Source: Candidatus Poribacteria bacterium
Lineage (GTDB): Bacteria; Poribacteria; WGA-4E; WGA-3G
Direction of reading: 5' to 3'
NCBI GenBank assembly: GCA_022827885.1
Contig: JAJEIP010000008.1
Location: 64,768-128,767 of the forward strand
Length of the DNA stretch: 64,000 nucleotides
Positions 1-64,000 of this stretch are shown piece by piece. The translations under genes were made by a program, and so were the position numbers. Every line of letters starts with the position of its first letter. Within the stretch, counting starts at the first letter, position 1. The notes below the pieces were generated by a model. It was not told the origin of the DNA. It made no database searches and saw only the letters and a list, made by a program, of their open reading frames with translations.

Positions 1-2
1 TC

Positions 3-233
3 GCTCAGAATTTTGAGAGCCCAGTGCAGTGGACGGAGGAGGCGATCGAACGCTTGAACTTAGTGCCTGCCGGATTTATGCGGAATATCACGCAAACGCG
101 GATTGAACAACGAGCGCAGGAAAATAACGTTACCCAAGTTACACTTGATTTCGCCGCTCGCGTCATTGAGGACGGCAGAAGTCTCGCCAATGAGGTCCTT
201 GGGGAGTATTATCAACAGCCAAATCAGGAGTAG
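3..233 (+). CDS. PCP_red-domain protein, 5' end outside window
   Basis: The frame is open at the left edge, so only the last 76 or so residues are seen. They match the PCP_red domain (Pfam PF08369, the small C-terminal domain of the ChlB/BchB subunit of dark protochlorophyllide reductase, also found alone): a W-T-E-E-A-x-E-R-L start, a hydrophobic P-A-G-F-M-R segment, then I-E-x-R-A and V-T-x-x-x-x-x-x-A-A-R. A second protein with this domain lies at 2654-3184, two genes on. No photosynthesis gene is in view, so a pigment role is not implied. The stop at 231-233 is 3 nt before the next start, and the AGGAG for that gene lies inside this reading frame, so the two are probably cotranscribed. 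Confidence 0.75.
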   Translation, partial: AQNFESPVQWTEEAIERLNLVPAGFMRNITQTRIEQRAQENNVTQVTLDFAARVIEDGRSLANEVLGEYYQQPNQE

Positions 234-236
234 ATT

Positions 237-1544
237 ATGTCTGATATTCCAGCGGTCACATGCCAAATCATTATGCAAAAACGGATCCTAAGAAATACAC
301 TCGCACTTCTGCTCGGGATGTTTATCCTTGTAGGGTCTGTGTCTGCCAGCAACTGGGACCAGTGGCGCGGACCGAACAACGATGGTGTCAGCCAAGAAAC
401 TAACGCGCCTATCCAGTGGAGCCAAACTGAGAACGTCCGTTGGCGTTTGCCGCTCCCAGGGGATGGTGCCTCCACCCCGATTATCTGGGAAGATAAAATT
501 TTCCTCACCTCTGCTGAAGGCAACGCACTCGTCTTGATGTGTATCAGTACCGAAGGCGAAGAACTTTGGAAGCGGACGTTAGGACACGGCAACCGCGTCG
601 TTCGTGGGGGTGAAGGCAACTCTGCCGCACCGTCTCCCGTAACCGATGGCGAACACGTCTGGGCGTTCCTCGGCACTGGGGATCTCGCCTGCTACGATTT
701 CGATGGGAATCAGGTGTGGCACACCAATCTCGCCGACCGCTACGGTAGATTCGACCTCTATTTTGTTATGTCAACAACCCCGCTGCTGGATAAGGATCGA
801 CTTTACATCCAACTCATCCATAGCAATGCATGGCTTGTGCTGGCACTCGACAAAATGACGGGGAACGAGATCTGGAAACATAAACGTGACAGCGACGCGA
901 CTGAGGAGTGTGAACACGCCTATACCTCCCCTATTCTCTACCGTGATGCAGAACGTGAATATCTCGTCGTCCACGGGGCAGACTATGTCACCGCTCACAG
1001 CCTTGAGGATGGCAGTGAAATTTGGCGATGTGGGGACCTGAATCCAAAAGATAGGTATAACTATACCCTCCGATTCGTGGCTTCTCCCGTTGCAATGGAG
1101 GGACTTATCGTCGTCCCTTCGGCGAAAAACGGACCCGTTGTGGGCATTGATCCGGCTGCACAAGGCGACATTACGAACAGCAAATGGCAACGTTGGAAAC
1201 TGCGACAAGGCACGCCAGATGTCCCCTCTCCGCTTATCCATGGCGGTTTAGTATATCTCTGTCGCGAAAACGGCGATCTGATATGTCTGGATGCCGAGAC
1301 CGGCGAACAGCTCTATCGCGAACGAACACATCGACACCGACATCGCGCCTCGCCGATCTATGCGAATGGGTATGTCTATCTCACATCTCGGGACGGTGTT
1401 ATCACCGTTGTAAAGGCGGGACGTGCGTTTGAGATTGTTGCCAGCAACTCGATGGGTGAAGTTATCGCTGCCTCTCCTGTTCTCGCAAATGGGACCCTCT
1501 ATCTGCGCAGTTATCAGGCACTCTATGCAATCAGTGGGAAATAA
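237..1544 (+). CDS. PQQ-like beta-propeller protein, exported
   Basis: 435 residues. An N-terminal hydrophobic segment (about residues 14-38, ending V-S-A-S) looks like a signal peptide. It is followed by W-R-G-P at 43-46, the entry motif of many planctomycete and poribacterial PQQ-propeller proteins related to BamB. Repeats of the type G-x-x-x-x-x-D-x-x-T-G-x-x-x-W/L-Y run to the end, as in a seven- or eight-bladed propeller. Such proteins act outside the cytoplasmic membrane as binding scaffolds; no catalytic residues are evident and cofactor binding is not proven. An AGGAG at 226-230 fits the ATG at 237; Met13 (273) would give a more typical signal peptide but has no ribosome site. The stop overlaps the next ATG by one base (TAATG). 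Confidence 0.85.
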   Translation: MSDIPAVTCQIIMQKRILRNTLALLLGMFILVGSVSASNWDQWRGPNNDGVSQETNAPIQWSQTENVRWRLPLPGDGASTPIIWEDKIFLTSAEGNALVLMCISTEGEELWKRTLGHGNRVVRGGEGNSAAPSPVTDGEHVWAFLGTGDLACYDFDGNQVWHTNLADRYGRFDLYFVMSTTPLLDKDRLYIQLIHSNAWLVLALDKMTGNEIWKHKRDSDATEECEHAYTSPILYRDAEREYLVVHGADYVTAHSLEDGSEIWRCGDLNPKDRYNYTLRFVASPVAMEGLIVVPSAKNGPVVGIDPAAQGDITNSKWQRWKLRQGTPDVPSPLIHGGLVYLCRENGDLICLDAETGEQLYRERTHRHRHRASPIYANGYVYLTSRDGVITVVKAGRAFEIVASNSMGEVIAASPVLANGTLYLRSYQALYAISGK

Positions 1545-2431
1545 TGAGAACTTACAAAGAGTTACCAAGCGATGCCGGCTCCAATATTATCGGGCAAGTC
1601 ACGGCGCAGATGAACCGACTCCAGAAACGGCTCGCCTCCGTCAAACACACCGTCGCGATTATGAGCGGAAAAGGCGGGGTTGGCAAGAGCGCACTCACTG
1701 CGAACCTTGCGACCGCGCTCACGCTGAAGGGGAGCACTGTCGGGGTCGTCGATGCTGACATCAACGGACCGACGCTTGCCAAGATGATGGGAGTGCGTAG
1801 TGCTACGCTGGAATACACACCCGCGGGCGTCAAGCCTGCTATGACTGCACTCGGCACGAAACTTATCTCTATGGATTTACTCTTGGCGGAAGACGATGCC
1901 CCGGTCCTCTGGAATGCGCATACCCAAAAGGATGCGTTCACGTGGCGTAGCACGATGGAGGTTGGCGCGCTCCGAGAGTTCATCGCCGATACGGAATGGG
2001 GAACGTTGGATTATCTCCTATTGGATTTGCCGCCCGGCACCGATCGACTTCCGAACGTGGCAGAGCTTATCCCTGACCTCGGGGGGGTGGTCGTTGTGAC
2101 AATCCCCTCTGAGGTATCACAACTCATCGTTAAGAAATCGGTGACAATGGCGCGGGATATTCTCAAGGTTCCAATCATCGGGGTTGTTGAAAATATGGCG
2201 TTCTATGTCTGTCAGCACTGTGGCGAGGAGGAACGGCTCTTTTCCACTGATGAGCCGTTGGACACCGCATTCCAGCAAGGTCTTTTGGGCAGTGTTCCCT
2301 TCGATCCGAGACTCGCTCGTTCTGGAGACGACGGGACGCTGTATCTTGATGAATACCGGGACACGCTCGCGAGCAAGGTACTCATGGAAGTGGCTGAAAA
2401 GGTTCAAGCATTTTTTGAAAAAAGCCCGTGA
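1544..2431 (+). CDS. Mrp/ApbC-type P-loop ATPase (Fe-S cluster carrier)
   Basis: 295 residues. The deviant Walker A is S-G-K-G-G-V-G-K-S (41-49), followed by V-V-D-A-D-I-N-G-P and D-L-P-P-G-T-D, the signature of Mrp/NBP35/ApbC ATPases. C-x-x-C is at 223-226 (C-Q-H-C), the pair that bridges an Fe-S cluster at the dimer interface in this family. The usual N-terminal DUF59 domain is absent, giving a short form. Predicted role: cytoplasmic binding and transfer of Fe-S clusters. The start overlaps the preceding stop by one base, which suggests translational coupling. The PCP_red proteins on either side could be clients or partners; PCP_red is otherwise known as part of an Fe-S enzyme. Confidence 0.9.
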   Translation: MRTYKELPSDAGSNIIGQVTAQMNRLQKRLASVKHTVAIMSGKGGVGKSALTANLATALTLKGSTVGVVDADINGPTLAKMMGVRSATLEYTPAGVKPAMTALGTKLISMDLLLAEDDAPVLWNAHTQKDAFTWRSTMEVGALREFIADTEWGTLDYLLLDLPPGTDRLPNVAELIPDLGGVVVVTIPSEVSQLIVKKSVTMARDILKVPIIGVVENMAFYVCQHCGEEERLFSTDEPLDTAFQQGLLGSVPFDPRLARSGDDGTLYLDEYRDTLASKVLMEVAEKVQAFFEKSP

Positions 2432-2454
2432 AATACGAGTCTCACGTTGTTCAA

Positions 2455-2475
2455 CCGCAAGGAAAAATTAAAAAA
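2455..2475 (+). repeat. leader cassette copy (CCGCAAGG...ATTAAAA family), not abutting a start
   Basis: CCGCAAGGAAAAATTAAAAA, 24 nt after the Mrp stop. A second copy follows at 2634-2653, directly before an ATG. This copy is followed by ATCG, not a start codon, so it may be a remnant of a tandem pair. Confidence 0.6.
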
Positions 2476-2520
2476 TCGCGAGAAAAATTTAGGATTCGTG
2501 GTATCTTAGTTACAAAGCGC

Positions 2521-2585
2521 GTAGTCCGTAATGAAATGGAGGGGTTTTTGCTTGGGGTTTTTGCTTGGGTATTTCTGTGTATTTT
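2521..2585 (+). repeat. dispersed intergenic repeat (GTAGTCCGTAATGAAATGGA + TTTTTGCTTGGGTATTTCTG)
   Basis: Two blocks recur elsewhere. The TAGTCCGTAATGAAATGGAG block is matched in reverse orientation at 55001-55024, and more loosely at 62320-62340. The TTTTTGCTTGGGTATTTCTG block is matched in reverse at about 55052-55088 and 10426-10468. In this copy the TTTTTGCTTGGG unit is partly doubled. No coding potential is seen. It sits in the 222-nt gap between the Mrp ATPase and the zinc-ribbon gene. Confidence 0.6.
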
Positions 2586-2633
2586 TCGGGTGTACGGAAA
2601 GGCACTTCAAATTCCAAACCTGCCCTGATCGAC

Positions 2634-2653
2634 CTGCAAGGAAAAATTAAAAT
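2634..2653 (+). promoter_or_regulatory. repeated leader/RBS cassette before 2654
   Basis: CTGCAAGGAAAAATTAAAAT runs straight into the ATG at 2654. AAGG would be the Shine-Dalgarno element, 12-13 nt from the ATG, which is longer than usual. The same sequence precedes other genes in the window. Confidence 0.6.
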
Positions 2654-3184
2654 ATGAAATTTTTATGTACAGACTGTGATACAGCGATGAAATTTAAGGA
2701 CGTAACCCGTCCCGAACAAGGTTCCGTGACAGCACTTTTTGAATGTCCTGACTGTTTTACAGAGATCGCCATGTTCCTGAACCCGTGGGAGACCCAGATG
2801 CTGAAATCCTTGGATCTCAAACTCGGTGGGAACGAAGAAGCCGCGCAACCGATGCAGATGGTGCGTTCACAGTTAGAGACAGCAAAGACCGAAGCCATGC
2901 CGAACGAGTTTTCCCCAGGAATGGGTTCCGGTGAAACCGCTGAAGGCGGCAAATGCCCCTTTACCTCTGTCATCTCGGACGCATTTCAGGAAGAAGCTGC
3001 GCCTGTCGAACCGAGCGGTCCCGTCTGGTCAGCGGAGGCACTTGAACGCTTGGAACGGATCCCAGCGTTTGTCCGTCCGATGGCGAAGATGGGAATTGAA
3101 AGTTTCGCCAAAGACAACGGATATGCTGAAATTACAGGCGAAGTCATGGATGCTGCGCGCGGAAATTTCCCGGCACAGTTCTAA
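2654..3184 (+). CDS. zinc-ribbon protein with C-terminal PCP_red domain
   Basis: 176 residues, no signal peptide. The N-terminal ribbon has C-x-x-C at 5-8 and 31-34, a likely zinc or iron site. A low-complexity linker (about 50-120) follows, containing G-K-C-P-F. The C-terminus (about 124-172) is a PCP_red domain: W-S-A-E-A-L-E-R-L-E-R-I-P-A-F-V-R, then I-E-x-F-A and I-T-x-E-V-M. The start is fixed by the leader cassette that abuts the ATG. With the partial gene at the left edge this makes two PCP_red proteins around an Fe-S carrier ATPase, so a role in an Fe-S or tetrapyrrole-like redox process is plausible but not shown. Confidence 0.8.
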   Translation: MKFLCTDCDTAMKFKDVTRPEQGSVTALFECPDCFTEIAMFLNPWETQMLKSLDLKLGGNEEAAQPMQMVRSQLETAKTEAMPNEFSPGMGSGETAEGGKCPFTSVISDAFQEEAAPVEPSGPVWSAEALERLERIPAFVRPMAKMGIESFAKDNGYAEITGEVMDAARGNFPAQF

Positions 3185-3601
3185 CGTCACATTAACAGCC
3201 CATACCAACCGCTGGCGAGGTTGCCCAACCGCGTCCAGCCTTCATTAGATCCCCAACAAGGTAGGTGCGGTTCCCAACCGCACCATCAATACTAAAACAG
3301 GAACACTCCCTCCACGGTAAGCAACACCTTTGACGAGAAAATTCTTAAAATCCGAGAAATCTGTAAAATCCGCGGCAATCCGCGATTCAGACAAGATATC
3401 CCACACGTGTGCTGCCCCTTTATCCCTATTTTTTTAGTGCCGTTTCGTAACGCCTTTACGAAAAATAACGTTACCTTACTTCAAGGAGAAAATTTAAGAA
3501 TTCGCGCACAATTGGAAATCACATCTAAGGAGAAAAATACCTAAATCAAGGTCCCAAATATATTTCCAAGTTTGAAGGTGCCTGAAGGAGGAGAATGACG
3601 A
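3185..3601. other. non-coding gap with short hairpin repeat
   Basis: This 417-nt gap has no convincing gene. It holds a perfect 9-bp hairpin (GGTGCGGTT, loop CCC, AACCGCACC) at 3264-3284, the same type as the one at 63277-63301. There is no T-run after it, so it is a palindromic repeat rather than a clear terminator. Just before the next gene is the strong ribosome site AAGGAGGAG (3585-3593). I see no clear promoter. Confidence 0.5.
3264..3284. repeat. short palindromic repeat (AGGTGCGGTT/AACCGCACC type)
   Basis: A 9-bp perfect stem with a CCC loop. The stem sequence recurs at 63277-63301 with a longer 11-bp stem, which marks it as a family and not chance. Confidence 0.6.
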
Positions 3602-5797
3602 ATGTTGTGTAATAAATTGACATATCCGTTAGTTTTGGCGGTGTTATTGATTGCTGGGCTCGCCTTCATTGCAACACCCGCAACCGCAGTAACACCAGTC
3701 CTATCGGTGCCAGATGAGGTGGCAGATGATGATAATGACCCGAACACCCTAGGTATACAAGTATACGGCATCAGGGCTGAATCCGTTTCTTTTGAATTAA
3801 CCATCACATTTCAGGATAACCCTACTAGCCTTAATCCAGTTAATATTCCAGTGACCGGTTTCGATGTCACTGATATTGAATTGTTTGCCGCAGATAGCAA
3901 CGGCAGGATTGTTACCAACGGAGCGACAGCCGTTCCTGTTCGTTCTAATGCTGATGGCAGCGTGTACACGACGACAATTACTGCCAAAGGTAATATCAAT
4001 GATGTCGTTATACGGATACCGGAGAGGGCCGCTACAACTATCCTTACCCTGCAGCAGATAATAGCTGCCAACGCGCAGGCGGATGCAACTGAAGCAGCTA
4101 ATCAGATACAAGTAAAAATAGTTCGGAGTGCGGCACCACCGCTCATACTGTCCGCTGATAAATCTATTGGAGGCAATGCTCCCTTTACGGTGACACTCAC
4201 CTCAACGACACCAATTACACTGACGAGCGCAGATATCAAAGTTACGGGTGGATCTATCGACAGTCTTACATCTGATGCCGCTAAAAGAGTCTGGACAGTG
4301 ACGATTCGTCCCGGAGTGGGTATAACGGAGTTAACAGTAGAACCGGCGACTAATGGATCATTTATTTTCCCGAAAGGCACATTTACCGTAGATACAACCG
4401 GACCCGTCGCAACAATTACCGGGACACCCCCTGTAGGGGGTGGTGCGTTTCTTATAACGATCGCCTTTGATGAACCTCTTCAGACGGGTGCCACGCTGCT
4501 GACGAATGAAGTCACAGTCGTTGGCGGCTCAATTAGTGCACTTACCGCAATTGCCAATATAAGCACTTATGTCGCAACCCTTACACCCAATCCGGGTGCT
4601 ACAACAGTGACAGTGCAGGTCAAAGCCAGTGCGGTGGCGGACACTGGTGGGATCCAAAATACAGCAACGCCTTCTCCCGCAAAAGCCTTTCAGGTCGCGT
4701 CGACCGCCGGACCACCAGGAACTACTCTCGGGCGCGGAGAAGTGACGATTAGTGAAATCATGTTCGCTACGGATGGGAGCACAAATGACATCCAATGGAT
4801 TGAACTTTTCAATAGTTCTAAAACGCAAACCGTTGCCTTAGATACTGGTAATGGATGGGAGTTAGTCATTGAAAACTACAACGATCTACGTTCAAATGAA
4901 GATCCCCTGTCCGGAACAATTAATTTTAAAAACAGCGGTACCCTAAAAACGATCCCCCCGAGGCAGACAGTGCTCATCGTCTCAGTAACGGGCAGAAACT
5001 CAAACAACGTTTATAAAAGATCAAATAGGGCTCATTTTGTGCCGACCCGCGTTTTCGATGTTTACGCAGAACTCGCCACTGAATTTGGGATGCGCACGCG
5101 GCGGGATCCGTTCTTACATCCAACGAAGGGGTTCCACATCCAACTCGTCGATGGGAGGGGTAGCGTCGTCGATGAAATTGGCAACCTTGATGGGAGAATT
5201 CGGACCAACGATGAGCCGACATGGAAGTTGCCGAATGGTTGGACAGAAACCGACGACCGCACCTCAATCATCCGAAGATACCGCAAAGACGCAGCATACG
5301 ATGGCACCCAACGCACAGGATGGATCCCCGCAGCAGAAACCAGTTTCTTGTATCTATCGAGGAAAAGACTGGTCACCTGGTATGGCCTCAGTACCGACCA
5401 CGGTAGCCCCGGCATCCGCGCAGGAGGTCAGCTGCCTGTTGAACTCTCTCAATTCCGTCCAGACCGCACTGAAACTGGCACGGTTGTCATTAATTGGACG
5501 ACCGAAGCTGAGGCGGACAATGCAGGATTCAATATATTGAGAGGTCAAACAAGGGCGGGTGAATTCAAGGTCATCAATGCCCAACTGATTCCGGGGGCAG
5601 GCACGACTGCTGAACGGAATACCTACACGTGGACAGATACCACGGCGAAACCGAACCTCGTCTACTATTACCAAATTGAGGACGTATCTCTTGATGGTGA
5701 ACGCCAGACGTTAGCGACCGTTCGCCTGAGAGGGTTGGTTTCCGCTAAAGGTAAACTTGCCACGCAGTGGGGACAATTGAAACGTTCACAAGATTAA
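3602..5797 (+). CDS. secreted Ig-like / lamin-tail (LTD) protein with WG tail
   Basis: 731 residues. A signal peptide at 1-29 ends A-T-A. Repeated beta-sandwich units (about 30-370) carry V-T-G-G-S-I-x-x-L-T motifs like bacterial Ig-like domains. About 378-590 is an LTD-like domain (G-E-V-T-I-S-E-I-M-F then W-I-E-L-F-N), and a fibronectin-III-like unit at about 610-705 has W-T-T-E-A-E-x-D-N-A-G-F. The last 15 residues, GKLATQWGQLKRSQD, match the tails of three other exported proteins here. AAGGAGGAG at 3585-3593 sets the ATG at 3602 (8 nt); an ATG at 3595 gives only a 5-codon frame. Likely an extracellular structural or adhesive protein, monocistronic with a strong terminator behind it. Confidence 0.8.
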   Translation: MLCNKLTYPLVLAVLLIAGLAFIATPATAVTPVLSVPDEVADDDNDPNTLGIQVYGIRAESVSFELTITFQDNPTSLNPVNIPVTGFDVTDIELFAADSNGRIVTNGATAVPVRSNADGSVYTTTITAKGNINDVVIRIPERAATTILTLQQIIAANAQADATEAANQIQVKIVRSAAPPLILSADKSIGGNAPFTVTLTSTTPITLTSADIKVTGGSIDSLTSDAAKRVWTVTIRPGVGITELTVEPATNGSFIFPKGTFTVDTTGPVATITGTPPVGGGAFLITIAFDEPLQTGATLLTNEVTVVGGSISALTAIANISTYVATLTPNPGATTVTVQVKASAVADTGGIQNTATPSPAKAFQVASTAGPPGTTLGRGEVTISEIMFATDGSTNDIQWIELFNSSKTQTVALDTGNGWELVIENYNDLRSNEDPLSGTINFKNSGTLKTIPPRQTVLIVSVTGRNSNNVYKRSNRAHFVPTRVFDVYAELATEFGMRTRRDPFLHPTKGFHIQLVDGRGSVVDEIGNLDGRIRTNDEPTWKLPNGWTETDDRTSIIRRYRKDAAYDGTQRTGWIPAAETSFLYLSRKRLVTWYGLSTDHGSPGIRAGGQLPVELSQFRPDRTETGTVVINWTTEAEADNAGFNILRGQTRAGEFKVINAQLIPGAGTTAERNTYTWTDTTAKPNLVYYYQIEDVSLDGERQTLATVRLRGLVSAKGKLATQWGQLKRSQD

Positions 5798-5842
5798 CCA
5801 ATCAACCAACGAATATTCTAATTTCAATCCCTGAAATAATCA

Positions 5843-5880
5843 ACGGGCAATGGACTTCGGTCCATTGCCCGTTTTCTTTT
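5843..5880 (+). terminator. intrinsic terminator after the LTD protein
   Basis: A 13-bp perfect stem (5843-5855 with 5860-5872) closed by a TTCG tetraloop, then TTTTCTTTT. It may also serve the minus-strand gene ending at 5993, though the T-run is on the plus side. Confidence 0.9.
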
Positions 5881-5933
5881 CCTATCATCTGTGCCTGTTT
5901 TACCGGCCGGATCGGTTCAACCCTTCCTGTGTT

Positions 5934-5959
5934 GTAGGAGCGAGCTTTGCTCGCGATAC
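5934..5959. repeat. REP-like palindrome GTAGGAGCGAGC
   Basis: GTAGGAGCGAGC, loop TTT, GCTCGCGATAC. The 6-bp core GCGAGC/GCTCGC and flanks resemble the REP elements well known from Pseudomonas. It lies in the convergent gap between the LTD protein and the SDR gene. Confidence 0.6.
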
Positions 5960-5992
5960 ATTCCTCTGGGGTGGCATGTTTATCAAATGCGC

Positions 5993-6793
5993 TTATTCAT
6001 CAAGCTGATGCACAACAGCAAGCGGTGTCGCTGCGAGTAAACCCGCATCAATCGGAATCGTGACACCGGAGATCCATTTCGATTCGTCGCTGGCGAGAAA
6101 AACGGTTGCCCATGCCACGTCCCAAGCAGTCCCTTCCGTGCCGAGCGGTCCGATAAGCCTCCGCCGTTCCCGCGCCTCTTCGCTCAAATACGGTGCCGGG
6201 AATGACGCGTAAAGGTGTCCGGGGGCAATACAATTCACTCGGATGTTATCTCGTCCGTGATGGACTGCCATCACTGTTGTTGCGGAAATCATCCCACCCT
6301 TCGCGGCGGCATACGGCAGATTCCGAGATGAACCCGCACGCAACGCATCGATGGACGAGACGTTGATAATTGAGCCGCCTCCTGCCTCAGCCATCCGTGG
6401 CACGGCATGCTTACACGCCAGAATCATGCTTTTGAGGTTGACATCCATGACTCTGTCCCACTTTGCCTCGTCTACCTGTGTGACCGTCCCGCCGCCGCCA
6501 AGCCCGACGTTGTTGAAGAGGACGTTCACTTTACCAAAACGTTCGACGGCGGCTTCTACCATCCCGGCGCAGGCTGCCTCTGTAGACACATCGCCGATGA
6601 ACACCGAGGCTTCGCCGCCTTCTGCCTCAATTTCTGCAAGCGTGGCGTTGGCATTCTCAAGGGAGATGTCGGCCAATAGCACTTTCGCACCCTCTCTCAC
6701 GAAGAGCATTGATGTCGCATAGCCCGTGCCGTCGACCTCCCCTTTTTTACCGGCACCTGTAACAATCGCAACTTTCCCATTCAATCGATTCAT
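5993..6793 (-). CDS. SDR-family oxidoreductase
   Basis: 266 residues, cytoplasmic Rossmann enzyme using NAD(P). The nucleotide-binding turn T-G-A-G-K-K-G-E-V-D-G-T-G-Y (12-25) carries a 4-6 residue insertion compared with the usual TGxxxGIG. N95, S146/S147, Y161 and K165 form the usual tetrad (N-N-V-G, V-S-S-I, Y-A-A-A-K). The substrate is unknown. Its ATG overlaps the TGA of the Gfo/Idh gene upstream (ATGA), so the two form an operon, and oxidation of a sugar or cyclitol by consecutive dehydrogenases is a reasonable guess. Confidence 0.88.
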   Translation of the reverse strand: MNRLNGKVAIVTGAGKKGEVDGTGYATSMLFVREGAKVLLADISLENANATLAEIEAEGGEASVFIGDVSTEAACAGMVEAAVERFGKVNVLFNNVGLGGGGTVTQVDEAKWDRVMDVNLKSMILACKHAVPRMAEAGGGSIINVSSIDALRAGSSRNLPYAAAKGGMISATTVMAVHHGRDNIRVNCIAPGHLYASFPAPYLSEEARERRRLIGPLGTEGTAWDVAWATVFLASDESKWISGVTIPIDAGLLAATPLAVVHQLDE

Positions 6794-7962
6794 TTTCCAA
6801 TCCCCAGTTTATCGTTAATCTCCTTCTGATAACCTTCCAACTCACAGTTTTCGATCTCCTCAATCGTCACTGGGCGCCCGAACCATCCCGATTCATAGAC
6901 CGCCATGCAGATGGCTTCTGACCGCATGCCTTCGACGGCATCCACTTCCGGTTGACCACCGCTCCGAATGGCATCGGCGAAGTATTTCAGTTCAATCGCG
7001 ACGGTATCTTCCACACCGCTTGGGAAGTAGTATTCCCGTTCCGAGTCGCTGAGGCTATTCGTGAACTCTTGCATGAGGTCATCGTTGGAGATCGGTTCGC
7101 CGCTGCGCGGCACCAACCCGTGGTTCCAATCCAGCGAGCCTTCGCTGCCGTAAACGGTATGTTGACGGAAAGCGTGTCCCGGAGCAGAGCCGACCCATGT
7201 CCACTGCGCTGTAACGCCCTGCTCAAACTTGATGGTAGCGATCATCGCGTCCTCAACGTCAACGGCGTATCCGCCTTCTCTTTCTGCGGGGTTATCGTAG
7301 CGGAAGGGTTCATAAGCCTTGTTGATCGCATAGACCTCCTCGGCTTCCATACCGAGAATATAGCGCATCAGATCGGTAAAATGCACACCGCCGTCTAATG
7401 CCCAGCCGCCGCCTGCATCCATCTTAAAGTTGCGCCACCCCCATTTCCCTAAGCCTTCGCTGACCTCTACCCAGAAGAACATACGTGGATCGCCGATACG
7501 TCCTTGGGCGATTGCCCAACTACGGGTGCGTTGGATGCGCGCCAGACGATAGTTTTCAGCGACGGAGATAATCTTATCGTTTCGATCCGCGGCGTCCATC
7601 ATCAGTTTGCATGCCCGCATGGTAATACCGAACGGCTTTTCAATAATAACATGTTTTCCGGCATCAAGTGCAGGCACGGCAAGCGTATGATGTGCGCTGT
7701 GGAGGGCACAGATGTCAACGCACGCCAGATCAGGATGCTTTGCCAACATCTCGTCAAGTTCTGTGTAGACCGCAGGTTTTGTTCCACCTTGGAACTCCTG
7801 CGCCTGATGTGCTCGTTCTTCCGCACGTTCCACTGCGATGTCGCACGCCGCCACGATCTCAAAATCCTTGATGCCTTTCGACCAGAGTTCGCGATACCCA
7901 CCCATGTGTGCACCGGACATACCCCCGCAGCCGACCAATCCCATTTTAATTCGTTCTGGCAT
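6790..7962 (-). CDS. Gfo/Idh/MocA-family oxidoreductase
   Basis: 390 residues from ATG at 7962. The N-terminal Rossmann motif is G-L-V-G-C-G-G-M-S-G-A-H (8-19), and E-K-P-F-G is the conserved nicotinamide-side motif. The C-terminal alpha/beta domain has G-G-x-x-x-D-x-x-x-H-x-x-D-L-like spacing (A-L-D-G-G-V-H-F-T-D-L). Acts on an unknown sugar or inositol. The open frame extends upstream to 8133, but AAGGAGG sits 7 nt before 7962 and a perfect promoter lies at 8035-8063, so the long start is wrong. First gene of a two-gene operon with the SDR. Confidence 0.9.
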   Translation of the reverse strand: MPERIKMGLVGCGGMSGAHMGGYRELWSKGIKDFEIVAACDIAVERAEERAHQAQEFQGGTKPAVYTELDEMLAKHPDLACVDICALHSAHHTLAVPALDAGKHVIIEKPFGITMRACKLMMDAADRNDKIISVAENYRLARIQRTRSWAIAQGRIGDPRMFFWVEVSEGLGKWGWRNFKMDAGGGWALDGGVHFTDLMRYILGMEAEEVYAINKAYEPFRYDNPAEREGGYAVDVEDAMIATIKFEQGVTAQWTWVGSAPGHAFRQHTVYGSEGSLDWNHGLVPRSGEPISNDDLMQEFTNSLSDSEREYYFPSGVEDTVAIELKYFADAIRSGGQPEVDAVEGMRSEAICMAVYESGWFGRPVTIEEIENCELEGYQKEINDKLGIGK

Positions 7963-8034
7963 ATAAAAGCCTCCTTGTATGTTCAACGCATGATTCACGC
8001 GTGTCCGACACACGCCGACAAGTGAACATGCGAA

Positions 8035-8063
8035 ATTATATGTGATACATTGTCTCGTGTCAA
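8035..8063 (-). promoter_or_regulatory. sigma70-type promoter for Gfo/Idh-SDR operon
   Basis: On the minus strand TTGACA (8063-8058), 17-nt spacer, TATAAT (8040-8035): a full consensus match. It lies about 70 nt before the ATG at 7962, inside the spurious upstream extension of the frame. Confidence 0.85.
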
Positions 8064-8094
8064 CATTTTTATCTCTGAACGCGCCACCAAATGT

Positions 8095-8123
8095 TTGACT
8101 TGACATTCGTTTTCTGATAGAAT
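8095..8123 (+). promoter_or_regulatory. sigma70-type promoter for LamG gene
   Basis: TTGACT (8095-8100), 17-nt spacer, TAGAAT (8118-8123). It is divergent from the Gfo/Idh promoter, with -35 boxes about 30 nt apart, so the two could share a regulator. Confidence 0.65.
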
Positions 8124-8147
8124 ATCGCAACAAAGGGGGATATGACT

Positions 8148-8954
8148 ATGTACACGACAGATACAAGATCTATCTATAATCTCAAGTGTCTTTTCATCGC
8201 AATAACGGTCTTCGCGCTGCTCGGTTCTTCCGCTGTTGATGCAGAGGTCGATAAACACACCGTCGCTGTTTGGCTCTTTGACGAGGGGACCGGCGATGTC
8301 GTGAAAGACGTTTCCGGTAACGGACACGATGGCGAATTCGCAGGGAAACCGAAGTGGGTCAAGGCAGAATTCGGGGGCGGATTGGAATTTCCTGGGAATG
8401 ACAGTGGTTATGTCGTCGTCGAGTCTACCAAAAAACTGGAATTGGAAACGCTCAGTATTGAAGCGTGGGTCAAGGTGGCAGAAGGCACAGGGAAATGGCA
8501 GGGCATCGTCTGCAAACAGAAAGCAGGGTGCGGCAATCGTAACTACGGTATCTGGGTGCATGTGGATCAACATGTGTTGCATTCGGAAATCGGAGCAAAT
8601 GGAGCGTGTGGATTTAGTATAGATGGCACAACCAAGATCACCGACGACAAATGGCATCATCTCGCTTTTACCTATGATGGCAAAATGGGACGCGCGTATG
8701 TCGATGGTGAATTGGAAATCGAGGCACCCAATGGAACCACGTTCCAAAGTGCCGATCCGATTACAATCGGCGTCCCGAATCTCAATAACGCAAACGGATT
8801 GAAGGGCGTCATTGACGAAATACGCATCTCCAATGTCGCACGAACCGAAGCGGAAATCAAGGAAGCGATGGATGTCGGGTTGGCTGCGATTCTCAGCGTT
8901 GAGCCCGGTGGCAAACTCGCAACCCGTTGGGGATACCTCAAACGGGCACCGTAG
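8148..8954 (+). CDS. secreted LamG-domain protein with WG tail
   Basis: 268 residues from ATG 8148; AGGGGGA at 8134-8140 is 7 nt from this codon but only 1 nt from the ATG at 8142. A signal peptide (to about 28, ending V-D-A) is followed by a concanavalin/LamG beta-sandwich. Typical motifs are V-A-V-W-L-F-D-E-G-T-G, S-G-N-G-H-D-G, S-I-E-A-W-V-K-V, W-H-H-L-A-F-T-Y-D-G and G-V-I-D-E-I-R-I-S-N-V-A-R. It ends GGKLATRWGYLKRAP, the tail shared with three other exported proteins. Probably binds glycans or a surface partner; no catalytic residues are seen. Own promoter upstream, terminator-like hairpin downstream. Confidence 0.88.
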   Translation: MYTTDTRSIYNLKCLFIAITVFALLGSSAVDAEVDKHTVAVWLFDEGTGDVVKDVSGNGHDGEFAGKPKWVKAEFGGGLEFPGNDSGYVVVESTKKLELETLSIEAWVKVAEGTGKWQGIVCKQKAGCGNRNYGIWVHVDQHVLHSEIGANGACGFSIDGTTKITDDKWHHLAFTYDGKMGRAYVDGELEIEAPNGTTFQSADPITIGVPNLNNANGLKGVIDEIRISNVARTEAEIKEAMDVGLAAILSVEPGGKLATRWGYLKRAP

Positions 8955-8993
8955 AAAAAAGGGAAATGGATTGAGAAACATCCTTCCACTGCT

Positions 8994-9022
8994 GGGCGGG
9001 GTTTTCAGACCTCGCCCCTTTA
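8994..9022 (+). terminator. terminator-like hairpin after LamG gene
   Basis: GGGCGGGGT (8994-9002) pairs with ACCTCGCCC (9009-9017) with one G-T wobble, followed by CTTTA. The T-run is weak. Confidence 0.55.
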
Positions 9023-9072
9023 TATGGCGTTGTTAATTGCATGCTTTCCTAAAAAAGAAAAGAGAAAATAAA

Positions 9073-10353
9073 TTGAAAAAAATAACCTATATGTGCTTAC
9101 TACTTTGCTGTATCACCACACTCGCTTTCGGGCAAGGGCTACCGATGACGGCACCAGAAGATGCCGGTTTTTCTGCCGAACGTCTCGAAGACATCCGCCC
9201 TATGCTGCAGGATTACGTCGATACCGAGAACCTACCCGGGTTCCTAACGGTCATCGCGAGACGCGGGAAAATCGTCCATTTTGAAACCGTGGGTATGCGA
9301 GATATCGAAAACGAAAAACCTGTGGAGCCCGATACAATCTTCCGTATCTATTCCATGTCGAAGCCGATTACCAGTGTGGCGGTGATGATGCTCTATGAGG
9401 AAGGACATTTTCAACTCGATACACCCGTTTCTCGGTTTATTCCTGAATTTGGAAACATGAAGATCTATAACGAGGACCAGACCGAAATCTCGGAGGCGGA
9501 GAAGGAGATGACGATCAAGCACCTCCTCACGCATACCGCTGGGTTGACTTACGGCTGGGGCAGTAAACCCGTCGATGAACGCTATAAGGCACTGAAAATG
9601 TCTGGTGCCAGCGCGACGTTAGTGGATATGGCGAAAACACTCGGTGACATTCCACTCGTTCACGAACCCGGCGAAAGATGGACATACGGAGTCTCTACGG
9701 ATGTCCTCGGGTATCTTGTGGAAGTCGTTTCCGGAATGCCGTTTGAAGAATTCCTCCGAACGCGTATCTTTGGACCGCTCGGTATGGTAGACACCGCATT
9801 TTCGATTCCACCAGAAAAGCGGGATAGGTTTGCCGCGCTGTATAGTTTCAGTAAGGACAGTGGACTCGAACGCGTTGGAAAGAAAGCCGACGCAGACGGT
9901 GAATTCACTTTTTTTCCTTCCGGGGGTGGCGGACTCGTCTCAACTGCCGCGGATTACATGCGGTTTTCTCAAATGCTGCTCAACGGGGGTGAACTCGAGG
10001 GTGTCCGTGTATTGGACAAAGAAACAGTCGAATTAATGCGGTATCCGCATCACGACGGTTGGTTCGGACTCGGTTTTTCTGTCGTAAATGACAAAAAATC
10101 GAAAGATACCGATGATGAGGATCATAAAAAAGATCTTGATGATAAGGACGATAAAGATGATGAAGGTGATAAAGAATCCAAGGACACGCCGGAGTCCGTC
10201 GGGAGTTTCAGTTGGGGCGGTGCCGCCGCGACCATCTTCTGGATCGATCCTGTCGAAGAGGTGGTCGGCGTGCTCATGACGCAGATTCACAATAATCCTT
10301 ACCCTTTCCAACAACGCTTTAAAGCACTGACGTATGAGGCGTTAACGAAATAA
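9073..10353 (+). CDS. exported serine hydrolase, beta-lactamase/EstB family
   Basis: 426 residues from TTG at 9073, which gives a clean signal peptide (M-K-K-I-T-Y-M-C-L-L ... A-F-G); the frame is open to a TTG at 9037. Beta-lactamase fold (PF00144): nucleophile S94-M-S-K97, Y-G-V-S as the second motif. Known relatives are family VIII esterases and D-aminopeptidases. Unlike its two neighbours it has a signal peptide. It also has an Asp/Lys-rich stretch of about 35 residues (10090-10194) where the others have a short loop. First of three tandem paralogs; the substrate is unknown. Confidence 0.85.
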   Translation: MKKITYMCLLLCCITTLAFGQGLPMTAPEDAGFSAERLEDIRPMLQDYVDTENLPGFLTVIARRGKIVHFETVGMRDIENEKPVEPDTIFRIYSMSKPITSVAVMMLYEEGHFQLDTPVSRFIPEFGNMKIYNEDQTEISEAEKEMTIKHLLTHTAGLTYGWGSKPVDERYKALKMSGASATLVDMAKTLGDIPLVHEPGERWTYGVSTDVLGYLVEVVSGMPFEEFLRTRIFGPLGMVDTAFSIPPEKRDRFAALYSFSKDSGLERVGKKADADGEFTFFPSGGGGLVSTAADYMRFSQMLLNGGELEGVRVLDKETVELMRYPHHDGWFGLGFSVVNDKKSKDTDDEDHKKDLDDKDDKDDEGDKESKDTPESVGSFSWGGAAATIFWIDPVEEVVGVLMTQIHNNPYPFQQRFKALTYEALTK

Positions 10354-10379
10354 CAGGAATCCTTACTCGGGTAGGTGAG

Positions 10380-10495
10380 GTTTCTTGGGGAAACCCGCAG
10401 AAATATCCCAATAAAAACACCCCAGGCAATACACAGAAATTCGCAAGCAAAAACCTCACCCTCTGATGACTGACGACTGACGACTGACAACTATC
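10380..10495. repeat. intergenic repeat region before 10512
   Basis: Contains a reverse copy of the TTTTTGCTTGGG...TTTCTGTGTATT repeat (about 10426-10468), then GACTGACGACTGACGACTGA (about 10471-10490), a half-copy of the inverted repeats found at 11697, 37148 and 41501. AGGAG before 10512 follows. Confidence 0.5.
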
Positions 10496-10511
10496 TCATA
10501 GGAGTTTTTTA

Positions 10512-11696
10512 ATGACATTGTATGAAGGATTACCGCGAGCGATCCCCGAAGATGTGGGCATGTCAACCTCGCGGTTAGGACGTATTGCGCCGGTCATGCA
10601 GGGCTATGTTAACAACGGAAAAATCCCGTGTGCATTGACAATGATCGCGCGTGAGGGCAAACTCGTCCATTTTGAAAAATGTGGTATGCAGGATATCGCC
10701 GCCGCCAAACCCGTAGAATTTGATACCATCTTCCGCCTCTATTCAATGACGAAGCCGATTACCAGTGTCGCGGTGATGATGCTCTACGAAGAGGGGCATT
10801 TTCAACTCACCACGCCTGTCTCTGAGTTTGTTCCCGCTTTCAAAGATATGAAGGTTTACACGGAAGATGGTAGTGCGATTGTGGATGCCGACCGCGAGGT
10901 GACAATCAAACATCTGCTCACGCATACCGCTGGGCTTATCTATGAAAGTGATAAGGACGATCATCCGATCGATCAGCAGTATGAAGATGCGGATCTCTAC
11001 GGCGGTGATCTTGCCAACATGGTAAACAAGCTCGGGGGTATCCCGCTCCTTCACCAACCCGGTACCGCCTGGAAATACGGTATGTCCATTGATATACTCG
11101 GCTACCTTGTCGGAATTGTCTCGGGTATGCCGTTTGAAACGTTTTTGAAGACTCGTATTTTTGAGCCTTTAGGCATGGATGACACCGGTTTTTCGGTGCG
11201 AGTTAAGAACGCTGACCGGTATTCAAAGGTATACGAATTCGGGGAAGCGGGTGAGCTTCAGGCGATTGAGAAGGTCCATGCTGCGACTGGACCGCTGAGT
11301 TTTTTCCATTCTGGTGGTGGTGGGCTGCAATCGACCGCTCCGGATTATCTCCGCTTCTGCCAAATGGTGCTCAACGATGGTGAACTCGCGGGGGTCCGGC
11401 TCATCGGCAGGAAAACCGCCGAACTCATCAGGATGAATCATGTTTCTCCGGATTGGTTAGCACCGGGGAGGACAGGGGTCGGTTTCGGACTCGGATTCTC
11501 TGTCGTCACGGATGTCGCTGAAACGCACACGCTCGGTTCCGTAGGCACTTGCAGTTGGGGCGGCATGGCAAGCACTACATTTTGGATCGATCCTGTGGAA
11601 GATTTAATCGGCGTTTTCATGACCCAATTGGTCGGTGCCGATTCTCCGTTCCACGCCCAATTCCGGGTTCTAACCTATCAGGCTCTCACCGATTAA
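10512..11696 (+). CDS. serine hydrolase, beta-lactamase/EstB family (cytoplasmic)
   Basis: 394 residues, no signal peptide. The nucleophile motif is S78-M-T-K81; Y-G-M-S near residue 190 serves as the Y-x-N-like motif; a G-G-G-G-L / H-S-G-G-G-G stretch follows. Class C beta-lactamase fold as in family VIII carboxylesterases; true beta-lactamase activity is unlikely without an export signal. It is very like the gene at 11785 and less like the one at 9073, so the triple arose by tandem duplication. AGGAG lies 9-10 nt before the ATG. Confidence 0.87.
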   Translation: MTLYEGLPRAIPEDVGMSTSRLGRIAPVMQGYVNNGKIPCALTMIAREGKLVHFEKCGMQDIAAAKPVEFDTIFRLYSMTKPITSVAVMMLYEEGHFQLTTPVSEFVPAFKDMKVYTEDGSAIVDADREVTIKHLLTHTAGLIYESDKDDHPIDQQYEDADLYGGDLANMVNKLGGIPLLHQPGTAWKYGMSIDILGYLVGIVSGMPFETFLKTRIFEPLGMDDTGFSVRVKNADRYSKVYEFGEAGELQAIEKVHAATGPLSFFHSGGGGLQSTAPDYLRFCQMVLNDGELAGVRLIGRKTAELIRMNHVSPDWLAPGRTGVGFGLGFSVVTDVAETHTLGSVGTCSWGGMASTTFWIDPVEDLIGVFMTQLVGADSPFHAQFRVLTYQALTD

Positions 11697-11767
11697 TTAT
11701 CGGTTATCGGTTAAGAAAAGAGGTCTCCTTTAAAGGAACGCCTCTTGTTACTGATAACCGACAACCA
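11697..11767. repeat. imperfect inverted repeat (TTATCGGTTATCGG ... CCGATAACC family)
   Basis: TTATCGGTTATCGGTTAA and AAGAGG pair with CCTCTT and CTGATAACCGACAA around a variable loop. The same design occurs at 37148-37238 and 41501-41590. It fills almost the whole gap between two serine hydrolase genes and could fold as a long hairpin in RNA. Confidence 0.75.
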
Positions 11768-11784
11768 TTTCAAAGGAGATTTTT

Positions 11785-12969
11785 ATGGCAATATATGGAT
11801 ATGATGGATTACCGCGCGCTGTCCCTGAAGATGTCGGCATGTCCACCTCGCGTTTGGAGCGCATCGCGCCGGTGATGCAACACTGGGTGGACGATGGCAA
11901 AATCCCAGGGGCGTTGACGATGATCGCGCGTGAGGGTAGACTCGTCCATTTTGAGAAGGTCGGTATGCAGGATGTTGCTACTGCGAAACCGATAGAATTT
12001 GATACCATCTTACGTATCTATTCGATGACGAAGCCGATTACCAGTATCGCAGTGATGATGCTCTACGAGGAAGGACATTTCCAACTCGGCACCCCGGTCT
12101 CTGAATTGATTCCCGCTTTTAAAGACATGCAGGTTTACACGGAAGGTGGCGCGGCTATTGTTGACGCGGAAACCGAAATGACGGTAAAGCATCTCCTCAC
12201 ACACACCTCCGGGCTTATCTATGGCGGGGATGGGGAGCACCCGATTCATCAGCGGTATAGAGACGCGAATTACTACCAAGGGGATCTCGCCAACATGGCA
12301 AACGAACTCGGTAATATTCCGCTCTTGCACAATCCGGGTGCCGCATGGAATTACGGGATGTCTACCGATGTTCTCGGCTACCTCGTGGAGGTCGTCTCTG
12401 GAATGCCGTTTGCGGAATTCCTGAAAACCCAGATTTTGGAGCCTTTGGGTATGGTTGATACCGCTTTCTCGGTGCCAGACGAAAAGGCTGATAGATACAT
12501 GACGTTGTATGAACCCTCGGAAGATGGTGGTATTCAGGTGCTTGAAAACGCTCCGGTTTCCAGTGGACCGCGTAGTTTTTTCCATTCGGGCGGTGCCGGA
12601 CTACAGTCAACGGCGGCGGATTACCTCCGTTTCTGTCAGATGCTCCTCAACGATGGTGAACTTGATGGGGTTCGACTGCTTGGCAGGAAAACCGTCGAAC
12701 TCATTAGGGTCAATCATATCTCGGACGATTGGCAGCCCCTTGAAAGGACAGGATGCGGTTTCGGGCTTGGGTTTGCTGTCGTTATGGATGTCGCTGAGAC
12801 CCACGGTCCCGGCTCTGAAGGGACTTACAGTTGGGGTGGACTCGCAAGTACGACATTTTGGATTGATCCCGTGGAAGATTTAATCGGTATCCTGATGACG
12901 CAATTGATCGGCGATTCCCCGTTCCACGCCCAATTCCGTGTGTTGACATATCAAGCAATTACGGATTAG
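11785..12969 (+). CDS. serine hydrolase, beta-lactamase/EstB family (cytoplasmic)
   Basis: 394 residues, no signal peptide. S80-M-T-K83 is the nucleophile motif, with Y-G-M-S-T-D downstream and F-H-S-G-G-A-G. It is nearly collinear with the 10512 protein over its whole length, the clearest pair in the triplet. AAAGGAG precedes the ATG. The 3' end is followed at once by a MITE-like element. Function: hydrolase of an unknown ester or amide; retention of three copies suggests a substrate family important to the cell. Confidence 0.87.
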   Translation: MAIYGYDGLPRAVPEDVGMSTSRLERIAPVMQHWVDDGKIPGALTMIAREGRLVHFEKVGMQDVATAKPIEFDTILRIYSMTKPITSIAVMMLYEEGHFQLGTPVSELIPAFKDMQVYTEGGAAIVDAETEMTVKHLLTHTSGLIYGGDGEHPIHQRYRDANYYQGDLANMANELGNIPLLHNPGAAWNYGMSTDVLGYLVEVVSGMPFAEFLKTQILEPLGMVDTAFSVPDEKADRYMTLYEPSEDGGIQVLENAPVSSGPRSFFHSGGAGLQSTAADYLRFCQMLLNDGELDGVRLLGRKTVELIRVNHISDDWQPLERTGCGFGLGFAVVMDVAETHGPGSEGTYSWGGLASTTFWIDPVEDLIGILMTQLIGDSPFHAQFRVLTYQAITD

Positions 12970-12973
12970 ATTT

Positions 12974-13097
12974 AGGACTTACGCAGATGGAAGCCCTTTT
13001 GTAGCATAACCTGTTAGGTTGTGTCCCAGAACCGTGTGCGTTTTGTGTCGGTTCGCATTATCAGATCGCGTGCTATTGTCAAAATTGCGTAAGTCCT
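12974..13097. mobile_element. MITE-like element with 12-bp terminal inverted repeats
   Basis: AGGACTTACGCA at 12974-12985 is matched by its exact reverse complement TGCGTAAGTCCT at 13086-13097. The 124-nt interior has no gene. Small size, exact inverted ends and an intergenic position fit a non-autonomous element moved by an IS transposase in trans. No transposase and no clear target duplication are visible here. Confidence 0.7.
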
Positions 13098-13119
13098 GAG
13101 ATTGAAAGGAGAAAGCATT

Positions 13120-13731
13120 ATGAAAATTGCGGTTGTAACCGGTGAACACGGTTTCCAAGAAGAACAATTTGACGCAGTATTCGAAAGTATGGAAGGCATT
13201 CAATTCGTCCGGGAGGATCTGGACGATTTTGTAGACGATCCAAGCCAAGCGGACTACGATACCGTCGTCTTTTACAACTTTCACCGTCCCTATCCGACGG
13301 ATGCACAAGCGCAGGCGATTCTCGGCTTAACGGAACGTGGACAGGGCATGATAATTCTGCATCACGCCATCTTAGCGTTCCCAGACTGGGATGCCTACTC
13401 TGAAATGTGCGGTATCCATGAACGCGATTTCGGCTACTATCCTCGGCAGACGTTGCAGGTGCAAATCGCTGATGCGACGCATCCGATCACGGAAGGGCTT
13501 GCAGACTGGGAGATGGGCGACGAAACCTATACCATGAAGTCCGCCGGGGATGATAGTGCGATCCTCTTAACAGTCGATCATCCGAATAGTATGGATGTAT
13601 TGGGATGGGCGCGTGAATACGGCAATTCTCGCATCTTCTGTTTCCAGAGTGGACACGACGATGTTACCTTTTCGAATCCGAGTTTCCGGGAAGTACTAAG
13701 GCGCGGCATCCACTGGTGTACTCAAAAGTAG
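13120..13731 (+). CDS. ThuA-domain protein
   Basis: 203 residues from ATG 13120, set by AAGGAG at 13106-13111 (8 nt). A glutamine-amidotransferase-like alpha/beta fold of the ThuA family: V-V-T-G-E-H-G-F at the N-terminus, D-T-V-V-F-Y-N-F, G-Q-G-M-I-I-L-H-H-A, then A-T-H-P-I-T-E-G-L and G-N-S-R-I-F-C-F-Q-S-G-H-D. ThuA proteins are linked with sugar (trehalose, trehalulose) metabolism and are usually next to Gfo/Idh enzymes, but the catalytic role is unclear. Cytoplasmic. Followed after about 50 nt by an aldose epimerase, which supports a carbohydrate role. Confidence 0.85.
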   Translation: MKIAVVTGEHGFQEEQFDAVFESMEGIQFVREDLDDFVDDPSQADYDTVVFYNFHRPYPTDAQAQAILGLTERGQGMIILHHAILAFPDWDAYSEMCGIHERDFGYYPRQTLQVQIADATHPITEGLADWEMGDETYTMKSAGDDSAILLTVDHPNSMDVLGWAREYGNSRIFCFQSGHDDVTFSNPSFREVLRRGIHWCTQK

Positions 13732-13734
13732 CAG

Positions 13735-13755
13735 GCACGCGCCGTCGTGCCGTAA
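13735..13755. repeat. short hairpin GGCACG..CGTGCC in gap
   Basis: AGCAGGCACGCGCCGTCGTGCC followed by GTAAAGCAAAAGAG. A sister arrangement, AGTAGGCATACGCTGTATGCC then GTAACACAAAAGG, is at 60992-61012. In both the hairpin stands between one stop and the next ribosome site. Confidence 0.45.
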
Positions 13756-13780
13756 AGCAAAAGAGAGGTGCTAATCAGCA

Positions 13781-14899
13781 ATGAGAATTTTTTCTTTTCG
13801 TCGATCTGGAAGGAGGATATGGCACCCCGTACTTCAAATCGCAACGGCTTGTGCTTTTTTCTTACTTTCAACAATACCCACAAACGCAGATGGAGAGAGA
13901 ACGATGGCGGATACAACGTATTCAGTAGCCGTAGAAACAGTAAGTAGTTTTCAAGTTTACTACATCCAGCAAGATGGAAAGGCTATCGCTGAGATCGTCC
14001 CTGCACTCGGTAATAACTGCTACGCCTTCAAGGTCGCCGATGGGGAGACGTGGTTGAACCTGATAGATGCCCCGCCGGATCTCGCGACTTTGGAGGAACG
14101 TCCGACCGCTTACGGCAATCCGATTCTATTTCCTTTTCCCAACCGAATCCGCAACGGCACGTGGCAATTTGAGGGAGAAACCTACCAGTTCGACAAAGCA
14201 CCGGAGTCCCCTACAACGATCCACGGCTTATTGTTGAATCTCCCGTATCAGGTCGAGAGCCATGTCGCCGATGAAAACGGTGCGGCACTCGTATGTTCAC
14301 TTAATTCTCAAGATTTTCCCGATGTCGGTCGCCAGTATCCGTTCCCTTTTAGAATCGAGATTACCTATACGCTCAAAGATGCCGTGCTAACGATGGGGAT
14401 TGCGATTGAGAACACGGGTGTTCGGAACATGCCGATGGGGTTCGGTATCCATCCCTATTTTAGTGTAGACCTCGGCACCGAGGCGAACGCAGCCGAAGCC
14501 GTAATTACCGTTCCCGCTGCGAAGTATTGGGAATTGAACGAGGTCCTCGTGCCAACAGGGACACAGCATGATGTCGCTGACACACTGGATCTTCAGAAGG
14601 GGCAGCCGTTCGCGAGACTGAAACTCGACCATGTTTTCACGGACGTTCAATGGGTTGAGGGGGTCAGTCGATGCCGCATAGAAAACAGAGATACTGGATA
14701 CGGTATGGTGATGGAATCGGACGCACAGTTCAGGGAGCTTGTTGTCTATACCCCGCCTGATAGGGATGCCATCTGTTTTGAGCCTTACACCTGCCCAACG
14801 GATGCTATCAATTTAGAGGCACGGGGGATCCCAGCAGGCGTGATTGTGCTTGCGCCTGATGAAACCTTCTCTGGAACCGTCCGCTTTATGCTACAATAA
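13781..14899 (+). CDS. aldose 1-epimerase family protein with export signal
   Basis: 372 residues. A twin-arginine-like basic start (R-R-S-G-R-R) and hydrophobic stretch at 18-36 look like an export signal. The mutarotase fold follows: G-N-P-I-L-F-P-F-P-N-R-I-R-N-G, then T-I-H-G (substrate His), G-F-G-I-H-P-Y-F (catalytic His) and F-E-P-Y-T (catalytic Glu). It would interconvert alpha and beta anomers of a hexose. Odd: an internal M-A-D-T-T-Y at about residue 43 could be the original cytoplasmic start, so the export sequence may be an added leader. The start has GAGAGG upstream. Confidence 0.87.
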   Translation: MRIFSFRRSGRRIWHPVLQIATACAFFLLSTIPTNADGERTMADTTYSVAVETVSSFQVYYIQQDGKAIAEIVPALGNNCYAFKVADGETWLNLIDAPPDLATLEERPTAYGNPILFPFPNRIRNGTWQFEGETYQFDKAPESPTTIHGLLLNLPYQVESHVADENGAALVCSLNSQDFPDVGRQYPFPFRIEITYTLKDAVLTMGIAIENTGVRNMPMGFGIHPYFSVDLGTEANAAEAVITVPAAKYWELNEVLVPTGTQHDVADTLDLQKGQPFARLKLDHVFTDVQWVEGVSRCRIENRDTGYGMVMESDAQFRELVVYTPPDRDAICFEPYTCPTDAINLEARGIPAGVIVLAPDETFSGTVRFMLQ

Positions 14900-14926
14900 C
14901 CCGTCACAAACGAGGAACACGTTTTG

Positions 14927-15874
14927 ATGCGTGCCTTATTGATTCTTCTGATTCTGCTTTTAACCGCGCAGCCCGCTATCGCAATTCGGGAAGGCACGGC
15001 GACCGCTGCGGTCTTTATCGACCGCTACACGCAATCTGGCGATTTTGGTAGACGTGCCCTCTGGCACGAAGCCGCCGCCGAATGTCTCGCGCGCATCTCT
15101 GTTCCGATGAACGAGATCGCACACGCCTACTATACGCGACACGGCCACGAAAAGTGGGTAGCACGCTCGGAAAAAGAGGCGCGTGAGATTCAGGAACTCC
15201 ACCAATATCACCTGGCTCGCGCCGAAACCGCGTGGCAGAAATTTATGGAAGCCGATTGTAACCCCGATGCCTCTGCCGTGATAAATGCCGAGCGCGAAAA
15301 AATCGTAAAATTCATCGCAACGTGGCTACCGCGCTACCCACATCGGTTTTACGAGTTTGGTATCTATCCGACCTTCTTCAGGAAACAGCGGGAGTTGGCA
15401 GGACAGAAGGGGAATTACGCCGAAGTCTTGCGGCTGGAAGCCGATGCCGCGGAGATGTGCGCCGCACAGTATCAGCAAATTCCAATCGCTTACGGACTCA
15501 AGGACTACGAAAAACACCGAGAGGCCTATCGCCAATACGCGACCTACCTCCGAAACCTCGCACAGCAGCATCCGAACGCATTACCCCCCGAAGTAGATGT
15601 AGGCAAACAGATCCTGAATTCACTGGGGACGCAGCGGGTCCCTTCTCAGGAAGAAACAGACGTTATCATTCAATGCGCAAAATCGGATACGCGGGTCAAA
15701 TCCGTTTTAGCGGGACAGCGCGCGGTTCACGTGTATCCCGGCTTTCAGGGGTTTGCGTGGGTAGTGTGTTTCTCAAATCACAGTCGCGGGATCCTTGTGA
15801 CTGCGATTGTTGATGCGAAGACGCTGAAAGTTTTGGATGTATGTATACCGAGTTCCGGTGGGAGCGATTTGTAA
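14927..15874 (+). CDS. exported protein of unknown function
   Basis: 315 residues from ATG 14927 (GAGGAA 9 nt upstream; a TTG at 14924 is in frame). A strong signal peptide M-R-A-L-L-I-L-L-I-L-L-L-T-A-Q-P-A-I-A. The mature part is alpha-helical and rich in Ala, Glu, Gln and Tyr (about 25-235), resembling TPR-like solenoids but without a clear repeat. The last 90 residues look like a small alpha/beta domain (V-H-V-Y-P-G-F-Q-G-F-A-W-V-V-C-F). I do not recognise a family. It lacks the WG tail. Follows the epimerase by 27 nt and has a terminator behind it. Confidence 0.7.
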   Translation: MRALLILLILLLTAQPAIAIREGTATAAVFIDRYTQSGDFGRRALWHEAAAECLARISVPMNEIAHAYYTRHGHEKWVARSEKEAREIQELHQYHLARAETAWQKFMEADCNPDASAVINAEREKIVKFIATWLPRYPHRFYEFGIYPTFFRKQRELAGQKGNYAEVLRLEADAAEMCAAQYQQIPIAYGLKDYEKHREAYRQYATYLRNLAQQHPNALPPEVDVGKQILNSLGTQRVPSQEETDVIIQCAKSDTRVKSVLAGQRAVHVYPGFQGFAWVVCFSNHSRGILVTAIVDAKTLKVLDVCIPSSGGSDL

Positions 15875-15901
15875 CCGCCTCAGGGGAAACCAGAAAAGAT
15901 A

Positions 15902-15937
15902 ACGGGAGAGTTCCCTATACTCTCCCGTCATCCTTTT
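15902..15937 (+). terminator. intrinsic terminator after 15874
   Basis: ACGGGAGAGT (15902-15911), 7-nt loop, ACTCTCCCGT (15919-15928), then CATCCTTTT. A 10-bp perfect stem with a short T-run. Confidence 0.8.
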
Positions 15938-16085
15938 AGCTTGATTAAATGGAGGAGATTAGCGTCGTCCTCAGGACGGGGTAGGTTTAACCTCTGTCCA
16001 AGAGGTACCTTAATTATACCCGTTTCTACGCCCAAAAGTCAAGTAAAGTTGCAATTTATATATTTGAAAACAAAAATCTCGTGAT

Positions 16086-16997
16086 TTATGGGACATCCAT
16101 GGCACATCGAAATCCGACAACGTTGAGACTATTCCTCGGATAATCGCTGATGCGTTCGGCAGTGCGGATGGTATGCGCAGCACGGTACCATGTTCCGCCC
16201 CGTAGGACACGGCGTTCACCGGTGTCAGGTCCCTTCGGATTCCGGAGCGGACTTTCCGCCCTTTGCACGTCGCTGTAATAAGTCGGACTGTACCAATCCG
16301 CACACCATTCCCAGACATTCCCCGCCATATCATACAAACCGTAACCGTTAGGCGGAAACGTTCCAACAGGTGCAGTAAAAAGGAATCCGTCATTTACATC
16401 AGCACTCCGCCACTCAAATTCCGTTTGACTGTCAGCAAAGTTGGCACTTGTGTGATTCGGTTCGGCATCGCCCCAAGGGTAGCGTGCGCCTTCCAAGCCG
16501 CCGCGCGCCGCTTTCTCCCATTCTGCTTCCGTCGGTAACCGTTTGTCCATCCATTCACAGTAGGCAGTCGCATCGAACCACGTCACGGTTGTAACGGGTT
16601 GATTTGGGTGATTGAAATCCGGGTCGTCCCACGGTTCGTAACCCTGTTTGAGAAGTTCGTAGACAGCCGTATAACCGATCCCTCGCGGGGCAGCGTACCC
16701 TGTTGCGGCAACAAACACCCGATATTCGGCGTTCGTTACTTCATGCTGATCCATGTAAAACGCATCAAGTTCCACCGTGTGCACCGGCACCTCATCGACA
16801 TCTCCTGTCGTGCTTCCCATCTGAAAGGCACCTGCGGGAATCAGCACCATGCCTTCAGGCGGCTTGGATGCTTCCTGCTCAGAGCAGGCATAGTAGAAAA
16901 AAACAAGGACGAAATGGAGCAGAAACCCCATCGGAAATCTCTGTTGCGCCCCATCACGCCCTTTTCTTGAATTAGAAATTGTTTTCACTCCAGCCAT
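16086..16997 (-). CDS. SUMF1-domain (FGE-sulfatase-like) lipoprotein
   Basis: 303 residues. The N-terminus has a hydrophobic stretch ending Y-Y-A-C (about 35-38), a weak lipobox, so probably a lipoprotein. The SUMF1/C-lectin fold follows: M-V-L-I-P-A-G-A-F-Q-M-G-S, E-V-T-N-A-E-Y, R-L-P-T-E-A-E-W-E-K-A-A-R-G, Y-P-W-G, D-M-A-G-N-V-W-E-W and G-F-R-C-A. True formylglycine-generating enzymes carry two active cysteines in the G-G-S-x-x-C-x-x-x-x-C-x-R-Y-R region; here it reads G-G-T-W-Y-R-A-A-H-T-I-R-T, with neither. So it probably does not activate the sulfatases in this window, and a binding or other role is likely. Confidence 0.82.
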   Translation of the reverse strand: MAGVKTISNSRKGRDGAQQRFPMGFLLHFVLVFFYYACSEQEASKPPEGMVLIPAGAFQMGSTTGDVDEVPVHTVELDAFYMDQHEVTNAEYRVFVAATGYAAPRGIGYTAVYELLKQGYEPWDDPDFNHPNQPVTTVTWFDATAYCEWMDKRLPTEAEWEKAARGGLEGARYPWGDAEPNHTSANFADSQTEFEWRSADVNDGFLFTAPVGTFPPNGYGLYDMAGNVWEWCADWYSPTYYSDVQRAESPLRNPKGPDTGERRVLRGGTWYRAAHTIRTAERISDYPRNSLNVVGFRCAMDVP

Positions 16998-17029
16998 ACG
17001 AGAAACACGACACCGCCTGAGGTATCAGA

Positions 17030-17815
17030 CTACCGCTCCGCCTTTACTTTACCCCAGACAGTCGTCAATTTCCCGCGCACTTCAACATCAAGTGCGTCAT
17101 CGATGTTGCCGCTCGCTTCTTTAACCTGATCTTCATCTAAAGCGACTGAAAACACTGCGATTTCATCGAGCAAACCGTTATACCAGTGTCCGCTTCCACC
17201 GCGATGGCCGAGTCTCAAATCTTCCTCTCCAGCAACCAATTTGAGTCCATGCGGTGCTTGATTTATCAGGTCGCCATCAATATAGATTTTGGCATCCTTG
17301 CCGTCATAGGTACACACACAGTGTGTCCACTTCTCAGGTTCCGTCGTACCGACACCAGAATTCATCACCTTATGGGCACCCTCACCGCCCGCAGAGACTG
17401 TAAAGTAGAAGTAGCGACTCCCGCGGTTGACAAAGAGTCCATAGTTCTCCCAGGGTCCGCCTTGCATCCCGTTTGCCATGATACACAACCAACCATTGCC
17501 AGGGGCATCGTTCCAATTGACCCAAGCGGCAATCGTGACCTCGTCCGCAATTGAGAGCGAATCAGCACTCTTGATTAAGACATGGTTATCCCCGCCTTTG
17601 AATTCCATCGCGTTGCCATATTTCCCTTTGCCCTTCGCAAGGGATGCCTTCATAATTGTGCCATGGTTTCCGTGTTCTGAACCGTCCATAACTTTATTGC
17701 CTTGAACATCGTCAAAAGACATATAGAGGACAAGATCGTCAAGAGGCAATTCTGCCCGCGTTGCTATCGGTAAGACGCAACAAAGCACGAAAGATACAAT
17801 CATTATCCATTTCAT
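17030..17815 (-). CDS. secreted LamG-domain protein with WG tail
   Basis: 261 residues. A signal peptide (M-K-W-I-M-I-V-S-F-V ... T-R-A) is followed by a LamG/concanavalin sandwich: L-V-L-Y-M-S-F-D-D, E-H-G-N-H-G-T, E-V-T-I-A-A-W-V-N-W, K-W-T-H-C-V-C-T-Y-D-G and G-L-L-D-E-I-A-V-F-S-V-A-L. The C-terminus GKLTTVWGKVKAER is the third copy of the shared tail. AAGGAGA lies about 10 nt before the ATG. It has its own consensus promoter at 17877-17905, just past the stop of the helicase gene, so it need not depend on the upstream operon. Confidence 0.88.
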   Translation of the reverse strand: MKWIMIVSFVLCCVLPIATRAELPLDDLVLYMSFDDVQGNKVMDGSEHGNHGTIMKASLAKGKGKYGNAMEFKGGDNHVLIKSADSLSIADEVTIAAWVNWNDAPGNGWLCIMANGMQGGPWENYGLFVNRGSRYFYFTVSAGGEGAHKVMNSGVGTTEPEKWTHCVCTYDGKDAKIYIDGDLINQAPHGLKLVAGEEDLRLGHRGGSGHWYNGLLDEIAVFSVALDEDQVKEASGNIDDALDVEVRGKLTTVWGKVKAER

Positions 17816-17876
17816 TTGTCCGGTCTCCTTATGTTGGTTTCGGTTCTCATAACCTTACGCCGCTCCTTCATCGTAA

Positions 17877-17905
17877 AATATACCTTACTTTCTGACAGAT
17901 GTCAA
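17877..17905 (-). promoter_or_regulatory. promoter with palindromic -35 region for LamG gene
   Basis: Minus strand TTGACA (17905-17900), 17-nt spacer, TATATT (17882-17877). The -35 box is half of the palindrome TGACAGATGTCA (17893-17904). The identical TTTCTGACAGATGTCAA is found at the YceI promoter (26720-26748). Confidence 0.82.
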
Positions 17906-17907
17906 AT

Positions 17908-19743
17908 TTATTCGGAGGGAACTTCTGTATACCCTGTCGGCAACGGCTTTCCTGCAACGAGGGCAGCTTTCAGCGGACGGACGTGTCGGCAACTGCCACG
18001 GTGCGTGAAGCCAGGACAATCACACGTTACATCTACACCGACAACTTCCAGCGTATAAAATTTGTCCTTTTGCGAAGAACTTTCGGCGCGGTAGACGGTG
18101 CGCTCGGGACCCGCCAGCACTTGGGCTAAAGTGCGGATGGCTTCTTTGGAATAGGGACGCAACTGCGCACGCGTGGCTTCTTCGAGATGCGAGGCGTTCT
18201 CTTCAAAGTAGGCATCGCTTGCTTGTTGGAGAACAGTGAGCAACTGGGGTTCTTCGACTGTCGCAGCATGCACAGAGAGTGCATTCATCATCCGCTTGAG
18301 TTCGCTGAGCACATCAGGTTGGAGCGCGCCATCCTCACTGGGAATCAACACTGTGCCTTCAACAAGGGCATCCATCAACGCGGCTTTCGTCTCCAACACA
18401 GTCTGAACGAATTCGTCTACCGTGCCGCGCGCGATCATATAAGTGACATTAACGGTCCCCGTCTGTCCAATGCGATAGGCACGATCCTCTGCCTGCCAAT
18501 GGTTCGCTGGCACCCAATCTAAGTCATTGAAGACGACCTGCCGACCCGCAGTCAGATTGATGCCGACACCCGCGACGTGCATATTGGCGATGAAAAGTTT
18601 GATGTTTTCATCGTTCTGAAACTGATCCACTCGCTCCTGCCGTGCCTCGGCGGGAACTTCCCCAGAGACGAAAACTGATCGGTCACCGAAATGTTTGTGG
18701 AACCGTTCCAGCGTATTGAGGAACGCCGTGAAAAGAATGACCTTCTCCCCTTGTTCCAAGGCGTTTTCGACAAACTTGATGGTGTGTCGGCACTTGGCGA
18801 ACGCGAGTTTTCGACGGGCTGTCGTTAACCTGCCAACCGCTTGTCGGCGTTCCGAATTTTCCGAGGCATCTTCAAGCGTCCCAACGGATTCCGGCGCGTC
18901 AAACTTCGTTAGGAACTCGCGGACGGCGTTGTTGAAATGCTGGATTGCGTAAGGATGGAGCTCAACGTCCAACCACGTCCGGAATTTGGGGGGCAGGTCC
19001 AACACCTCATTTTTGGTGCGCCGCAGCATCACACCGTGGAGTTGGACGGTCAATTCCTCAATATTGCTCGCGCCATCTGCGACTAACCCGAAGTCACCCT
19101 GATAGGCATCGCAGTACCGTTTGGCGAAACTGAGAAAACTCTTGCCGAGCGGGTGATCCACCAATTGTAAAATAGGGAAAAGGTCCCGAGGTCGGTTCGT
19201 CATCGGGGTTCCCGTTAACGCGTGGACGATCGGTTGACGTTGAAGTGCTTTGACGAGTTTCGCGGCGTTTCGACTGCGTTGGCTCTGGTGGTTTTTTAAA
19301 TAATGCGCTTCGTCAAAGACAATGCCTTTCCATTCAAACGTGAGCAGCGTTTTAAGGTGTTTGCCGAGGATCTCATAGTTGATGATCACCCAATCACGGA
19401 AGTCGGTTGATGGGAGGGGACTGGGACCCACGATGACGGGGTCAGCCATGGGGAGCACATATTCTATTTCACGTACCCAATTCCGTTTAACAGAGGCGGG
19501 ACATATCACGAGATAGGGACCCTCGGCTTCTGCTTCAACCATTGCGATGATGGACTGTCGGGTTTTGCCAAGCCCCATATCGTCGGCGAGGAGTGCCCGT
19601 CGGCGACCAAGCAGGAAGGCGACCCCCTCTATTTGATGTGGATAGAGCCCTTCGGCAATCTCTTCGGCACGTGTTTTAATTTTATCTTGCGGAGGCAGGA
19701 CGTGGTTTGTGATTTGACGGTTTTCGCTCAAGATCCCCTCCAC
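17908..19743 (-). CDS. SNF2-family helicase with SWIM zinc finger
   Basis: 611 residues. The SWI2/SNF2 ATPase has D-M-G-L-G-K-T (55-61, Walker A), D-E-A-H (144-147), A-L-T-G-T-P-M, then a helicase C lobe with V-I-L-F-T-A-F, G-V-G-I-N-L-T-A and Q-A-E-D-R-A-Y-R-I-G-Q. The order and motifs are nearest to SMARCAL1/HepA-like annealing helicases. The C-terminus (about 575-592) is a SWIM finger, C-D-C-P-G-F-x-x-x-G-S-C-R-H-V, a zinc and nucleic-acid binding module. Predicted ATP-driven DNA remodelling. It starts 17 nt after the VWA gene and shares an operon with two envelope-type proteins, an unusual mix. Confidence 0.9.
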   Translation of the reverse strand: MEGILSENRQITNHVLPPQDKIKTRAEEIAEGLYPHQIEGVAFLLGRRRALLADDMGLGKTRQSIIAMVEAEAEGPYLVICPASVKRNWVREIEYVLPMADPVIVGPSPLPSTDFRDWVIINYEILGKHLKTLLTFEWKGIVFDEAHYLKNHQSQRSRNAAKLVKALQRQPIVHALTGTPMTNRPRDLFPILQLVDHPLGKSFLSFAKRYCDAYQGDFGLVADGASNIEELTVQLHGVMLRRTKNEVLDLPPKFRTWLDVELHPYAIQHFNNAVREFLTKFDAPESVGTLEDASENSERRQAVGRLTTARRKLAFAKCRHTIKFVENALEQGEKVILFTAFLNTLERFHKHFGDRSVFVSGEVPAEARQERVDQFQNDENIKLFIANMHVAGVGINLTAGRQVVFNDLDWVPANHWQAEDRAYRIGQTGTVNVTYMIARGTVDEFVQTVLETKAALMDALVEGTVLIPSEDGALQPDVLSELKRMMNALSVHAATVEEPQLLTVLQQASDAYFEENASHLEEATRAQLRPYSKEAIRTLAQVLAGPERTVYRAESSSQKDKFYTLEVVGVDVTCDCPGFTHRGSCRHVRPLKAALVAGKPLPTGYTEVPSE

Positions 19744-19760
19744 TTCGTTACGAGTTCCAG

Positions 19761-20735
19761 TTACCTACCCCTGTCAACGAGCCACAGATCACCTTCACTG
19801 ACGCTCGCGAGTCGCTTCAACATCACAGCACCCGGGAAATTCGGTGCCATTCCGATGCCCATCGCGAAGATACGACCGTTGCCTGCGGCATGTTCCCCCA
19901 CGAGCGTGAGATCTGGTCCTGAAATCGTAGTCGGAATGCCGTCGCTAAAAAGAACAACGAGGGTCGGCGCGGTTTTAGCGGTCTCCGTCAACGCCGATAG
20001 CATATCGTGGTCGGTCCCTTTTGTGTGGATTTGGGCGTGGATGTCGGCGAGATAGTTTGATGCTGTGGCAACCGTCTGCTCTGTTACCGGGACAAATCCG
20101 TCTCGGTAGACGATGAGTTCGGTGCTAAACGCCATGATGTTGAAGCTGTCGTGAGGTTCAAGGAACGTCAGCGAATTCCGCATGAGATCTATAATCCGCT
20201 TGAGTTTCCGCGGTGGGAGGTTTTGCATACTCGTAGACAGATCGACACAGTAGACAATGCGCTGCGGTCCTTCCTGTGCCTCAATGAACCTCACCAACCG
20301 ACTCTTGAAACGTGTTTTGGCTTTCTTCTCTTTCTTGAAAGGACGTTCGATCACTCTTTGGACGCGTGGTGTATTGTCAAACTCGACATTGGTTGCGGTG
20401 GGTCCCACGGGCTCGCCGACATCCTGCGTATCGAAGGGTTGGAACGGTGCGGGTTCGGCTGCGGAGACAACGCCCCGAGTGCTGGCAGGTTGGTTTCTCG
20501 TGAGGATTTTCAGGCGGGGTTGGCTGACATCCCGCGTTCTTCTATGCCTGACTTGCGTGCGTTTCGGAGGTGTCACGCGTCTGACTTTCGGTTTTTCCTC
20601 AATGACGAACAGGGCGTTGATAGCATCCGCATTTCGCTGCGGCTGGGTGCTGAACCAGAAGAAGAATCCGAGCACCCCAGCACCGAGGTGCAATAGGACA
20701 GAGATAAGTAATGCTTTACTGGATTTCGATTTCAT
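19761..20735 (-). CDS. von Willebrand factor A (VWA) domain membrane protein
   Basis: 324 residues from ATG 20735; the frame is open to 20864 but that part overlaps the Ycf48-like gene. One N-terminal membrane helix (about 8-28), then a Pro/Arg-rich linker (about 45-145) as in TonB-like or BatA-like anchored proteins. A VWA domain from about 158 has MIDAS D165-L-S-T-S169, G-T-D-H and F-S-D-G-I-P. The VWA domain faces outward if the helix is a simple anchor. It binds a divalent metal and probably a protein partner. The leader contains AAAGGAAAATTAAAAAGA, a relaxed form of the repeated cassette. Confidence 0.82.
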   Translation of the reverse strand: MKSKSSKALLISVLLHLGAGVLGFFFWFSTQPQRNADAINALFVIEEKPKVRRVTPPKRTQVRHRRTRDVSQPRLKILTRNQPASTRGVVSAAEPAPFQPFDTQDVGEPVGPTATNVEFDNTPRVQRVIERPFKKEKKAKTRFKSRLVRFIEAQEGPQRIVYCVDLSTSMQNLPPRKLKRIIDLMRNSLTFLEPHDSFNIMAFSTELIVYRDGFVPVTEQTVATASNYLADIHAQIHTKGTDHDMLSALTETAKTAPTLVVLFSDGIPTTISGPDLTLVGEHAAGNGRIFAMGIGMAPNFPGAVMLKRLASVSEGDLWLVDRGR

Positions 20736-20791
20736 TCTTTTTAATTTTCCTTTACGTTCTCGCTGCAATAGATGACGTGAGTCCCTCCATG

Positions 20792-23700
20792 TTACCGCAT
20801 CGACATCCGCACGGGGGTTTCTAATTTGCGACGGAGGACAACGCCCCACTGCCCTACAACCCATAACGATTTACCATCTTTGGAACGGGTGATGACATAG
20901 AGGTTGTTGTCGATATCGGTGTGCTCCTGCTCCCACGTTTCACCGCCATCGGTTGAACGGATAATGATCCCCTCTTCGCCGACTGCGTAGACCTCCTTCT
21001 CAGAGAGCGCGATGATACCGTGAAGTGTTTTGTTAACACCCGTTGATTTGGGGCTCCAATTAAAACCACCATCCGTCGTCTTGAGGACGATCCCCGCTTC
21101 ACCAGCCGCCCAGCCTGTCCGCTTCGCAACGAATGAAACCGCATTGAGATCGTAATTAATCTTCGTTTCGTGCAGCCGCCAATACTCACCACCGTTGATG
21201 GTGCGTTGGGTCACCCCGCTTTGTCCGACTGCCCACCCGAGGGGTGCGAATTTCATATCCACATCCATGAGTGTGTCGTTTGCAGTGGTGCGTTGCGTTG
21301 TCCACGTGGGACCGCCATCTTTGTTATGGATGATGTATCCGAGTCGACCGACAGCCCACCCTTCAGAAAACTTGCCGAAATCCACATCGTTCAGCGAGAA
21401 CGTTCCGGGTGAGTCGCCTTCCATGAAAGGTGGTTGCTCAGGCGTATCCCCTGCCGTCCACGCCACGCCATCTGTCGTATAGAGGACAGTTCCGTCGCGT
21501 TGCATTGCCCATCCCCATTTTTCAGGTTCGAGACTCGCAAAGTGGACACCGATAAGACGCTGGCGCGTCCGACTTCGGAGTGTTTCCCATGTCTGTCCAC
21601 CATCTTGGGTTTCCAATAGCACGCCGCCATCCCCGGCTATCCAACCGTTTTTGTCATCGTAGAAGAGGACCTCTCGGAAGTCATTGCGCTGCTGTTCACC
21701 GAGTTGACGTTCCCATGTATCTCCACCGTCTGCGGTGTGGTAGATACTGCCGCCGCTTCCGACAGCCCAGGCGTGTTCTGCATCCAAGAAGTATACGCTG
21801 GCGATGCGGCGTTCACCGCGTCCGCGGCGTCCTCGCGGCTCTGGCGGTGGTGGGGGTGGTTGCTGCTCCCGCTGCGCTGTGGGTGGCGTCGCCCGTTCAG
21901 CGTTAGGTGGAAGTTCACCTTCAGGTGCAAAACGTCCGGGACGTTGCCGCTGTGCCCGAAGCCGGTTTTGGATTTCCTCGGGGGTCTCGTCGTATTGTAA
22001 CGTCGGTCCCTCTGCGCCCTCTTCCTCCACTTCTTCTGTTTCCTCCATCTCTGGCTCGGATTCTTCGAGTAAAAACGGGTTGAATTCTTCGTTGGATTCT
22101 TCCATAGCGAACATATTATCGTCTGCATCATCTCCTGTATCAACAGACACAAGTTTCCAATTGACCCCTTGGTCTTCGGTGATATACACGCCGCCACCGC
22201 CGAGTCCCCAAGCGTTGGTATGTGAGTGGAAGGTGATGCTTCGCAGGTTTCCGCGTGTGCTTCGGGTCGTGGTCTGCAATCTCCATGTTTCACCACCGTC
22301 CTCAGTCAATAACGAATTACCGTTGCCGAGAACCACCCACCCTCGGTTTTCATCAGCAAAGTGGACAGCAACACCCGCTTGATTTGTTTTCGCCTGAATT
22401 TTCCAGTAGTCACCACCATCAACAGTATGGAGAATAAACCCGCCATCCCGACGTTGCGGTGTGACTGCCCACCCTACCTGACTGTTGATAAAGTGTATAT
22501 CGGTGATGTTTGCCATCGTGGTTCCGGTCTTCTGGATTTTCCATGTTTTACCCCCATCCGCGGTATGCACGAATTGCCCGATCGTTGCGCCGAGCCAACC
22601 TTCATTGGCATTCAGGAAATGCATTGTGCTAACGCGTGGTAGGTTTTGCTTGGTTGCCTGAAGAATCGGTCGCCACGTTTCACCCCCATTTTCCGTCTGA
22701 AGTAAAATACCAGTCCCAAGGATTCGTCCGTGTTTTTCATCAGAAAATTCGATCTGGCGCAGATCTTCACTGACACCACTGTGTTGTGGGAGCCATGTCT
22801 TACCGCCGTCCGTGGTATGTGCGATTGCGCCCCCAGAACCGACTGCCCATCCGTTCTGTGCATCCACAAAATACGTATCGGCAAAGTTCGTTCGCCACGT
22901 TGCTTGACGAATAATGTCCCAATGATAGGCAACGGGTTCAACAGGGATTTCCTCTTCAGCCGTGATAATTTCTGGTTCTTCGGCGACAGGTGGCAATTTT
23001 GCTGGCAATTCCGCCTCTTCAATAGAGTAACGCATCGCAATTCCACCCTTACCGACAGCCACGACACCGTCGGGTGAGAGGGCGAGTCCGTAGAGGTCGT
23101 TATCGGTGCCGCTCTCTTGCACTTCCCACTTTTTGCCGCCGTTGACGGTGGTGAGCATCACACCGTCATCACCCACGATTAATCCGTGTTGTGTACCCGC
23201 AAAATAGAGTTTGTTTAGGTTCGCTTGCGTGCCGCTGCGTTGGAAGTTCCACCGCTCTCCGCCGTTTGTCGTATGTAGAATTTCGCCAAACTGCCCGACA
23301 ATCCAGCCGGTGTTTTCATCCGCGAAGTAAACGGCATAGAGTTCATTGAAGGTCCCAGTCGCTTGCTGGTTCCATGTCAACCCACCATCTTCTGTCGTGA
23401 GGCAGACCCCGGGCCATCCGATAGCCCACCCTTTCTTTTCATCAAGAAAAAATACGCCCTTTAGCATCAAGGAAAGAAAATCGCCCGTGGCGGTTTGCGA
23501 AAGCCACGTTGTGCCGCCATCAATTGTGTGTATGATACTCCCGAGGTCCCCGACTGCCCAGCCGACTTCAGGACTAATGAAGTGGACAGACCGGAGTGTA
23601 AAGGCAGAAGGGCCGCGTTGACGTTCCCAGTTCGTGCCGCCATCACTTGTGTGGACGATGAGTCCACGCTCACCGACTGCCCAGCCGTGCTTGTCCGTCG

Positions 23701-24931
23701 CGAAATAAATATTCCAGATGCCGTCCCAGATATCCGTTTCAATTTCGTTCCAAGTTTGTCCGCCGTCCTCACTCATCGCCATAGTCCCGCGCCTACCGAC
23801 TGCGATGGCGCGATTGGCATTCGTAAATTGGACGTTCTGTAGATCATTCGCAGTCGTTCCGCTCGTCATCTCCCATGTCGCCCCGGCATCCGTGGTGTGC
23901 AAAATAGTGCCGTACCACCCAATCGCCCACGCCTCTGTAGGTGTCGTAAACTGAATGCCTGTCAAATTGTTTTCGGTGCCACTTTCCATCAATTGCCAGT
24001 TGTCGCCACCGTCCTCGGTCCGCGTAATAAAGCCGACATCTGCTACGGCGATCCCGTAATTTTCATCTGTGAAATGGATACTGTTGATGGTATCTCGGAC
24101 GTGTCCATTGATGAGTGGAATCCGACTATCTTGGCGTTGCCAATTGACCCCAGCGTTCGCAGTGTGGAAGATAGAGCCGTCACTGCCGACAATCCAGCCC
24201 TCATTATCGCTGACGAAGAAGACCTGTTTATTGTCGTTGATCATTCGGTCGCGTTCACCTGCAAAGCGGTTACTCTGCTCTCGCCACGATTCGCCCCCGG
24301 TTTTGGTATGAAGAATTCTATCGTGAGTGCCGACGACCCATCCTGTTGAATCGTTAACGAACCAGACCCCGTTGAGCATAAATTCGCTGACGTACTCGAA
24401 CCGTTTCCACTCTTTTCCGCCATTTTTGGTGTAGAGGACATCCGAATCTTCTCCAACAATCCACCCCTCTTTTGAGTTGGCGAAAAAGACATCAAGGAGC
24501 ATCGCCGAGGTGCCACTCCGTTGCAAGGTCCAGTGTTTACCACCATCGTCGGTCGCCGCAACTAACCCTTCATCACCGACTGCCCAGCCGTAGTTTGCGT
24601 TCGTGAAGTAAACCGCTTTGAAGTCTAAAGAGGCATCAGGCAGACGAAATCCTGGGCTTGTTGTATCCACCTCTTGTTGCTTCCACGTTTTTCCGCCATC
24701 CATTGTATGAATAATCAGCCCTTTTTCCCCGACAACCCATCCCTGTTTATGATTGACGAAGTACAGATCCGTGAAGTGTGTCTCCCAGTCCGCCTTTCGG
24801 GTTGCCTCCATCTTTACACAACCGTTAAAAACGAACAAGATGCCAAGCAGAAGTGGCATGACAAAACTATTAACAGCGAGTTTTAACTCATACAACACGC
24901 CAAAACGGGTTAGATTACGTACCAAACTCAT
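20792..24931 (-). CDS. giant Ycf48/BNR-repeat beta-propeller protein, probable lipoprotein
   Basis: 1379 residues. The N-terminus has a membrane segment (about 23-36) ending F-N-G-C, a possible lipobox. The rest is about 28 repeats of the form G-W-x-V-G-x-x-G-x-I-x-H-T-x-D-G-G-x-x-W, as in the photosystem II assembly factor Ycf48 and BNR/sortilin-type propellers. Fourteen repeats fill the first half. An acidic linker (I-I-T-A-E-E-E-I-P-V-E) is followed by fourteen more, starting with the same W-x-T-x-F-x-D-x-Y-F-V pattern. The second half is split by a long acidic, Pro-rich linker (Q-P-P-P-P-P-P-E-P) after six repeats. Likely an outward-facing scaffold. CGGAGGG precedes the ATG. Confidence 0.87.
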   Translation of the reverse strand: MSLVRNLTRFGVLYELKLAVNSFVMPLLLGILFVFNGCVKMEATRKADWETHFTDLYFVNHKQGWVVGEKGLIIHTMDGGKTWKQQEVDTTSPGFRLPDASLDFKAVYFTNANYGWAVGDEGLVAATDDGGKHWTLQRSGTSAMLLDVFFANSKEGWIVGEDSDVLYTKNGGKEWKRFEYVSEFMLNGVWFVNDSTGWVVGTHDRILHTKTGGESWREQSNRFAGERDRMINDNKQVFFVSDNEGWIVGSDGSIFHTANAGVNWQRQDSRIPLINGHVRDTINSIHFTDENYGIAVADVGFITRTEDGGDNWQLMESGTENNLTGIQFTTPTEAWAIGWYGTILHTTDAGATWEMTSGTTANDLQNVQFTNANRAIAVGRRGTMAMSEDGGQTWNEIETDIWDGIWNIYFATDKHGWAVGERGLIVHTSDGGTNWERQRGPSAFTLRSVHFISPEVGWAVGDLGSIIHTIDGGTTWLSQTATGDFLSLMLKGVFFLDEKKGWAIGWPGVCLTTEDGGLTWNQQATGTFNELYAVYFADENTGWIVGQFGEILHTTNGGERWNFQRSGTQANLNKLYFAGTQHGLIVGDDGVMLTTVNGGKKWEVQESGTDNDLYGLALSPDGVVAVGKGGIAMRYSIEEAELPAKLPPVAEEPEIITAEEEIPVEPVAYHWDIIRQATWRTNFADTYFVDAQNGWAVGSGGAIAHTTDGGKTWLPQHSGVSEDLRQIEFSDEKHGRILGTGILLQTENGGETWRPILQATKQNLPRVSTMHFLNANEGWLGATIGQFVHTADGGKTWKIQKTGTTMANITDIHFINSQVGWAVTPQRRDGGFILHTVDGGDYWKIQAKTNQAGVAVHFADENRGWVVLGNGNSLLTEDGGETWRLQTTTRSTRGNLRSITFHSHTNAWGLGGGGVYITEDQGVNWKLVSVDTGDDADDNMFAMEESNEEFNPFLLEESEPEMEETEEVEEEGAEGPTLQYDETPEEIQNRLRAQRQRPGRFAPEGELPPNAERATPPTAQREQQPPPPPPEPRGRRGRGERRIASVYFLDAEHAWAVGSGGSIYHTADGGDTWERQLGEQQRNDFREVLFYDDKNGWIAGDGGVLLETQDGGQTWETLRSRTRQRLIGVHFASLEPEKWGWAMQRDGTVLYTTDGVAWTAGDTPEQPPFMEGDSPGTFSLNDVDFGKFSEGWAVGRLGYIIHNKDGGPTWTTQRTTANDTLMDVDMKFAPLGWAVGQSGVTQRTINGGEYWRLHETKINYDLNAVSFVAKRTGWAAGEAGIVLKTTDGGFNWSPKSTGVNKTLHGIIALSEKEVYAVGEEGIIIRSTDGGETWEQEHTDIDNNLYVITRSKDGKSLWVVGQWGVVLRRKLETPVRMSMR

Positions 24932-25027
24932 TTTTCCCTCCGATTGTTTGTTCTTTCCACATTACGCCGAGCTCACATTAAGATATTTAGACAGATGCCT
25001 CCACCCTTTTGTTCATCTTAATGAATA

Positions 25028-25936
25028 TTAATAACCGCTGCTGTCCCCAAATAAGCCGGAGCGCGCGATAGCGATACCAATCGCGATAAGAACAGGTAAC
25101 GCAATCGCTGCTATCTGGACAACGGTAGAACGCCATGCACCGAGTCTCTGAACGACCGCTATCCGCCCGACGGGTGCGAAAAAGAGTGAGATCGCTAACA
25201 GCACAGCACTCGCCGCCGGCACCTCCTCAAAAAAATAACCGTTCATCCAGATACCTGCGAGAAGGAGTGTCACGACGGGGGACGCACTCGATGAAAAGAG
25301 GTCCCAGTTACGGGGACGCCGTTGTAGAACAAGCACCATAATCCAACTCACGGCGAAAAGTGCTAAGAGGATACCGCCGTGTTGCGCTAATCGCAGCGTC
25401 CCCGAGACCGCAAGGATTAAAGCGGTTCCACCAGAAATCCCAAAATATACAAAGGGACGGGCGGCATCCGTCGGTAAGAGCGTAAAACTCTGCTGGACCA
25501 GATGCCAAAAGATAAAAATTACAGCGGCGAGACATACCCACCAGATGATCCCTTCAAGGGGTCCCCATGTATACTTAAATGCTGAGTTCAGAAGGAACCG
25601 TGGTATAGCAATCGACAGCACGGCTTGGACGCACACGCGTCCCCACAGCGAAAGATGCCAAAAACACCCAAGGATCCCCCCAAGCACAGCGAAATAGCAG
25701 AGCCACTGGACACCCTCACGCGGTGGAAAGGGTGGCAACCCCTCCAAACCGATATATCCAACGATGTATCCAGCACCCAACGCGACGGCGGTGCGACACC
25801 CAGAGGATATACCGGTTCCGCTTGTAGTGCTATCTCCGTCTTCTTTAGAGACCAAAGACCTTGCGAACACAAGAATCCCGCCGGTGACAACAGCCGGTAG
25901 CAGTAAACCGAGGATCAGTTGTTTGAATATTAACAC
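25028..25936 (-). CDS. multi-pass membrane protein of unknown function
   Basis: About 302 residues from GTG 25936, chosen because AGAGGAT lies just upstream; the frame is also open from ATG 25966 and TTG 25969, which lack a ribosome site. Eight to ten hydrophobic segments cover nearly the whole protein (for example L-I-L-G-L-L-L-P-A-V-V, F-I-F-W-H-L-V, A-L-I-L-A-V-S-G, L-L-A-L-F-A-V-S-W). A Ser/Thr-rich loop lies near residue 45. No family motif or catalytic residue is recognised. It stands alone between the Ycf48-like and YceI genes. Confidence 0.7.
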   Translation of the reverse strand: MLIFKQLILGLLLPAVVTGGILVFARSLVSKEDGDSTTSGTGISSGCRTAVALGAGYIVGYIGLEGLPPFPPREGVQWLCYFAVLGGILGCFWHLSLWGRVCVQAVLSIAIPRFLLNSAFKYTWGPLEGIIWWVCLAAVIFIFWHLVQQSFTLLPTDAARPFVYFGISGGTALILAVSGTLRLAQHGGILLALFAVSWIMVLVLQRRPRNWDLFSSSASPVVTLLLAGIWMNGYFFEEVPAASAVLLAISLFFAPVGRIAVVQRLGAWRSTVVQIAAIALPVLIAIGIAIARSGLFGDSSGY

Positions 25937-26000
25937 CGTCACTATCCTCTGTGTGTTTTGGAACATCAATACATTTAAGGCGCATCAATGTCCTATTCCG

Positions 26001-26032
26001 TTCATTCAACGCCTTGCGAATTACTAAAAAAC
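26001..26032 (-). repeat. 3'-end repeat (AACGCCTTGCGAAT type), copy 1
   Basis: TTCATTCAACGCCTTGCGAA with flanking A-rich DNA at the stop of the YceI gene. About 29 of 32 positions match 55128-55159, which lies at the stop of the amino-acid binding-protein gene in the same orientation. Confidence 0.6.
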
Positions 26033-26646
26033 TACTTTTGCGCGGCTTCAATACTGACGGTAATTCGGATGTCGTCACTGACGGATCCCATCCCATAAGT
26101 CATACCGAATTCACTCCGCTGAATCGTAAAGGTGCTCTCAAAGCCGATCAGGGATTCACCCTGTCTTCCTTGACCTCGCCCTGTAATTTCAACGTCCACC
26201 GTGACCGATTTTTTAACACCGTGCAGTTCGAGGTCGCCTGTGACCTCCAACACATCCTCTTTCCCCTCTTTCGCACTGACTTTCGTGCTTTTGAAGGTAA
26301 TAACGGGAAACTGTTTCGCACTAAAGAAGTCGGAACTTCTGAGATGCTGATCTCGCTTTTCGTTGCCAGTATCAATACTCGATGCTTTGACTTCAAATTC
26401 TACCGTGTTGTTGGACACATCCGCGTCCATCGTGATCTCGCCGGTGAACTCATTAAACCTTCCGTAGTTGTAGGTAATCCCATTATGTTTTGCGCGAAAA
26501 ATTATCATCGAATGCGCTGTGTCAATTTCGTATGTATCTGCAGCATTTGTGAGTTGTATGTTTCCAGTGAAGCCGATGATAAGTACGGCTAAAATAACAC
26601 CAACGGCATAGGGAATGCGTAGGGTGTGTCCTGAGTGAATTTTCAT
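26032..26646 (-). CDS. YceI-family periplasmic lipid-binding protein
   Basis: 204 residues. A signal peptide (about 1-36, ends T-N-A-A), then the YceI lipocalin-like barrel: Y-E-I-D-T-A-H-S-M-I-I-F at the start, G-R-F-N-E-F-T-G-E-I, R-D-Q-H-L-R-S-S-D-F-F, F-P-V-I-T-F-K-S-T and G-D-L-E-L-H-G-V-K-K-S-V. YceI proteins bind polyisoprenoid or amide lipids in the periplasm. AAGGAGA precedes the ATG. Expressed from its own consensus promoter at 26720-26748. Confidence 0.92.
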   Translation of the reverse strand: MKIHSGHTLRIPYAVGVILAVLIIGFTGNIQLTNAADTYEIDTAHSMIIFRAKHNGITYNYGRFNEFTGEITMDADVSNNTVEFEVKASSIDTGNEKRDQHLRSSDFFSAKQFPVITFKSTKVSAKEGKEDVLEVTGDLELHGVKKSVTVDVEITGRGQGRQGESLIGFESTFTIQRSEFGMTYGMGSVSDDIRITVSIEAAQK

Positions 26647-26719
26647 TGAGGAAAATCTCCTTGATTCAGTGAATAGTTAAGTTTTGTTAAGAGTATATTG
26701 CCGTGTATTCGGCAAAATC

Positions 26720-26748
26720 AGTATATCGTATTTTCTGACAGATGTCAA
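26720..26748 (-). promoter_or_regulatory. promoter with palindromic -35 region for YceI gene
   Basis: Minus strand TTGACA (26748-26743), 17-nt spacer, TATACT (26725-26720). TGACAGATGTCA (26736-26747) covers the -35 box exactly as at 17893-17904. Confidence 0.85.
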
Positions 26749-26775
26749 CCTGAAATGTTCGGCATAACATTTTTC

Positions 26776-26805
26776 TTGAATTCCATTACGAAATTGTGAT
26801 ATAAT
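26776..26805 (+). promoter_or_regulatory. promoter for the HMA selenoprotein gene
   Basis: TTGAAT (26776-26781), 18-nt spacer, TATAAT (26800-26805), divergent from the YceI promoter. The start codon follows 85 nt later. Confidence 0.65.
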
Positions 26806-26889
26806 TATTAAATTAAAAGCGTGTCAACTGTGCTATCTTGGGTGAAGTTTACCGAAATGGTGTAATGAGAGGGAGGGTTTTAAACAAAT

Positions 26890-28488
26890 ATGAAAGCATC
26901 GCGATTGAGGTTTATGATTCATTTAGGGGTGTATCTGCTCTGTTTTGTAGCATTAAGCCCGTATGTAACGGCAGACCAACACGCGACAGATTCAGCCGTC
27001 AGTTACCATTCCCAGATTGTCCCGCTTCTCAAACGGAGTTGCCAAGGATGCCATCACCCCGGTGATCCGAACGGCGATTTGATTGTGACAACCTACGCAG
27101 ATCTCAAGCGGGGTGGAATGGCGGGGGATGCAATTGTCCCTGGAAAACCGGATGAAAGTCTCCTGATCGAACTCATCTCCGGCGATGAACCGGCAATGCC
27201 CCAAAACATGGAACCCCTCTCAACCGAAGAGGTTGAATTATTCCGACGCTGGATTCTTGAAGGCGCGCACGACGACACACCCGCTGAAGTCGACGATATG
27301 GGTGAGGGAAACTATCCGACTTACACAGTACCGCCCGTGGTTACGGCGCTGGCATACTCGCCTGATGGTAGTACCCTCGCGGTGTCTGGGTTCCGCGAAA
27401 TTTTGTTATATGACACAACGAACTTTGAACTCAAAGCGAGACTGGTAGGCAAAGCGCATCGTATAGAATCGCTGACGTATACGGCAGACGGCAAGATATT
27501 GGGCATGGCAGGCGGCTCCCCCGCACAATTCGGCGAAGTGCAATTATGGGATACCGCAACAAATACGCTCATCAAAGCGATGCGTTCCAGTTATGACACC
27601 GTGTACGGTCTCTCCTTCTCACCAGATGCAAGCCGCGTTGCCTTCGGATGTTCAGATCAAACAGTACGCGTTCTGTCCGTTGAAGACGAGAAAGAACTGA
27701 TTAAGTTCGATAACCACAGCGACTGGGTTTTCGGCACGATTTTCTCTACCGATGGCTCCCATTTCGTGAGTGCAGGACGGGATACCGCCCTCAAGTTGGT
27801 TGAGGTAGACACAGGTTCTTTCGTTGACGATATCAACTCCAGTAACAAAGGTTACGGAGAAATCAACACTATTGCCCGGCACCCGACTGAAGATTGGGTT
27901 CTAAATGGCGGTGAAGACCGGATTCCACGACTCTATAAAATCTTTCGTGAAATACGGAGAGATGTAGGGAACACAGATTTCAATCTCATCCAAGCGTATG
28001 AAGCACAATCAGGTACGATTGAAGGTGTCGCGTTTTCGGCAGATGGCAGTCGGTTCGCTACTGGTAGTACAGGTGGTGAAGCGCGTGTCTATAACACAGA
28101 AGACGGAACGCGTTTAGCAAGCATGCAAGGCGATGCAGTTGGTGTTTTCACAGTCTCGTTCTATCCGGATGGCACGCAGCTCGCTACAGGCGGCTTCGAT
28201 GGAAAGATTCGGATATTTGATACCACTACCGGTAAACTCCTGAATGCCTTTATGTCTGTCCCGATCGAACCCGCGGGAAGTGAGGATGTCGCTCTGGTAG
28301 TGACAGGCATGACGTGAGGGGCTTGCGTCGCCAAAGTGCAGGATGCACTTACACAACATCAAAGCGTTATTAGCGTTGAGGTCTCTCTCCCCGATCAAGC
28401 CGTTATTAAAGTCCGAAAAAATACCGCAACTGCGGACGATCTCGCAGACATCGTGAAAGCCACAGGATTTAGTGCAAGGGTTAAGTAA
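26890..28488 (+). CDS. cytochrome c-WD40-HMA selenoprotein (in-frame TGA = Sec476)
   Basis: 532 residues if TGA 28315-28317 is read as selenocysteine; 475 if it stops. Signal peptide to about residue 29, then a planctomycete-type cytochrome c domain with heme motif C51-Q-G-C-H55, then WD40 repeats (about 150-455). The frame goes on past TGA as an HMA domain: G-M-T-U476-G-A-C479-V-A-K-V, then about 53 residues ending A-T-G-F-S-A-R-V-K and TAA at 28486-28488. HMA domains have GMTCxxC, so U replaces the first metal-binding Cys. The hairpin at 28334-28350 is a good SECIS. Exported; a heme, propeller and thiol/selenol metal or redox module in one chain. GGAGG is 13 nt before the ATG, rather far. 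Confidence 0.87.
28315..28350 (+). promoter_or_regulatory. UGA codon with bacterial SECIS-like hairpin
   Basis: TGA at 28315-28317. Then AAGTGC (28334-28339), loop AGGAT, GCACTT (28345-28350); the stem can close one more pair. The loop starts 22 nt after the TGA. The apex GTGCAGGATGCAC closely resembles the fdhF SECIS apex TTGCAGGTCTGCA. Confidence 0.82.
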
Positions 28489-28562
28489 GGCACAACTGTC
28501 ATCGTCCTTGCTGCCCTCATCAAGAGTTTCTTTCTCTAATCCGCAGATACACAAAGGTTAAT

Positions 28563-30014
28563 ATGGCTGCTAACACGCCGAATATCCTCTGGGTTTGCAC
28601 GGATCAACAGCGTTACGATACAATCGGTGCATTAGGGAATCCGTATGTGTCCACACCGAACATCGACAATTTAGTGGCGGAAGGGGTCGCGTTCACGCAC
28701 GCGTATTGTCAAAGCCCTATCTGCACCCCGAGTCGAGCGAGTTTTCTCACGGGGATGTATCCAAACGCAACACACGCAATCCGCAACGGAAACGACTTTT
28801 TTCCAGATGCGTATCCCCTTGTAACGCGCACGCTTGCAGACATCGGCTATGATTGCGGATTAATTGGTAAACTCCATCTTGCGAGTGCTTACCGCCGGGT
28901 GGAACCCCGCGTAAACGATGGCTACCGCTACTGGCAATACAGTCACGCCCCACGCGATGATTGGGAACACGGGCATGACTACGCCGATTGGGTGCGCACG
29001 AAGGGATACATTTTAGGCGAACTGAATCGGAACCCAGAAGGCGTGCCAGCGGAGTTGCATCAGACAACATGGTGCGCGGAAAAGACGATTGAATTCATTC
29101 GTGAAGATCGGGGTGGTTCCCCGTGGCTCGCGAGTGTCAATATCTACGATCCGCATCCGCCGTTCAATCCACCACAGACACATCGAGAACAATATAATCC
29201 GGCGGAAATGCCAGAGCCACTCTTCCGAAACAGCGATCTGGAACAGCAGACCCGGCTACAAGCAGTCGATTTTCAATCCAAAGTGCGCACACCGGATGAA
29301 CTGGACATTCGGAGTCCAATTCTACCCCAGACCCCGCGTCAAGAAGCAGAGGCGGTCGGGGCGAGAGATGCCAAAACACTCGTAGCTGCCTACTATGCCA
29401 TGATCCAACTGATTGATGAGCAGTTCGGTAGGATCCTTGAAACGCTTGACGAAACAGGACAACGGGAAAACACCGTCATCATTTTCACAAGTGACCATGG
29501 AGAGACGCTTGGCGACCATGGACTCATCCAAAAAGGGTGTCGGTTTTACGAGGGTTTGGTCAGAGTGCCACTGATTTTCTCATGGCAGAGGCAATTTGCG
29601 AGCGGATGCAAGAGTGACGCACTCGTTGAACTCGTTGACAAAGCCCCGACGCTCTTGGAATTGGCAGGCTTAACAGTCCCCGAGGAGATGCACGGCAGAT
29701 CACTCCTGCCGATTCTCCGAGGCGAAGCGGATCCGAACCATCACCGGGATTTCGTTCGATGTGAGTATTACGACGCTGTGGACCTGCCCGATCACACTTT
29801 CGCAACAATGTACCGAAATGAACGTTATAAATTAGTCGTGTATCATGGACACGAAGAGGGTGAACTCTACGATTTAATTGAGGATCCGGACGAGTTTGAG
29901 AATCTCTGGCATGTTGATGGGAAACAGGGGGTCAAGTTTGAACTCTTAAAACAGAGTTTTGATGCATCTATGCTCACTATGGACAAAGGCTCTCGGCGCG
30001 TGGGACCGATGTGA
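28563..30014 (+). CDS. sulfatase, Cys-type, cytoplasmic
   Basis: 483 residues, no signal peptide. Alkaline-phosphatase-like sulfatase fold: N-I-L-W-V-C-T-D-Q-Q metal site near the N-terminus, C54-T-P-S-R as the formylglycine signature (C-x-P-x-R), G-K-L-H, and F-T-S-D-H-G-E-T-L-G-D-H-G for the distal metal site. C54 must be converted to formylglycine for activity. The missing export signal suggests it acts on imported sulfated compounds, or is maturated and used inside. Followed closely by a possible small membrane ORF. Gap to the upstream selenoprotein gene: 74 nt. Confidence 0.9.
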   Translation: MAANTPNILWVCTDQQRYDTIGALGNPYVSTPNIDNLVAEGVAFTHAYCQSPICTPSRASFLTGMYPNATHAIRNGNDFFPDAYPLVTRTLADIGYDCGLIGKLHLASAYRRVEPRVNDGYRYWQYSHAPRDDWEHGHDYADWVRTKGYILGELNRNPEGVPAELHQTTWCAEKTIEFIREDRGGSPWLASVNIYDPHPPFNPPQTHREQYNPAEMPEPLFRNSDLEQQTRLQAVDFQSKVRTPDELDIRSPILPQTPRQEAEAVGARDAKTLVAAYYAMIQLIDEQFGRILETLDETGQRENTVIIFTSDHGETLGDHGLIQKGCRFYEGLVRVPLIFSWQRQFASGCKSDALVELVDKAPTLLELAGLTVPEEMHGRSLLPILRGEADPNHHRDFVRCEYYDAVDLPDHTFATMYRNERYKLVVYHGHEEGELYDLIEDPDEFENLWHVDGKQGVKFELLKQSFDASMLTMDKGSRRVGPM

Positions 30015-30029
30015 AGTCTTGAAGAAATT

Positions 30030-30125
30030 GTGATAGAATGGGTTGCAATTACCACGTTTGCAGTGTTTATCATTGGACTCGGGGTAGTCACTGGAAATGC
30101 GATACACCACGCCAGCAAAGATTGA
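30030..30125 (+). CDS. possible small membrane protein (31 aa)
   Basis: GTG at 30030 starts M-I-E-W-V-A-I-T-T-F-A-V-F-I-I-G-L-G-V-V-T-G-N-A-I-H-H and ends at TGA 30123. It has one hydrophobic helix and a polar tail. It is in the same frame as the sulfatase, right after its TGA, but has no Cys or SECIS there, so read-through is not proposed. No good ribosome site. It could be chance. Confidence 0.3.
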   Translation: MIEWVAITTFAVFIIGLGVVTGNAIHHASKD

Positions 30126-30139
30126 GATAAAACGGAATT

Positions 30140-30937
30140 ATGCTTGAGCGAAACACTATCCATTGTGGCGATACGTTTCATCTACTAAAAGAGATTAAAG
30201 ACGCTTCGGTGGACCTGATTGTGTGCGATGGACCGTATGGCATAACAGGAAATTCGTGGGACGAGATTTCCTCAATTCAGGAATTTAATCTTACGCTTAT
30301 CCAAAATTTCGCGCCGAAACTGAAGGACGGAGGCGCACTCTATCTGTTCGGAAAACCGGATTGCATCGACTTCATCGACTATCGAGAATACCTAAATCTG
30401 CGTTCAAAGATCGTATGGTATCAACCAAGTCGGCTCGCACAGGGGCGTATCAGTTACACGAATAACTACGACATTATTTGCTACTTCATCAAGGGCAAAA
30501 AGCCTCGGTGCTACAACTTGGACGCTATCAGAGTCGCGCAGCTTGTTGAGTTAGCGCATCGGAGTCGGTGCGAAAATGTGCCATCCGTAACGAACGGAAA
30601 ATTTGGCAAGACGAAGTACAATCCCAAAGGAAAGAATCCCGGCGATGTCTGGGGCGATATAAAGCAATTAACCTATAAATCCAAGGAATTAGTGAGTAGA
30701 AAAACCCTTAACACGATCCAGAAACCGGAGAGACTCATTGAACGGATCGTATTGGCGAGTTCATCACCCGGTGATTTGGTTTTGGACCCTTTTGCGGGGG
30801 TCGGCACTTGTCCTGTGGTGTGTCAGCGACATCAGCGGGATTTCATTGGGTTTGAGATTGAACCGAGTTTCGTGAAAGCGGGGAATAAAAGGCTTCGTGA
30901 GTGCCATAATGGATCATATCTGGCTTTATCGGGATAA
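30140..30937 (+). CDS. DNA adenine/cytosine-N4 methyltransferase, orphan
   Basis: 265 residues. N6_N4_Mtase family (PF01555): catalytic motif IV D-G-P-Y-G (about 30-34, a variant of DPPY), then a variable target region (about 100-185), then motif I D-P-F-A-G-V-G-T near residue 218: the beta-class motif order. It methylates exocyclic amino groups of A or C in a specific DNA site using S-adenosylmethionine. No restriction endonuclease lies next to it. Lower GC and a weak ribosome site suggest arrival by transfer or a phage-type origin. Cytoplasmic. Confidence 0.87.
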   Translation: MLERNTIHCGDTFHLLKEIKDASVDLIVCDGPYGITGNSWDEISSIQEFNLTLIQNFAPKLKDGGALYLFGKPDCIDFIDYREYLNLRSKIVWYQPSRLAQGRISYTNNYDIICYFIKGKKPRCYNLDAIRVAQLVELAHRSRCENVPSVTNGKFGKTKYNPKGKNPGDVWGDIKQLTYKSKELVSRKTLNTIQKPERLIERIVLASSSPGDLVLDPFAGVGTCPVVCQRHQRDFIGFEIEPSFVKAGNKRLRECHNGSYLALSG

Positions 30938-30963
30938 TACCCACGCGTTCTACGCCAAAAACC

Positions 30964-30992
30964 TTGACAAAAACGTTATTGCATGATACTAT
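30964..30992 (+). promoter_or_regulatory. promoter for the gene at 31124
   Basis: TTGACA (30964-30969), 17-nt spacer, TACTAT (30987-30992), about 130 nt before the ATG. Confidence 0.7.
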
Positions 30993-31082
30993 TTATCGTA
31001 AATCAGAGAAAAGAGGAACCTGATACGAACATCAACGCCATTTTTGGAGGATGCTATCAGTAGGTATAGGCATCCGCGCCAT

Positions 31083-31112
31083 TTTGTGTAAAGATACTTT
31101 GTGTAAAGATAC
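31083..31112 (+). repeat. 15-bp perfect tandem repeat before RBS
   Basis: TTTGTGTAAAGATAC twice in a row, ending one base before AAGGAG (31113-31118), the ribosome site of the 31124 gene. The unit is a multiple of three but lies outside the coding part. It is a possible slipped-strand site that would alter leader length. Confidence 0.8.
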
Positions 31113-31123
31113 AAGGAGCACCC

Positions 31124-31981
31124 ATGAAACGGACTTTCAAATGGCAAGATTTGACTCGCAAGTCTCGCCAAACGGTATTTTGCTTGACATTTCTTTTCCT
31201 TTGTGGTATGGGTATTGGCAACGCAGCCGTGGAAGTCGGGTTTATCTATCTCGGCGAGAAGGGCAACTTTACTGAACCCGCATTGGAGTTTGCTGAAAGG
31301 ACGTTTAAAACAAAACAACTCGCAAAAGCGGACTTGAAGAGCAACACATTCAAGCAGTTCGGCGTTATCTGGTGGCATGAAGGCGATACCGATCCGGGTG
31401 AACTGTCCGGGGCAGAAATTGCGGCGTTCATGGACTACGCGGAAAGTGGTGGGGCTGTCCTCTTAACAGGATGGGCGATTCGTCATGCGACCAACTTCGG
31501 ACTTGAAAAAGCGGTGGCACGCCAGTTCGGTCCCGTCCCGGAAGATGGTATTGCGGTCGGTATTACCGTGCTGGAAGAGACGGTTGAACGCGGTTTGGTG
31601 GAAGGGCTCGAAAATATAGACGGAAAAGCACCACAGATAGACGATAGAATTCAGGTTAATTCGACAGGTTATCCGAAGAGTGGTGATTATTACGACAAGA
31701 TTTGGAAGGAGTTCATTACGCTCGCAAACGCATGGGGGCCACCCGCAAACGATTGGGGTGATCGGATTGCGGCGTTCGGCTATTGGGAGGCTGGTGCCGG
31801 AAAGGTATTCAATATGAACTGGCGACTGCCGAACTATCACAAGAATAATGAGGATATCGAACAACTGGAGAAACTCACAGAAAACGTCATTAATTGGTTA
31901 GCAAGTGAATCGGAATACGCAGCAGTTTCCGCTGGCGGTAAGCTCCCAATTGTGTGGGGACGATTGAAGAATAGCCATTAA
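31124..31981 (+). CDS. exported ThuA/DUF4960-like protein with WG tail
   Basis: 285 residues. Signal peptide to about residue 34 (basic start, then F-L-C-G-M-G-I-G-N-A-A). The body is a glutamine-amidotransferase-like alpha/beta fold: V-G-F-I-Y-L-G-E-K, F-G-V-I-W-W-H-E-G, A-F-M-D-Y-A-E-S-G-G-A-V-L-L-T-G-W-A near residues 100-120 and A-A-F-G-Y-W-E-A-G-A-G-K-V toward the end. It ends GGKLPIVWGRLKNSH, the fourth WG tail. This copy shows that the tail is not tied to LamG or Ig-like folds. AAGGAG lies 5 nt before the ATG. Confidence 0.82.
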   Translation: MKRTFKWQDLTRKSRQTVFCLTFLFLCGMGIGNAAVEVGFIYLGEKGNFTEPALEFAERTFKTKQLAKADLKSNTFKQFGVIWWHEGDTDPGELSGAEIAAFMDYAESGGAVLLTGWAIRHATNFGLEKAVARQFGPVPEDGIAVGITVLEETVERGLVEGLENIDGKAPQIDDRIQVNSTGYPKSGDYYDKIWKEFITLANAWGPPANDWGDRIAAFGYWEAGAGKVFNMNWRLPNYHKNNEDIEQLEKLTENVINWLASESEYAAVSAGGKLPIVWGRLKNSH

Positions 31982-32076
31982 CTGTGATTCACATTGTATC
32001 AGCATTTGCAAATCTACTACAATAACAGCAATAATAACAAATTTTAGTTTGATTGCCTAAAAAGGATACTCTACCA

Positions 32077-32997
32077 TTGGATAATCTAAAAACGCAAACA
32101 GACGCACAATCGAATTTACCGGAGGGCGTCAAAGCACGCCTGGATCAAGGAAACCTAACCGGAGACATAGCATTTTCAGCAGATGGCACGCAACTCGCAG
32201 TCGCCTGCGACATCGGTGTTTGGATCTATGACGTGGAGAGTGGTCTTGGACTTAACCTCCTCGTTGAGCACAAGGAATACGTCAGATGTGTCGCGTATTC
32301 CCCTGATGGCAGCGCGATTGCCAGCGGGAGTATAGACAACACGGTAGTCTTATGGGACGCGACGAGTGGAGTTCCGACAGCGACGCTTATAGGACATACG
32401 GATGCTGTTAGGAGTGTTGCATATTCCACGGATGGTGCCACCGTCGCAAGTGGAAGCCCTGATGGGACAGTGCGGTTATGGGATGCCAGCACAGGAGCGG
32501 CTAAAAATACACTCACAGGCCGCGCAGACTCTATCAGATGTGTTAAATATTCCCCAGATGGAAGCACCCTTGCCGCTGGAACTGGAGACGACACAGTGGA
32601 ATTGTGGGACGCGACGACCGGAAGGCACAAAGCAACGCTCAAGGGGCATACACATATTATCGATTCGATTGCCTATTCCGCTGATGGAGCGCTTCTTGCG
32701 AGCGGAAGTATTGACGGCACGGTTCGGTTGTGGGATACAGATACAAGGGAATTGATAACGACCCTGACCGGACATGCCGGTTATGTCTGGAGCGTGGCTT
32801 ACGCACCTGATGGCAAAACCGTCGCAAGTGGTGGAAATGATAACACGATTCGTTTATGGGATGTTGAGGCGGGAGAACTTAAAGCAACACTCACAGGACA
32901 TACAGGGAGTGTTAGGAATGTGGCGTATTCTCCTGATGGGAGTGTCCTCGCCAGTGGTAGCGACGATCACACCGTACTCATCTGGGATCTCACGTAA
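32077..32997 (+). CDS. WD40-repeat protein, single seven-bladed propeller
   Basis: 306 residues from TTG 32077, chosen because AAGGAT lies 9 nt upstream; an in-frame TTG at 32053 has no site. Seven units of V-A-Y-S-P-D-G-x-x-x-A-S-G-S-x-D-x-T-V-x-L-W-D with G-H-T-x-x-V between them, so one complete propeller with very even blades, which points to recent repeat amplification. No signal peptide; cytoplasmic. The first blade is the most divergent. Function: protein-protein scaffold of unknown partner. Confidence 0.85.
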   Translation: MDNLKTQTDAQSNLPEGVKARLDQGNLTGDIAFSADGTQLAVACDIGVWIYDVESGLGLNLLVEHKEYVRCVAYSPDGSAIASGSIDNTVVLWDATSGVPTATLIGHTDAVRSVAYSTDGATVASGSPDGTVRLWDASTGAAKNTLTGRADSIRCVKYSPDGSTLAAGTGDDTVELWDATTGRHKATLKGHTHIIDSIAYSADGALLASGSIDGTVRLWDTDTRELITTLTGHAGYVWSVAYAPDGKTVASGGNDNTIRLWDVEAGELKATLTGHTGSVRNVAYSPDGSVLASGSDDHTVLIWDLT

Positions 32998-33032
32998 ATC
33001 ATCAACATAGAATGAAGGCAGATAATAAGTTA

Positions 33033-33080
33033 GCGAAAGTTGCGAAGTTACGAAGTGTACAAGTGTGCGAAAGTTACGAA
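33033..33080 (+). repeat. degenerate direct repeat GCGAAAGTT(G/A)CGAA
   Basis: GCGAAAGTTGCGAA at 33033-33046 and GCGAAAGTTACGAA at 33067-33080, with further GTTACGAA-like units between. It lies in the 190-nt gap between the WD40 and DUF1549 genes. Confidence 0.55.
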
Positions 33081-33114
33081 CTTTACAGATTTTAGAACAC
33101 TTTACTGACTTTAC

Positions 33115-33133
33115 TTAAGGTAAAATTAAAAAA
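33115..33133 (+). repeat. leader cassette copy
   Basis: TTAAGGTAAAATTAAAAAA followed by GGAGGCGGGC. The start codon of the next gene is about 55 nt further on, so this copy is not at the usual distance. Confidence 0.5.
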
Positions 33134-33187
33134 GGAGGCGGGCTTCCTCTCCTCCCTCAAGGTAAGGGGCTCCAGCCCGAAGATTAG

Positions 33188-35662
33188 ATGAAACCCAGGT
33201 TTAACTTTGTAACAACATTCCTTGTTGCATTTTCCATCTGTCTCGCCTTCCAATTGACAGCCGCGAGTGAGATGGAGCAGCCTGCGAGCGCAGAAGTTCC
33301 AATGGTGCAAGCGTTGAAGGTTCATCCTGAGTCCCTGACATTGGAGCATGCACGTGACGGTAGACGGGTGCTTGTGTCAGGAAAAACGAAAAGTGGTATG
33401 TATGTAGACGTAACACCTTATGCCACACTGACCCCCACCACCGCAGGGGTGAAGGTATATGAAGATGGTTATATCTTCCCGATGGCGGTTGGCACAACAA
33501 AAATTAAGGTGACGGTTAAAGGGGTCAGCACTGAATTGCCCGTGACCGTTAAAAGCATGGATGCACCCCCTGTCAGCTTCGTGCGAGATGTTATGCCGCT
33601 CTTGAGCCATGCTGGGTGTAATAACGGCACATGTCACGGTGCAGCAAAGGGCAAAAATGGGTTCAAACTCTCACTCCGTGGCTACGACCCCGATTTCGAT
33701 TATGAACTCTTGATTGAGGATATATCCGGACGGCGGTTCAACCGAGCATTTCCCGAACAGAGTCTGATGTTGCTAAAACCGACATCAGAGGTGCCGCATA
33801 AAGGCGGACAGGTCATCGTTCCTGGAGATCGGGATTATGAAATTATCCATCAATGGATAGCGGAAGGTGCTATTCCTGACGTTCACACCACAAAACGCGT
33901 CGAAAGGTTGGAGGTCATACCAGATTCGGCTGAACTCGCAGTGCCGGGTATGAAGCAACAACTCATAGTGATCGCACACTATCCTGACGGCACAACACGG
34001 GATGTCACCCGTGAAGCGAAATTCACAAGCAGCCTCAATGAGGTGGCAAAGGTCACAGACAACGGTGTGGTAACCGCAGAACGCCGCGGCGAAACGGCGA
34101 TCCTCACCCGATATGAAGGTGCCTATAGCACGAACGGCATCATCGTTATGGGCGACAGGAGCGGTTACAAGTGGGTCAAAACCGCTGAATACAACTACAT
34201 TGATACGCACGTTCACAATAAACTGAAGCGGATGAAAATCCTACCTTCTGAACTCTGCACAGATGAAGAGTTTGTCCGACGCATCTATTTCGATTTAACA
34301 GGGCTCCCACCGACGCCAGCACAGGTGCGGAGTTTCTTGACCGATACCACAGCCTCTAAAGCCAAACGGGAAAAACTCATTGATGCCCTCGTTGAGACCT
34401 CAGAGTTCATTGACCACTGGACGCATAAATGGGGGGATCTGTTGCAGTCTAACCGTAAATTTCTCGGTGAGCGTGGGATCTGGCTCTTCCAGCAATGGAT
34501 CCATCAAGCCATTGCCGAGAATCGTCCGTATGACGAGTTTGTGCGAGAGCTGATTACCGCAACCGGTAGCACTTACACGAATCCCGCAGCGAACTATTTC
34601 CGCGTTTCCCGTGAATACACGGCTGCAGTGGAAAATACGACGCAACTTTTCTTAGGGGTTCGATTCTCATGCAACAAATGCCATGACCATCCGTTTGAAA
34701 AATGGACGCAAAACCAGTACTATGAACTCGGGGCATTCTTCGCGGATGTTAAAGTCAAACCGGGTCAGCTTCCCGGCGATGAGGTCGTCTACGCTAATTA
34801 CAGTCCAGAGCCTGTAAAACACCCCCGGACGTTAGCAGTGGTTGAACCCTCAGTCCCGTTCGGAGAGGTCGCAGCGGAAACAGACGACAAACGCGAAATG
34901 CTTGCAGCGTGGCTCACCGATGAAGAGAATCCGATGTTTGCTCGGGCAGGTGTGAACCGCATCTGGAGCTACTTCATGGGACGCGGAATCATCGAACCCG
35001 TGGACGATATCCGCACAAGTAATCCACCCACTAACCCCGAATTGCTTGACGCATTGACAAAGGATTTCGTGGACAGCGGGTTTGACATGAAACATATCAT
35101 GAAGACAATCACACGTTCCCGAACCTACCAGCAGAGCATCACAACGAATAAGTGGAACAAGACGGATACGATCAACTTTTCGCACGCAGCTGCCAGACGT
35201 TTGACGGCAGAACAGTTGTTGGATGCGATTGGGATCGCGACAGGAAGCCGACCACGGTTTGAAGAGATGCCGAAAAAATTCCGGGCAGTGCAGTTGCCAG
35301 ACAGCAAGGTCAAAGATGACGGATTCTTGAAGTTGTTTGGCAGACCTGAGCGCGAAACTTCGTGTGAATGTGAACGGACCACCGAGGTCAGCCTCGCACA
35401 CGCAATGAACCTTATTAATGGACCGACGGTTGCAGAGTCCCTCATCGATCCTGAAGGACGTATTGCACAACTCATCAAAACGAATCATGATGACCGAGTT
35501 CTCGTCGAGGAACTCTATCTCGCAACGCTTTCTCGGTTACCGGAGAAGAACGAATACGCAGTAGCGATTGAACACCTTGCGAATGCTGAATCTAAGGAAG
35601 AAGGTGCGCAAGACTTGTTGTGGGCACTCATTAACAGCCCCGCTTTCTTATTCAATCGTTAA
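33188..35662 (+). CDS. cytochrome-like DUF1549/DUF1553 protein with Ig-like domain
   Basis: 824 residues. Signal peptide to about 27. A Big2-like Ig domain follows (about 38-120), then a PSCyt-type heme motif G-C-N-N-G-T-C-H, then a second Ig-like unit, then DUF1549 (T-D-E-E-F-V-R-R-I-Y-F-D-L-T-G-L-P-P-T, with C-N-K-C-H-D-H-P-F) and DUF1553 (M-F-A-R-A-G-V-N-R-I-W to the end). This architecture is abundant in planctomycetes and relatives and always sits beside a DUF1501 protein, as here (37-nt gap). Periplasmic; the biochemical role is not established. Confidence 0.9.
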   Translation: MKPRFNFVTTFLVAFSICLAFQLTAASEMEQPASAEVPMVQALKVHPESLTLEHARDGRRVLVSGKTKSGMYVDVTPYATLTPTTAGVKVYEDGYIFPMAVGTTKIKVTVKGVSTELPVTVKSMDAPPVSFVRDVMPLLSHAGCNNGTCHGAAKGKNGFKLSLRGYDPDFDYELLIEDISGRRFNRAFPEQSLMLLKPTSEVPHKGGQVIVPGDRDYEIIHQWIAEGAIPDVHTTKRVERLEVIPDSAELAVPGMKQQLIVIAHYPDGTTRDVTREAKFTSSLNEVAKVTDNGVVTAERRGETAILTRYEGAYSTNGIIVMGDRSGYKWVKTAEYNYIDTHVHNKLKRMKILPSELCTDEEFVRRIYFDLTGLPPTPAQVRSFLTDTTASKAKREKLIDALVETSEFIDHWTHKWGDLLQSNRKFLGERGIWLFQQWIHQAIAENRPYDEFVRELITATGSTYTNPAANYFRVSREYTAAVENTTQLFLGVRFSCNKCHDHPFEKWTQNQYYELGAFFADVKVKPGQLPGDEVVYANYSPEPVKHPRTLAVVEPSVPFGEVAAETDDKREMLAAWLTDEENPMFARAGVNRIWSYFMGRGIIEPVDDIRTSNPPTNPELLDALTKDFVDSGFDMKHIMKTITRSRTYQQSITTNKWNKTDTINFSHAAARRLTAEQLLDAIGIATGSRPRFEEMPKKFRAVQLPDSKVKDDGFLKLFGRPERETSCECERTTEVSLAHAMNLINGPTVAESLIDPEGRIAQLIKTNHDDRVLVEELYLATLSRLPEKNEYAVAIEHLANAESKEEGAQDLLWALINSPAFLFNR

Positions 35663-35699
35663 TAGTTTTCAGTTAACCAACAGATGGAGGAAACAATCG

Positions 35700-37145
35700 A
35701 TGTTATCGTTACCACAACTACCCGGACGTTTATGTGACGGGTTCTCACGTCGTGAATTTCTACGTGTCGGTGGTGCGGCGATGCTCGGCATTAGTTTGCC
35801 ACAGGTATTGTCACTCCAAGCCAACGCGAATACAACGGTTGACCCCGCCAAGCCGCTCAACGGATGGGGGAAAGCCAACTCGGTCATCCTTCTTTTCTTA
35901 CAAGGCGGTCCGAGCCACCTTGACATCTGGGATCCGAAACCGGAAGCGCCGTCGAATATCCGCGGTGAATTCAATCCGATCCCGACTAATGTGCCAGGAA
36001 TCCAGTTGTCTGAAACGATGCCGCGCTTGGCACAACAGATGGATAAAGCTTGTCTTATCCGTTCCGTAAGTTACACACCGGCAGGACTGTTCAACCATAC
36101 CGCTGCGATGTACCAAATGGTAACCGGTGAAACACCGGACAAGGTCGCGCCCTCGGGACAGCTCGATCCACCCTCTCCAGCCGACCATCCGAATGCCGCA
36201 TCGCATATCGCAAACTATCGTCCACCGGATGAACCGATGCTCGCGGCAGTCCAACTTCCGCGTCCGATGCAAGAGAGTAACATCATCGGTAAAGGTGGAA
36301 ACGCTGGTTTCCTTGGCAGGGCATACGATCCGTATTTCCTCTTCCAAGATCCGAATCAGGAGATTAACCTCGACGATTTGAGTTTGCGTCCAGAGGTGCC
36401 GCCGGTGCGTTTGAAACGTCGGAAAAACCTCCTTGAGACGATTAACAAAGGGATGCCCGAAATTGATAAGGTCGCAGATTCCTACGCTTTGAATGAGTAT
36501 TATGAGAAGGCGTATAATCTGATCCTGTCGCAGCGGGCACGCAACGCGTTCGACTTGTCTCAAGAACCCGATGAAGTGCGCGATAAGTACGGTAGACACA
36601 CGTTTGGACAGAGCGCGCTCCTCGCTCGCCGTTTGGTGGAAGCAGGCACCCGTTTCGTGCAGGTGAACTGGCCCTCTGTTGCTAACGGAGATCCGAATAC
36701 CACGGCATGGGATACGCACGCAACGAACTTCGGTCCGTTGAAGAACCTCCACTGCCCGAAGTTAGACAGTGCCGTCTCCTCACTGCTGGAAGACTTGGAT
36801 CAACGTGGTATGTTGGAGGATACGCTCGTCTTAACGATCGGTGAATTCGGCCGCTCGCCACGGATGGGTATTAGCACCTCCGGTAACAGCAACGCGCCTG
36901 ATGGACGCGATCACTGGCCCTATTGTTACACGGGTCTGATTGCTGGTGCTGGTGTTCAAGGTGGACAGGTCTACGGGAAATCCGATGCAACAGGCTCAAC
37001 GCCGCTTGAGAACCCGGTGCATCCGACAGACATCCTCGCCACGGTCTACCATACACTCGGTATCGATCCGCACACCATCGTGTACAACCACTTGGATCAG
37101 CCACGCGAGTTGGTGAAAGGCGAACCGATTGCTGGAATATTTTAA
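35700..37145 (+). CDS. DUF1501 protein with Tat signal
   Basis: 481 residues from ATG 35700 (GGAGG upstream); the frame runs back to 35568 inside the DUF1553 gene, which is not a real start. S-R-R-E-F-L-R-V-G-G (about 16-25) is a twin-arginine signal. The DUF1501 domain has the phosphatase/sulfatase-like fold: F-L-Q-G-G-P-S-H-L-D-I-W-D near the start and L-T-I-G-E-F-G-R-S-P and G-R-D-H-W-P near the end. Exported folded. It pairs with the upstream DUF1549/1553 protein. A 90-nt inverted repeat separates it from the next gene. Confidence 0.9.
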   Translation: MLSLPQLPGRLCDGFSRREFLRVGGAAMLGISLPQVLSLQANANTTVDPAKPLNGWGKANSVILLFLQGGPSHLDIWDPKPEAPSNIRGEFNPIPTNVPGIQLSETMPRLAQQMDKACLIRSVSYTPAGLFNHTAAMYQMVTGETPDKVAPSGQLDPPSPADHPNAASHIANYRPPDEPMLAAVQLPRPMQESNIIGKGGNAGFLGRAYDPYFLFQDPNQEINLDDLSLRPEVPPVRLKRRKNLLETINKGMPEIDKVADSYALNEYYEKAYNLILSQRARNAFDLSQEPDEVRDKYGRHTFGQSALLARRLVEAGTRFVQVNWPSVANGDPNTTAWDTHATNFGPLKNLHCPKLDSAVSSLLEDLDQRGMLEDTLVLTIGEFGRSPRMGISTSGNSNAPDGRDHWPYCYTGLIAGAGVQGGQVYGKSDATGSTPLENPVHPTDILATVYHTLGIDPHTIVYNHLDQPRELVKGEPIAGIF

Positions 37146-37147
37146 TT

Positions 37148-37238
37148 GACTATCAGTTATCAGTTAACGGTTATCGGTGGCAAGAGGTTTTGTTAAACGA
37201 AAGCCTCTTACCGATAACCGACGACTGACACCCGACAC
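37148..37238. repeat. imperfect inverted repeat (TATCAGTTATCAG ... CCGATAACCGACGACTG)
   Basis: Same design as 11697-11767: ACTATCAGTTATCAGTTAAC, GGTTATCGG and AAGAGG on the left, CCTCTTACCGATAACCGACG on the right, with a TTTTGTTAAACGAAAG loop. Confidence 0.75.
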
Positions 37239-37266
37239 CCCTTTCCTCTAACAATCCTTTTACAAT

Positions 37267-38895
37267 ATGAACGCAAATCCCAACAAAATCGCGCTTAATA
37301 TTGATGGGGACACCAAGGTTTCCATCAAAGGCTTCATCGCCCCGATTGAACATACCCAATCTAACCACCACGTGGCGTTTGAATGGGACGAGTTGGTGAA
37401 TCTCCGAGTTGCGGTGCCAGAAAAGGCGTATTCGGCATCCGTTTTTCGCGCATTCCTCCCAGACGGATCGGTGTCTGTTGGAGATCTGTGGCAGATTGAA
37501 GAAATGGGTGCCCTTGAACTGTTACGGCAACTTCACCCGAAACCGAATTTGGACATGCGCGATTATGGGGATCCTGGGTTGTGGGCATGCCTGCGTGCTT
37601 ATACTGATGAATTCGCGGACATTGTGATTCGCATTCACACAGAATTCAAGTTAGGTGATGGTTGGTTCACGCCTTCACAGTTTACGGGACATCTCGTTAT
37701 TAACCGTTCTGAAGAGACCGTCGCGTTCTTTCAGATGCGTGTGCCGGAGGGTCCCGTGAACTTTGAGGTTGGCTGGGAGGACGAAGACAGTTGGTGTGAC
37801 TCTAACTGGATTGCGGATACTGGTTTTTGCGCGCAAATGGAACTCCGTGCTGGTAACGAAGACGTTCTGCAAAACATCACGACGCGAGCAAGCAATTCCA
37901 CTGTCATTACACAGGAAGAAGCCGAGCGTGCGCTAAACTGCCAGTTTTACAAATCGGAGCAGATCAATTGGGTCCCGATGGAGGCGGCGTTGGAATTAGC
38001 ACAAGCACAGCAGAAACCGATTCATGCCATTTCCATAGATGGTCCCTTGGCGGACGAAACTTGCTGAGGGAGTGGCAAAAGCCTGAGGGCAGGTGCTCTC
38101 TCTGATGAACAAAACATAGAATTCTTGAACGAACATTTTATCAACACATGGGTGTCCAATGTTGCCTTCGGACGCACGCCAGATAAGTGCGCCTACCTTG
38201 CACAGAGGATCCAGCAAGGTTTCAAGGCGGTTGACACAACACACCCGTTGGCACAAGCGATCATAAGTGGATGGCAGCTACACTCACCAGTGGATTCTCT
38301 GGTTATCTCGCCTGAACTTGAAGTGATGGGTAGGCAAGATGCCAACCGGCTCTTCGGAGATAGCAGAGATCGGGGCATCTCCCAAGTGGAGGGATACCAT
38401 CTGTTTTTATCGGAAGCCTTATCAGGAAATCGCCCCGGTTTGGATAGAATTGTCCTCACCCGTGCGTGTCCCTCAATGGAGATAATGGACACTTTTCAGA
38501 CCCCTACGGTCCCGCATCAAGACTATACCATCGTAGAGGTTGATACCACGGCGTTTGAAGGCGGTACACTTACGCTGGATATCGGTGTCGGTCGAGGTAA
38601 GGCAGCAGGAACTTTCTACCTGTTTGATGGTAACCAAAACCTCCCGACAGAAAAAGCACCTGAAGGCGTACCCGCCTCCGTCTGGGAGGGCCAGCACGGC
38701 GACGCTTATGTGGAAGCTCTCGGTGCCCTCGCGATAGAATGGTATATTGGTCCCGAAAAAATGAAAAAAATCACGTACCCTTTTGACCAAGGTAAGTTGT
38801 TTCGGTTGTGCGTTACCGGGAGTCGGTACAATGTGAAAGGGAGCCGCAACGCTTTCAGCCTCAACATCTCTATAGAAGAGAGTGACAACCGATAA
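37267..38895 (+). CDS. SelN-like selenoprotein (in-frame TGA = Sec267)
   Basis: 542 residues if TGA 38065-38067 is read as selenocysteine; otherwise a 266-residue protein and an orphan frame without start. Around the TGA: A-D-E-T-C266-U267-G-S-G-K-S-L-R-A-G, then L-N-E-H-F-I-N-T-W-V. Vertebrate selenoprotein N has S-C-U-G-S-G-R-T-L-R-E and L-N-E-S-F-x-S-T-W in the same order, so the redox centre and its flank match. The N-terminal 250 residues and the C-terminal half are not recognised. No signal peptide. Probably a thioredoxin-like thiol/selenol enzyme. The hairpin at 38085-38100 is the SECIS candidate. The ribosome site is weak. Fourth-gene neighbour: PPC protein, 28 nt on. Confidence 0.87.
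38065..38100 (+). promoter_or_regulatory. UGA codon with bacterial SECIS-like hairpin
   Basis: TGA 38065-38067. GAGGGC (38085-38090), loop AGGT, GCTCTC (38095-38100), 6 bp with one G-U pair. The loop contains GU and starts 23 nt after the TGA, one nt from the spacing of the other site. Confidence 0.78.
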
Positions 38896-38923
38896 CTGAC
38901 AACCACGAATGAGGTAATTAAAA

Positions 38924-41500
38924 ATGCCGAATACGCTATTTCGGAAACAGAGAAGAGAAGATTGGAAGATTAGAATATTAGAAGATTGGGGATTCCTATC
39001 CTTCCCTTCCTCCGTTCTTCCATCCTTTCTCGTCATAGCGATCTCTCTCCTAACGATTGGTTCCGCATACGCCCAGGTTCAACCGACCTTGACGACTGTC
39101 TTCCCTCAAGGGGGTCAACAGGGACGCAGCGTAGAAGTTACACTCACAGGCACGAATCTCGGCACAGCAACGGCGGTGTGGTTCAGTGGGAAAGGTATCA
39201 CCTCGGAAATTAAAGAAAAAACCGGGCAAGCCGCCGTTGTTTTCAACGGTGTTGGTGTCTCTGGAAGTATTCCGAGCGACGCGCAGTTGGTCGCAGTGCT
39301 GACGATTGCCAGTGACGCACCGTTAGGTATCCAAGAGATACGCGCTGTCACACCTTATGGTGTTTCCAATGCAGGTAGCTTCGTCGTTGGAAATCTGCGA
39401 GAAATCGTTGAAGAAGAGACAACGGCATCGGCGTCGGAAACCGCGTCTACAATGGAAACCGACTGGCTCGCGCTGCCGGTTACCGTGAACGGCACAATCG
39501 CTTCAATCGACGATGAAGACAGTTTCACCTTTCAATTGAAGAAGGATACGCGACTTATCTGTGAAGTGGCAGCACAGCAAATCGGCTCGTTGCTGGATTC
39601 CTATCTCGTTCTCCGAGATGCTAATGGGACTGAGGTCGCCAACAGCGGTCTTGGCAACGCCTTTGACTCCGTTTTGGATTACACAGCACTTGAAACCGGG
39701 AAATACACGCTCCACATCCGCGATATTCGTTATAAAGGCGGAGATGGATACGCCTATCGTTTGAGCATCGGGGAATTACCGTATCTTGAGACGATCTTTC
39801 CGCTTGGTGGACAACGCGGCACTGAGAATACAGTCACTGTCACTGGCGCGAACCTTGAAACGGTAGAATCCATACAAGTTTCAATAGGTGCTGAAACACC
39901 GGCAGGCGAGCAATCCCTGCGGGTCCAGACGCCCTCTGGATTGGCTACCAATTCACATCCGTTTGCTATCGGCAATTGGGTGGAAATGGCAGAGACTGAA
40001 CCGAATAACACAACGGGAAATGCGAACGCCGTAACGACACCGATAACACTCAACGGGAAAATCGACAAATCCGGTGATGTTGACTATTTTTCGTTTGAGA
40101 TTGAAGAACCGCAACTCCTCGTTTTTGAGGTAGAGGCAAATAAACTGTCATCAAACCTCGATGCCTTGCTTACGCTTTACGGACCGGGCAAATCGATGGA
40201 AGCCTCGGAAGAAATGGCATGGAACGACAACAAAGAACAGGTCTTGATGGTAAACGATGACGGCATCACTGCCGATGCCCGTATTGACTGGAATTTTGAA
40301 GAAGCTGGAAAGTACTCTGTCGCTATTCGAGATCTGAACGATCAAGGCGGTGAGACCTACCCGTACCGATTAAACATCCGTCCGTTGGAACCAGACTGCG
40401 AACTCAGTGTAGTTGCACTTGACCTTCGGAATCAAGCGACTGCTATGGATAACCCGCGCGTCAGCAGAGGCAGCAGCGTTACGTTGCAGGTCGATGTTAC
40501 GCGTCTCGACTTATTTGATGGTCCAATTCGCCTACTTTGCCCAGACCTTCCGAAAACATTCGATGTAAGTCCGACCATCGTTGGCGCAAACCAAGCGCGG
40601 GCAATGCTTACCATAACGGCGCCATCGGATGCTTCACTCGGACTCATGCCACTCTCTATCGTTGGGGTTTGTGCTGTGCGGGGGCGCCAGATAGAGCGCG
40701 TTGCCACGCCGTCTCCAATCCTGCTTACCGTGATGGATGCCCCGGAATTCACGCTGACGCTCGCAGAGATCGGCTTAAATGCAATCCACAACAAGACGGT
40801 TGATCTTCATGTGACGGCAACACGACGCGCTGATTTCGTCGGTCCGATCGCGTTATCGGTATCAGGACTGCCAAATCGCGTTTCGGCACTTCCTGACCCT
40901 GTTACCGACAAACCTGTCACTTTTGCAGAAGGTGAAACAGAAGCAATGGTTTCGGTTAAAGCCGGGACTTTTGAACGGAGAGAGGAATTTTCCGTCCTGC
41001 CGACACCCGGTACCAGTTATATTTCAGTCACCGGAACGGCGACTGTCAATGGCGAGACGGTCAAACAGTCGACCCCTGCTATCCCTTTGACGATCGTCGA
41101 GGCACCCTTTATTGTAACGGTTGAGCCGTTGCGCTTTAGCATTGTCTTCCCAGCAACGGAAACTTCAGGGTCTGAAGTCGAGACGGTGGCACTCACAGCA
41201 GACACCGAAACAGCAAAAACCGAAGATTCGCAAACAAAGGAAGCGATATTGACGTTAACGATCGTCCGGCAAGGGGGCTTCACAGATGAAATCACACTGA
41301 CACCGATCGATGTCCCAGAAGGCTTCACCACGGAAGCGGTTACCATCCCGGCAGATGAGACGGAGGCAAAAGTCCCACTCAAGGCTCTCAGCTCCTTAAT
41401 GCCGGAGACATACGAGTTTAGATTCCGAGGGTCTGTGACGATTAACGACAAACCCTTTGAACAGGATAGTCCTATCGTCAAGGTAAAGATTATTCATTAA
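38924..41500 (+). CDS. secreted pre-peptidase (PPC)/Ig-like domain protein
   Basis: 858 residues. The hydrophobic signal is late (about 30-51, ends A-Y-A-Q), because the first 30 residues (R-K-Q-R-R-E-D-W-K-I-R-I-L-E-D-W) are encoded by a run of GAAGATT(G/A)G-like units. The body has IPT-like openings (L-T-T-V-F-P-Q-G-G-Q-Q-G), two PPC-type domains (D-E-D-S-F-T-F-Q-L and S-G-D-V-D-Y-F-S-F-E-I, with Y-T-L-H-I-R-D and Y-S-V-A-I-R-D), then several beta-sandwich domains. PPC proteins accompany DUF1549/1501 pairs in planctomycetes. Last gene of the run starting at 33188. Exported; binding role likely. Confidence 0.82.
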   Translation: MPNTLFRKQRREDWKIRILEDWGFLSFPSSVLPSFLVIAISLLTIGSAYAQVQPTLTTVFPQGGQQGRSVEVTLTGTNLGTATAVWFSGKGITSEIKEKTGQAAVVFNGVGVSGSIPSDAQLVAVLTIASDAPLGIQEIRAVTPYGVSNAGSFVVGNLREIVEEETTASASETASTMETDWLALPVTVNGTIASIDDEDSFTFQLKKDTRLICEVAAQQIGSLLDSYLVLRDANGTEVANSGLGNAFDSVLDYTALETGKYTLHIRDIRYKGGDGYAYRLSIGELPYLETIFPLGGQRGTENTVTVTGANLETVESIQVSIGAETPAGEQSLRVQTPSGLATNSHPFAIGNWVEMAETEPNNTTGNANAVTTPITLNGKIDKSGDVDYFSFEIEEPQLLVFEVEANKLSSNLDALLTLYGPGKSMEASEEMAWNDNKEQVLMVNDDGITADARIDWNFEEAGKYSVAIRDLNDQGGETYPYRLNIRPLEPDCELSVVALDLRNQATAMDNPRVSRGSSVTLQVDVTRLDLFDGPIRLLCPDLPKTFDVSPTIVGANQARAMLTITAPSDASLGLMPLSIVGVCAVRGRQIERVATPSPILLTVMDAPEFTLTLAEIGLNAIHNKTVDLHVTATRRADFVGPIALSVSGLPNRVSALPDPVTDKPVTFAEGETEAMVSVKAGTFERREEFSVLPTPGTSYISVTGTATVNGETVKQSTPAIPLTIVEAPFIVTVEPLRFSIVFPATETSGSEVETVALTADTETAKTEDSQTKEAILTLTIVRQGGFTDEITLTPIDVPEGFTTEAVTIPADETEAKVPLKALSSLMPETYEFRFRGSVTINDKPFEQDSPIVKVKIIH

Positions 41501-42771
<1,271 letters not shown>

Positions 42772-42787
42772 CAATCTATCGCACAGG

Positions 42788-43753
42788 TTACCCAACAAGA
42801 TATTTAAACACAGAGGAAAGGTTATCATCAGGTGAATAGAGTTGGGAGACATTCAATTCGTTTTCGATGAGAAGTTCAGGGAGTCGTGCGTAGAAGGCAT
42901 CGGGTTTGGCGGTTTCTATGATAATATCACCTGATTCTTTTTCTTTTTCTGATTCATTGACGGCCCCATCGCCATCAACAAAGGTAACGCTCAGAATATC
43001 CTCAAAGGGGAGGCAGACCTGCGCCAAACGGCGCGGTTCATCTGTGCTCAAATAGACTTTGTGTGGGTGTTCGTCAATCAGTTCGCGGATGTCGGAGATC
43101 GTGCCTTCTGCGAGAATACGCCCTTGATGGATGAGTAGGATCGTTTCTGTTAACGCTTCAATCTCATAGAGGATATGACTCGAAACGATGATGCTAATTT
43201 CCTGCGCAGCGAGTTCCTGTAGCAGCGTAATAACATGTCGTCTCCCATTCGGATCTAAGCCGGTAAGCGGCTCGTCAAGAAAAAGGAGTTCTGGGTCATG
43301 GACCAACGCCTGTGCAAGTTTGACACGCTGCCGCATCCCCTTACTATAAGAGGCGATAGGACGATCCTTTGCGGATAGCATATCCACTGTTTCAAGAACG
43401 CGTAGACTCCGAGATTCAACTTCTGATTTATCGGACCCGCTCAACGTGGCAAAGAAAGTGATAAACTCAAAGCCCGTCATGAATTGATACGCCAATTCTA
43501 TATCTGGGCAGTAGCCGACCCGTCTCGTGAGTTCCGGATTATTCCATACGGGCTGGTTCAGCACGCTGACCTCGCCTTGGTTGGGTTTGAGTTGCCCGGT
43601 CATGAGCTTAATCAAACTCGTTTTTCCCGCCCCATTCGGACCCAGCAAGCCAGTTATTCCGGGATAAATTGTGAGGGTTACATCGTTTACCCCCATTACC
43701 TCGCCATACCATTTGGATAGATTTTCCGTTTGCACGATTGCTGTGTTGTTCAT
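42788..43753 (-). CDS. ABC transporter ATPase (multidrug/gliding type)
   Basis: 321 residues. Walker A G-P-N-G-A-G-K-T (about 37-44), signature Y-S-K-G-M-R-Q-R-V, Walker B L-L-F-L-D-E-P-L-T-G-L-D-P and H-loop V-S-S-H. The protein resembles CcmA/GldA/YxlF-type exporters. The C-terminal extension (about 230-321) is typical of these. No permease gene is adjacent, so the partner must be elsewhere. It starts 19 nt after the PfkB gene. No good ribosome site is seen. Confidence 0.9.
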   Translation of the reverse strand: MNNTAIVQTENLSKWYGEVMGVNDVTLTIYPGITGLLGPNGAGKTSLIKLMTGQLKPNQGEVSVLNQPVWNNPELTRRVGYCPDIELAYQFMTGFEFITFFATLSGSDKSEVESRSLRVLETVDMLSAKDRPIASYSKGMRQRVKLAQALVHDPELLFLDEPLTGLDPNGRRHVITLLQELAAQEISIIVSSHILYEIEALTETILLIHQGRILAEGTISDIRELIDEHPHKVYLSTDEPRRLAQVCLPFEDILSVTFVDGDGAVNESEKEKESGDIIIETAKPDAFYARLPELLIENELNVSQLYSPDDNLSSVFKYLVG

Positions 43754-43771
43754 GTTTTTTCTGTGTGGGAT

Positions 43772-44698
43772 TCACTCCTGACAGATTTTCAGAGTCTCTT
43801 CAAGATTTTGGATGCCGGCAGTCGTGCCGATGGCAGTAACACAAGCGGCACCGGTTGCGGAAGCCAATTCCGCTGTCGCCTTTAGGTCCCAACCCATGAG
43901 AGTGCCCGCGAGGAAACCGGCGACGTAAGCGTCCCCTGCCCCTGTTGCATCAACAGCGGTCACCGGATACGCTGTCGCAAAATGCTCCCTCTCTGGCGTG
44001 GAGACGTAACTGCCGTCTTCACCCATTTTAATAGCAATTGTGTGGATACCGTAGCTACGCCGTAAAAATTGAGCGATTTCGCGAGCATCAGATAGACCGG
44101 TGAGCTGTTGCGCTTCGACGATGCTTGGCATAAACATATCTACGTAAGGTAAGCAGGGCTCGAGTGTCTCCATCCACTTCCCTGTGGCATCATACGCTGT
44201 ATCGAGTGAGGTGGTTATTCCCAAATTTTTTGCTTTTTGAAGGACGTTCGCCATCGGTGCACCATCAAAACGGGGCATGACGAGTGCCCCAGCGATGTGC
44301 AAAATTTTGGCACTTTTGATGACTTCCCAATCAAGGTCTGCCTCACAGAGTTCGCCGTTCGCACCGATGTAGTGGTAGAAAGTTCGTTCGCCATCGGAGG
44401 CAACTGCGACGAACGTAAAGGAAGTGCTGGAACCCGGATCCTGTTGCATGCCCACTGTATCGACCTCGTTATCCCTGAGTTTTTGCAGAATCAAGTCGCC
44501 AAACGCATCAGTGCCAACCTTACCCATCGCGCCAGCAGAGAGACCTAAGCGCGTGAGCGCAATAGCTGTGTTGTTCGCACAGCCTCCGGTATGGATTTCG
44601 AGTTCATCAAAGAGGACTAATTTCCCCTTTTCAGGAAACTCATCTATGGGTCGTCCCAATACATCAACGACATAAATGCCGAGCGATAGCACATCCAT
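43772..44698 (-). CDS. PfkB-family carbohydrate kinase
   Basis: 308 residues. Ribokinase fold: N-terminal G-G-C-A-N-N-T-A-I-A-L-T-R-L-G and C-terminal A-V-D-A-T-G-A-G-D-A-Y-V-A-G (anion hole and catalytic Asp). Phosphorylates a sugar or nucleoside with ATP; the substrate is not deducible. The start at 44698 is fixed by the leader cassette in contact with the ATG. Cytoplasmic. Confidence 0.92.
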   Translation of the reverse strand: MDVLSLGIYVVDVLGRPIDEFPEKGKLVLFDELEIHTGGCANNTAIALTRLGLSAGAMGKVGTDAFGDLILQKLRDNEVDTVGMQQDPGSSTSFTFVAVASDGERTFYHYIGANGELCEADLDWEVIKSAKILHIAGALVMPRFDGAPMANVLQKAKNLGITTSLDTAYDATGKWMETLEPCLPYVDMFMPSIVEAQQLTGLSDAREIAQFLRRSYGIHTIAIKMGEDGSYVSTPEREHFATAYPVTAVDATGAGDAYVAGFLAGTLMGWDLKATAELASATGAACVTAIGTTAGIQNLEETLKICQE

Positions 44699-44739
44699 TT
44701 TTTAATTTTACCTTGCGGATTTTTAATTATTCCTTGAGC
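44699..44739 (-). promoter_or_regulatory. tandem leader cassette before PfkB gene
   Basis: On the minus strand, CTCAAGGAATAATTAAAAAT is followed directly by CCGCAAGGTAAAATTAAAAA and then ATG. Two diverged copies in tandem; the proximal one touches the start codon. Confidence 0.7.
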
Positions 44740-44746
44740 CTATAAA

Positions 44747-46696
44747 TTAAAAAGCACCCGGACGAAAAATTACGAAGGTTTCATCGTTTGTGTCAATATT
44801 CTCATCTGCTATTGTGCCTGTAAAATCCTGAGAAACCCACCCGATAAAGTAGGGTGGAGGATTCAGGTTCGCCTCTGTCTCCAGATACCGCAGCACGTAA
44901 TCTCGCTGTAGGATTCGCGCGAACCTTTTTCGGACACCATCCAATTCCTCATCAGGCGGCATTTTTGGTGTCATTCGCAACCGAAGTCGCGCCATTGAAG
45001 GATCGAATGTAGGAGGGGTTTCCAAACCCGATGCTTCTCTGAGTGAGACGCTCCCTAAGTAAGTCATCTCTTTTCCCGCAACACGCCACGTGTTTTCAAG
45101 GATGGACGGAAGTTTTTGGGTATCCATCGTCAAAAATTTCTCTTCCACATACGTCGTTGGATGCCACGGCTCCACCGATAAATCTCGCAGTTGAACGCGT
45201 GAATCTTGAATCAATGTCCCAATTTTTTCAAAGAATTCATCCTTTGACACCTCAACTCCTTGATGACGCACGAATGTTCCCTTGGCAAGGTCAATAGATG
45301 TTTCGGCACGCGATGCAGCTCTCAGGGAAACATAACTCAATAAGTGTGCGCGCTGCCGTTCAGGATAAACCGATAGAATTGACAACCTGTCTGCTGTGAC
45401 GGTGTTCGGAAACCAGACGGTTTGCGCCGATGCAACCGCAATTACCGAAAGTAGAACGAAGAGACCTCCGCCTATCCAATAGGTGCGTGATTTTTGCTTC
45501 GACTTCCCGAAATACAACAGGAATCCACCAAAACCCAGCAGGTATATTGGTAGAAGTATCGCCAACAGTTTAATGAGCGGCACCCGGGTAGGCATGTCCG
45601 ATAGAAAGTGCTTATGAATTTCCTTTTCATGTTGGAGGGCAAGTGCGTATCGGTCCGCGAGGTGACGCGGAGATTTACCATGCTTACTCAGTAATCCGTG
45701 CCAGAACGTTTCAGCGAGAGCCTCATCGGAATTGGAAACCCCTCCTACACTGTCTTCGGAGTGGACCCCAAACGGAGGAACATTGTAGTCAAACGCAAAA
45801 CAGAGAATCTGTCCATCTCCAAATTTCCGTTTTGCGACATAAATCTGCTCCGCCGTGCCAATTAAAACCTCGCAGCCTGCTTTCGGCGCAAATTGGATAT
45901 GCTCAAAATGGTTGTCGGCGGAAGAGTTATCAGTTTTCTTTACACCCCTTAATTCGACAGGAAGAAAGGGTTCTATAAAACTGCCTTGTAAGTAGTTAAA
46001 ACTGCTACCGCCGGAGACAATAAGCGTCCCACCGCGCTGTATCCAATCCAGCATCGCCGTCTGTTGTGCTTTCAGGATACGCCGTTCGGTTAAGCCGACC
46101 TCACGCACAACGAGTATATCAACGGCACTGTAGTCTATCCAGTGGCGCGGCAACGCTCTCGAATTCGGAAGATACTTGACATGTACCTGTGCGTCTCCAG
46201 GAACCGCCAACTGTTTCTGGTCAACAAATCGTTTTAGCGTGTCGCCGCTCGGAGCCAATACCACCACAAAATAGTCTTTGCGGGGAAGGGGTGTTGGCAA
46301 CAGTACATCCTTCACCAGACCGGACGCTGTCCTGCGTACCCCTGCCGTCTCCGAGGGTGTGAAAGGGACAAGTCGAAGGATGAGTTGCGTAGCGTTTTTC
46401 GGGCAGTAAACGTAGAAATTTTTCTGTTGTCGTTCGAGCCCGATAAGGTACAGGGACGTAGCGTAACGTTCGATAGGGATGTCCGAAGAAAAGTTCCGAA
46501 CTTCTACAACCAACTCACCCCTAAACACAGTGCCTTCATCTTGATTCCAGACAGTTACAGTTAAAGGCGCCCACGTGCCTATTCTATAACCGTCGCTGAA
46601 TCCGAATGTCACATCCTCAATCTCTACCGCACCAACAGCAACAGATACCGCAAAAAAAGTCAAAACCGAGATTTTTATACTATGTTTAATTCCCAT
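44747..46696 (-). CDS. membrane protein with GATase-like domain, unknown function
   Basis: 649 residues. Signal peptide (to about 23), a beta-rich N-terminal domain (24-185), then a glutamine-amidotransferase-like domain (about 190-345: D-W-I-Q-R-G-G-T-L-I-V-S-G-G-S-S-F, I-L-C-F-A-F-D-Y). Two membrane helices follow (about 373-395 and 405-430) and a C-terminal soluble domain ends R-P-G-A-F. The layout resembles proteins often found near MoxR/BatA genes, but none is here and no family name is certain. The leader cassette touches the ATG at 46696. Confidence 0.75.
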   Translation of the reverse strand: MGIKHSIKISVLTFFAVSVAVGAVEIEDVTFGFSDGYRIGTWAPLTVTVWNQDEGTVFRGELVVEVRNFSSDIPIERYATSLYLIGLERQQKNFYVYCPKNATQLILRLVPFTPSETAGVRRTASGLVKDVLLPTPLPRKDYFVVVLAPSGDTLKRFVDQKQLAVPGDAQVHVKYLPNSRALPRHWIDYSAVDILVVREVGLTERRILKAQQTAMLDWIQRGGTLIVSGGSSFNYLQGSFIEPFLPVELRGVKKTDNSSADNHFEHIQFAPKAGCEVLIGTAEQIYVAKRKFGDGQILCFAFDYNVPPFGVHSEDSVGGVSNSDEALAETFWHGLLSKHGKSPRHLADRYALALQHEKEIHKHFLSDMPTRVPLIKLLAILLPIYLLGFGGFLLYFGKSKQKSRTYWIGGGLFVLLSVIAVASAQTVWFPNTVTADRLSILSVYPERQRAHLLSYVSLRAASRAETSIDLAKGTFVRHQGVEVSKDEFFEKIGTLIQDSRVQLRDLSVEPWHPTTYVEEKFLTMDTQKLPSILENTWRVAGKEMTYLGSVSLREASGLETPPTFDPSMARLRLRMTPKMPPDEELDGVRKRFARILQRDYVLRYLETEANLNPPPYFIGWVSQDFTGTIADENIDTNDETFVIFRPGAF

Positions 46697-46718
46697 GTTT
46701 TAATTTTACCTTGCGGAG
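46697..46718 (-). promoter_or_regulatory. leader cassette before 46696
   Basis: Minus strand TCCGCAAGGTAAAATTAAAA then C and ATG: the best match to the family consensus. Confidence 0.75.
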
Positions 46719-46762
46719 TAATAACGATGTGGGTAACTTTACGGTTTCCGACGGCTACTCGG

Positions 46763-47608
46763 CTATATGAGACGTGCTGGATTGTGAACAAGCTTTGTCT
46801 CCACCGCCGCCTCAAATGGATGCGTGCTGAAAACGCCGTTTCCTAACATAATCATTGAAGCAACACCACCCTCCCCCTCAATCTGTTCGATTGTCTCTAT
46901 CACACGGGCATCACTGAGCAAGCCGCTCTCCACTGAAAACCGCTTTGATACCCTAAAACAAGCGTTAAAGAGTTTGGTATTAGGCTCAGCACTGGTAAGC
47001 GTTTGTAAAACGTTCAATGCAGCATCGGCGGCGCGATTGATACGGATTGTTTGTTCTCTATTTCCGAGTACCTCGCTGGTCTGAATCGGTCCAAAGTAGC
47101 GATAATAGATAGGCTGTTCTATTATCGGTAATCTATCGGCAACCAACGGCGCGCCTTCTTTTAACTTGACGAGGCACCCTCCATGGTATTGCGAACAGAC
47201 ATCACCCAAGCCCGTGCGATTTTCAACCTCTGCGACATGCGCTATCATCGCGAGGGTCTCCATATCCTTACCCAGATGGAGCAGTTCATTGAGCGCGTAG
47301 GCTGTTGCGAGCGAAGCGGCACCGCTAAGACCAAAACCGCAACCGAGAGGTAATGGAGACGTAAGATCTACCTTCACACCAGCCGCGCCTGCCGCTTGGG
47401 TTAACCGATCCGCAACAGTCCCGACCGTCGGAAAATCGATGCTTTGTCCGTTAAACAACACATTTGTTTCACGGTGCTCAGAGACGGTGACTTCTATCCC
47501 CTCTTTAACGGTGAACCCCATACCGAGCGAATGCATACGGGTTGCATCGGCATGCGGAATAACCTTAAAAACACACGAAATGTTGCCGGGAGCAAAGGCC
47601 TTCACCAT
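46763..47608 (-). CDS. GHMP kinase resembling archaeal pantoate kinase
   Basis: 281 residues from ATG 47608. The frame is open to 47722 but that part overlaps the sulfatase; the chosen ATG is one nt past the sulfatase stop. N-terminal A-F-A-P-G-N-I, the GHMP glycine-rich motif P-L-G-C-G-F-G-L-S-G-A-A (about 88-99) and N-R-T-G-L-G-D-V-C-S-Q-Y-H-G-G. The S-G-A and G-L-G-D-V-x-x-Q pattern is that of archaeal pantoate kinase (COG1829), which replaces part of the bacterial CoA pathway. In bacteria this is unusual, and another small-molecule kinase role is possible. Cytoplasmic. Confidence 0.75.
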   Translation of the reverse strand: MVKAFAPGNISCVFKVIPHADATRMHSLGMGFTVKEGIEVTVSEHRETNVLFNGQSIDFPTVGTVADRLTQAAGAAGVKVDLTSPLPLGCGFGLSGAASLATAYALNELLHLGKDMETLAMIAHVAEVENRTGLGDVCSQYHGGCLVKLKEGAPLVADRLPIIEQPIYYRYFGPIQTSEVLGNREQTIRINRAADAALNVLQTLTSAEPNTKLFNACFRVSKRFSVESGLLSDARVIETIEQIEGEGGVASMIMLGNGVFSTHPFEAAVETKLVHNPARLI

Positions 47609-47609
47609 T

Positions 47610-49013
47610 CTACACATCCCGTCGAGGTGAGGCGTATCTGGGATGGAAGGCATCTTCACCGCATTGTCCCGCCTCAATTTTTGCCGCCTGTCCACCACCG
47701 GTAACGGAGCACCTCGCGCCATCTAACTCCGGTAAGACGTATCGCTGAAACCATGTGCCCATCTGTTGTTTCATGTCAGTGACGCGGGCGTTCTGAGACT
47801 TGTCATCTATTAGATTTTTCCGTTCATCCGGGTCGTTTACCAAGTCATACAGCTCATGTGGACCATACGGATACCTATGGACATACTTCCACTCCTGTGT
47901 TCGGATCATGCGAACGGGACCGTATTCATCGTAGATGACGATCTCATCTTTCGCGTCGTTTGTTTCCCCAGAGAGTGCGGGCACAAAACTTCTGCCCGGA
48001 GACATATCGTCATTCGGATCGGGTAATCCAAGATAATCGAGGAGTGTCGGCATGAAGTCGTATTGGCTCACCATCGCTTCGCTGGTGCGACCTTCCGGAA
48101 TACTGCCGGGTTGGCTGATAATGAAGGGGACTTTTACAGAGTTTTCATACATATTCAGCGGGAATGTTCCGTTCCCTTTATGCCAAAAACCGTGATGTCC
48201 GCACGAATAGCCGTTGTCACTACTGAAGACAACAAGAGTATTCTCACGGATCCCTAATTGTGCAAGCCGCTCTAAAATGCGTCCGACGTTCAAATCAAGT
48301 GCGGTAATCGCTGCGAAATAGCCTTTCAACGACTCGCGGTTGCCCATGTGCACAGCGGCACCCTGGACAGCCCACGGGTGCAACGCCTCCTGTGGACATG
48401 TTTTGAAGGGGCAATCGTCATAGGAGTCAACAATGTCTTGAGGGTGTCCCGTAAACGGCGTATGGGGCGCGTTATAGTTGACGCTGAGATAGAACGGTCC
48501 CTCCTGATTCGCCGAGATAAAATCCAACGCATCGTCAGTGATAACATCGGTAAGGTAGCCGGGTTGCATTACAACCTGTCCGTCTCGGATCATATCCGCA
48601 TCGTTATACTGGCTTCCGCCTGTAAGCAAAGCGAACCAGTGGCTGAACCCGTGCTGGGGCGTTAAACTATCGCCAAGGTGCCATTTGCCGCTCAACCCGA
48701 CGGTATAGTCATTGTCGGCTAAAACATCGGTATAACAGGTCAATCCGTCGAGGTATTGAGCGGGATTCGGTGGCATATTTCCGTCCCGGATCCAGTCGTG
48801 TACGCCGTGTGCCGACGGGATGCGACCTGTCATGAGACTTGCGCGTGCCGGTGAACAAACGGGACTTGTACAGAAGAAATTAGGGAAACGGGTCCCCTCC
48901 GAGGCTAACTGGTCAAGATAAGGCGTTCGGACTTCATCGTTGCCGCAACAGCCTGCTGCCCACGGTCCTTGGTCGTCGGTTAAAATAAAGATGACGTTTG
49001 GTCTGTTTTCCAT
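47610..49013 (-). CDS. sulfatase, Cys-type, cytoplasmic
   Basis: 467 residues from ATG 49013 (GGAGG 7 nt upstream). Metal site N-V-I-F-I-L-T-D-D-Q-G, signature C53-S-P-A-R, and F-S-S-D-N-G-Y-S-C-G-H-H-G. It belongs to the arylsulfatase / choline-sulfatase-like group; no signal peptide. Needs formylglycine conversion of C53, for which no competent enzyme is in the window. The stop is one nt before the GHMP kinase ATG, so the two are likely coupled. Confidence 0.9.
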   Translation of the reverse strand: MENRPNVIFILTDDQGPWAAGCCGNDEVRTPYLDQLASEGTRFPNFFCTSPVCSPARASLMTGRIPSAHGVHDWIRDGNMPPNPAQYLDGLTCYTDVLADNDYTVGLSGKWHLGDSLTPQHGFSHWFALLTGGSQYNDADMIRDGQVVMQPGYLTDVITDDALDFISANQEGPFYLSVNYNAPHTPFTGHPQDIVDSYDDCPFKTCPQEALHPWAVQGAAVHMGNRESLKGYFAAITALDLNVGRILERLAQLGIRENTLVVFSSDNGYSCGHHGFWHKGNGTFPLNMYENSVKVPFIISQPGSIPEGRTSEAMVSQYDFMPTLLDYLGLPDPNDDMSPGRSFVPALSGETNDAKDEIVIYDEYGPVRMIRTQEWKYVHRYPYGPHELYDLVNDPDERKNLIDDKSQNARVTDMKQQMGTWFQRYVLPELDGARCSVTGGGQAAKIEAGQCGEDAFHPRYASPRRDV

Positions 49014-49123
49014 ATAGAATCCTCCATACAACTCTCGTGATAAACGTTGAATCTTTCATGTCGTTATCCTTACCTCGGCACCTCTGTTGTGGAAAGGGTT
49101 TGTAACCCCGATGCCGTGTGCAG

Positions 49124-49975
49124 CTACGCTACCGGGAATCCGTCACCGACGAGCGGTTCACCGTCCGCGACCTCAATTGTTGGCACGAGGACGTGGTTCG
49201 GGGATTGCGCGTTGTTATAACAGACATCTTGTGCCATGAAAATCATGACGAAGGCGCGGCGTTGACGCTCCGTGACATTCGCCGGCGTGCCGTGCCAGTT
49301 CAGGCAATGATGAAACATGCATTCGCCGGCTTTCAATTCCACCGGAATGCCGTGATCAATGCTCAACTCCCGTCTTTCTGCCCACTGGTCAGGCAGCGGT
49401 TCTTGCCCTGCCTCACGTGCCTTTGCCGCTGCCGCATTTGCTGCAGCCCTCGCTGCGACGGAAAAGCGTTCGTCTTTGTGGCTCTTCGGCATAACGTGCA
49501 TGCACCCGCTATCCACCGTTGCATCGTCCAATGCGAGCCAGCAGCTCACAATATTCGGTGGGCTGAGGGGCCAAAAGAAAAAATCGTGATGGAATGCGAA
49601 ATGACCGTTATCCTCTGGGGGTTTGGAAATCACCTGATCGTGCCAAAGCCGGACTTCAGGTGTATCCAGCAGGGCGCGTGCCGTCCCAGCGATGAGTGGG
49701 TGATGAATGGCTCCCTCATAATGGGGATCCCGCTTCCACATGTTAATGTACTGATGAATCGCGCGCGGATGCCCGCTTCCCCGATTGAGTCGGTTCTCAC
49801 GTCGGTCGTGTCCGTATTTGAACTCCGGTGAGGAATCGTCGCCTTCATTAAGTTCTAATTCAATGACCGCATCCAATCCCGCGCGCATGGCTTCAACGCC
49901 ATCGCTATCTAAAACGCTCCCAAATTTGAGATAGCCGTTTTCCTGAAAAAAATCGACCTGCTCTTGTGTTACCAT
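49124..49975 (-). CDS. phytanoyl-CoA dioxygenase (PhyH) family protein
   Basis: 283 residues. Fe(II)/2-oxoglutarate oxygenase: metal ligands H-H-D in A-F-H-H-D-F-F-F-W and a distal His in W-H-G-T, with R-R-A-F for 2-oxoglutarate. An Ala-rich helix insertion lies at about 180-200. Hydroxylates or halogenates an unknown small substrate; PhyH enzymes are multiplied in poribacteria. Cytoplasmic. A second, divergent PhyH is at 60197. Confidence 0.9.
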   Translation of the reverse strand: MVTQEQVDFFQENGYLKFGSVLDSDGVEAMRAGLDAVIELELNEGDDSSPEFKYGHDRRENRLNRGSGHPRAIHQYINMWKRDPHYEGAIHHPLIAGTARALLDTPEVRLWHDQVISKPPEDNGHFAFHHDFFFWPLSPPNIVSCWLALDDATVDSGCMHVMPKSHKDERFSVAARAAANAAAAKAREAGQEPLPDQWAERRELSIDHGIPVELKAGECMFHHCLNWHGTPANVTERQRRAFVMIFMAQDVCYNNAQSPNHVLVPTIEVADGEPLVGDGFPVA

Positions 49976-50037
49976 TTCGTTGCTCCGTATGTCATATTGT
50001 CCTGTGTCTGAATTGGGTGTTTCCTTCTACCGACCTA

Positions 50038-50796
50038 TTAAATCGGAAATTGGTGATTGCCTGCCGTCAACCCGCCATCAATGACGAAAACTGCTCCCGT
50101 TGCAAAACTGGCTTCATCGGAAGCGAGGAAGAGTGCGGCATTCGCGATGTCAATCGGTTGTCCAATCCGTCCTAACGGATACCAGGGCGTGATTTCGTCC
50201 AAGATCTGTGGGTTCCGCTCCATCATCGGCTCCCAGACTTCGGTTTGAATCGTTCCCGGACAGATACAGTTGATACGGATGTTGTCTTTACCGTGTGCGA
50301 CTGCCATTGAGCGGGTCAAAGCAATAACGCCACCTTTCGCAGCAGAATACGCATGGATCGCCTGTAACCCGATGAGACCATTGACAGAAGCGATATTGAT
50401 GATGCTACCGCCACCAGCCGCTTGCATCACGGGGATAACGGCGTTGGAACAGTGGCTGGTGCCTTGAAGCGCGACCGCTAAGTTTGCTTCCCAGTTGTTA
50501 TTCAGCACATCAGCCGTCGAGCAGATAGCGTTGTTCACCAAAATATCAACCGTGCCGTAGGTGTCAACAGTTCTTGTAACCAGACTTTCCGCATCAGCAG
50601 TATCAGAGACATCGGCATTAATGAAGAGTGCTTCACCACCTGCATCGGTTATAGCAGCGACGGTTTCTGTGCCGAGGGCATCGTTTACGTCGTCAACAAC
50701 GACTTTCGCGCCTTCTTCGGCGAACCGAAGGGCAACGGCTCTGCCGATACCGCGTCCAGCTCCTGTAACAATGGCTATTTTACCATTCAACCGCAT
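50038..50796 (-). CDS. SDR-family oxidoreductase
   Basis: 252 residues from ATG 50796; the frame is open to 50901, but AGGA lies just upstream of 50796 and the extra 35 residues are not SDR-like. T-G-A-G-R-G-I-G-R (classic cofactor turn), N-N-A, S-V-N-G-L, Y-S-A-A-K and P-G-T-I-Q-T-E. Closest to 3-oxoacyl-ACP reductase or glucose dehydrogenase-type SDRs. Only distantly like the SDR at 5993. Cytoplasmic. Confidence 0.9.
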   Translation of the reverse strand: MRLNGKIAIVTGAGRGIGRAVALRFAEEGAKVVVDDVNDALGTETVAAITDAGGEALFINADVSDTADAESLVTRTVDTYGTVDILVNNAICSTADVLNNNWEANLAVALQGTSHCSNAVIPVMQAAGGGSIINIASVNGLIGLQAIHAYSAAKGGVIALTRSMAVAHGKDNIRINCICPGTIQTEVWEPMMERNPQILDEITPWYPLGRIGQPIDIANAALFLASDEASFATGAVFVIDGGLTAGNHQFPI

Positions 50797-50891
50797 CTTT
50801 TGTCCTATCTCTTTTTTGTCAGAATTGAGGATATTAAAGACGGCTTTTGAATTATAGAATCTGCCGCGTTCACCCTCTGAAAAATCATATT

Positions 50892-50920
50892 TTGCTTTCA
50901 TCTATTTTGTATGATATAAT
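50892..50920 (+). promoter_or_regulatory. extended -10 promoter for 50967
   Basis: TGATATAAT (50912-50920) is an extended -10. The -35 (TTGCTT, 50892-50897) is weak, at 17 nt. Confidence 0.55.
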
Positions 50921-50966
50921 AAAAACCAGACTGAGGTTAGTATTTTAGCTCGCGAAGAGGAAATAG

Positions 50967-51299
50967 ATGGCTGTAACCGGCATACGTTGGACTACCCATG
51001 ATCGATACAGAAATGAAATTTATCTAACGCATGAGCGTTGGCAACATATCATTGCTTCAATTAATCACCCAGACATGGCAAACTATGAGGAACACCTAAA
51101 AGCAACAATTCGGTATGGGACCCGGAAGCAGGATTCGTTGAATCCACAAAAGTAGCGCTACATTAATGCCTTCGCTGATTTATCAGCGGATGATACACAT
51201 ATTACCTCAATTGTCCTTTTTCGGTTTCGCGAAGGCTCAGATGGTGAACCCATTTCAAATAATTACATTGTCACAGCTTACCAGAAAAGGATTAGGTGA
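50967..51299 (+). pseudogene. toxin-like small protein interrupted by an amber codon
   Basis: An ORF of 62 codons ends at TAG 51153-51155, but the same frame continues without shift for 48 codons to TGA 51297. Across the stop: L-N-P-Q-K-*-R-Y-I-N-A-F-A-D-L. The downstream part (V-L-F-R-F-R-E-G-S, N-N-Y-I-V-T-A-Y-Q-K) is well formed and looks like the C-terminal half of the same protein. The N-terminal half has I-Y-L-T-H-E-R-W-Q-H-I, as in small phage/plasmid-type nuclease families encoded beside DUF2283. A single nonsense change from a sense codon (for example TAC or TAT) would explain it. GAGG lies before the ATG. It may be inactive, or read through. Confidence 0.6.
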
Positions 51300-51306
51300 A
51301 AAAATT

Positions 51307-51663
51307 ATGCCTCAACCAATTTTTAACTACGATGAAGTAAGTGATACACTCTACGTTTCGTTTGCCCCCGGTGAACAGGCGACAGGTATTGAACTGATTC
51401 CCCACATTTTACTGCGGTTCAATAAACAAGAACGTAGGGCTGTTGGGTTGACCTTTCTGGAATACTCTCTACTCGCTCAGAAGACTGATATGGGACCTCG
51501 GAGCTTTCCGCTCACGGGCTTAGTCGAGTTACCCGAGGATCTGCAAGAGATTGTGCTGGAGATTCTCCAACGTCCCCCGGTCAATGAACTGCTTTTGCTC
51601 TCATCGTATACACCTTCGATTTCCGAAACGATTCCGATTACACTTTTGCAAGCAATTCATTGA
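51307..51663 (+). CDS. DUF2283 protein
   Basis: 118 residues from ATG 51307, with AGGTG 8 nt upstream; an ATG at 51166 in the same frame lies inside the upstream gene. The N-terminus reads Y-D-E-V-S-D-T-L-Y-V-S-F, the DUF2283 signature, followed by a Leu-rich C-terminal half. DUF2283 proteins are small, of unknown function, and often paired with toxin-like genes, so an antitoxin-like role is conceivable. Eight nt from the interrupted gene. Confidence 0.85.
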   Translation: MPQPIFNYDEVSDTLYVSFAPGEQATGIELIPHILLRFNKQERRAVGLTFLEYSLLAQKTDMGPRSFPLTGLVELPEDLQEIVLEILQRPPVNELLLLSSYTPSISETIPITLLQAIH

Positions 51664-51703
51664 ATGAATATGCTGCGGAAGTATTCTATTCCGCGAGATT
51701 TAC

Positions 51704-52465
51704 CTAATGTTGTAGCGTCTGCGAGATGAAAAGTTTCGTGCGTTCATGTTGCGGGTTATCGAAGAAATCTGCGGGTGCCGCGTCCTCCACAATTGCTCCC
51801 TCATCAAAGAAAAGGATCCGATCGGCGACCTCACGTGCAAATCCCATTTCATGCGTCACGACAAGCATCGTCATCCCGGAACGTGCGAGTTCACGCATCA
51901 CATCCAACACTTCCGTAATCATCTCCGGATCCAGCGCACTTGTCGGTTCATCAAAAAGCATAATCTTAGGCTCCATCGCCAATGCCCGTGCGATTGCGAC
52001 CCGCTGCTGTTGCCCGCCTGAAATCTCTGACGGATACTTATATGCCTGATCCGCAATATCTACCCGTTCTAAAAGCGATAAAGCGATCTCTTCGGCTTCA
52101 CTTTTTGTCATCTTCCTGACCCGGATGGGACCTAAGGTGATATTCTGTAGGTTCGTCAGGTGCGGAAATAAGTTGAACTGCTGGAACACCATACCGACTT
52201 CCTGACGGATGAGATTGATATTGCGGAGATCATCACTCAGCTCAACACCATCAATGACAATTGTGCCGCGCTGATGCTCCTCCAAACGGTTCAAGGTTCG
52301 GATAAATGTAGATTTCCCGGAGCCAGAGGGACCACATATCACCGCCCTTTCGCCCTTTTCAAACGAGGTCGTAATTCCTTTGAGGACGTGGAAATCGTCA
52401 AACCATTTGTGTACATCCTCGCAGACAATAATAGAATCATTCGGCGCGTTTTCGTGTTCTGCCAT
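51704..52465 (-). CDS. aapP: general L-amino-acid ABC transporter, ATPase
   Basis: 253 residues. Walker [10 protein letters not shown]-loop Q-Q-F-N-L-F-P-H, signature L-S-G-G-Q-Q-Q-R-V-like ([13 protein letters not shown]), Walker [14 protein letters not shown]. Polar amino-acid importer type (GlnQ/AapP/BztD). Last gene of a four-gene minus-strand operon in the order binding protein, AapQ, AapM, AapP. Cytoplasmic face of the membrane. Confidence 0.95.
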
Positions 52466-52521
52466 ATTATTTCATTCCCTCCTAATTATTCCCAATTTGG
52501 CACAGGTTGAACCTACAAGTT

Positions 52522-53724
52522 TTAGTGCTCCCCGACTCCGAGTGCGGTTTCAATTTCCTGACTGCCGTAGGACATTGAATAACTGAAAACGAAATAGATG
52601 ATTGCAGCGAACAGATAGACCTCGGCTTGCAGTCCGAACCAGTCTGGGTTGGCGATAACGCTTCTGGCGACACCTAAGAGGTCGATAAGTCCGATGATAG
52701 CAACTAAGGATGTGTCCTTAAATAGTGCGATGAATTGTCCAACAATCGCTGGAATGACCGACCGGAGTGCTTGCGGTAAGACGATAAATAGCATTGTCTG
52801 CACGTAGTTAAGTCCTATCGCTTGTGCAGCCTCATGTTGTCCGCGCGGAATCCCTTGGAGTCCCCCTCGAACGTTCTCTGCCATGTAGGCAGCAGAGAAG
52901 AAGGTGATTGCGAGCCCCATCCGTAAAACCTGGTTAATATCAAGCCCCGGCATGAAGATCGGTATCAAGATATTCCCCATGAATAGGATTGTTATCAACG
53001 GCACACCGCGGACCATCTCAATATAAGCCGTTGAAACCCATCGGATCGCAGGAAGATTGCTCTGACGGCAGAGTGCTAAAAACACACCAAGCGGAAAAGA
53101 GACGACGATACCTACAACCGCTAAAATCAGGGTCAATAGAAGTCCACCCCAATTGCTTGTGAGAACACTATTCTCCCCGAACCCGCGTAACACTATCATT
53201 ATCAAGGGGAAGGAGAGCAACCAACCTCCCAAAATCCAAGGGCGTAACGCTGTTCTGCCACGTCCAAGGAAAAGGGCGGCTGCTGTTATGGCGACCGCGC
53301 CTAAAAACCACCCTCGCGTCGAGAGTTCAAAGGGGAGCAGAGCACCAATGAACCAAACACCCCCAAGCACAACGGCAAACCGGAAAACCAAGCCACCCCA
53401 CATCCCGGCGCTCAAACCCACAAGCACGCACAAAATATAAATCACACTCCATACGCGCCATATCTGTTCCCGTGGATAGGCCCCGACGCCAAAGAGCTGA
53501 AGGTTCGCCGGAATAACGCCCCACTTCGCTTCTGTGAAAGCCCACGTCAAAAGTGCCTTAGAAATAAAAAAAATGCATATAAGTGCCAAGCAACTTAAAA
53601 GCACGTTGTACCAAGTGTTAAATAAGTTGTCCTTAATCCATCGTGCGGGACCTTTTGTATGGGCTGGGGGTTTCATTGCTTGCGTAAGCTCTCGTTCTTC
53701 CACTGTGTAATACGCCTTTCTCAT
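52522..53724 (-). CDS. aapM: general L-amino-acid ABC transporter, permease AapM
   Basis: 400 residues. About 9-10 membrane segments; the BPD-type C-terminal half has the E-x-x-R-G-G and A-I-G-L-x-x-x-Q EAA loop (A-Q-A-I-G-L-N-Y-V-Q). The N-terminus R-W-I-K-D-N-L-F-N-T-W matches AapM (G-P-x-x-W-L-R-K-N-L-F). The start codon is separated by one base from a 12-bp hairpin (53726-53752) and lacks an ordinary ribosome site, which may limit its translation relative to AapQ. Confidence 0.93.
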   Translation of the reverse strand: MRKAYYTVEERELTQAMKPPAHTKGPARWIKDNLFNTWYNVLLSCLALICIFFISKALLTWAFTEAKWGVIPANLQLFGVGAYPREQIWRVWSVIYILCVLVGLSAGMWGGLVFRFAVVLGGVWFIGALLPFELSTRGWFLGAVAITAAALFLGRGRTALRPWILGGWLLSFPLIMIVLRGFGENSVLTSNWGGLLLTLILAVVGIVVSFPLGVFLALCRQSNLPAIRWVSTAYIEMVRGVPLITILFMGNILIPIFMPGLDINQVLRMGLAITFFSAAYMAENVRGGLQGIPRGQHEAAQAIGLNYVQTMLFIVLPQALRSVIPAIVGQFIALFKDTSLVAIIGLIDLLGVARSVIANPDWFGLQAEVYLFAAIIYFVFSYSMSYGSQEIETALGVGEH

Positions 53725-53725
53725 C

Positions 53726-53752
53726 GTAGGGGCGAGGTTACCTCGCCCCTAC
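53726..53752. repeat. palindromic repeat GTAGGGGCGAGG/CCTCGCCCCTAC
   Basis: A 12-bp perfect stem with a TTA loop. It stands between the aapQ stop and the aapM ATG. Related short palindromes occur at 5934 and 63277. Confidence 0.75.
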
Positions 53753-53763
53753 AGATAATTCAA

Positions 53764-54858
53764 TCACCGTCCAACTCGGTTAATCCAACGGTTGTACCAA
53801 TTCATGGCGGCTGATGTCGTCAAACTCATCACCAGATAGCTTACCATAATCATCGCAAAAACGGGAATTGATTGTCCTGTCTGAGTCATCATCGTATTTC
53901 CGACGCTAACCAGATCGGGGAAACCGATTGCAACAGCCAAACTTGAATTTTTTGTGAGGTTCAGGTATTGACTTGTCAGCGGTGGCACAATGATCGGGAT
54001 AGACTGGGGTAGAACGATTAACCGCAATGTCTGCGATTCCTTCAAACCGATGGCTCTCGCTGCTTCCCGTTGGCCCTTAACGACCGATTGTATACCGCTT
54101 CTCACGATTTCGGCAATAAAAGCCCCTGTATACACAGAAAGCGCAATTAAAAGGGCAGAAAACTCTGGTGAAAAGCGCATTCCCCCTCTGAAGTTGAAAC
54201 CTTGTAACACCGGTAAGTCCAGCGTAAACGGTCTGCTCGGTGCGAGAAACCATCCACAAAGTGCCACGATAAGGAAGGCAGGCAGTGCCCATTTGGCACG
54301 AAAACCGGGACGATCCAACTGTCGGAGTTTCCGCCATCGTACAACATAGAGAATCACTGCCAAGAGTAAACCCGCGCCAAGAAAACCGAGCCAAATTCTC
54401 AAACCTGCGGTAGGCTCAGGCGATGGTAGGTATATCCCTCGGTTGTTAATGAACACGCCTCCAAACAGTGCTATACTCTCCCTAACTCTGGGGAGTTGAC
54501 CAACTACGGCAGTGTACCAAAACAGAATCTGAAGCAGGAGCGGAACGTTCCGGAAGCATTCAACATAAGCAGTCGCTATCGTCCGGATTAACCAGTTACT
54601 CGACAGTCGAGCGATGCCGAAAAGGAGTCCCAGCAGCGTCGCACAGACGATCCCTATGATGCTGACTTTAAGGGTATTCAGAATCCCAACCCAGAACGCT
54701 TTGAGATACACATCCGAAGGTTCATACGGAATACCCTCCGAAATGTCAAACCCGGCTTCGTCCTGAAGAAAATCGAGATTCAGTGTTAGCCCAAGCCCAC
54801 GGAGCCCCTTTAGCATGTTCGTGTAAAGAATGACTAACAACAGGATCACACCGAGCAA
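53764..54858 (-). CDS. aapQ: general L-amino-acid ABC transporter, permease AapQ
   Basis: 364 residues counted from TTG 54858. The family homology goes further: reading on upstream gives I-P-F-W-R-D-I-R-V-L-R-V-L-F-Q-V, the usual AapQ start, to an in-frame TGA at 54961-54963, with no ATG or GTG. An AUU at 54942 or 54960 or an AUA in the leader cassette could start it; otherwise part of the first membrane helix is lost. The rest is complete, with E-C-F-R-N-V-P-L-L-L-Q and A-R-A-I-G-L-K-E-S-Q. A PQ-loop-like insertion in the middle (about 125-210) is normal for the family. Confidence 0.88.
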   Translation of the reverse strand: MLGVILLLVILYTNMLKGLRGLGLTLNLDFLQDEAGFDISEGIPYEPSDVYLKAFWVGILNTLKVSIIGIVCATLLGLLFGIARLSSNWLIRTIATAYVECFRNVPLLLQILFWYTAVVGQLPRVRESIALFGGVFINNRGIYLPSPEPTAGLRIWLGFLGAGLLLAVILYVVRWRKLRQLDRPGFRAKWALPAFLIVALCGWFLAPSRPFTLDLPVLQGFNFRGGMRFSPEFSALLIALSVYTGAFIAEIVRSGIQSVVKGQREAARAIGLKESQTLRLIVLPQSIPIIVPPLTSQYLNLTKNSSLAVAIGFPDLVSVGNTMMTQTGQSIPVFAMIMVSYLVMSLTTSAAMNWYNRWINRVGR

Positions 54859-54935
54859 GAAGATAACCTGAAACAGGACTCGTAAAACTCGGATATCTCG
54901 CCAGAAGGGGATTTTTCCCGATACAACTTTAGGTC

Positions 54936-54958
54936 TTTTAATTATACCTTGCGGAGTA
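54936..54958 (-). repeat. leader cassette before aapQ without ATG
   Basis: Minus strand CTCCGCAAGGTATAATTAAA then AGACC, where other copies have ATG. See the aapQ entry. Confidence 0.7.
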
Positions 54959-55000
54959 ATTCAGTTGGTTTCATGCTGAGAGTGCCTTCCACCTATCCGC

Positions 55001-55096
55001 CCTCCATTTCATTACGGACTACGGTTATGAAAATTAACTTAAAACAGCAGCTTGCAACAATACGCAGAAATACCCAAGCAAAAACACGCAAGCGGA
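55001..55096 (-). repeat. dispersed intergenic repeat, reverse copy
   Basis: Reverse of both blocks at 2521-2585: CATTTCATTACGGACTACGG at 55005-55024 and AATACGCAGAAATACCCAAG at about 55059-55078. It lies in the 200-nt gap between aapJ and aapQ. Confidence 0.6.
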
Positions 55097-55127
55097 TATG
55101 AGAAAAAAATGTCAATAAACATAAAAC

Positions 55128-55159
55128 TTCATTTAACGCCTTGCGAATCATTAAAAAAC
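55128..55159 (-). repeat. 3'-end repeat (AACGCCTTGCGAAT type), copy 2
   Basis: TTCATTTAACGCCTTGCGAA and flanks, just after the aapJ stop; about 29 of 32 positions as at 26001-26032. Confidence 0.6.
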
Positions 55160-55164
55160 CATCT

Positions 55165-56187
55165 TTAACGGAACGGCATCGCGTAGAGTAAACCGCCTTG
55201 CGTCCAGGGTTTATTAACCCCACGCGGTAGACCCAATGGTGTCAGATTACGGTCAAAAATCTCGCCATAGTTGCCAACAGCAGCGATGACTTGGCGTGCC
55301 CAATCTTTCGACAGCCCGAGTTTTTCACCCATACCCCCACTTCCATCTAAACCCAAGAACCGTTTGATTTCGGGATTCTCTGTTTTAAAGGTGCTGACGT
55401 TGGCTTGCGTAATGCCGTGTTCCTCGGCGGCGAACGTGGCATAAACAACCCAACTCACGACATCATTCCACTTGTTATCACCATGGACGGTGACAGGCCC
55501 CAAAGGCTCTTTTGAAATGGTTACATCAAGAATAATATGGTCATCCGGGTTTTTTAAGGATTGACGACGGGAGATTAATTGGGATTTGTCGCTTGTCACT
55601 ACATCACAACGCCCCTGATCGTAACTTTGGTAAAGCGTCTCAGTCTCCTCAAAGACAACAGGTTCAACTTCAATCCCTAAGGCGCGTGTCGTATCGGCGA
55701 GGTTCAACTCGGTGGTACTGCCAGCGGTGACACCAACAGTCGCTCCCGCCAACTCCTCGAGTGATGTTATCCCCAGCTCCTTGCGGAGCATGAAACCTTG
55801 GCCGTCGTAAAAGGTCGGTGGGCAGAAGTCAGCACCGAGATCAGTGTCGCGAGTCAGGGTCCAAGTGGTGTTGCGGATAAGCACATCTATTTCGCCCGTC
55901 TGGAGAGCGGGGAAACGCTCCGCAGCTTTTAAAGGACGGAACTCAACCTTATTCGGGTCCCCCAGAACGGCAGCGGCGATCGCCCGACCGTAATCCACGT
56001 CGAACCCCTTCCATTCACCCGTTTGACCGAGGAAACCGAAACCGGGCAATTCCTTATTCACACCACATATCAGTCGGCCTCTGTTTTTAACTTTGTCCAG
56101 AATACTCTCTTCACCTTCGGCGAGTAATGGGACTACCAATGCTATCGCTAAAACGAATGCGGAAACGCGAAACAATAATTTACGCAC
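55165..56187 (-). CDS. aapJ: general L-amino-acid ABC transporter, binding protein
   Basis: 340 residues. Signal peptide (M-R-K-L-L-F-R-V-S-A-F-V-L-A-I-A-L), then the family-3 solute-binding fold: G-R-L-I-C-G-V-N-K-E-L-P-G-F-G, G-F-D-V-D-Y-G-R-A-I-A-A-A, R-N-T-T-W-T-L-T-R-D and G-G-L-L-Y-A-M-P at the end, as in AapJ/BztA. Periplasmic receptor for polar amino acids. First gene of the operon, served by the promoter at 56340-56368. The long 5' leader (about 140 nt) has no clear attenuator. Confidence 0.94.
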   Translation of the reverse strand: MRKLLFRVSAFVLAIALVVPLLAEGEESILDKVKNRGRLICGVNKELPGFGFLGQTGEWKGFDVDYGRAIAAAVLGDPNKVEFRPLKAAERFPALQTGEIDVLIRNTTWTLTRDTDLGADFCPPTFYDGQGFMLRKELGITSLEELAGATVGVTAGSTTELNLADTTRALGIEVEPVVFEETETLYQSYDQGRCDVVTSDKSQLISRRQSLKNPDDHIILDVTISKEPLGPVTVHGDNKWNDVVSWVVYATFAAEEHGITQANVSTFKTENPEIKRFLGLDGSGGMGEKLGLSKDWARQVIAAVGNYGEIFDRNLTPLGLPRGVNKPWTQGGLLYAMPFR

Positions 56188-56339
56188 AGAAATCCTCTCT
56201 TTTCGATGTGATCCTGACTATAGGGATCGTTTAACAATATACCTTGATTGATTAACGTTTTTTATATTTGCTCACAATTTCACTAAAATCTGTTTTATGC
56301 TTCTCTTCAAACAGAAAAGCGATTGTCATACTTTCATAC

Positions 56340-56368
56340 ATTCTATCAAACCGTCCTTATGTTGTCAA
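56340..56368 (-). promoter_or_regulatory. promoter of the aap operon
   Basis: Minus strand TTGACA (56368-56363), 17-nt spacer, TAGAAT (56345-56340). Confidence 0.78.
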
Positions 56369-56545
56369 GCAAATTAAAGGCTCTGTCAATTTGCCCCATT
56401 CCGTGCAATTGAGCACAAGGTATGCCCTATTTGGTGCAGTCCATCTGTGATGTTTGGCTAAGTGTCGCACCAGTTGATGTCGTCAGATCGGCACAGAATT
56501 TGCTAAAGTAAGTCCATACTTCAGGATTTCTACCATAAACTACAC

Positions 56546-56574
56546 TTGACATATTTCAGCAACCCTGTTAATAT
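56546..56574 (+). promoter_or_regulatory. promoter of the TPR gene
   Basis: TTGACA (56546-56551), 17-nt spacer, TAATAT (56569-56574), 33 nt before the ATG at 56608. Confidence 0.82.
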
Positions 56575-56607
56575 AGTTTGAACCAATACTTGCCAAGGAG
56601 AGAAAAG

Positions 56608-57846
56608 ATGAAGAAATTCATAATCGCAGAAATTTGCGTTGTGCTCGCGGCCGTCCTCGGGTTTTGGGTCGGACGTATCACGGGTACCGACACGAGTTAC
56701 GAAAGCTACTACGACAACGCCGACAAAGCATGGACAGCAGCACAAGCACTCGACAATCCGCCAATCACACTTGACGAACCCGACAAAAGCCGTTTACGCA
56801 AAGCTCGAGCCGCATATCGCGAAGTCTTCGACAAATATCCTGACAGTCTATGGGCAGACGATGCTATCTACCAACTCGCTTCACGGATTCCACGTACCGA
56901 TGAAGAGGCTTTCGCACTCTTCCGTCGGCTTATCAACAATTATCCAGATAGTGAGTGGGCAGACGATTCGATGTACGCTATCGCTTTCGCCTCTTATCAG
57001 ATCGCGGAGCAATTAAAAAAGACAGGGACGCTTGAATCCGTAGATGCTTACTATGACCGTGCCCTCGCGCTTTATAACCAATTAACTGCAATATACCCGG
57101 GCAGTGACCTGTCAGATCAGGCGGAGTTTAATAAAGCGATGTGTTACTATGGAAAGGGTGAATTGAACCTCGCACTTGCGCAGTTTGATGCGCTCAGAGA
57201 GCCGTTCAGTGACAGTCCACTGCTCTACCAGATTCTATACGTCACCGGCGAAATTTACATCAAGAAGCAGGACTATGAAAGCGCGCGCGTGGAATTTACA
57301 AACGTCGTTGATTCCGGAGATCCGGACCTTTCACCGCTCGCGAGTTTCGGTATCCCCCAAACTTACCTTGCGGAAGGGAAATATCAGGAGGCGATTGACG
57401 GCTACCAAAGGGTCATAGATCTCTATCCAGATGCCAAAGTGGGTCAGGATGCGTACTTTTATATGGGGTGGGCATACGAGCGGCTTGGCAAATATGACGA
57501 AGCCATCGCTCGACTTGAGGAAGCCATTGATTTGTACCCGCGCAATGAGAATGCCGCCAACTCACAGATTTATATCGGGCAAATTGCCTATGCCAACAAC
57601 GACATGGCGAGTGCCATTGACGCGTATCAGAAGGTCGCAGACAACAGCACTTACGATTACGATAACCGACGGCAGGCACAGTACTGGGTAGGCAAAATCC
57701 ATGAAGACGGTGGCGATTCGGATTCAGCAGTAGACGCATACCAGAAGTTGATCACAGAATTCCCGGAACCGCACAAAGAGGCAACCCATCCCTCGAATAA
57801 TATCAATGAGAATTACATCCAAAATTTAAGGAGTGCAGGTTTCTAA
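56608..57846 (+). CDS. membrane-anchored TPR-repeat protein
   Basis: 412 residues from ATG 56608 (AAGGAGA upstream). An N-terminal helix (4-25) is an uncleaved anchor or signal. Then about nine TPR-like units with Y-P-D-S-x-x-A-D-D-A and G-x-Y-x-E-A-I-x-x-Y-x-x-V-I-x-x-Y-P motifs, as in BamD/YbgF/TolA-associated solenoids. Acts outside the membrane in binding of protein partners, probably envelope assembly. Its 3' end overlaps the convergent gene by 21 nt (57826-57846). Confidence 0.88.
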   Translation: MKKFIIAEICVVLAAVLGFWVGRITGTDTSYESYYDNADKAWTAAQALDNPPITLDEPDKSRLRKARAAYREVFDKYPDSLWADDAIYQLASRIPRTDEEAFALFRRLINNYPDSEWADDSMYAIAFASYQIAEQLKKTGTLESVDAYYDRALALYNQLTAIYPGSDLSDQAEFNKAMCYYGKGELNLALAQFDALREPFSDSPLLYQILYVTGEIYIKKQDYESARVEFTNVVDSGDPDLSPLASFGIPQTYLAEGKYQEAIDGYQRVIDLYPDAKVGQDAYFYMGWAYERLGKYDEAIARLEEAIDLYPRNENAANSQIYIGQIAYANNDMASAIDAYQKVADNSTYDYDNRRQAQYWVGKIHEDGGDSDSAVDAYQKLITEFPEPHKEATHPSNNINENYIQNLRSAGF

Positions 57847-59031
57847 CGCCTGTTCGAGGTCGGCGATAATATCTTCGGCATCTTCCAGTCCAACCGAAAT
57901 TCTGACTAAGCCATCCGTGATGCCGGTCTGCCGACGGATCTCTGCGGGAACATGTGAATGCGTGGTTGATGCAGGATGACAGATGAGGGTGCGCACGTCG
58001 CCCAAACTGACTGCCAGCGAACAGAGCTGGAGGTGATCGACGAGGTGTTCACCCGCGGCGCGTCCACCTTTCAACTCCAGCGTTATCATACCACCAAACG
58101 CATCCATCTGACGTTTGGCGAGTTCATGTTGCGGGTGACTCGGCAAACTCGGGTGGCGGACCCATGCCATTGCCGGATGTGCCTCAAGAAACGCTGCGAC
58201 ACGTGTGGCGTTCTCACTGTGCCGGGCAAACCGTAGCGGTAGAGTCGTGAGTCCGTGAAGCGTTAACCATGCGTTCAACGGACTGATAACTGCTCCAAAG
58301 TTGCGGAGTGCCCCCTCCTTGGCACGCACAACGAATTCCTTTTGTCCAATAATCGCGCCCGCGATAACTGCGCCGGAACCACTCATGTACTTCGTCATGC
58401 TGTGAACGACGACATCAATGCCAAAGGTAATCGGCTGCTGACCACACGGGGTAGCGAACGTATTGTCAATCATTGAAATTACGCCGTGTGCTTTTGCAAT
58501 CTCGGCGGCTGCCTGTAAATCAACAAGTTTTAGGAGTGGATTTGTTGGGCTTTCGAGATAAAGGACCTTGGTATCCGCTCGGATAGCGTGCGCAATTTGC
58601 GTAGGGTTTGTAGCATCAACAAACGTAGTCTTAATCCCAAAGCGTGGCAATTCCTCATTGAGGATTTGGAATGTAGCGGAATAGAGGTTCTCCATTGCGA
58701 CGACATGCCCACCCTCCGCTAAAGCCGTAAAGAGTGCCGTACTGACTGCTCCCATCCCTGACGCGGTAGCGAGTGCGGCTTCACCAGCTTCGAGAACAGC
58801 GAGTTTCTGCTCTAACACCTCTTGTGTTGGATTCCCCCAGCGCGTATAGACATAACCACTCTCTTCATCTCGGAACGCCTCGGCGCATTCAGCGGCGGTT
58901 GCGAAACGGAATGTACTGTTTTGATAGATAGGCGGTAACAAAGGCATCCCCGTTTTTTGCGTGGAGGATGTCCGTGCTTCACCGGCATGGATGGCTTGGG
59001 TGGCTTTACCTAAATTTTTTTGAGATGTCAT
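57826..59031 (-). CDS. Cys/Met-metabolism PLP enzyme (methionine gamma-lyase/sulfhydrylase type)
   Basis: 401 residues. Trans-sulfuration fold-type I enzyme: Y-T-R-W-G-N-P-T near the start, A-T-A-S-G-M-G-A-V-S, E-S-P-T-N-P, D-N-T-F-A-T-P and the lysine in H-S-M-T-K-Y-M-S-G-S-G. C-terminal S-L-G-D-V-R-T-L-I-C-H-P-A-S-T-T-H. It could be methionine gamma-lyase, cystathionine gamma-synthase or O-acetylhomoserine sulfhydrylase; the active-site Cys typical of gamma-lyase is not evident, so the choice is open. The leader cassette lies between the Ogt stop and the ATG; cotranscribed with ogt. Confidence 0.88.
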   Translation of the reverse strand: MTSQKNLGKATQAIHAGEARTSSTQKTGMPLLPPIYQNSTFRFATAAECAEAFRDEESGYVYTRWGNPTQEVLEQKLAVLEAGEAALATASGMGAVSTALFTALAEGGHVVAMENLYSATFQILNEELPRFGIKTTFVDATNPTQIAHAIRADTKVLYLESPTNPLLKLVDLQAAAEIAKAHGVISMIDNTFATPCGQQPITFGIDVVVHSMTKYMSGSGAVIAGAIIGQKEFVVRAKEGALRNFGAVISPLNAWLTLHGLTTLPLRFARHSENATRVAAFLEAHPAMAWVRHPSLPSHPQHELAKRQMDAFGGMITLELKGGRAAGEHLVDHLQLCSLAVSLGDVRTLICHPASTTHSHVPAEIRRQTGITDGLVRISVGLEDAEDIIADLEQALETCTP

Positions 59032-59048
59032 TTTTTAATTATACCTTA
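59032..59048 (-). promoter_or_regulatory. leader cassette between ogt and the PLP gene
   Basis: Minus strand TTAAGGTATAATTAAAAA then ATG. The first TAA is the stop codon of ogt, so the cassette overlaps the coding end. Confidence 0.65.
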
Positions 59049-59630
59049 AAATTGTTCGACAGGATGACCTTCAAGTGCCAGCAACTGACGTTTGCGTTCC
59101 AGTCCACCACCGTAACCGCCTAAAGCACCATTGCTTCTAACGACACGATGACACGGGTTGAGAATAACCGCAACGTTTGCTCCAACCGCATTGCCGACAG
59201 CTCGAACCGCTTTCGGTTTTCCTACCTGTTCTGCGATCCATTTGTAACTCCGCACCTCTCCATAAGGAATCTGACGAATAGTCTCCCACACTCGGTTCTG
59301 AAAGTCCGTTCCCCAGCTGAATCGGATCGGAACCTGAGAAAATTCAAGTGGCTCACCCGCGAAATACTGGTCGAGCAGCTCCTGGGCATCAGTGAGTACA
59401 GGATATTGTCTATGGATGGGTGATGATTCACCGAACGGAAAATCATCGGTAAAGAAAACATGCGAAAGGCTCCTTGCATCCGCCGCGACTATGCCCATAC
59501 ACCCCATCGGAGACGCATAGGCGATCGTCCGGGAGGCGAAGTAATTTCGCGCATCTTCGTAAGCTTGCGCATCAAAAGGTATCCCGTTAGAGATTCCCTC
59601 ACGAGACAGTTTGAATGGATTTATTCTCAT
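59046..59630 (-). CDS. ogt: methylated-DNA--protein cysteine methyltransferase
   Basis: 194 residues. C-terminal O6-alkylguanine transferase domain with the acceptor motif P-C-H-R-V-V and G-Y-G-G-G-L-x-R-K-x-x-L-L-x-L-E. The helix-turn-helix R-A-V-G-N-A-V-G-A-N precedes it. Single-use suicide repair of alkylated guanine. The N-terminal half is a standard RNase H-like lid. Cytoplasmic; first gene of the pair with the PLP enzyme. Confidence 0.95.
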   Translation of the reverse strand: MRINPFKLSREGISNGIPFDAQAYEDARNYFASRTIAYASPMGCMGIVAADARSLSHVFFTDDFPFGESSPIHRQYPVLTDAQELLDQYFAGEPLEFSQVPIRFSWGTDFQNRVWETIRQIPYGEVRSYKWIAEQVGKPKAVRAVGNAVGANVAVILNPCHRVVRSNGALGGYGGGLERKRQLLALEGHPVEQF

Positions 59631-59637
59631 TTTTTAT

Positions 59638-59666
59638 TTGACTTCCCATTTATTATACAGTATGCT
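59638..59666 (+). promoter_or_regulatory. promoter close to the SCP2 start
   Basis: TTGACT (59638-59643), 17-nt spacer, TATGCT (59661-59666). Transcripts would begin only a few nt before the ATG at 59679, so the mRNA may be nearly leaderless. Confidence 0.5.
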
Positions 59667-59678
59667 ATACCGCAAACT

Positions 59679-60071
59679 ATGGCTATATTTGAAACACCCG
59701 ATCAACTCTATAGTTACATCAGTGAACTGTTTGAAGAAATCGCCACGCTACCGGAAGCGAAAGAGGCACTGAAGTCGTTGACGTTGAACGTTCAATTCAA
59801 CTACAGCATGCCTGATTGCAGAATGACCCTAACGGCAGCAAATGGCGGATATACCCTTGCCCGCGGTACCTGTGACGACACTTCTCCAGACGTTGAACTC
59901 ACTATGACAGGTGACACCGCCTACAAATTTTGGACAGGCGAACTCAACGTTATGGGCGCGATAACAACACGCGAGATCGGTATCATTGGCTCTCTTGGTA
60001 AAGTGATGCGGCTCACACCGCTCATCAAGACAGCAGTCCGTTACAACCGCGAGCGAGAAACAGGCTTTTAA
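59679..60071 (+). CDS. SCP2 sterol-binding domain protein
   Basis: 130 residues from ATG 59679; the frame is open to 59460 but that part lies over the ogt gene. The SCP2 fold is seen as L-T-L-N-V-Q-F-N-Y, C-R-M-T-L-T-A-A-N-G-G-Y-T, D-V-E-L-T-M-T-G-D-T-A-Y-K-F-W-T-G-E-L-N and M-G-A-I-T-T-R-E-I, the last being the glycine turn and cap helix that line the lipid pocket. Cytoplasmic hydrophobic-ligand binder. No ribosome site; see the nearby promoter. Confidence 0.85.
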   Translation: MAIFETPDQLYSYISELFEEIATLPEAKEALKSLTLNVQFNYSMPDCRMTLTAANGGYTLARGTCDDTSPDVELTMTGDTAYKFWTGELNVMGAITTREIGIIGSLGKVMRLTPLIKTAVRYNRERETGF

Positions 60072-60196
60072 TTTATGGGCTCCTGGACTGCTTTCCATTA
60101 CAAGCAGGTTTTCGGTTAAGTCGCGACGCTGTTAGTGAATTCGCGGCGTTTTTGCAAGCGGCACATCGGTGTCGCCGCGCTAAAAAGGAGGTATCA

Positions 60197-60988
60197 ATGG
60201 AAACCGATAATTTATTAGCAACAATTGAACCCCACGTTACACAACTGCGAGAAGAGGGCTGGTGCGTCTTAGAGAACGTTATACCCGCCGATGTGGTTAG
60301 TGAGGTCCGTGAAGAGGTCGAAACCTCTGAAGCGGACTATAATGAATTTAGAAAAGAACAGGGTGTCTGGGGACGAAATGTCATCAGTTTCATGCCGAAG
60401 TTTGCTGCACACCTTGCGAACGAGCGGCTCCTCACTACTATCCAACAACTCCTCGGACCGCAAGTGCGTATTTCGCAGACTGAGTATAAGATCCGTCCCC
60501 CACATTACGAGTTGGTGCGTGCATACCACTCCGATTTTCCGTATGATCTGAACCAGAAGTGGCACATTCCCCAACCGTTTCCGAGTGCTGTTATCGGTAT
60601 CACTACCCTCTGGATGCTTTCCGAGTTCACAACGGAAAACGGTGGGACCTGGATTGTTCCCAAAACGCATGTGGACCTCCGGAACCCCAGAGGCAAAGAA
60701 GACAACATCGGTGACCGAAATCCAATTGACGGGGAGATGCAAGCCGTTGGCAGCGCGGGCAGTGTGCTCATCATGGACAGCCGGATTTGGCATTCCAATG
60801 CAGAAAATCCGAGTGCTGGGAAACGGACTGCAGTCGTCGTCAGATACGCGCCGTGGTGGCTGAATTTAGAACTCTTCGGTGCGAATACCGCCACGATTCC
60901 CGGCGAAACGTTCGATAAGTTACCGGACGATGTCAAATTGCTCTACGAGCATCGCGCAGAAAACCGGGAACCGACTGTCTGGATTTAA
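60197..60988 (+). CDS. phytanoyl-CoA dioxygenase (PhyH) family protein
   Basis: 263 residues from ATG 60197 (AAGGAGG upstream; a longer frame to 60152 lacks support). Fe/2-oxoglutarate fold: Y-H-S-D-F-P-Y as the H-x-D metal pair, G-G-T-W-I-V-P-K-T-H, and S-R-I-W-H-S-N-A distal His with R for 2-oxoglutarate in K-R-T-A-V-V-V. Substrate unknown. Two hairpin-rich segments lie before and after it (about 60160 and 60992). Confidence 0.9.
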   Translation: METDNLLATIEPHVTQLREEGWCVLENVIPADVVSEVREEVETSEADYNEFRKEQGVWGRNVISFMPKFAAHLANERLLTTIQQLLGPQVRISQTEYKIRPPHYELVRAYHSDFPYDLNQKWHIPQPFPSAVIGITTLWMLSEFTTENGGTWIVPKTHVDLRNPRGKEDNIGDRNPIDGEMQAVGSAGSVLIMDSRIWHSNAENPSAGKRTAVVVRYAPWWLNLELFGANTATIPGETFDKLPDDVKLLYEHRAENREPTVWI

Positions 60989-60991
60989 AGC

Positions 60992-61012
60992 AGTAGGCAT
61001 ACGCTGTATGCC
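60992..61012. repeat. short hairpin GGCATAC..GTATGCC in gap
   Basis: GGCATAC, loop GCT, GTATGCC, followed by GTAACACAAAAGG. Sister of 13735-13755. Confidence 0.45.
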
Positions 61013-61033
61013 GTAACACAAAAGGAACCTTTT

Positions 61034-61462
61034 ATGTCAACGACACTTGTACACATCGGCGTTCGCACGACCGATTTGGAAAAAAGCATTCGCTTCTGGC
61101 GCGATGCGCTCGGATTGCGGGTCTTTTCAACGATGAATGGATGTTATGATCTTACGGACGGTTATCACAACTTCCGCGTGTTTCAACACAGCGGTCCCGA
61201 TCGTCCGAAACATGTCGGCGGGATGTTAGACTACCTCCACATCGGGGTTCGTGTGCCGGACCTGCGAGAAGCGGCACAGCGGTGTGAGGACCTCGGTTTC
61301 ACAATCACATGGGAAGGATTAGGTGGTGACAAACCCTACGACCCAAATTCGGACGAATTGCCTTCAGAAGCCTTCAAGATAGAAGACCCGGACGGTATCG
61401 TCGTCGATATTACCGAGCAGGACGACCAGTGGCCCGGTGTGGATATTGATAGCAAGTCTTAA
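61034..61462 (+). CDS. glyoxalase / VOC-family protein
   Basis: 142 residues. Two beta-alpha-beta-beta-beta modules: H-I-G-V-R-T-T-D-L-E-K-S-I-R-F-W-R-D-A-L-G-L at the start, L-H-I-G-V-R-V-P-D-L in the middle, and F-K-I-E-D-P-D-G-I-V-V-D-I-T-E at the end. Metal ligands probably include the His of each module and the terminal Glu, as in glyoxalase I, but the exact reaction is open. Cytoplasmic. AAGGAA lies 8 nt before the ATG. Confidence 0.88.
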   Translation: MSTTLVHIGVRTTDLEKSIRFWRDALGLRVFSTMNGCYDLTDGYHNFRVFQHSGPDRPKHVGGMLDYLHIGVRVPDLREAAQRCEDLGFTITWEGLGGDKPYDPNSDELPSEAFKIEDPDGIVVDITEQDDQWPGVDIDSKS

Positions 61463-61520
61463 AGACGACAATTCACGCCGACATCAATAGGCGCGGTTTC
61501 ACGCTGCGCCATTAATATAA

Positions 61521-62216
61521 TTACTCGTCACTGCCACCCAACAGTCCCAATCGGAATAGGTAGTAGAGCAGTGTAAGGAGACTGGTCACTGCCGCTGCGA
61601 GATACGTCAAAAATGCCGCGTTGAGCACTTTACTGGCGTGCTGATTCTCTTCTTGCGTGAGCATTCCTGCTTCCGCCATTGCGACTTTGGCGCGCTTACT
61701 GGCATCCCATTCAACGGGAAGTGTTATCAACGAAAAGACGACCCCTACTGCAAAAAGTCCGACACCGAACAGCAGGAAGGGTTGAATAAAGAAACCGACC
61801 ATTATCAGAATATAAGAGGCCATCGAACTAAAGTTCGTAGCCGGGACGAGGGCGGTCCGTAGATTCAGCATCGCATAGCCGTGGGCATCCTGCATCGCAT
61901 GTCCGGCTTCATGACAGGCAACCCCTATTGCGGAGAGCGATTGACTTGAATAGACGTCATCGGATAATCTGAGTGCCTTCTCGCCTGGATCATAGTGGTC
62001 ACTTAACCATCCACTTGAACGTTCGATTCGGACGCCGCTAACACCGTGCCGTTTCAGCATCAGATCGGCGGCTTGCGCGCCTGTCAATCCCCTACGCGAT
62101 CCGACTTGTGAATATTTTGAGAATGTCGATTTTGTGCGAAACGTGGCGTAGAGGGACAGTGCCAGTCCCGGTGCAAGAAATACGAAATAGAGCGGATCAA
62201 AGAAACCCAAAAACAT
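61521..62216 (-). CDS. membrane neutral zinc metallopeptidase (YugP-like)
   Basis: 231 residues from ATG 62216; GTG 62225 is in frame, but GAGGTG lies 7 nt before the ATG. H-E-A-G-H (about 105-109) is the metal site of Zn_peptidase_2 (PF04298). Three to four membrane helices: one near the N-terminus, two at about 140-185, one near the C-terminus. Membrane protease of unknown substrate. A tandem leader cassette precedes it. Confidence 0.92.
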   Translation of the reverse strand: MFLGFFDPLYFVFLAPGLALSLYATFRTKSTFSKYSQVGSRRGLTGAQAADLMLKRHGVSGVRIERSSGWLSDHYDPGEKALRLSDDVYSSQSLSAIGVACHEAGHAMQDAHGYAMLNLRTALVPATNFSSMASYILIMVGFFIQPFLLFGVGLFAVGVVFSLITLPVEWDASKRAKVAMAEAGMLTQEENQHASKVLNAAFLTYLAAAVTSLLTLLYYLFRLGLLGGSDE

Positions 62217-62228
62217 AATAGACACCTC

Positions 62229-62274
62229 TTTTTAATTTTACCTTGCGGATAATTCTTAATTTTACCTTGCGGAG
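62229..62274 (-). promoter_or_regulatory. tandem leader cassettes before zinc peptidase
   Basis: Minus strand TCCGCAAGGTAAAATTAAGA, 6 nt, TCCGCAAGGTAAAATTAAAA, then AGAGGTGTCTATTATG. Two near-identical units at 62256-62274 and 62229-62249. Here a separate GAGGTG serves as ribosome site. Confidence 0.7.
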
Positions 62275-62417
62275 AAATGACGTGCGTTTGGATGCTTACG
62301 TGCGTCCCTTAAATCCGCACTCCATTCCATTACGTGCTAACGTTTTTGAAACTTTTTTAAGAAATTATACAGGATATTTTGACGAAATTCAAATCATTTT
62401 TAAGTGAGGAACGATAG

Positions 62418-63257
62418 ATGCTTAAAATAATAGATACCCACCAACACCTCTGGGATACCTCTAATTTGGAATATCCTTGGTTAGAAGGGTTCGATCTATT
62501 GGGAAAGCGATACACGGCAGAAGACTATCGCGAGGCAATTGGGGACCTTAACATCGTCAGGTCGGTACACGTTGAAGGCGACCCCGCCGAAACGGATGTT
62601 GTCAAGGAGGTCGAGTGGCTCACACACATATCCGAGACAGATGGGATGATCGGCGCGATAGCGGCAGCGGCACCCCTTGAAAAGCCGAACGCCGAGGCGA
62701 TTCTCGAACAACTCACAGGATTCGGACTTGTTGTAGGGGTGCGGCGCATGGCGTGGCATCATCCGGATCCGCAGTTCTACGCTACACCTGAACTGATTAA
62801 CGGCGTGAAATTGCTGACGAAATTCGATCTCTCTTTTGAACTCTGTGCGAATCATGCGCAGCTGCCAGCGGCAATCGAACTCGTCAAGGTGACCCCGGAC
62901 GTTCGGCATGCCCTTAACCACTGCGGGGGACCGGACATAAAGGGTGGGCAATTCGAGCCGTGGGCAACGCGTATCAACGAGCTCGCTGCCTTCGAGAACG
63001 TCCACTGCAAGGTATCGGGGATTGTGACGACTGCAAGTGAGAACTGGACGCGTGAGGAACTGAAGCCGTACATTCTACATCTAATAGAGGCTTTCGGATA
63101 TGAACGGCTGATGTTCGGAAGCGATTGGCCCGTGTGTACCCTGGCGGCGACATATCAGGAGTGGGTCGCGGCACTCTTAGGGACGGTTGAAGATGCGTCA
63201 GACGCGGAGAAGAATAGGTTTTTTTACGAAAACGCTGCGGAATTCTACTCGATATAG
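62418..63257 (+). CDS. amidohydrolase 2 family (fuconolactonase-like)
   Basis: 279 residues. TIM-barrel metal-dependent hydrolase: D-T-H-Q-H-L-W-D at the start, H-H-P-D in the middle, H-C-G-G and F-G-S-D-W-P-V-C (late Asp). These fit the PF04909 group that includes L-fuconolactonase and rhamnonolactonase. It would open a sugar lactone. GTGAGGA lies upstream of the ATG. Followed by a good terminator. Cytoplasmic. Confidence 0.9.
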   Translation: MLKIIDTHQHLWDTSNLEYPWLEGFDLLGKRYTAEDYREAIGDLNIVRSVHVEGDPAETDVVKEVEWLTHISETDGMIGAIAAAAPLEKPNAEAILEQLTGFGLVVGVRRMAWHHPDPQFYATPELINGVKLLTKFDLSFELCANHAQLPAAIELVKVTPDVRHALNHCGGPDIKGGQFEPWATRINELAAFENVHCKVSGIVTTASENWTREELKPYILHLIEAFGYERLMFGSDWPVCTLAATYQEWVAALLGTVEDASDAEKNRFFYENAAEFYSI

Positions 63258-63276
63258 AGCGGTACATCCAACCGAA

Positions 63277-63306
63277 TAGGTGCGGTTAGAAACCGCACCT
63301 ACCGTT
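63277..63306 (+). terminator. intrinsic terminator / palindromic repeat after 63257
   Basis: TAGGTGCGGTT, loop AGA, AACCGCACCTA (11 bp, 63277-63301), then CCGTTTTT. Same core as the hairpin at 3264-3284. Confidence 0.7.
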
Positions 63307-63320
63307 TTTGGGGAAAGGTG

Positions 63321-64000
63321 TCATTGAAATGAAATTAATACCGGTTCGACTTCGAGGGTCTCTTGAATGCGTTGCTTCAACGCCATTGACTCAGCCCGTG
63401 TGCTGAATTCACCGATCGTTACGCGGTGCACAGTTTTTCCACCAACAGTGGCGACGCGGAGGGCGACCGTCTGATTTGGATTTTGCAACCGTAATCTTTC
63501 CTCCATGGCTTCAGCGTAGGAACGTTCTACAAATGAACCCACCATGAGCGTCAACTTGCTGGATACCGAAGTGCTTTTTCGCTGATCCGTGATCCCAAAC
63601 TGTAACGTCGCTTGCTCCGTGCTCCGATTGCCAGCGATGTCCTGAACATGTAACCTACCGGTGTAAATTACATTCGGATCTACTTGAACTTTGCGCAAAA
63701 CGACCTCGGCAGGCGGTGAACCATTTCCTTCTGCCTGCTCAATCAGCGCGTTTTTCGTATCGAACATCTCGAATTTCCACTGCGCAAGCGGATTGATGTC
63801 CCACGTTTTTACACCGACGGTTGTCGGTGTTTTCGCGAAAAGTTCCACTGTCGTTGGAATGAGGTCCACAGTCACCGTCCCGGTATCCACGAAATGTAAG
63901 GTGCCTTGTGAGTCAAGAACGTGGAGTCGAGCCTCGTAATTTCCGTCAGGCACTAAGTTACCAGTATCAGCGAACCCATTCCAGACGACACCTTCCGTTG
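63321..64000 (-). CDS. FlgD-Ig-like / SPOR-domain protein, 5' end outside window
   Basis: About 226 residues visible; the frame is open at the right edge, so the GTG at 63953 is not necessarily the start. The visible N-terminus V-V-W-N-G-F-A-D-T-G-N-L-V-P-D-G-N-Y resembles the FlgD/T9SS Ig-like motif W-D-G-x-D-x-x-G-x-x-V-P-x-G-x-Y. A second beta-sandwich follows (about 75-135) and a SPOR domain (about 150-226: L-M-V-G-S-F-V-E-R-S-Y-A-E-A-M-E-E-R-L, H-R-V-T-I-G-E-F). SPOR binds denuded peptidoglycan, so the protein is probably periplasmic. Confidence 0.8.
   Translation of the reverse strand, partial: TEGVVWNGFADTGNLVPDGNYEARLHVLDSQGTLHFVDTGTVTVDLIPTTVELFAKTPTTVGVKTWDINPLAQWKFEMFDTKNALIEQAEGNGSPPAEVVLRKVQVDPNVIYTGRLHVQDIAGNRSTEQATLQFGITDQRKSTSVSSKLTLMVGSFVERSYAEAMEERLRLQNPNQTVALRVATVGGKTVHRVTIGEFSTRAESMALKQRIQETLEVEPVLISFQ

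Follow-up and report, generated by a model that had tools for sequence, protein, structure and literature searches.

A selenoprotein N-like gene of Candidatus Poribacteria with an in-frame TGA predicted to encode selenocysteine

A gene in a 64,000-nt stretch of Candidatus Poribacteria DNA (the window, in what follows) very probably encodes a bacterial homolog of selenoprotein N (SelN) in which an in-frame TGA is read as selenocysteine (Sec) through SelB and a hairpin that follows the codon, and which has a thiol-redox role through a Cys-Sec pair. Sec insertion, the chemistry and any sensing are inferred, and there are no expression or selenium data. The earlier note on this DNA had proposed a bacterial SelN-type selenoprotein, a proposal now supported by the presence of TGA in all relatives, a conserved hairpin, the Sec machinery of the genome and an alignment of some 300 residues with SELENON in which the Sec sites coincide. 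The source assembly (G000; 5.1 Mb, 96.7% complete) has Candidatus Poribacteria as its nearest named relatives.

An open frame across TGA and the hairpin behind it

The frame at 37267-38895 (plus strand, as are all window features given here) has a single interruption, the TGA at 38065-38067, which follows Cys266 in the motif C-U-G-S-G-K. The ORF at 37267-38067 contributes 266 amino acids up to this codon and is continued in frame by 275 sense codons as far as the TAA at 38893-38895, giving a 542-residue protein with Sec as residue 267; orthologs that are 76-84% identical have the same TGA. The open continuation described in the earlier note therefore stands, but its count of 276 codons includes the stop. 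Its reading of the junction (C-U-G-S-G-K-S-L-R, with L-N-E-H-F-I-N-T-W downstream) is exact, the protein having D-E-T-C-U-G-S-G-K-S-L-R at this point, and it was also right that the second part has no start of its own near its beginning: there is no ATG near the beginning of the segment 3' of the TGA, and the first start-like codon is a TTG at 38125, 57 nt downstream in frame, which supplies the Leu that opens the conserved L-N-E-x-F-I-N-T-W. The relatives also conserve the residues that separate this TTG from the TGA.

Of the nine long window ORFs with a TGA at their end, all of which were checked, only the SelN frame stays open over hundreds of codons, if we set aside one ORF that runs straight into the next gene; the rest continue for 2-56 codons. 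Comparison with eight orthologs gave Ka/Ks values of 0.13-0.22 before the TGA and 0.21-0.32 after it, below 0.33 on both sides, showing that coding is conserved under selection in either part of the frame. Finally, with a selection motif that permitted any residue at the Sec position, 217 distinct family sites were collected (consensus x-C-U-G/A-S/T-G-K/R), and every one has TGA at that position (217/217) with Cys directly before it (217/217); no Cys form was seen at the Sec position among them. Hits listed with two TGA codons proved, in those translated, to owe the second to the gene's own terminal stop. From the ORF survey, the Ka/Ks values and the uniformity of the TGA, it is clear that the read-through codon is not there by chance.

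The hairpin, at 38085-38100, has a GAGGGC/GCTCTC stem and an AGGT loop, as the earlier note had it, although the 20 nt then given as its distance from the TGA applies only when counted from the T of that codon; otherwise, 17 nt separate the TGA from the first base of the stem and 23 nt separate it from the loop. We used the published criteria for bacterial SECIS elements (PMC13188914) with a minimum free energy (MFE) cut-off of ≤ -7.5 kcal/mol. Every one of the 171 distinct segments that follow the codon in the main set meets the bSECIS model, and 167 of them also pass the MFE cut-off; the window hairpin has an MFE of -12.4 and the spacing of 23 nt. When synonymous codons were resampled with the protein kept (20 rounds), only 46% of segments met the model (maximum 54%), and 23% did so with the MFE cut-off (maximum 30%). 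The codons themselves are also biased: Arg at +7 is always encoded by AGG or AGA (171/171 segments), whereas AGR accounts for 29% of Arg codons elsewhere in the same genes, and Leu at +11 is CTC in 164/171. Two stem positions show changes on both sides among relatives (G-C to A-T), and in a 13-member subset the second arm of this stem is displaced by 2 nt. In core-type and fusion members the hairpin persists but is built from other pairs, as in GAGAGTGGGTCCACTCTC. The resampling gap, the Arg and Leu codon bias and the two-sided stem changes show that the hairpin is kept as RNA and not as a by-product of the protein; it is consistent with a SelB-dependent signal.

These observations bear directly on whether the TGA could be a real stop, in a pseudogene, through an assembly error or between two separate genes. 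TGA does end several other window genes in the ordinary way, and an in-frame TTG lies within reach downstream, but the same codon recurs at 217 distinct sites in many independent assemblies, both halves of the gene are under selection and the hairpin is conserved at the RNA level, and we consider the chance that this is a stop to be negligible. On TGA conservation, selection on both sides and hairpin conservation, both pseudogene and assembly error were rejected. The two findings that the earlier note had named as fatal to its idea, homologs that keep the stop and lack the second half, and read errors, run counter to the conservation: the residues 3' of the TGA are conserved, with the Ka/Ks values given above, and the TGA recurs across those same assemblies.

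The genome also has what is needed to decode such a codon. selB (C136:16392-18287) is directly followed by the gene for tRNA-Sec (18350-18439, 75 bits), its product carries the Pfam SelB winged helices, and SelA (601 bits) and SelD (360 bits) are encoded in the same genome, so that selA, selB, selC (tRNA-Sec) and selD are all present. An Rfam scan of the 64,000-nt window returned no match; in the genome, the Rfam tRNA-Sec model did give one. SelD is itself a selenoprotein, with a TGA in K-C-A-G-U-A-S-K (L182; C144:60983-61906 of the source genome), where U-A-S-K corresponds to the known UxxK Sec motif. An open frame alone would also allow the TGA to be read as another residue, such as Trp, whether by a suppressor tRNA or because the code has been reassigned. 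Yet the full Sec machinery with tRNA-Sec adjoining selB, the Sec TGA of SelD, the termination of several other long ORFs by TGA and the SelB-type hairpin all speak against this, which we think scarcely credible; a reassigned code was rejected on the machinery, the use of TGA as a stop and the hairpin. Since most relatives across the class have the machinery, including those without SelN, it is likely, by inference, that the machinery is older than the SelN family in the class.

Kinship to selenoprotein N and the predicted fold

SELENON (SelN, SEPN1) is an animal selenoprotein that is found mutated in muscle disease in humans; it was the first selenoprotein to be tied to a human inherited disease, and its reaction is still unsettled. 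The human sequence used here for comparison was a reconstruction (590 residues, with Sec462 as expected) and not a database entry. Besides checks at other known positions, this reconstructed sequence agrees with the published Arg466 (PMC12839072), with Asp80, Met85 and Tyr86 (PMC7474598) and with the codon-315 site. Family members match it in BLASTP with E-values of 1e-25 to 1e-42 at 26-32% identity, and a profile of 27 of them scores 195 bits over human residues 194-518, where the best of 200 shuffled controls reached -0.2 bits. About 300 residues are aligned with the Sec sites superposed, and the aligned stretches on either side include A-C-L-x-A, R-I-H-A-E-F, F-x-P-A-Q-F-T-G and L-N-E-x-F-I-x-T-W; the alignment with SEPN1 and bacterial homologs that had been suggested as a check thus came out in favor of kinship, subject to the reconstructed human sequence. 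The site itself, Cys-Sec-Gly-Ser-Gly-Lys/Arg-x-Leu-Arg, is shared, with Sec and not Cys in both, and the SCUG motif of SELENON (PMC12839072) has its counterpart in the family consensus.

There are also clear differences. A Pfam scan found no EF-hand in the window protein, and the alignment begins past the human EF-hand region. By eye, the window copy has no hydrophobic segment at its start (MNANPNKIALN) and, being bacterial, is not an ER type II transmembrane protein, while some paralogs have a signal-like or lipobox-like N-terminal segment, also judged by eye. The SECIS lies within the coding region in the bacteria and in the 3' UTR in SELENON, and the bacterial family adds a C-terminal beta domain, many copies and fusions to redoxins and ECF sigma factors. 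A tree with the single reconstructed human row resolves two bacterial clades, a core type and a tandem type, with the human sequence on a long branch and the direction of transfer unresolved. This long branch, the identity of only about 30% and the missing EF-hand might suggest that the likeness is a convergence on a thioredoxin-like C-U-G motif in what is nevertheless a Sec protein, but a match of 195 bits that covers residues both before and after the Sec makes this very unlikely. We therefore regard the window gene as a homolog of the SelN domain and not as SELENON in the full sense, an assignment that is strong as far as sequence comparison goes but that rests on a reconstructed human sequence.

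Neither Pfam nor NCBIfam models matched the window protein, and searching the PDB with its sequence gave only chance-level hits (IL-12 beta, best E 0.064; cohesin, 0.54). With the full protein, the Foldseek output was taken up largely by beta-sandwiches that matched the C-terminal domain, and the core was modelled alone. The AlphaFold2 model (pLDDT 87.3, pTM 0.86) and the SELENON profile define a SelN core of residues 1-393 (37267-38445), which comprises an N-terminal mixed beta domain and a Sec-bearing thioredoxin-like domain, the latter placed by Foldseek at about residues 216-385 (37912-38421). The top PDB matches of the core were a DsbH-domain protein (7tkv), DsbH (2ju5), AGR3 (3ph9), ERp19 (1sen) and AGR2 (9i3u), all of them DsbH/AGR/ERp19-type thioredoxins (E 4e-4 to 1e-2, probability 0.99-1.00 for the best). 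Many core-type relatives lack the C-terminal beta-sandwich domain (38446-38892), which recurs on an ECF sigma factor of the same genome.

The catalytic residue is thus predicted to sit in a thioredoxin fold, in the fold class of DsbH, AGR2-AGR3 and ERp19 (TXNDC12), and in the model the Sec follows a strand (252-257) and precedes a helix (271-275). Those proteins use Cys, in CxxC or CxxS, whereas the SelN protein has no CxxC but U-G-S-G with a Cys directly before the Sec; it also differs in having an extra N-terminal beta domain and no Pfam thioredoxin match. We infer from the model, without a residue-level Foldseek alignment, that Sec may stand where CxxC proteins have their nucleophile, Gly replacing the second Cys and the preceding Cys serving as the resolving partner.

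Copies, neighbors and fusions

The profile of the N-terminal core found the family in 65 of 85 Poribacteria genomes, with 1-17 copies each and roughly 450 matches in sum. Among the genomes searched, the family is confined to families f1, f2 and f4 of one Poribacteria order; a search of 387 genomes, in which the same 65 matched, found none in the 302 more distant ones (a sample of bacteria only), and there were no relatives among the plasmids or viral contigs searched. Many copies are arranged in tandem arrays, as in one genome (G032) with eight within about 13 kb, and the source genome has six SelN loci besides that of the window, one of which (on C80) is split by a frameshift. For nearly every known selenoprotein family there are homologs with Cys (PMC12013277); by comparison, the Poribacteria SelN family is Sec-only in the sites collected, multi-copy and partly fused to redoxins and ECF sigma factors.

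The window gene has conserved neighbors: upstream, a PSCyt2 (DUF1549)/PSD1 (DUF1553) protein (33188-35662) and a DUF1501 protein (35568-37145, whose actual start is probably 3' of the listed TTG), both from domain scan and synteny, and downstream a PPC/TIG-domain protein (38924-41500; domain scan and synteny) and what we take from its sequence to be a tgt-like queuine tRNA-ribosyltransferase (41617-42771; synteny). The order DUF1549/DUF1553, DUF1501, SelN, PPC/TIG is kept in 7/7 orthologs with flanks, and tgt comes next in all five whose flank extends that far. The enzyme had been pictured as working beside exported cytochrome-like proteins; the location holds in those seven orthologs, but the neighbors are DUF proteins and not demonstrable cytochromes, no partnership is shown, and the majority of paralogs have other locations. 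No signal peptide is seen by eye in the window protein itself, and none of its neighbors is a redoxin. A repeat like AACCGATAACTGACAACTGA flanks the SelN and PPC/TIG genes (37153-37172, 37209-37228, 38887-38906 and 41501-41527), with five matches in the window at up to three mismatches against 0.02 expected.

Other copies are more revealing of possible partners. One subfamily has an AhpC/TSA-redoxin domain after the SelN core in 6/6 members scanned with Pfam (L165:6403-8286, L168:1898-3913, L169:1972-3852, L170:1956-3476, L176:1837-3648 and L180:1632-3617). Most of these redoxins have Asn or His in place of the first catalytic Cys (W-N-x-F-C or W-H-x-F-C; L176 has an intact W-C-G-F-C), so that not all of the fusions can be explained by a simple dithiol relay. 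The fusion to TlpA/AhpC-TSA-type redoxins in some relatives is reminiscent of other Sec-containing thioredoxin-like proteins of bacteria (Prx-like, UGC TlpA-type, DsbG-like; PMC13188914), with which the family shares bacterial SECIS decoding and a thiol-redox context; it is nevertheless a different family, outside the 119 listed.

It has to be considered that the main role of the family is sensing and not bulk catalysis, with the Sec domain responding, at the membrane or outside, to oxidants or to the thiols of a partner and driving ECF sigma or BlaI/BlaR1-type regulators. The source genome encodes a fusion protein in which a hydrophobic segment links an ECF sigma factor with a SelN domain that contains Sec (Pfam; C64, L008:1501-3570), and copies with the same N-terminus occur in three other genomes (L146, L147 and L148). 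Another ECF sigma factor (L046:7413-8738, on C130) adjoins two SelN paralogs, and its C-terminal part is 38% identical over 145 residues to the C-terminal beta domain of the window protein. ECF sigma-sensor genes precede the SelN copy on C148, and on C123 a BlaI-type repressor, a BlaR1 M56 peptidase fused to a redoxin, two redoxins and SelN follow one another (L048:3254-9818). Most copies, however, including that of the window, have no regulator attached or adjacent, and tandem arrays of up to eight look more like dosage or substrate diversification, and we find sensing as the main role rather unlikely. Two side observations concern these loci: it looks unusual for a sigma factor to carry a selenocysteine domain, and on C148 one ECF sigma factor is fused to a sortilin/BNR-repeat sensor (L049:3702-6671), with a second long gene of similar start between it and the SelN copy.

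Proposed mechanism and implications

We favor a redox enzyme, in part a sensor, that is inferred to use its Cys-Sec pair. During translation, SelB would recognize the hairpin just after the UGA and deliver Sec-tRNA-Sec, and the UGA would be read as selenocysteine to give the full 542-residue protein, as can be inferred from the completeness of the cis and trans apparatus. The product would be a two-domain SelN core with an added C-terminal beta-sandwich, in which, if the model is right, Sec lies beside Cys, close to where a helix begins in a DsbH/AGR2/ERp19-type thioredoxin fold, at the place of the CxxC nucleophile. Its activity would most likely be that of a thiol-disulfide oxidoreductase or thiol peroxidase, with a Cys-Sec selenenylsulfide as an intermediate of the cycle, and the protein may be re-reduced by a redoxin-type partner, which in some relatives is fused or encoded next to it; the recycling, too, is inferred. 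Some copies, those fused to ECF sigma factors, might report redox state to transcription.

SELENON is missing from the 119 prokaryotic selenoprotein families catalogued in 2026 (PMC13188914), and we found no bacterial or Poribacteria SelN in the open-access literature, although an earlier mention in subscription papers is not excluded. Exchange between sponge and symbiont is a live, if untested, idea because sponges have SelN (Aq.SelN; PMC3473315) and because SelA and SelB were reported in most sponge-symbiont bins and as missing from most closely related references (PMC5649159); the limitation of the family to one Poribacteria order and its absence from the distant genomes searched are in keeping with it. 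It is possible, though we offer it tentatively, that SelN crossed between sponge and Poribacteria symbiont in one direction or the other, that Sec was kept while the SECIS switched between 3' UTR and coding region, and that a many-copy, Sec-only expansion with ECF sigma and BlaR-type gene control followed.

A bacterial family that is in part soluble and has fused redoxins offers a direct clue to the role of the SelN domain, as a Cys-Sec thiol-redox partner of redoxins, and the Poribacteria proteins may be producible in Escherichia coli via the SelB route. The expansion of a single selenoprotein family to 1-17 copies per genome in animal symbionts, with no Cys form seen, is unusual, and through the Poribacteria SelN family the question of whether animals and bacteria exchange genes and selenium becomes testable.
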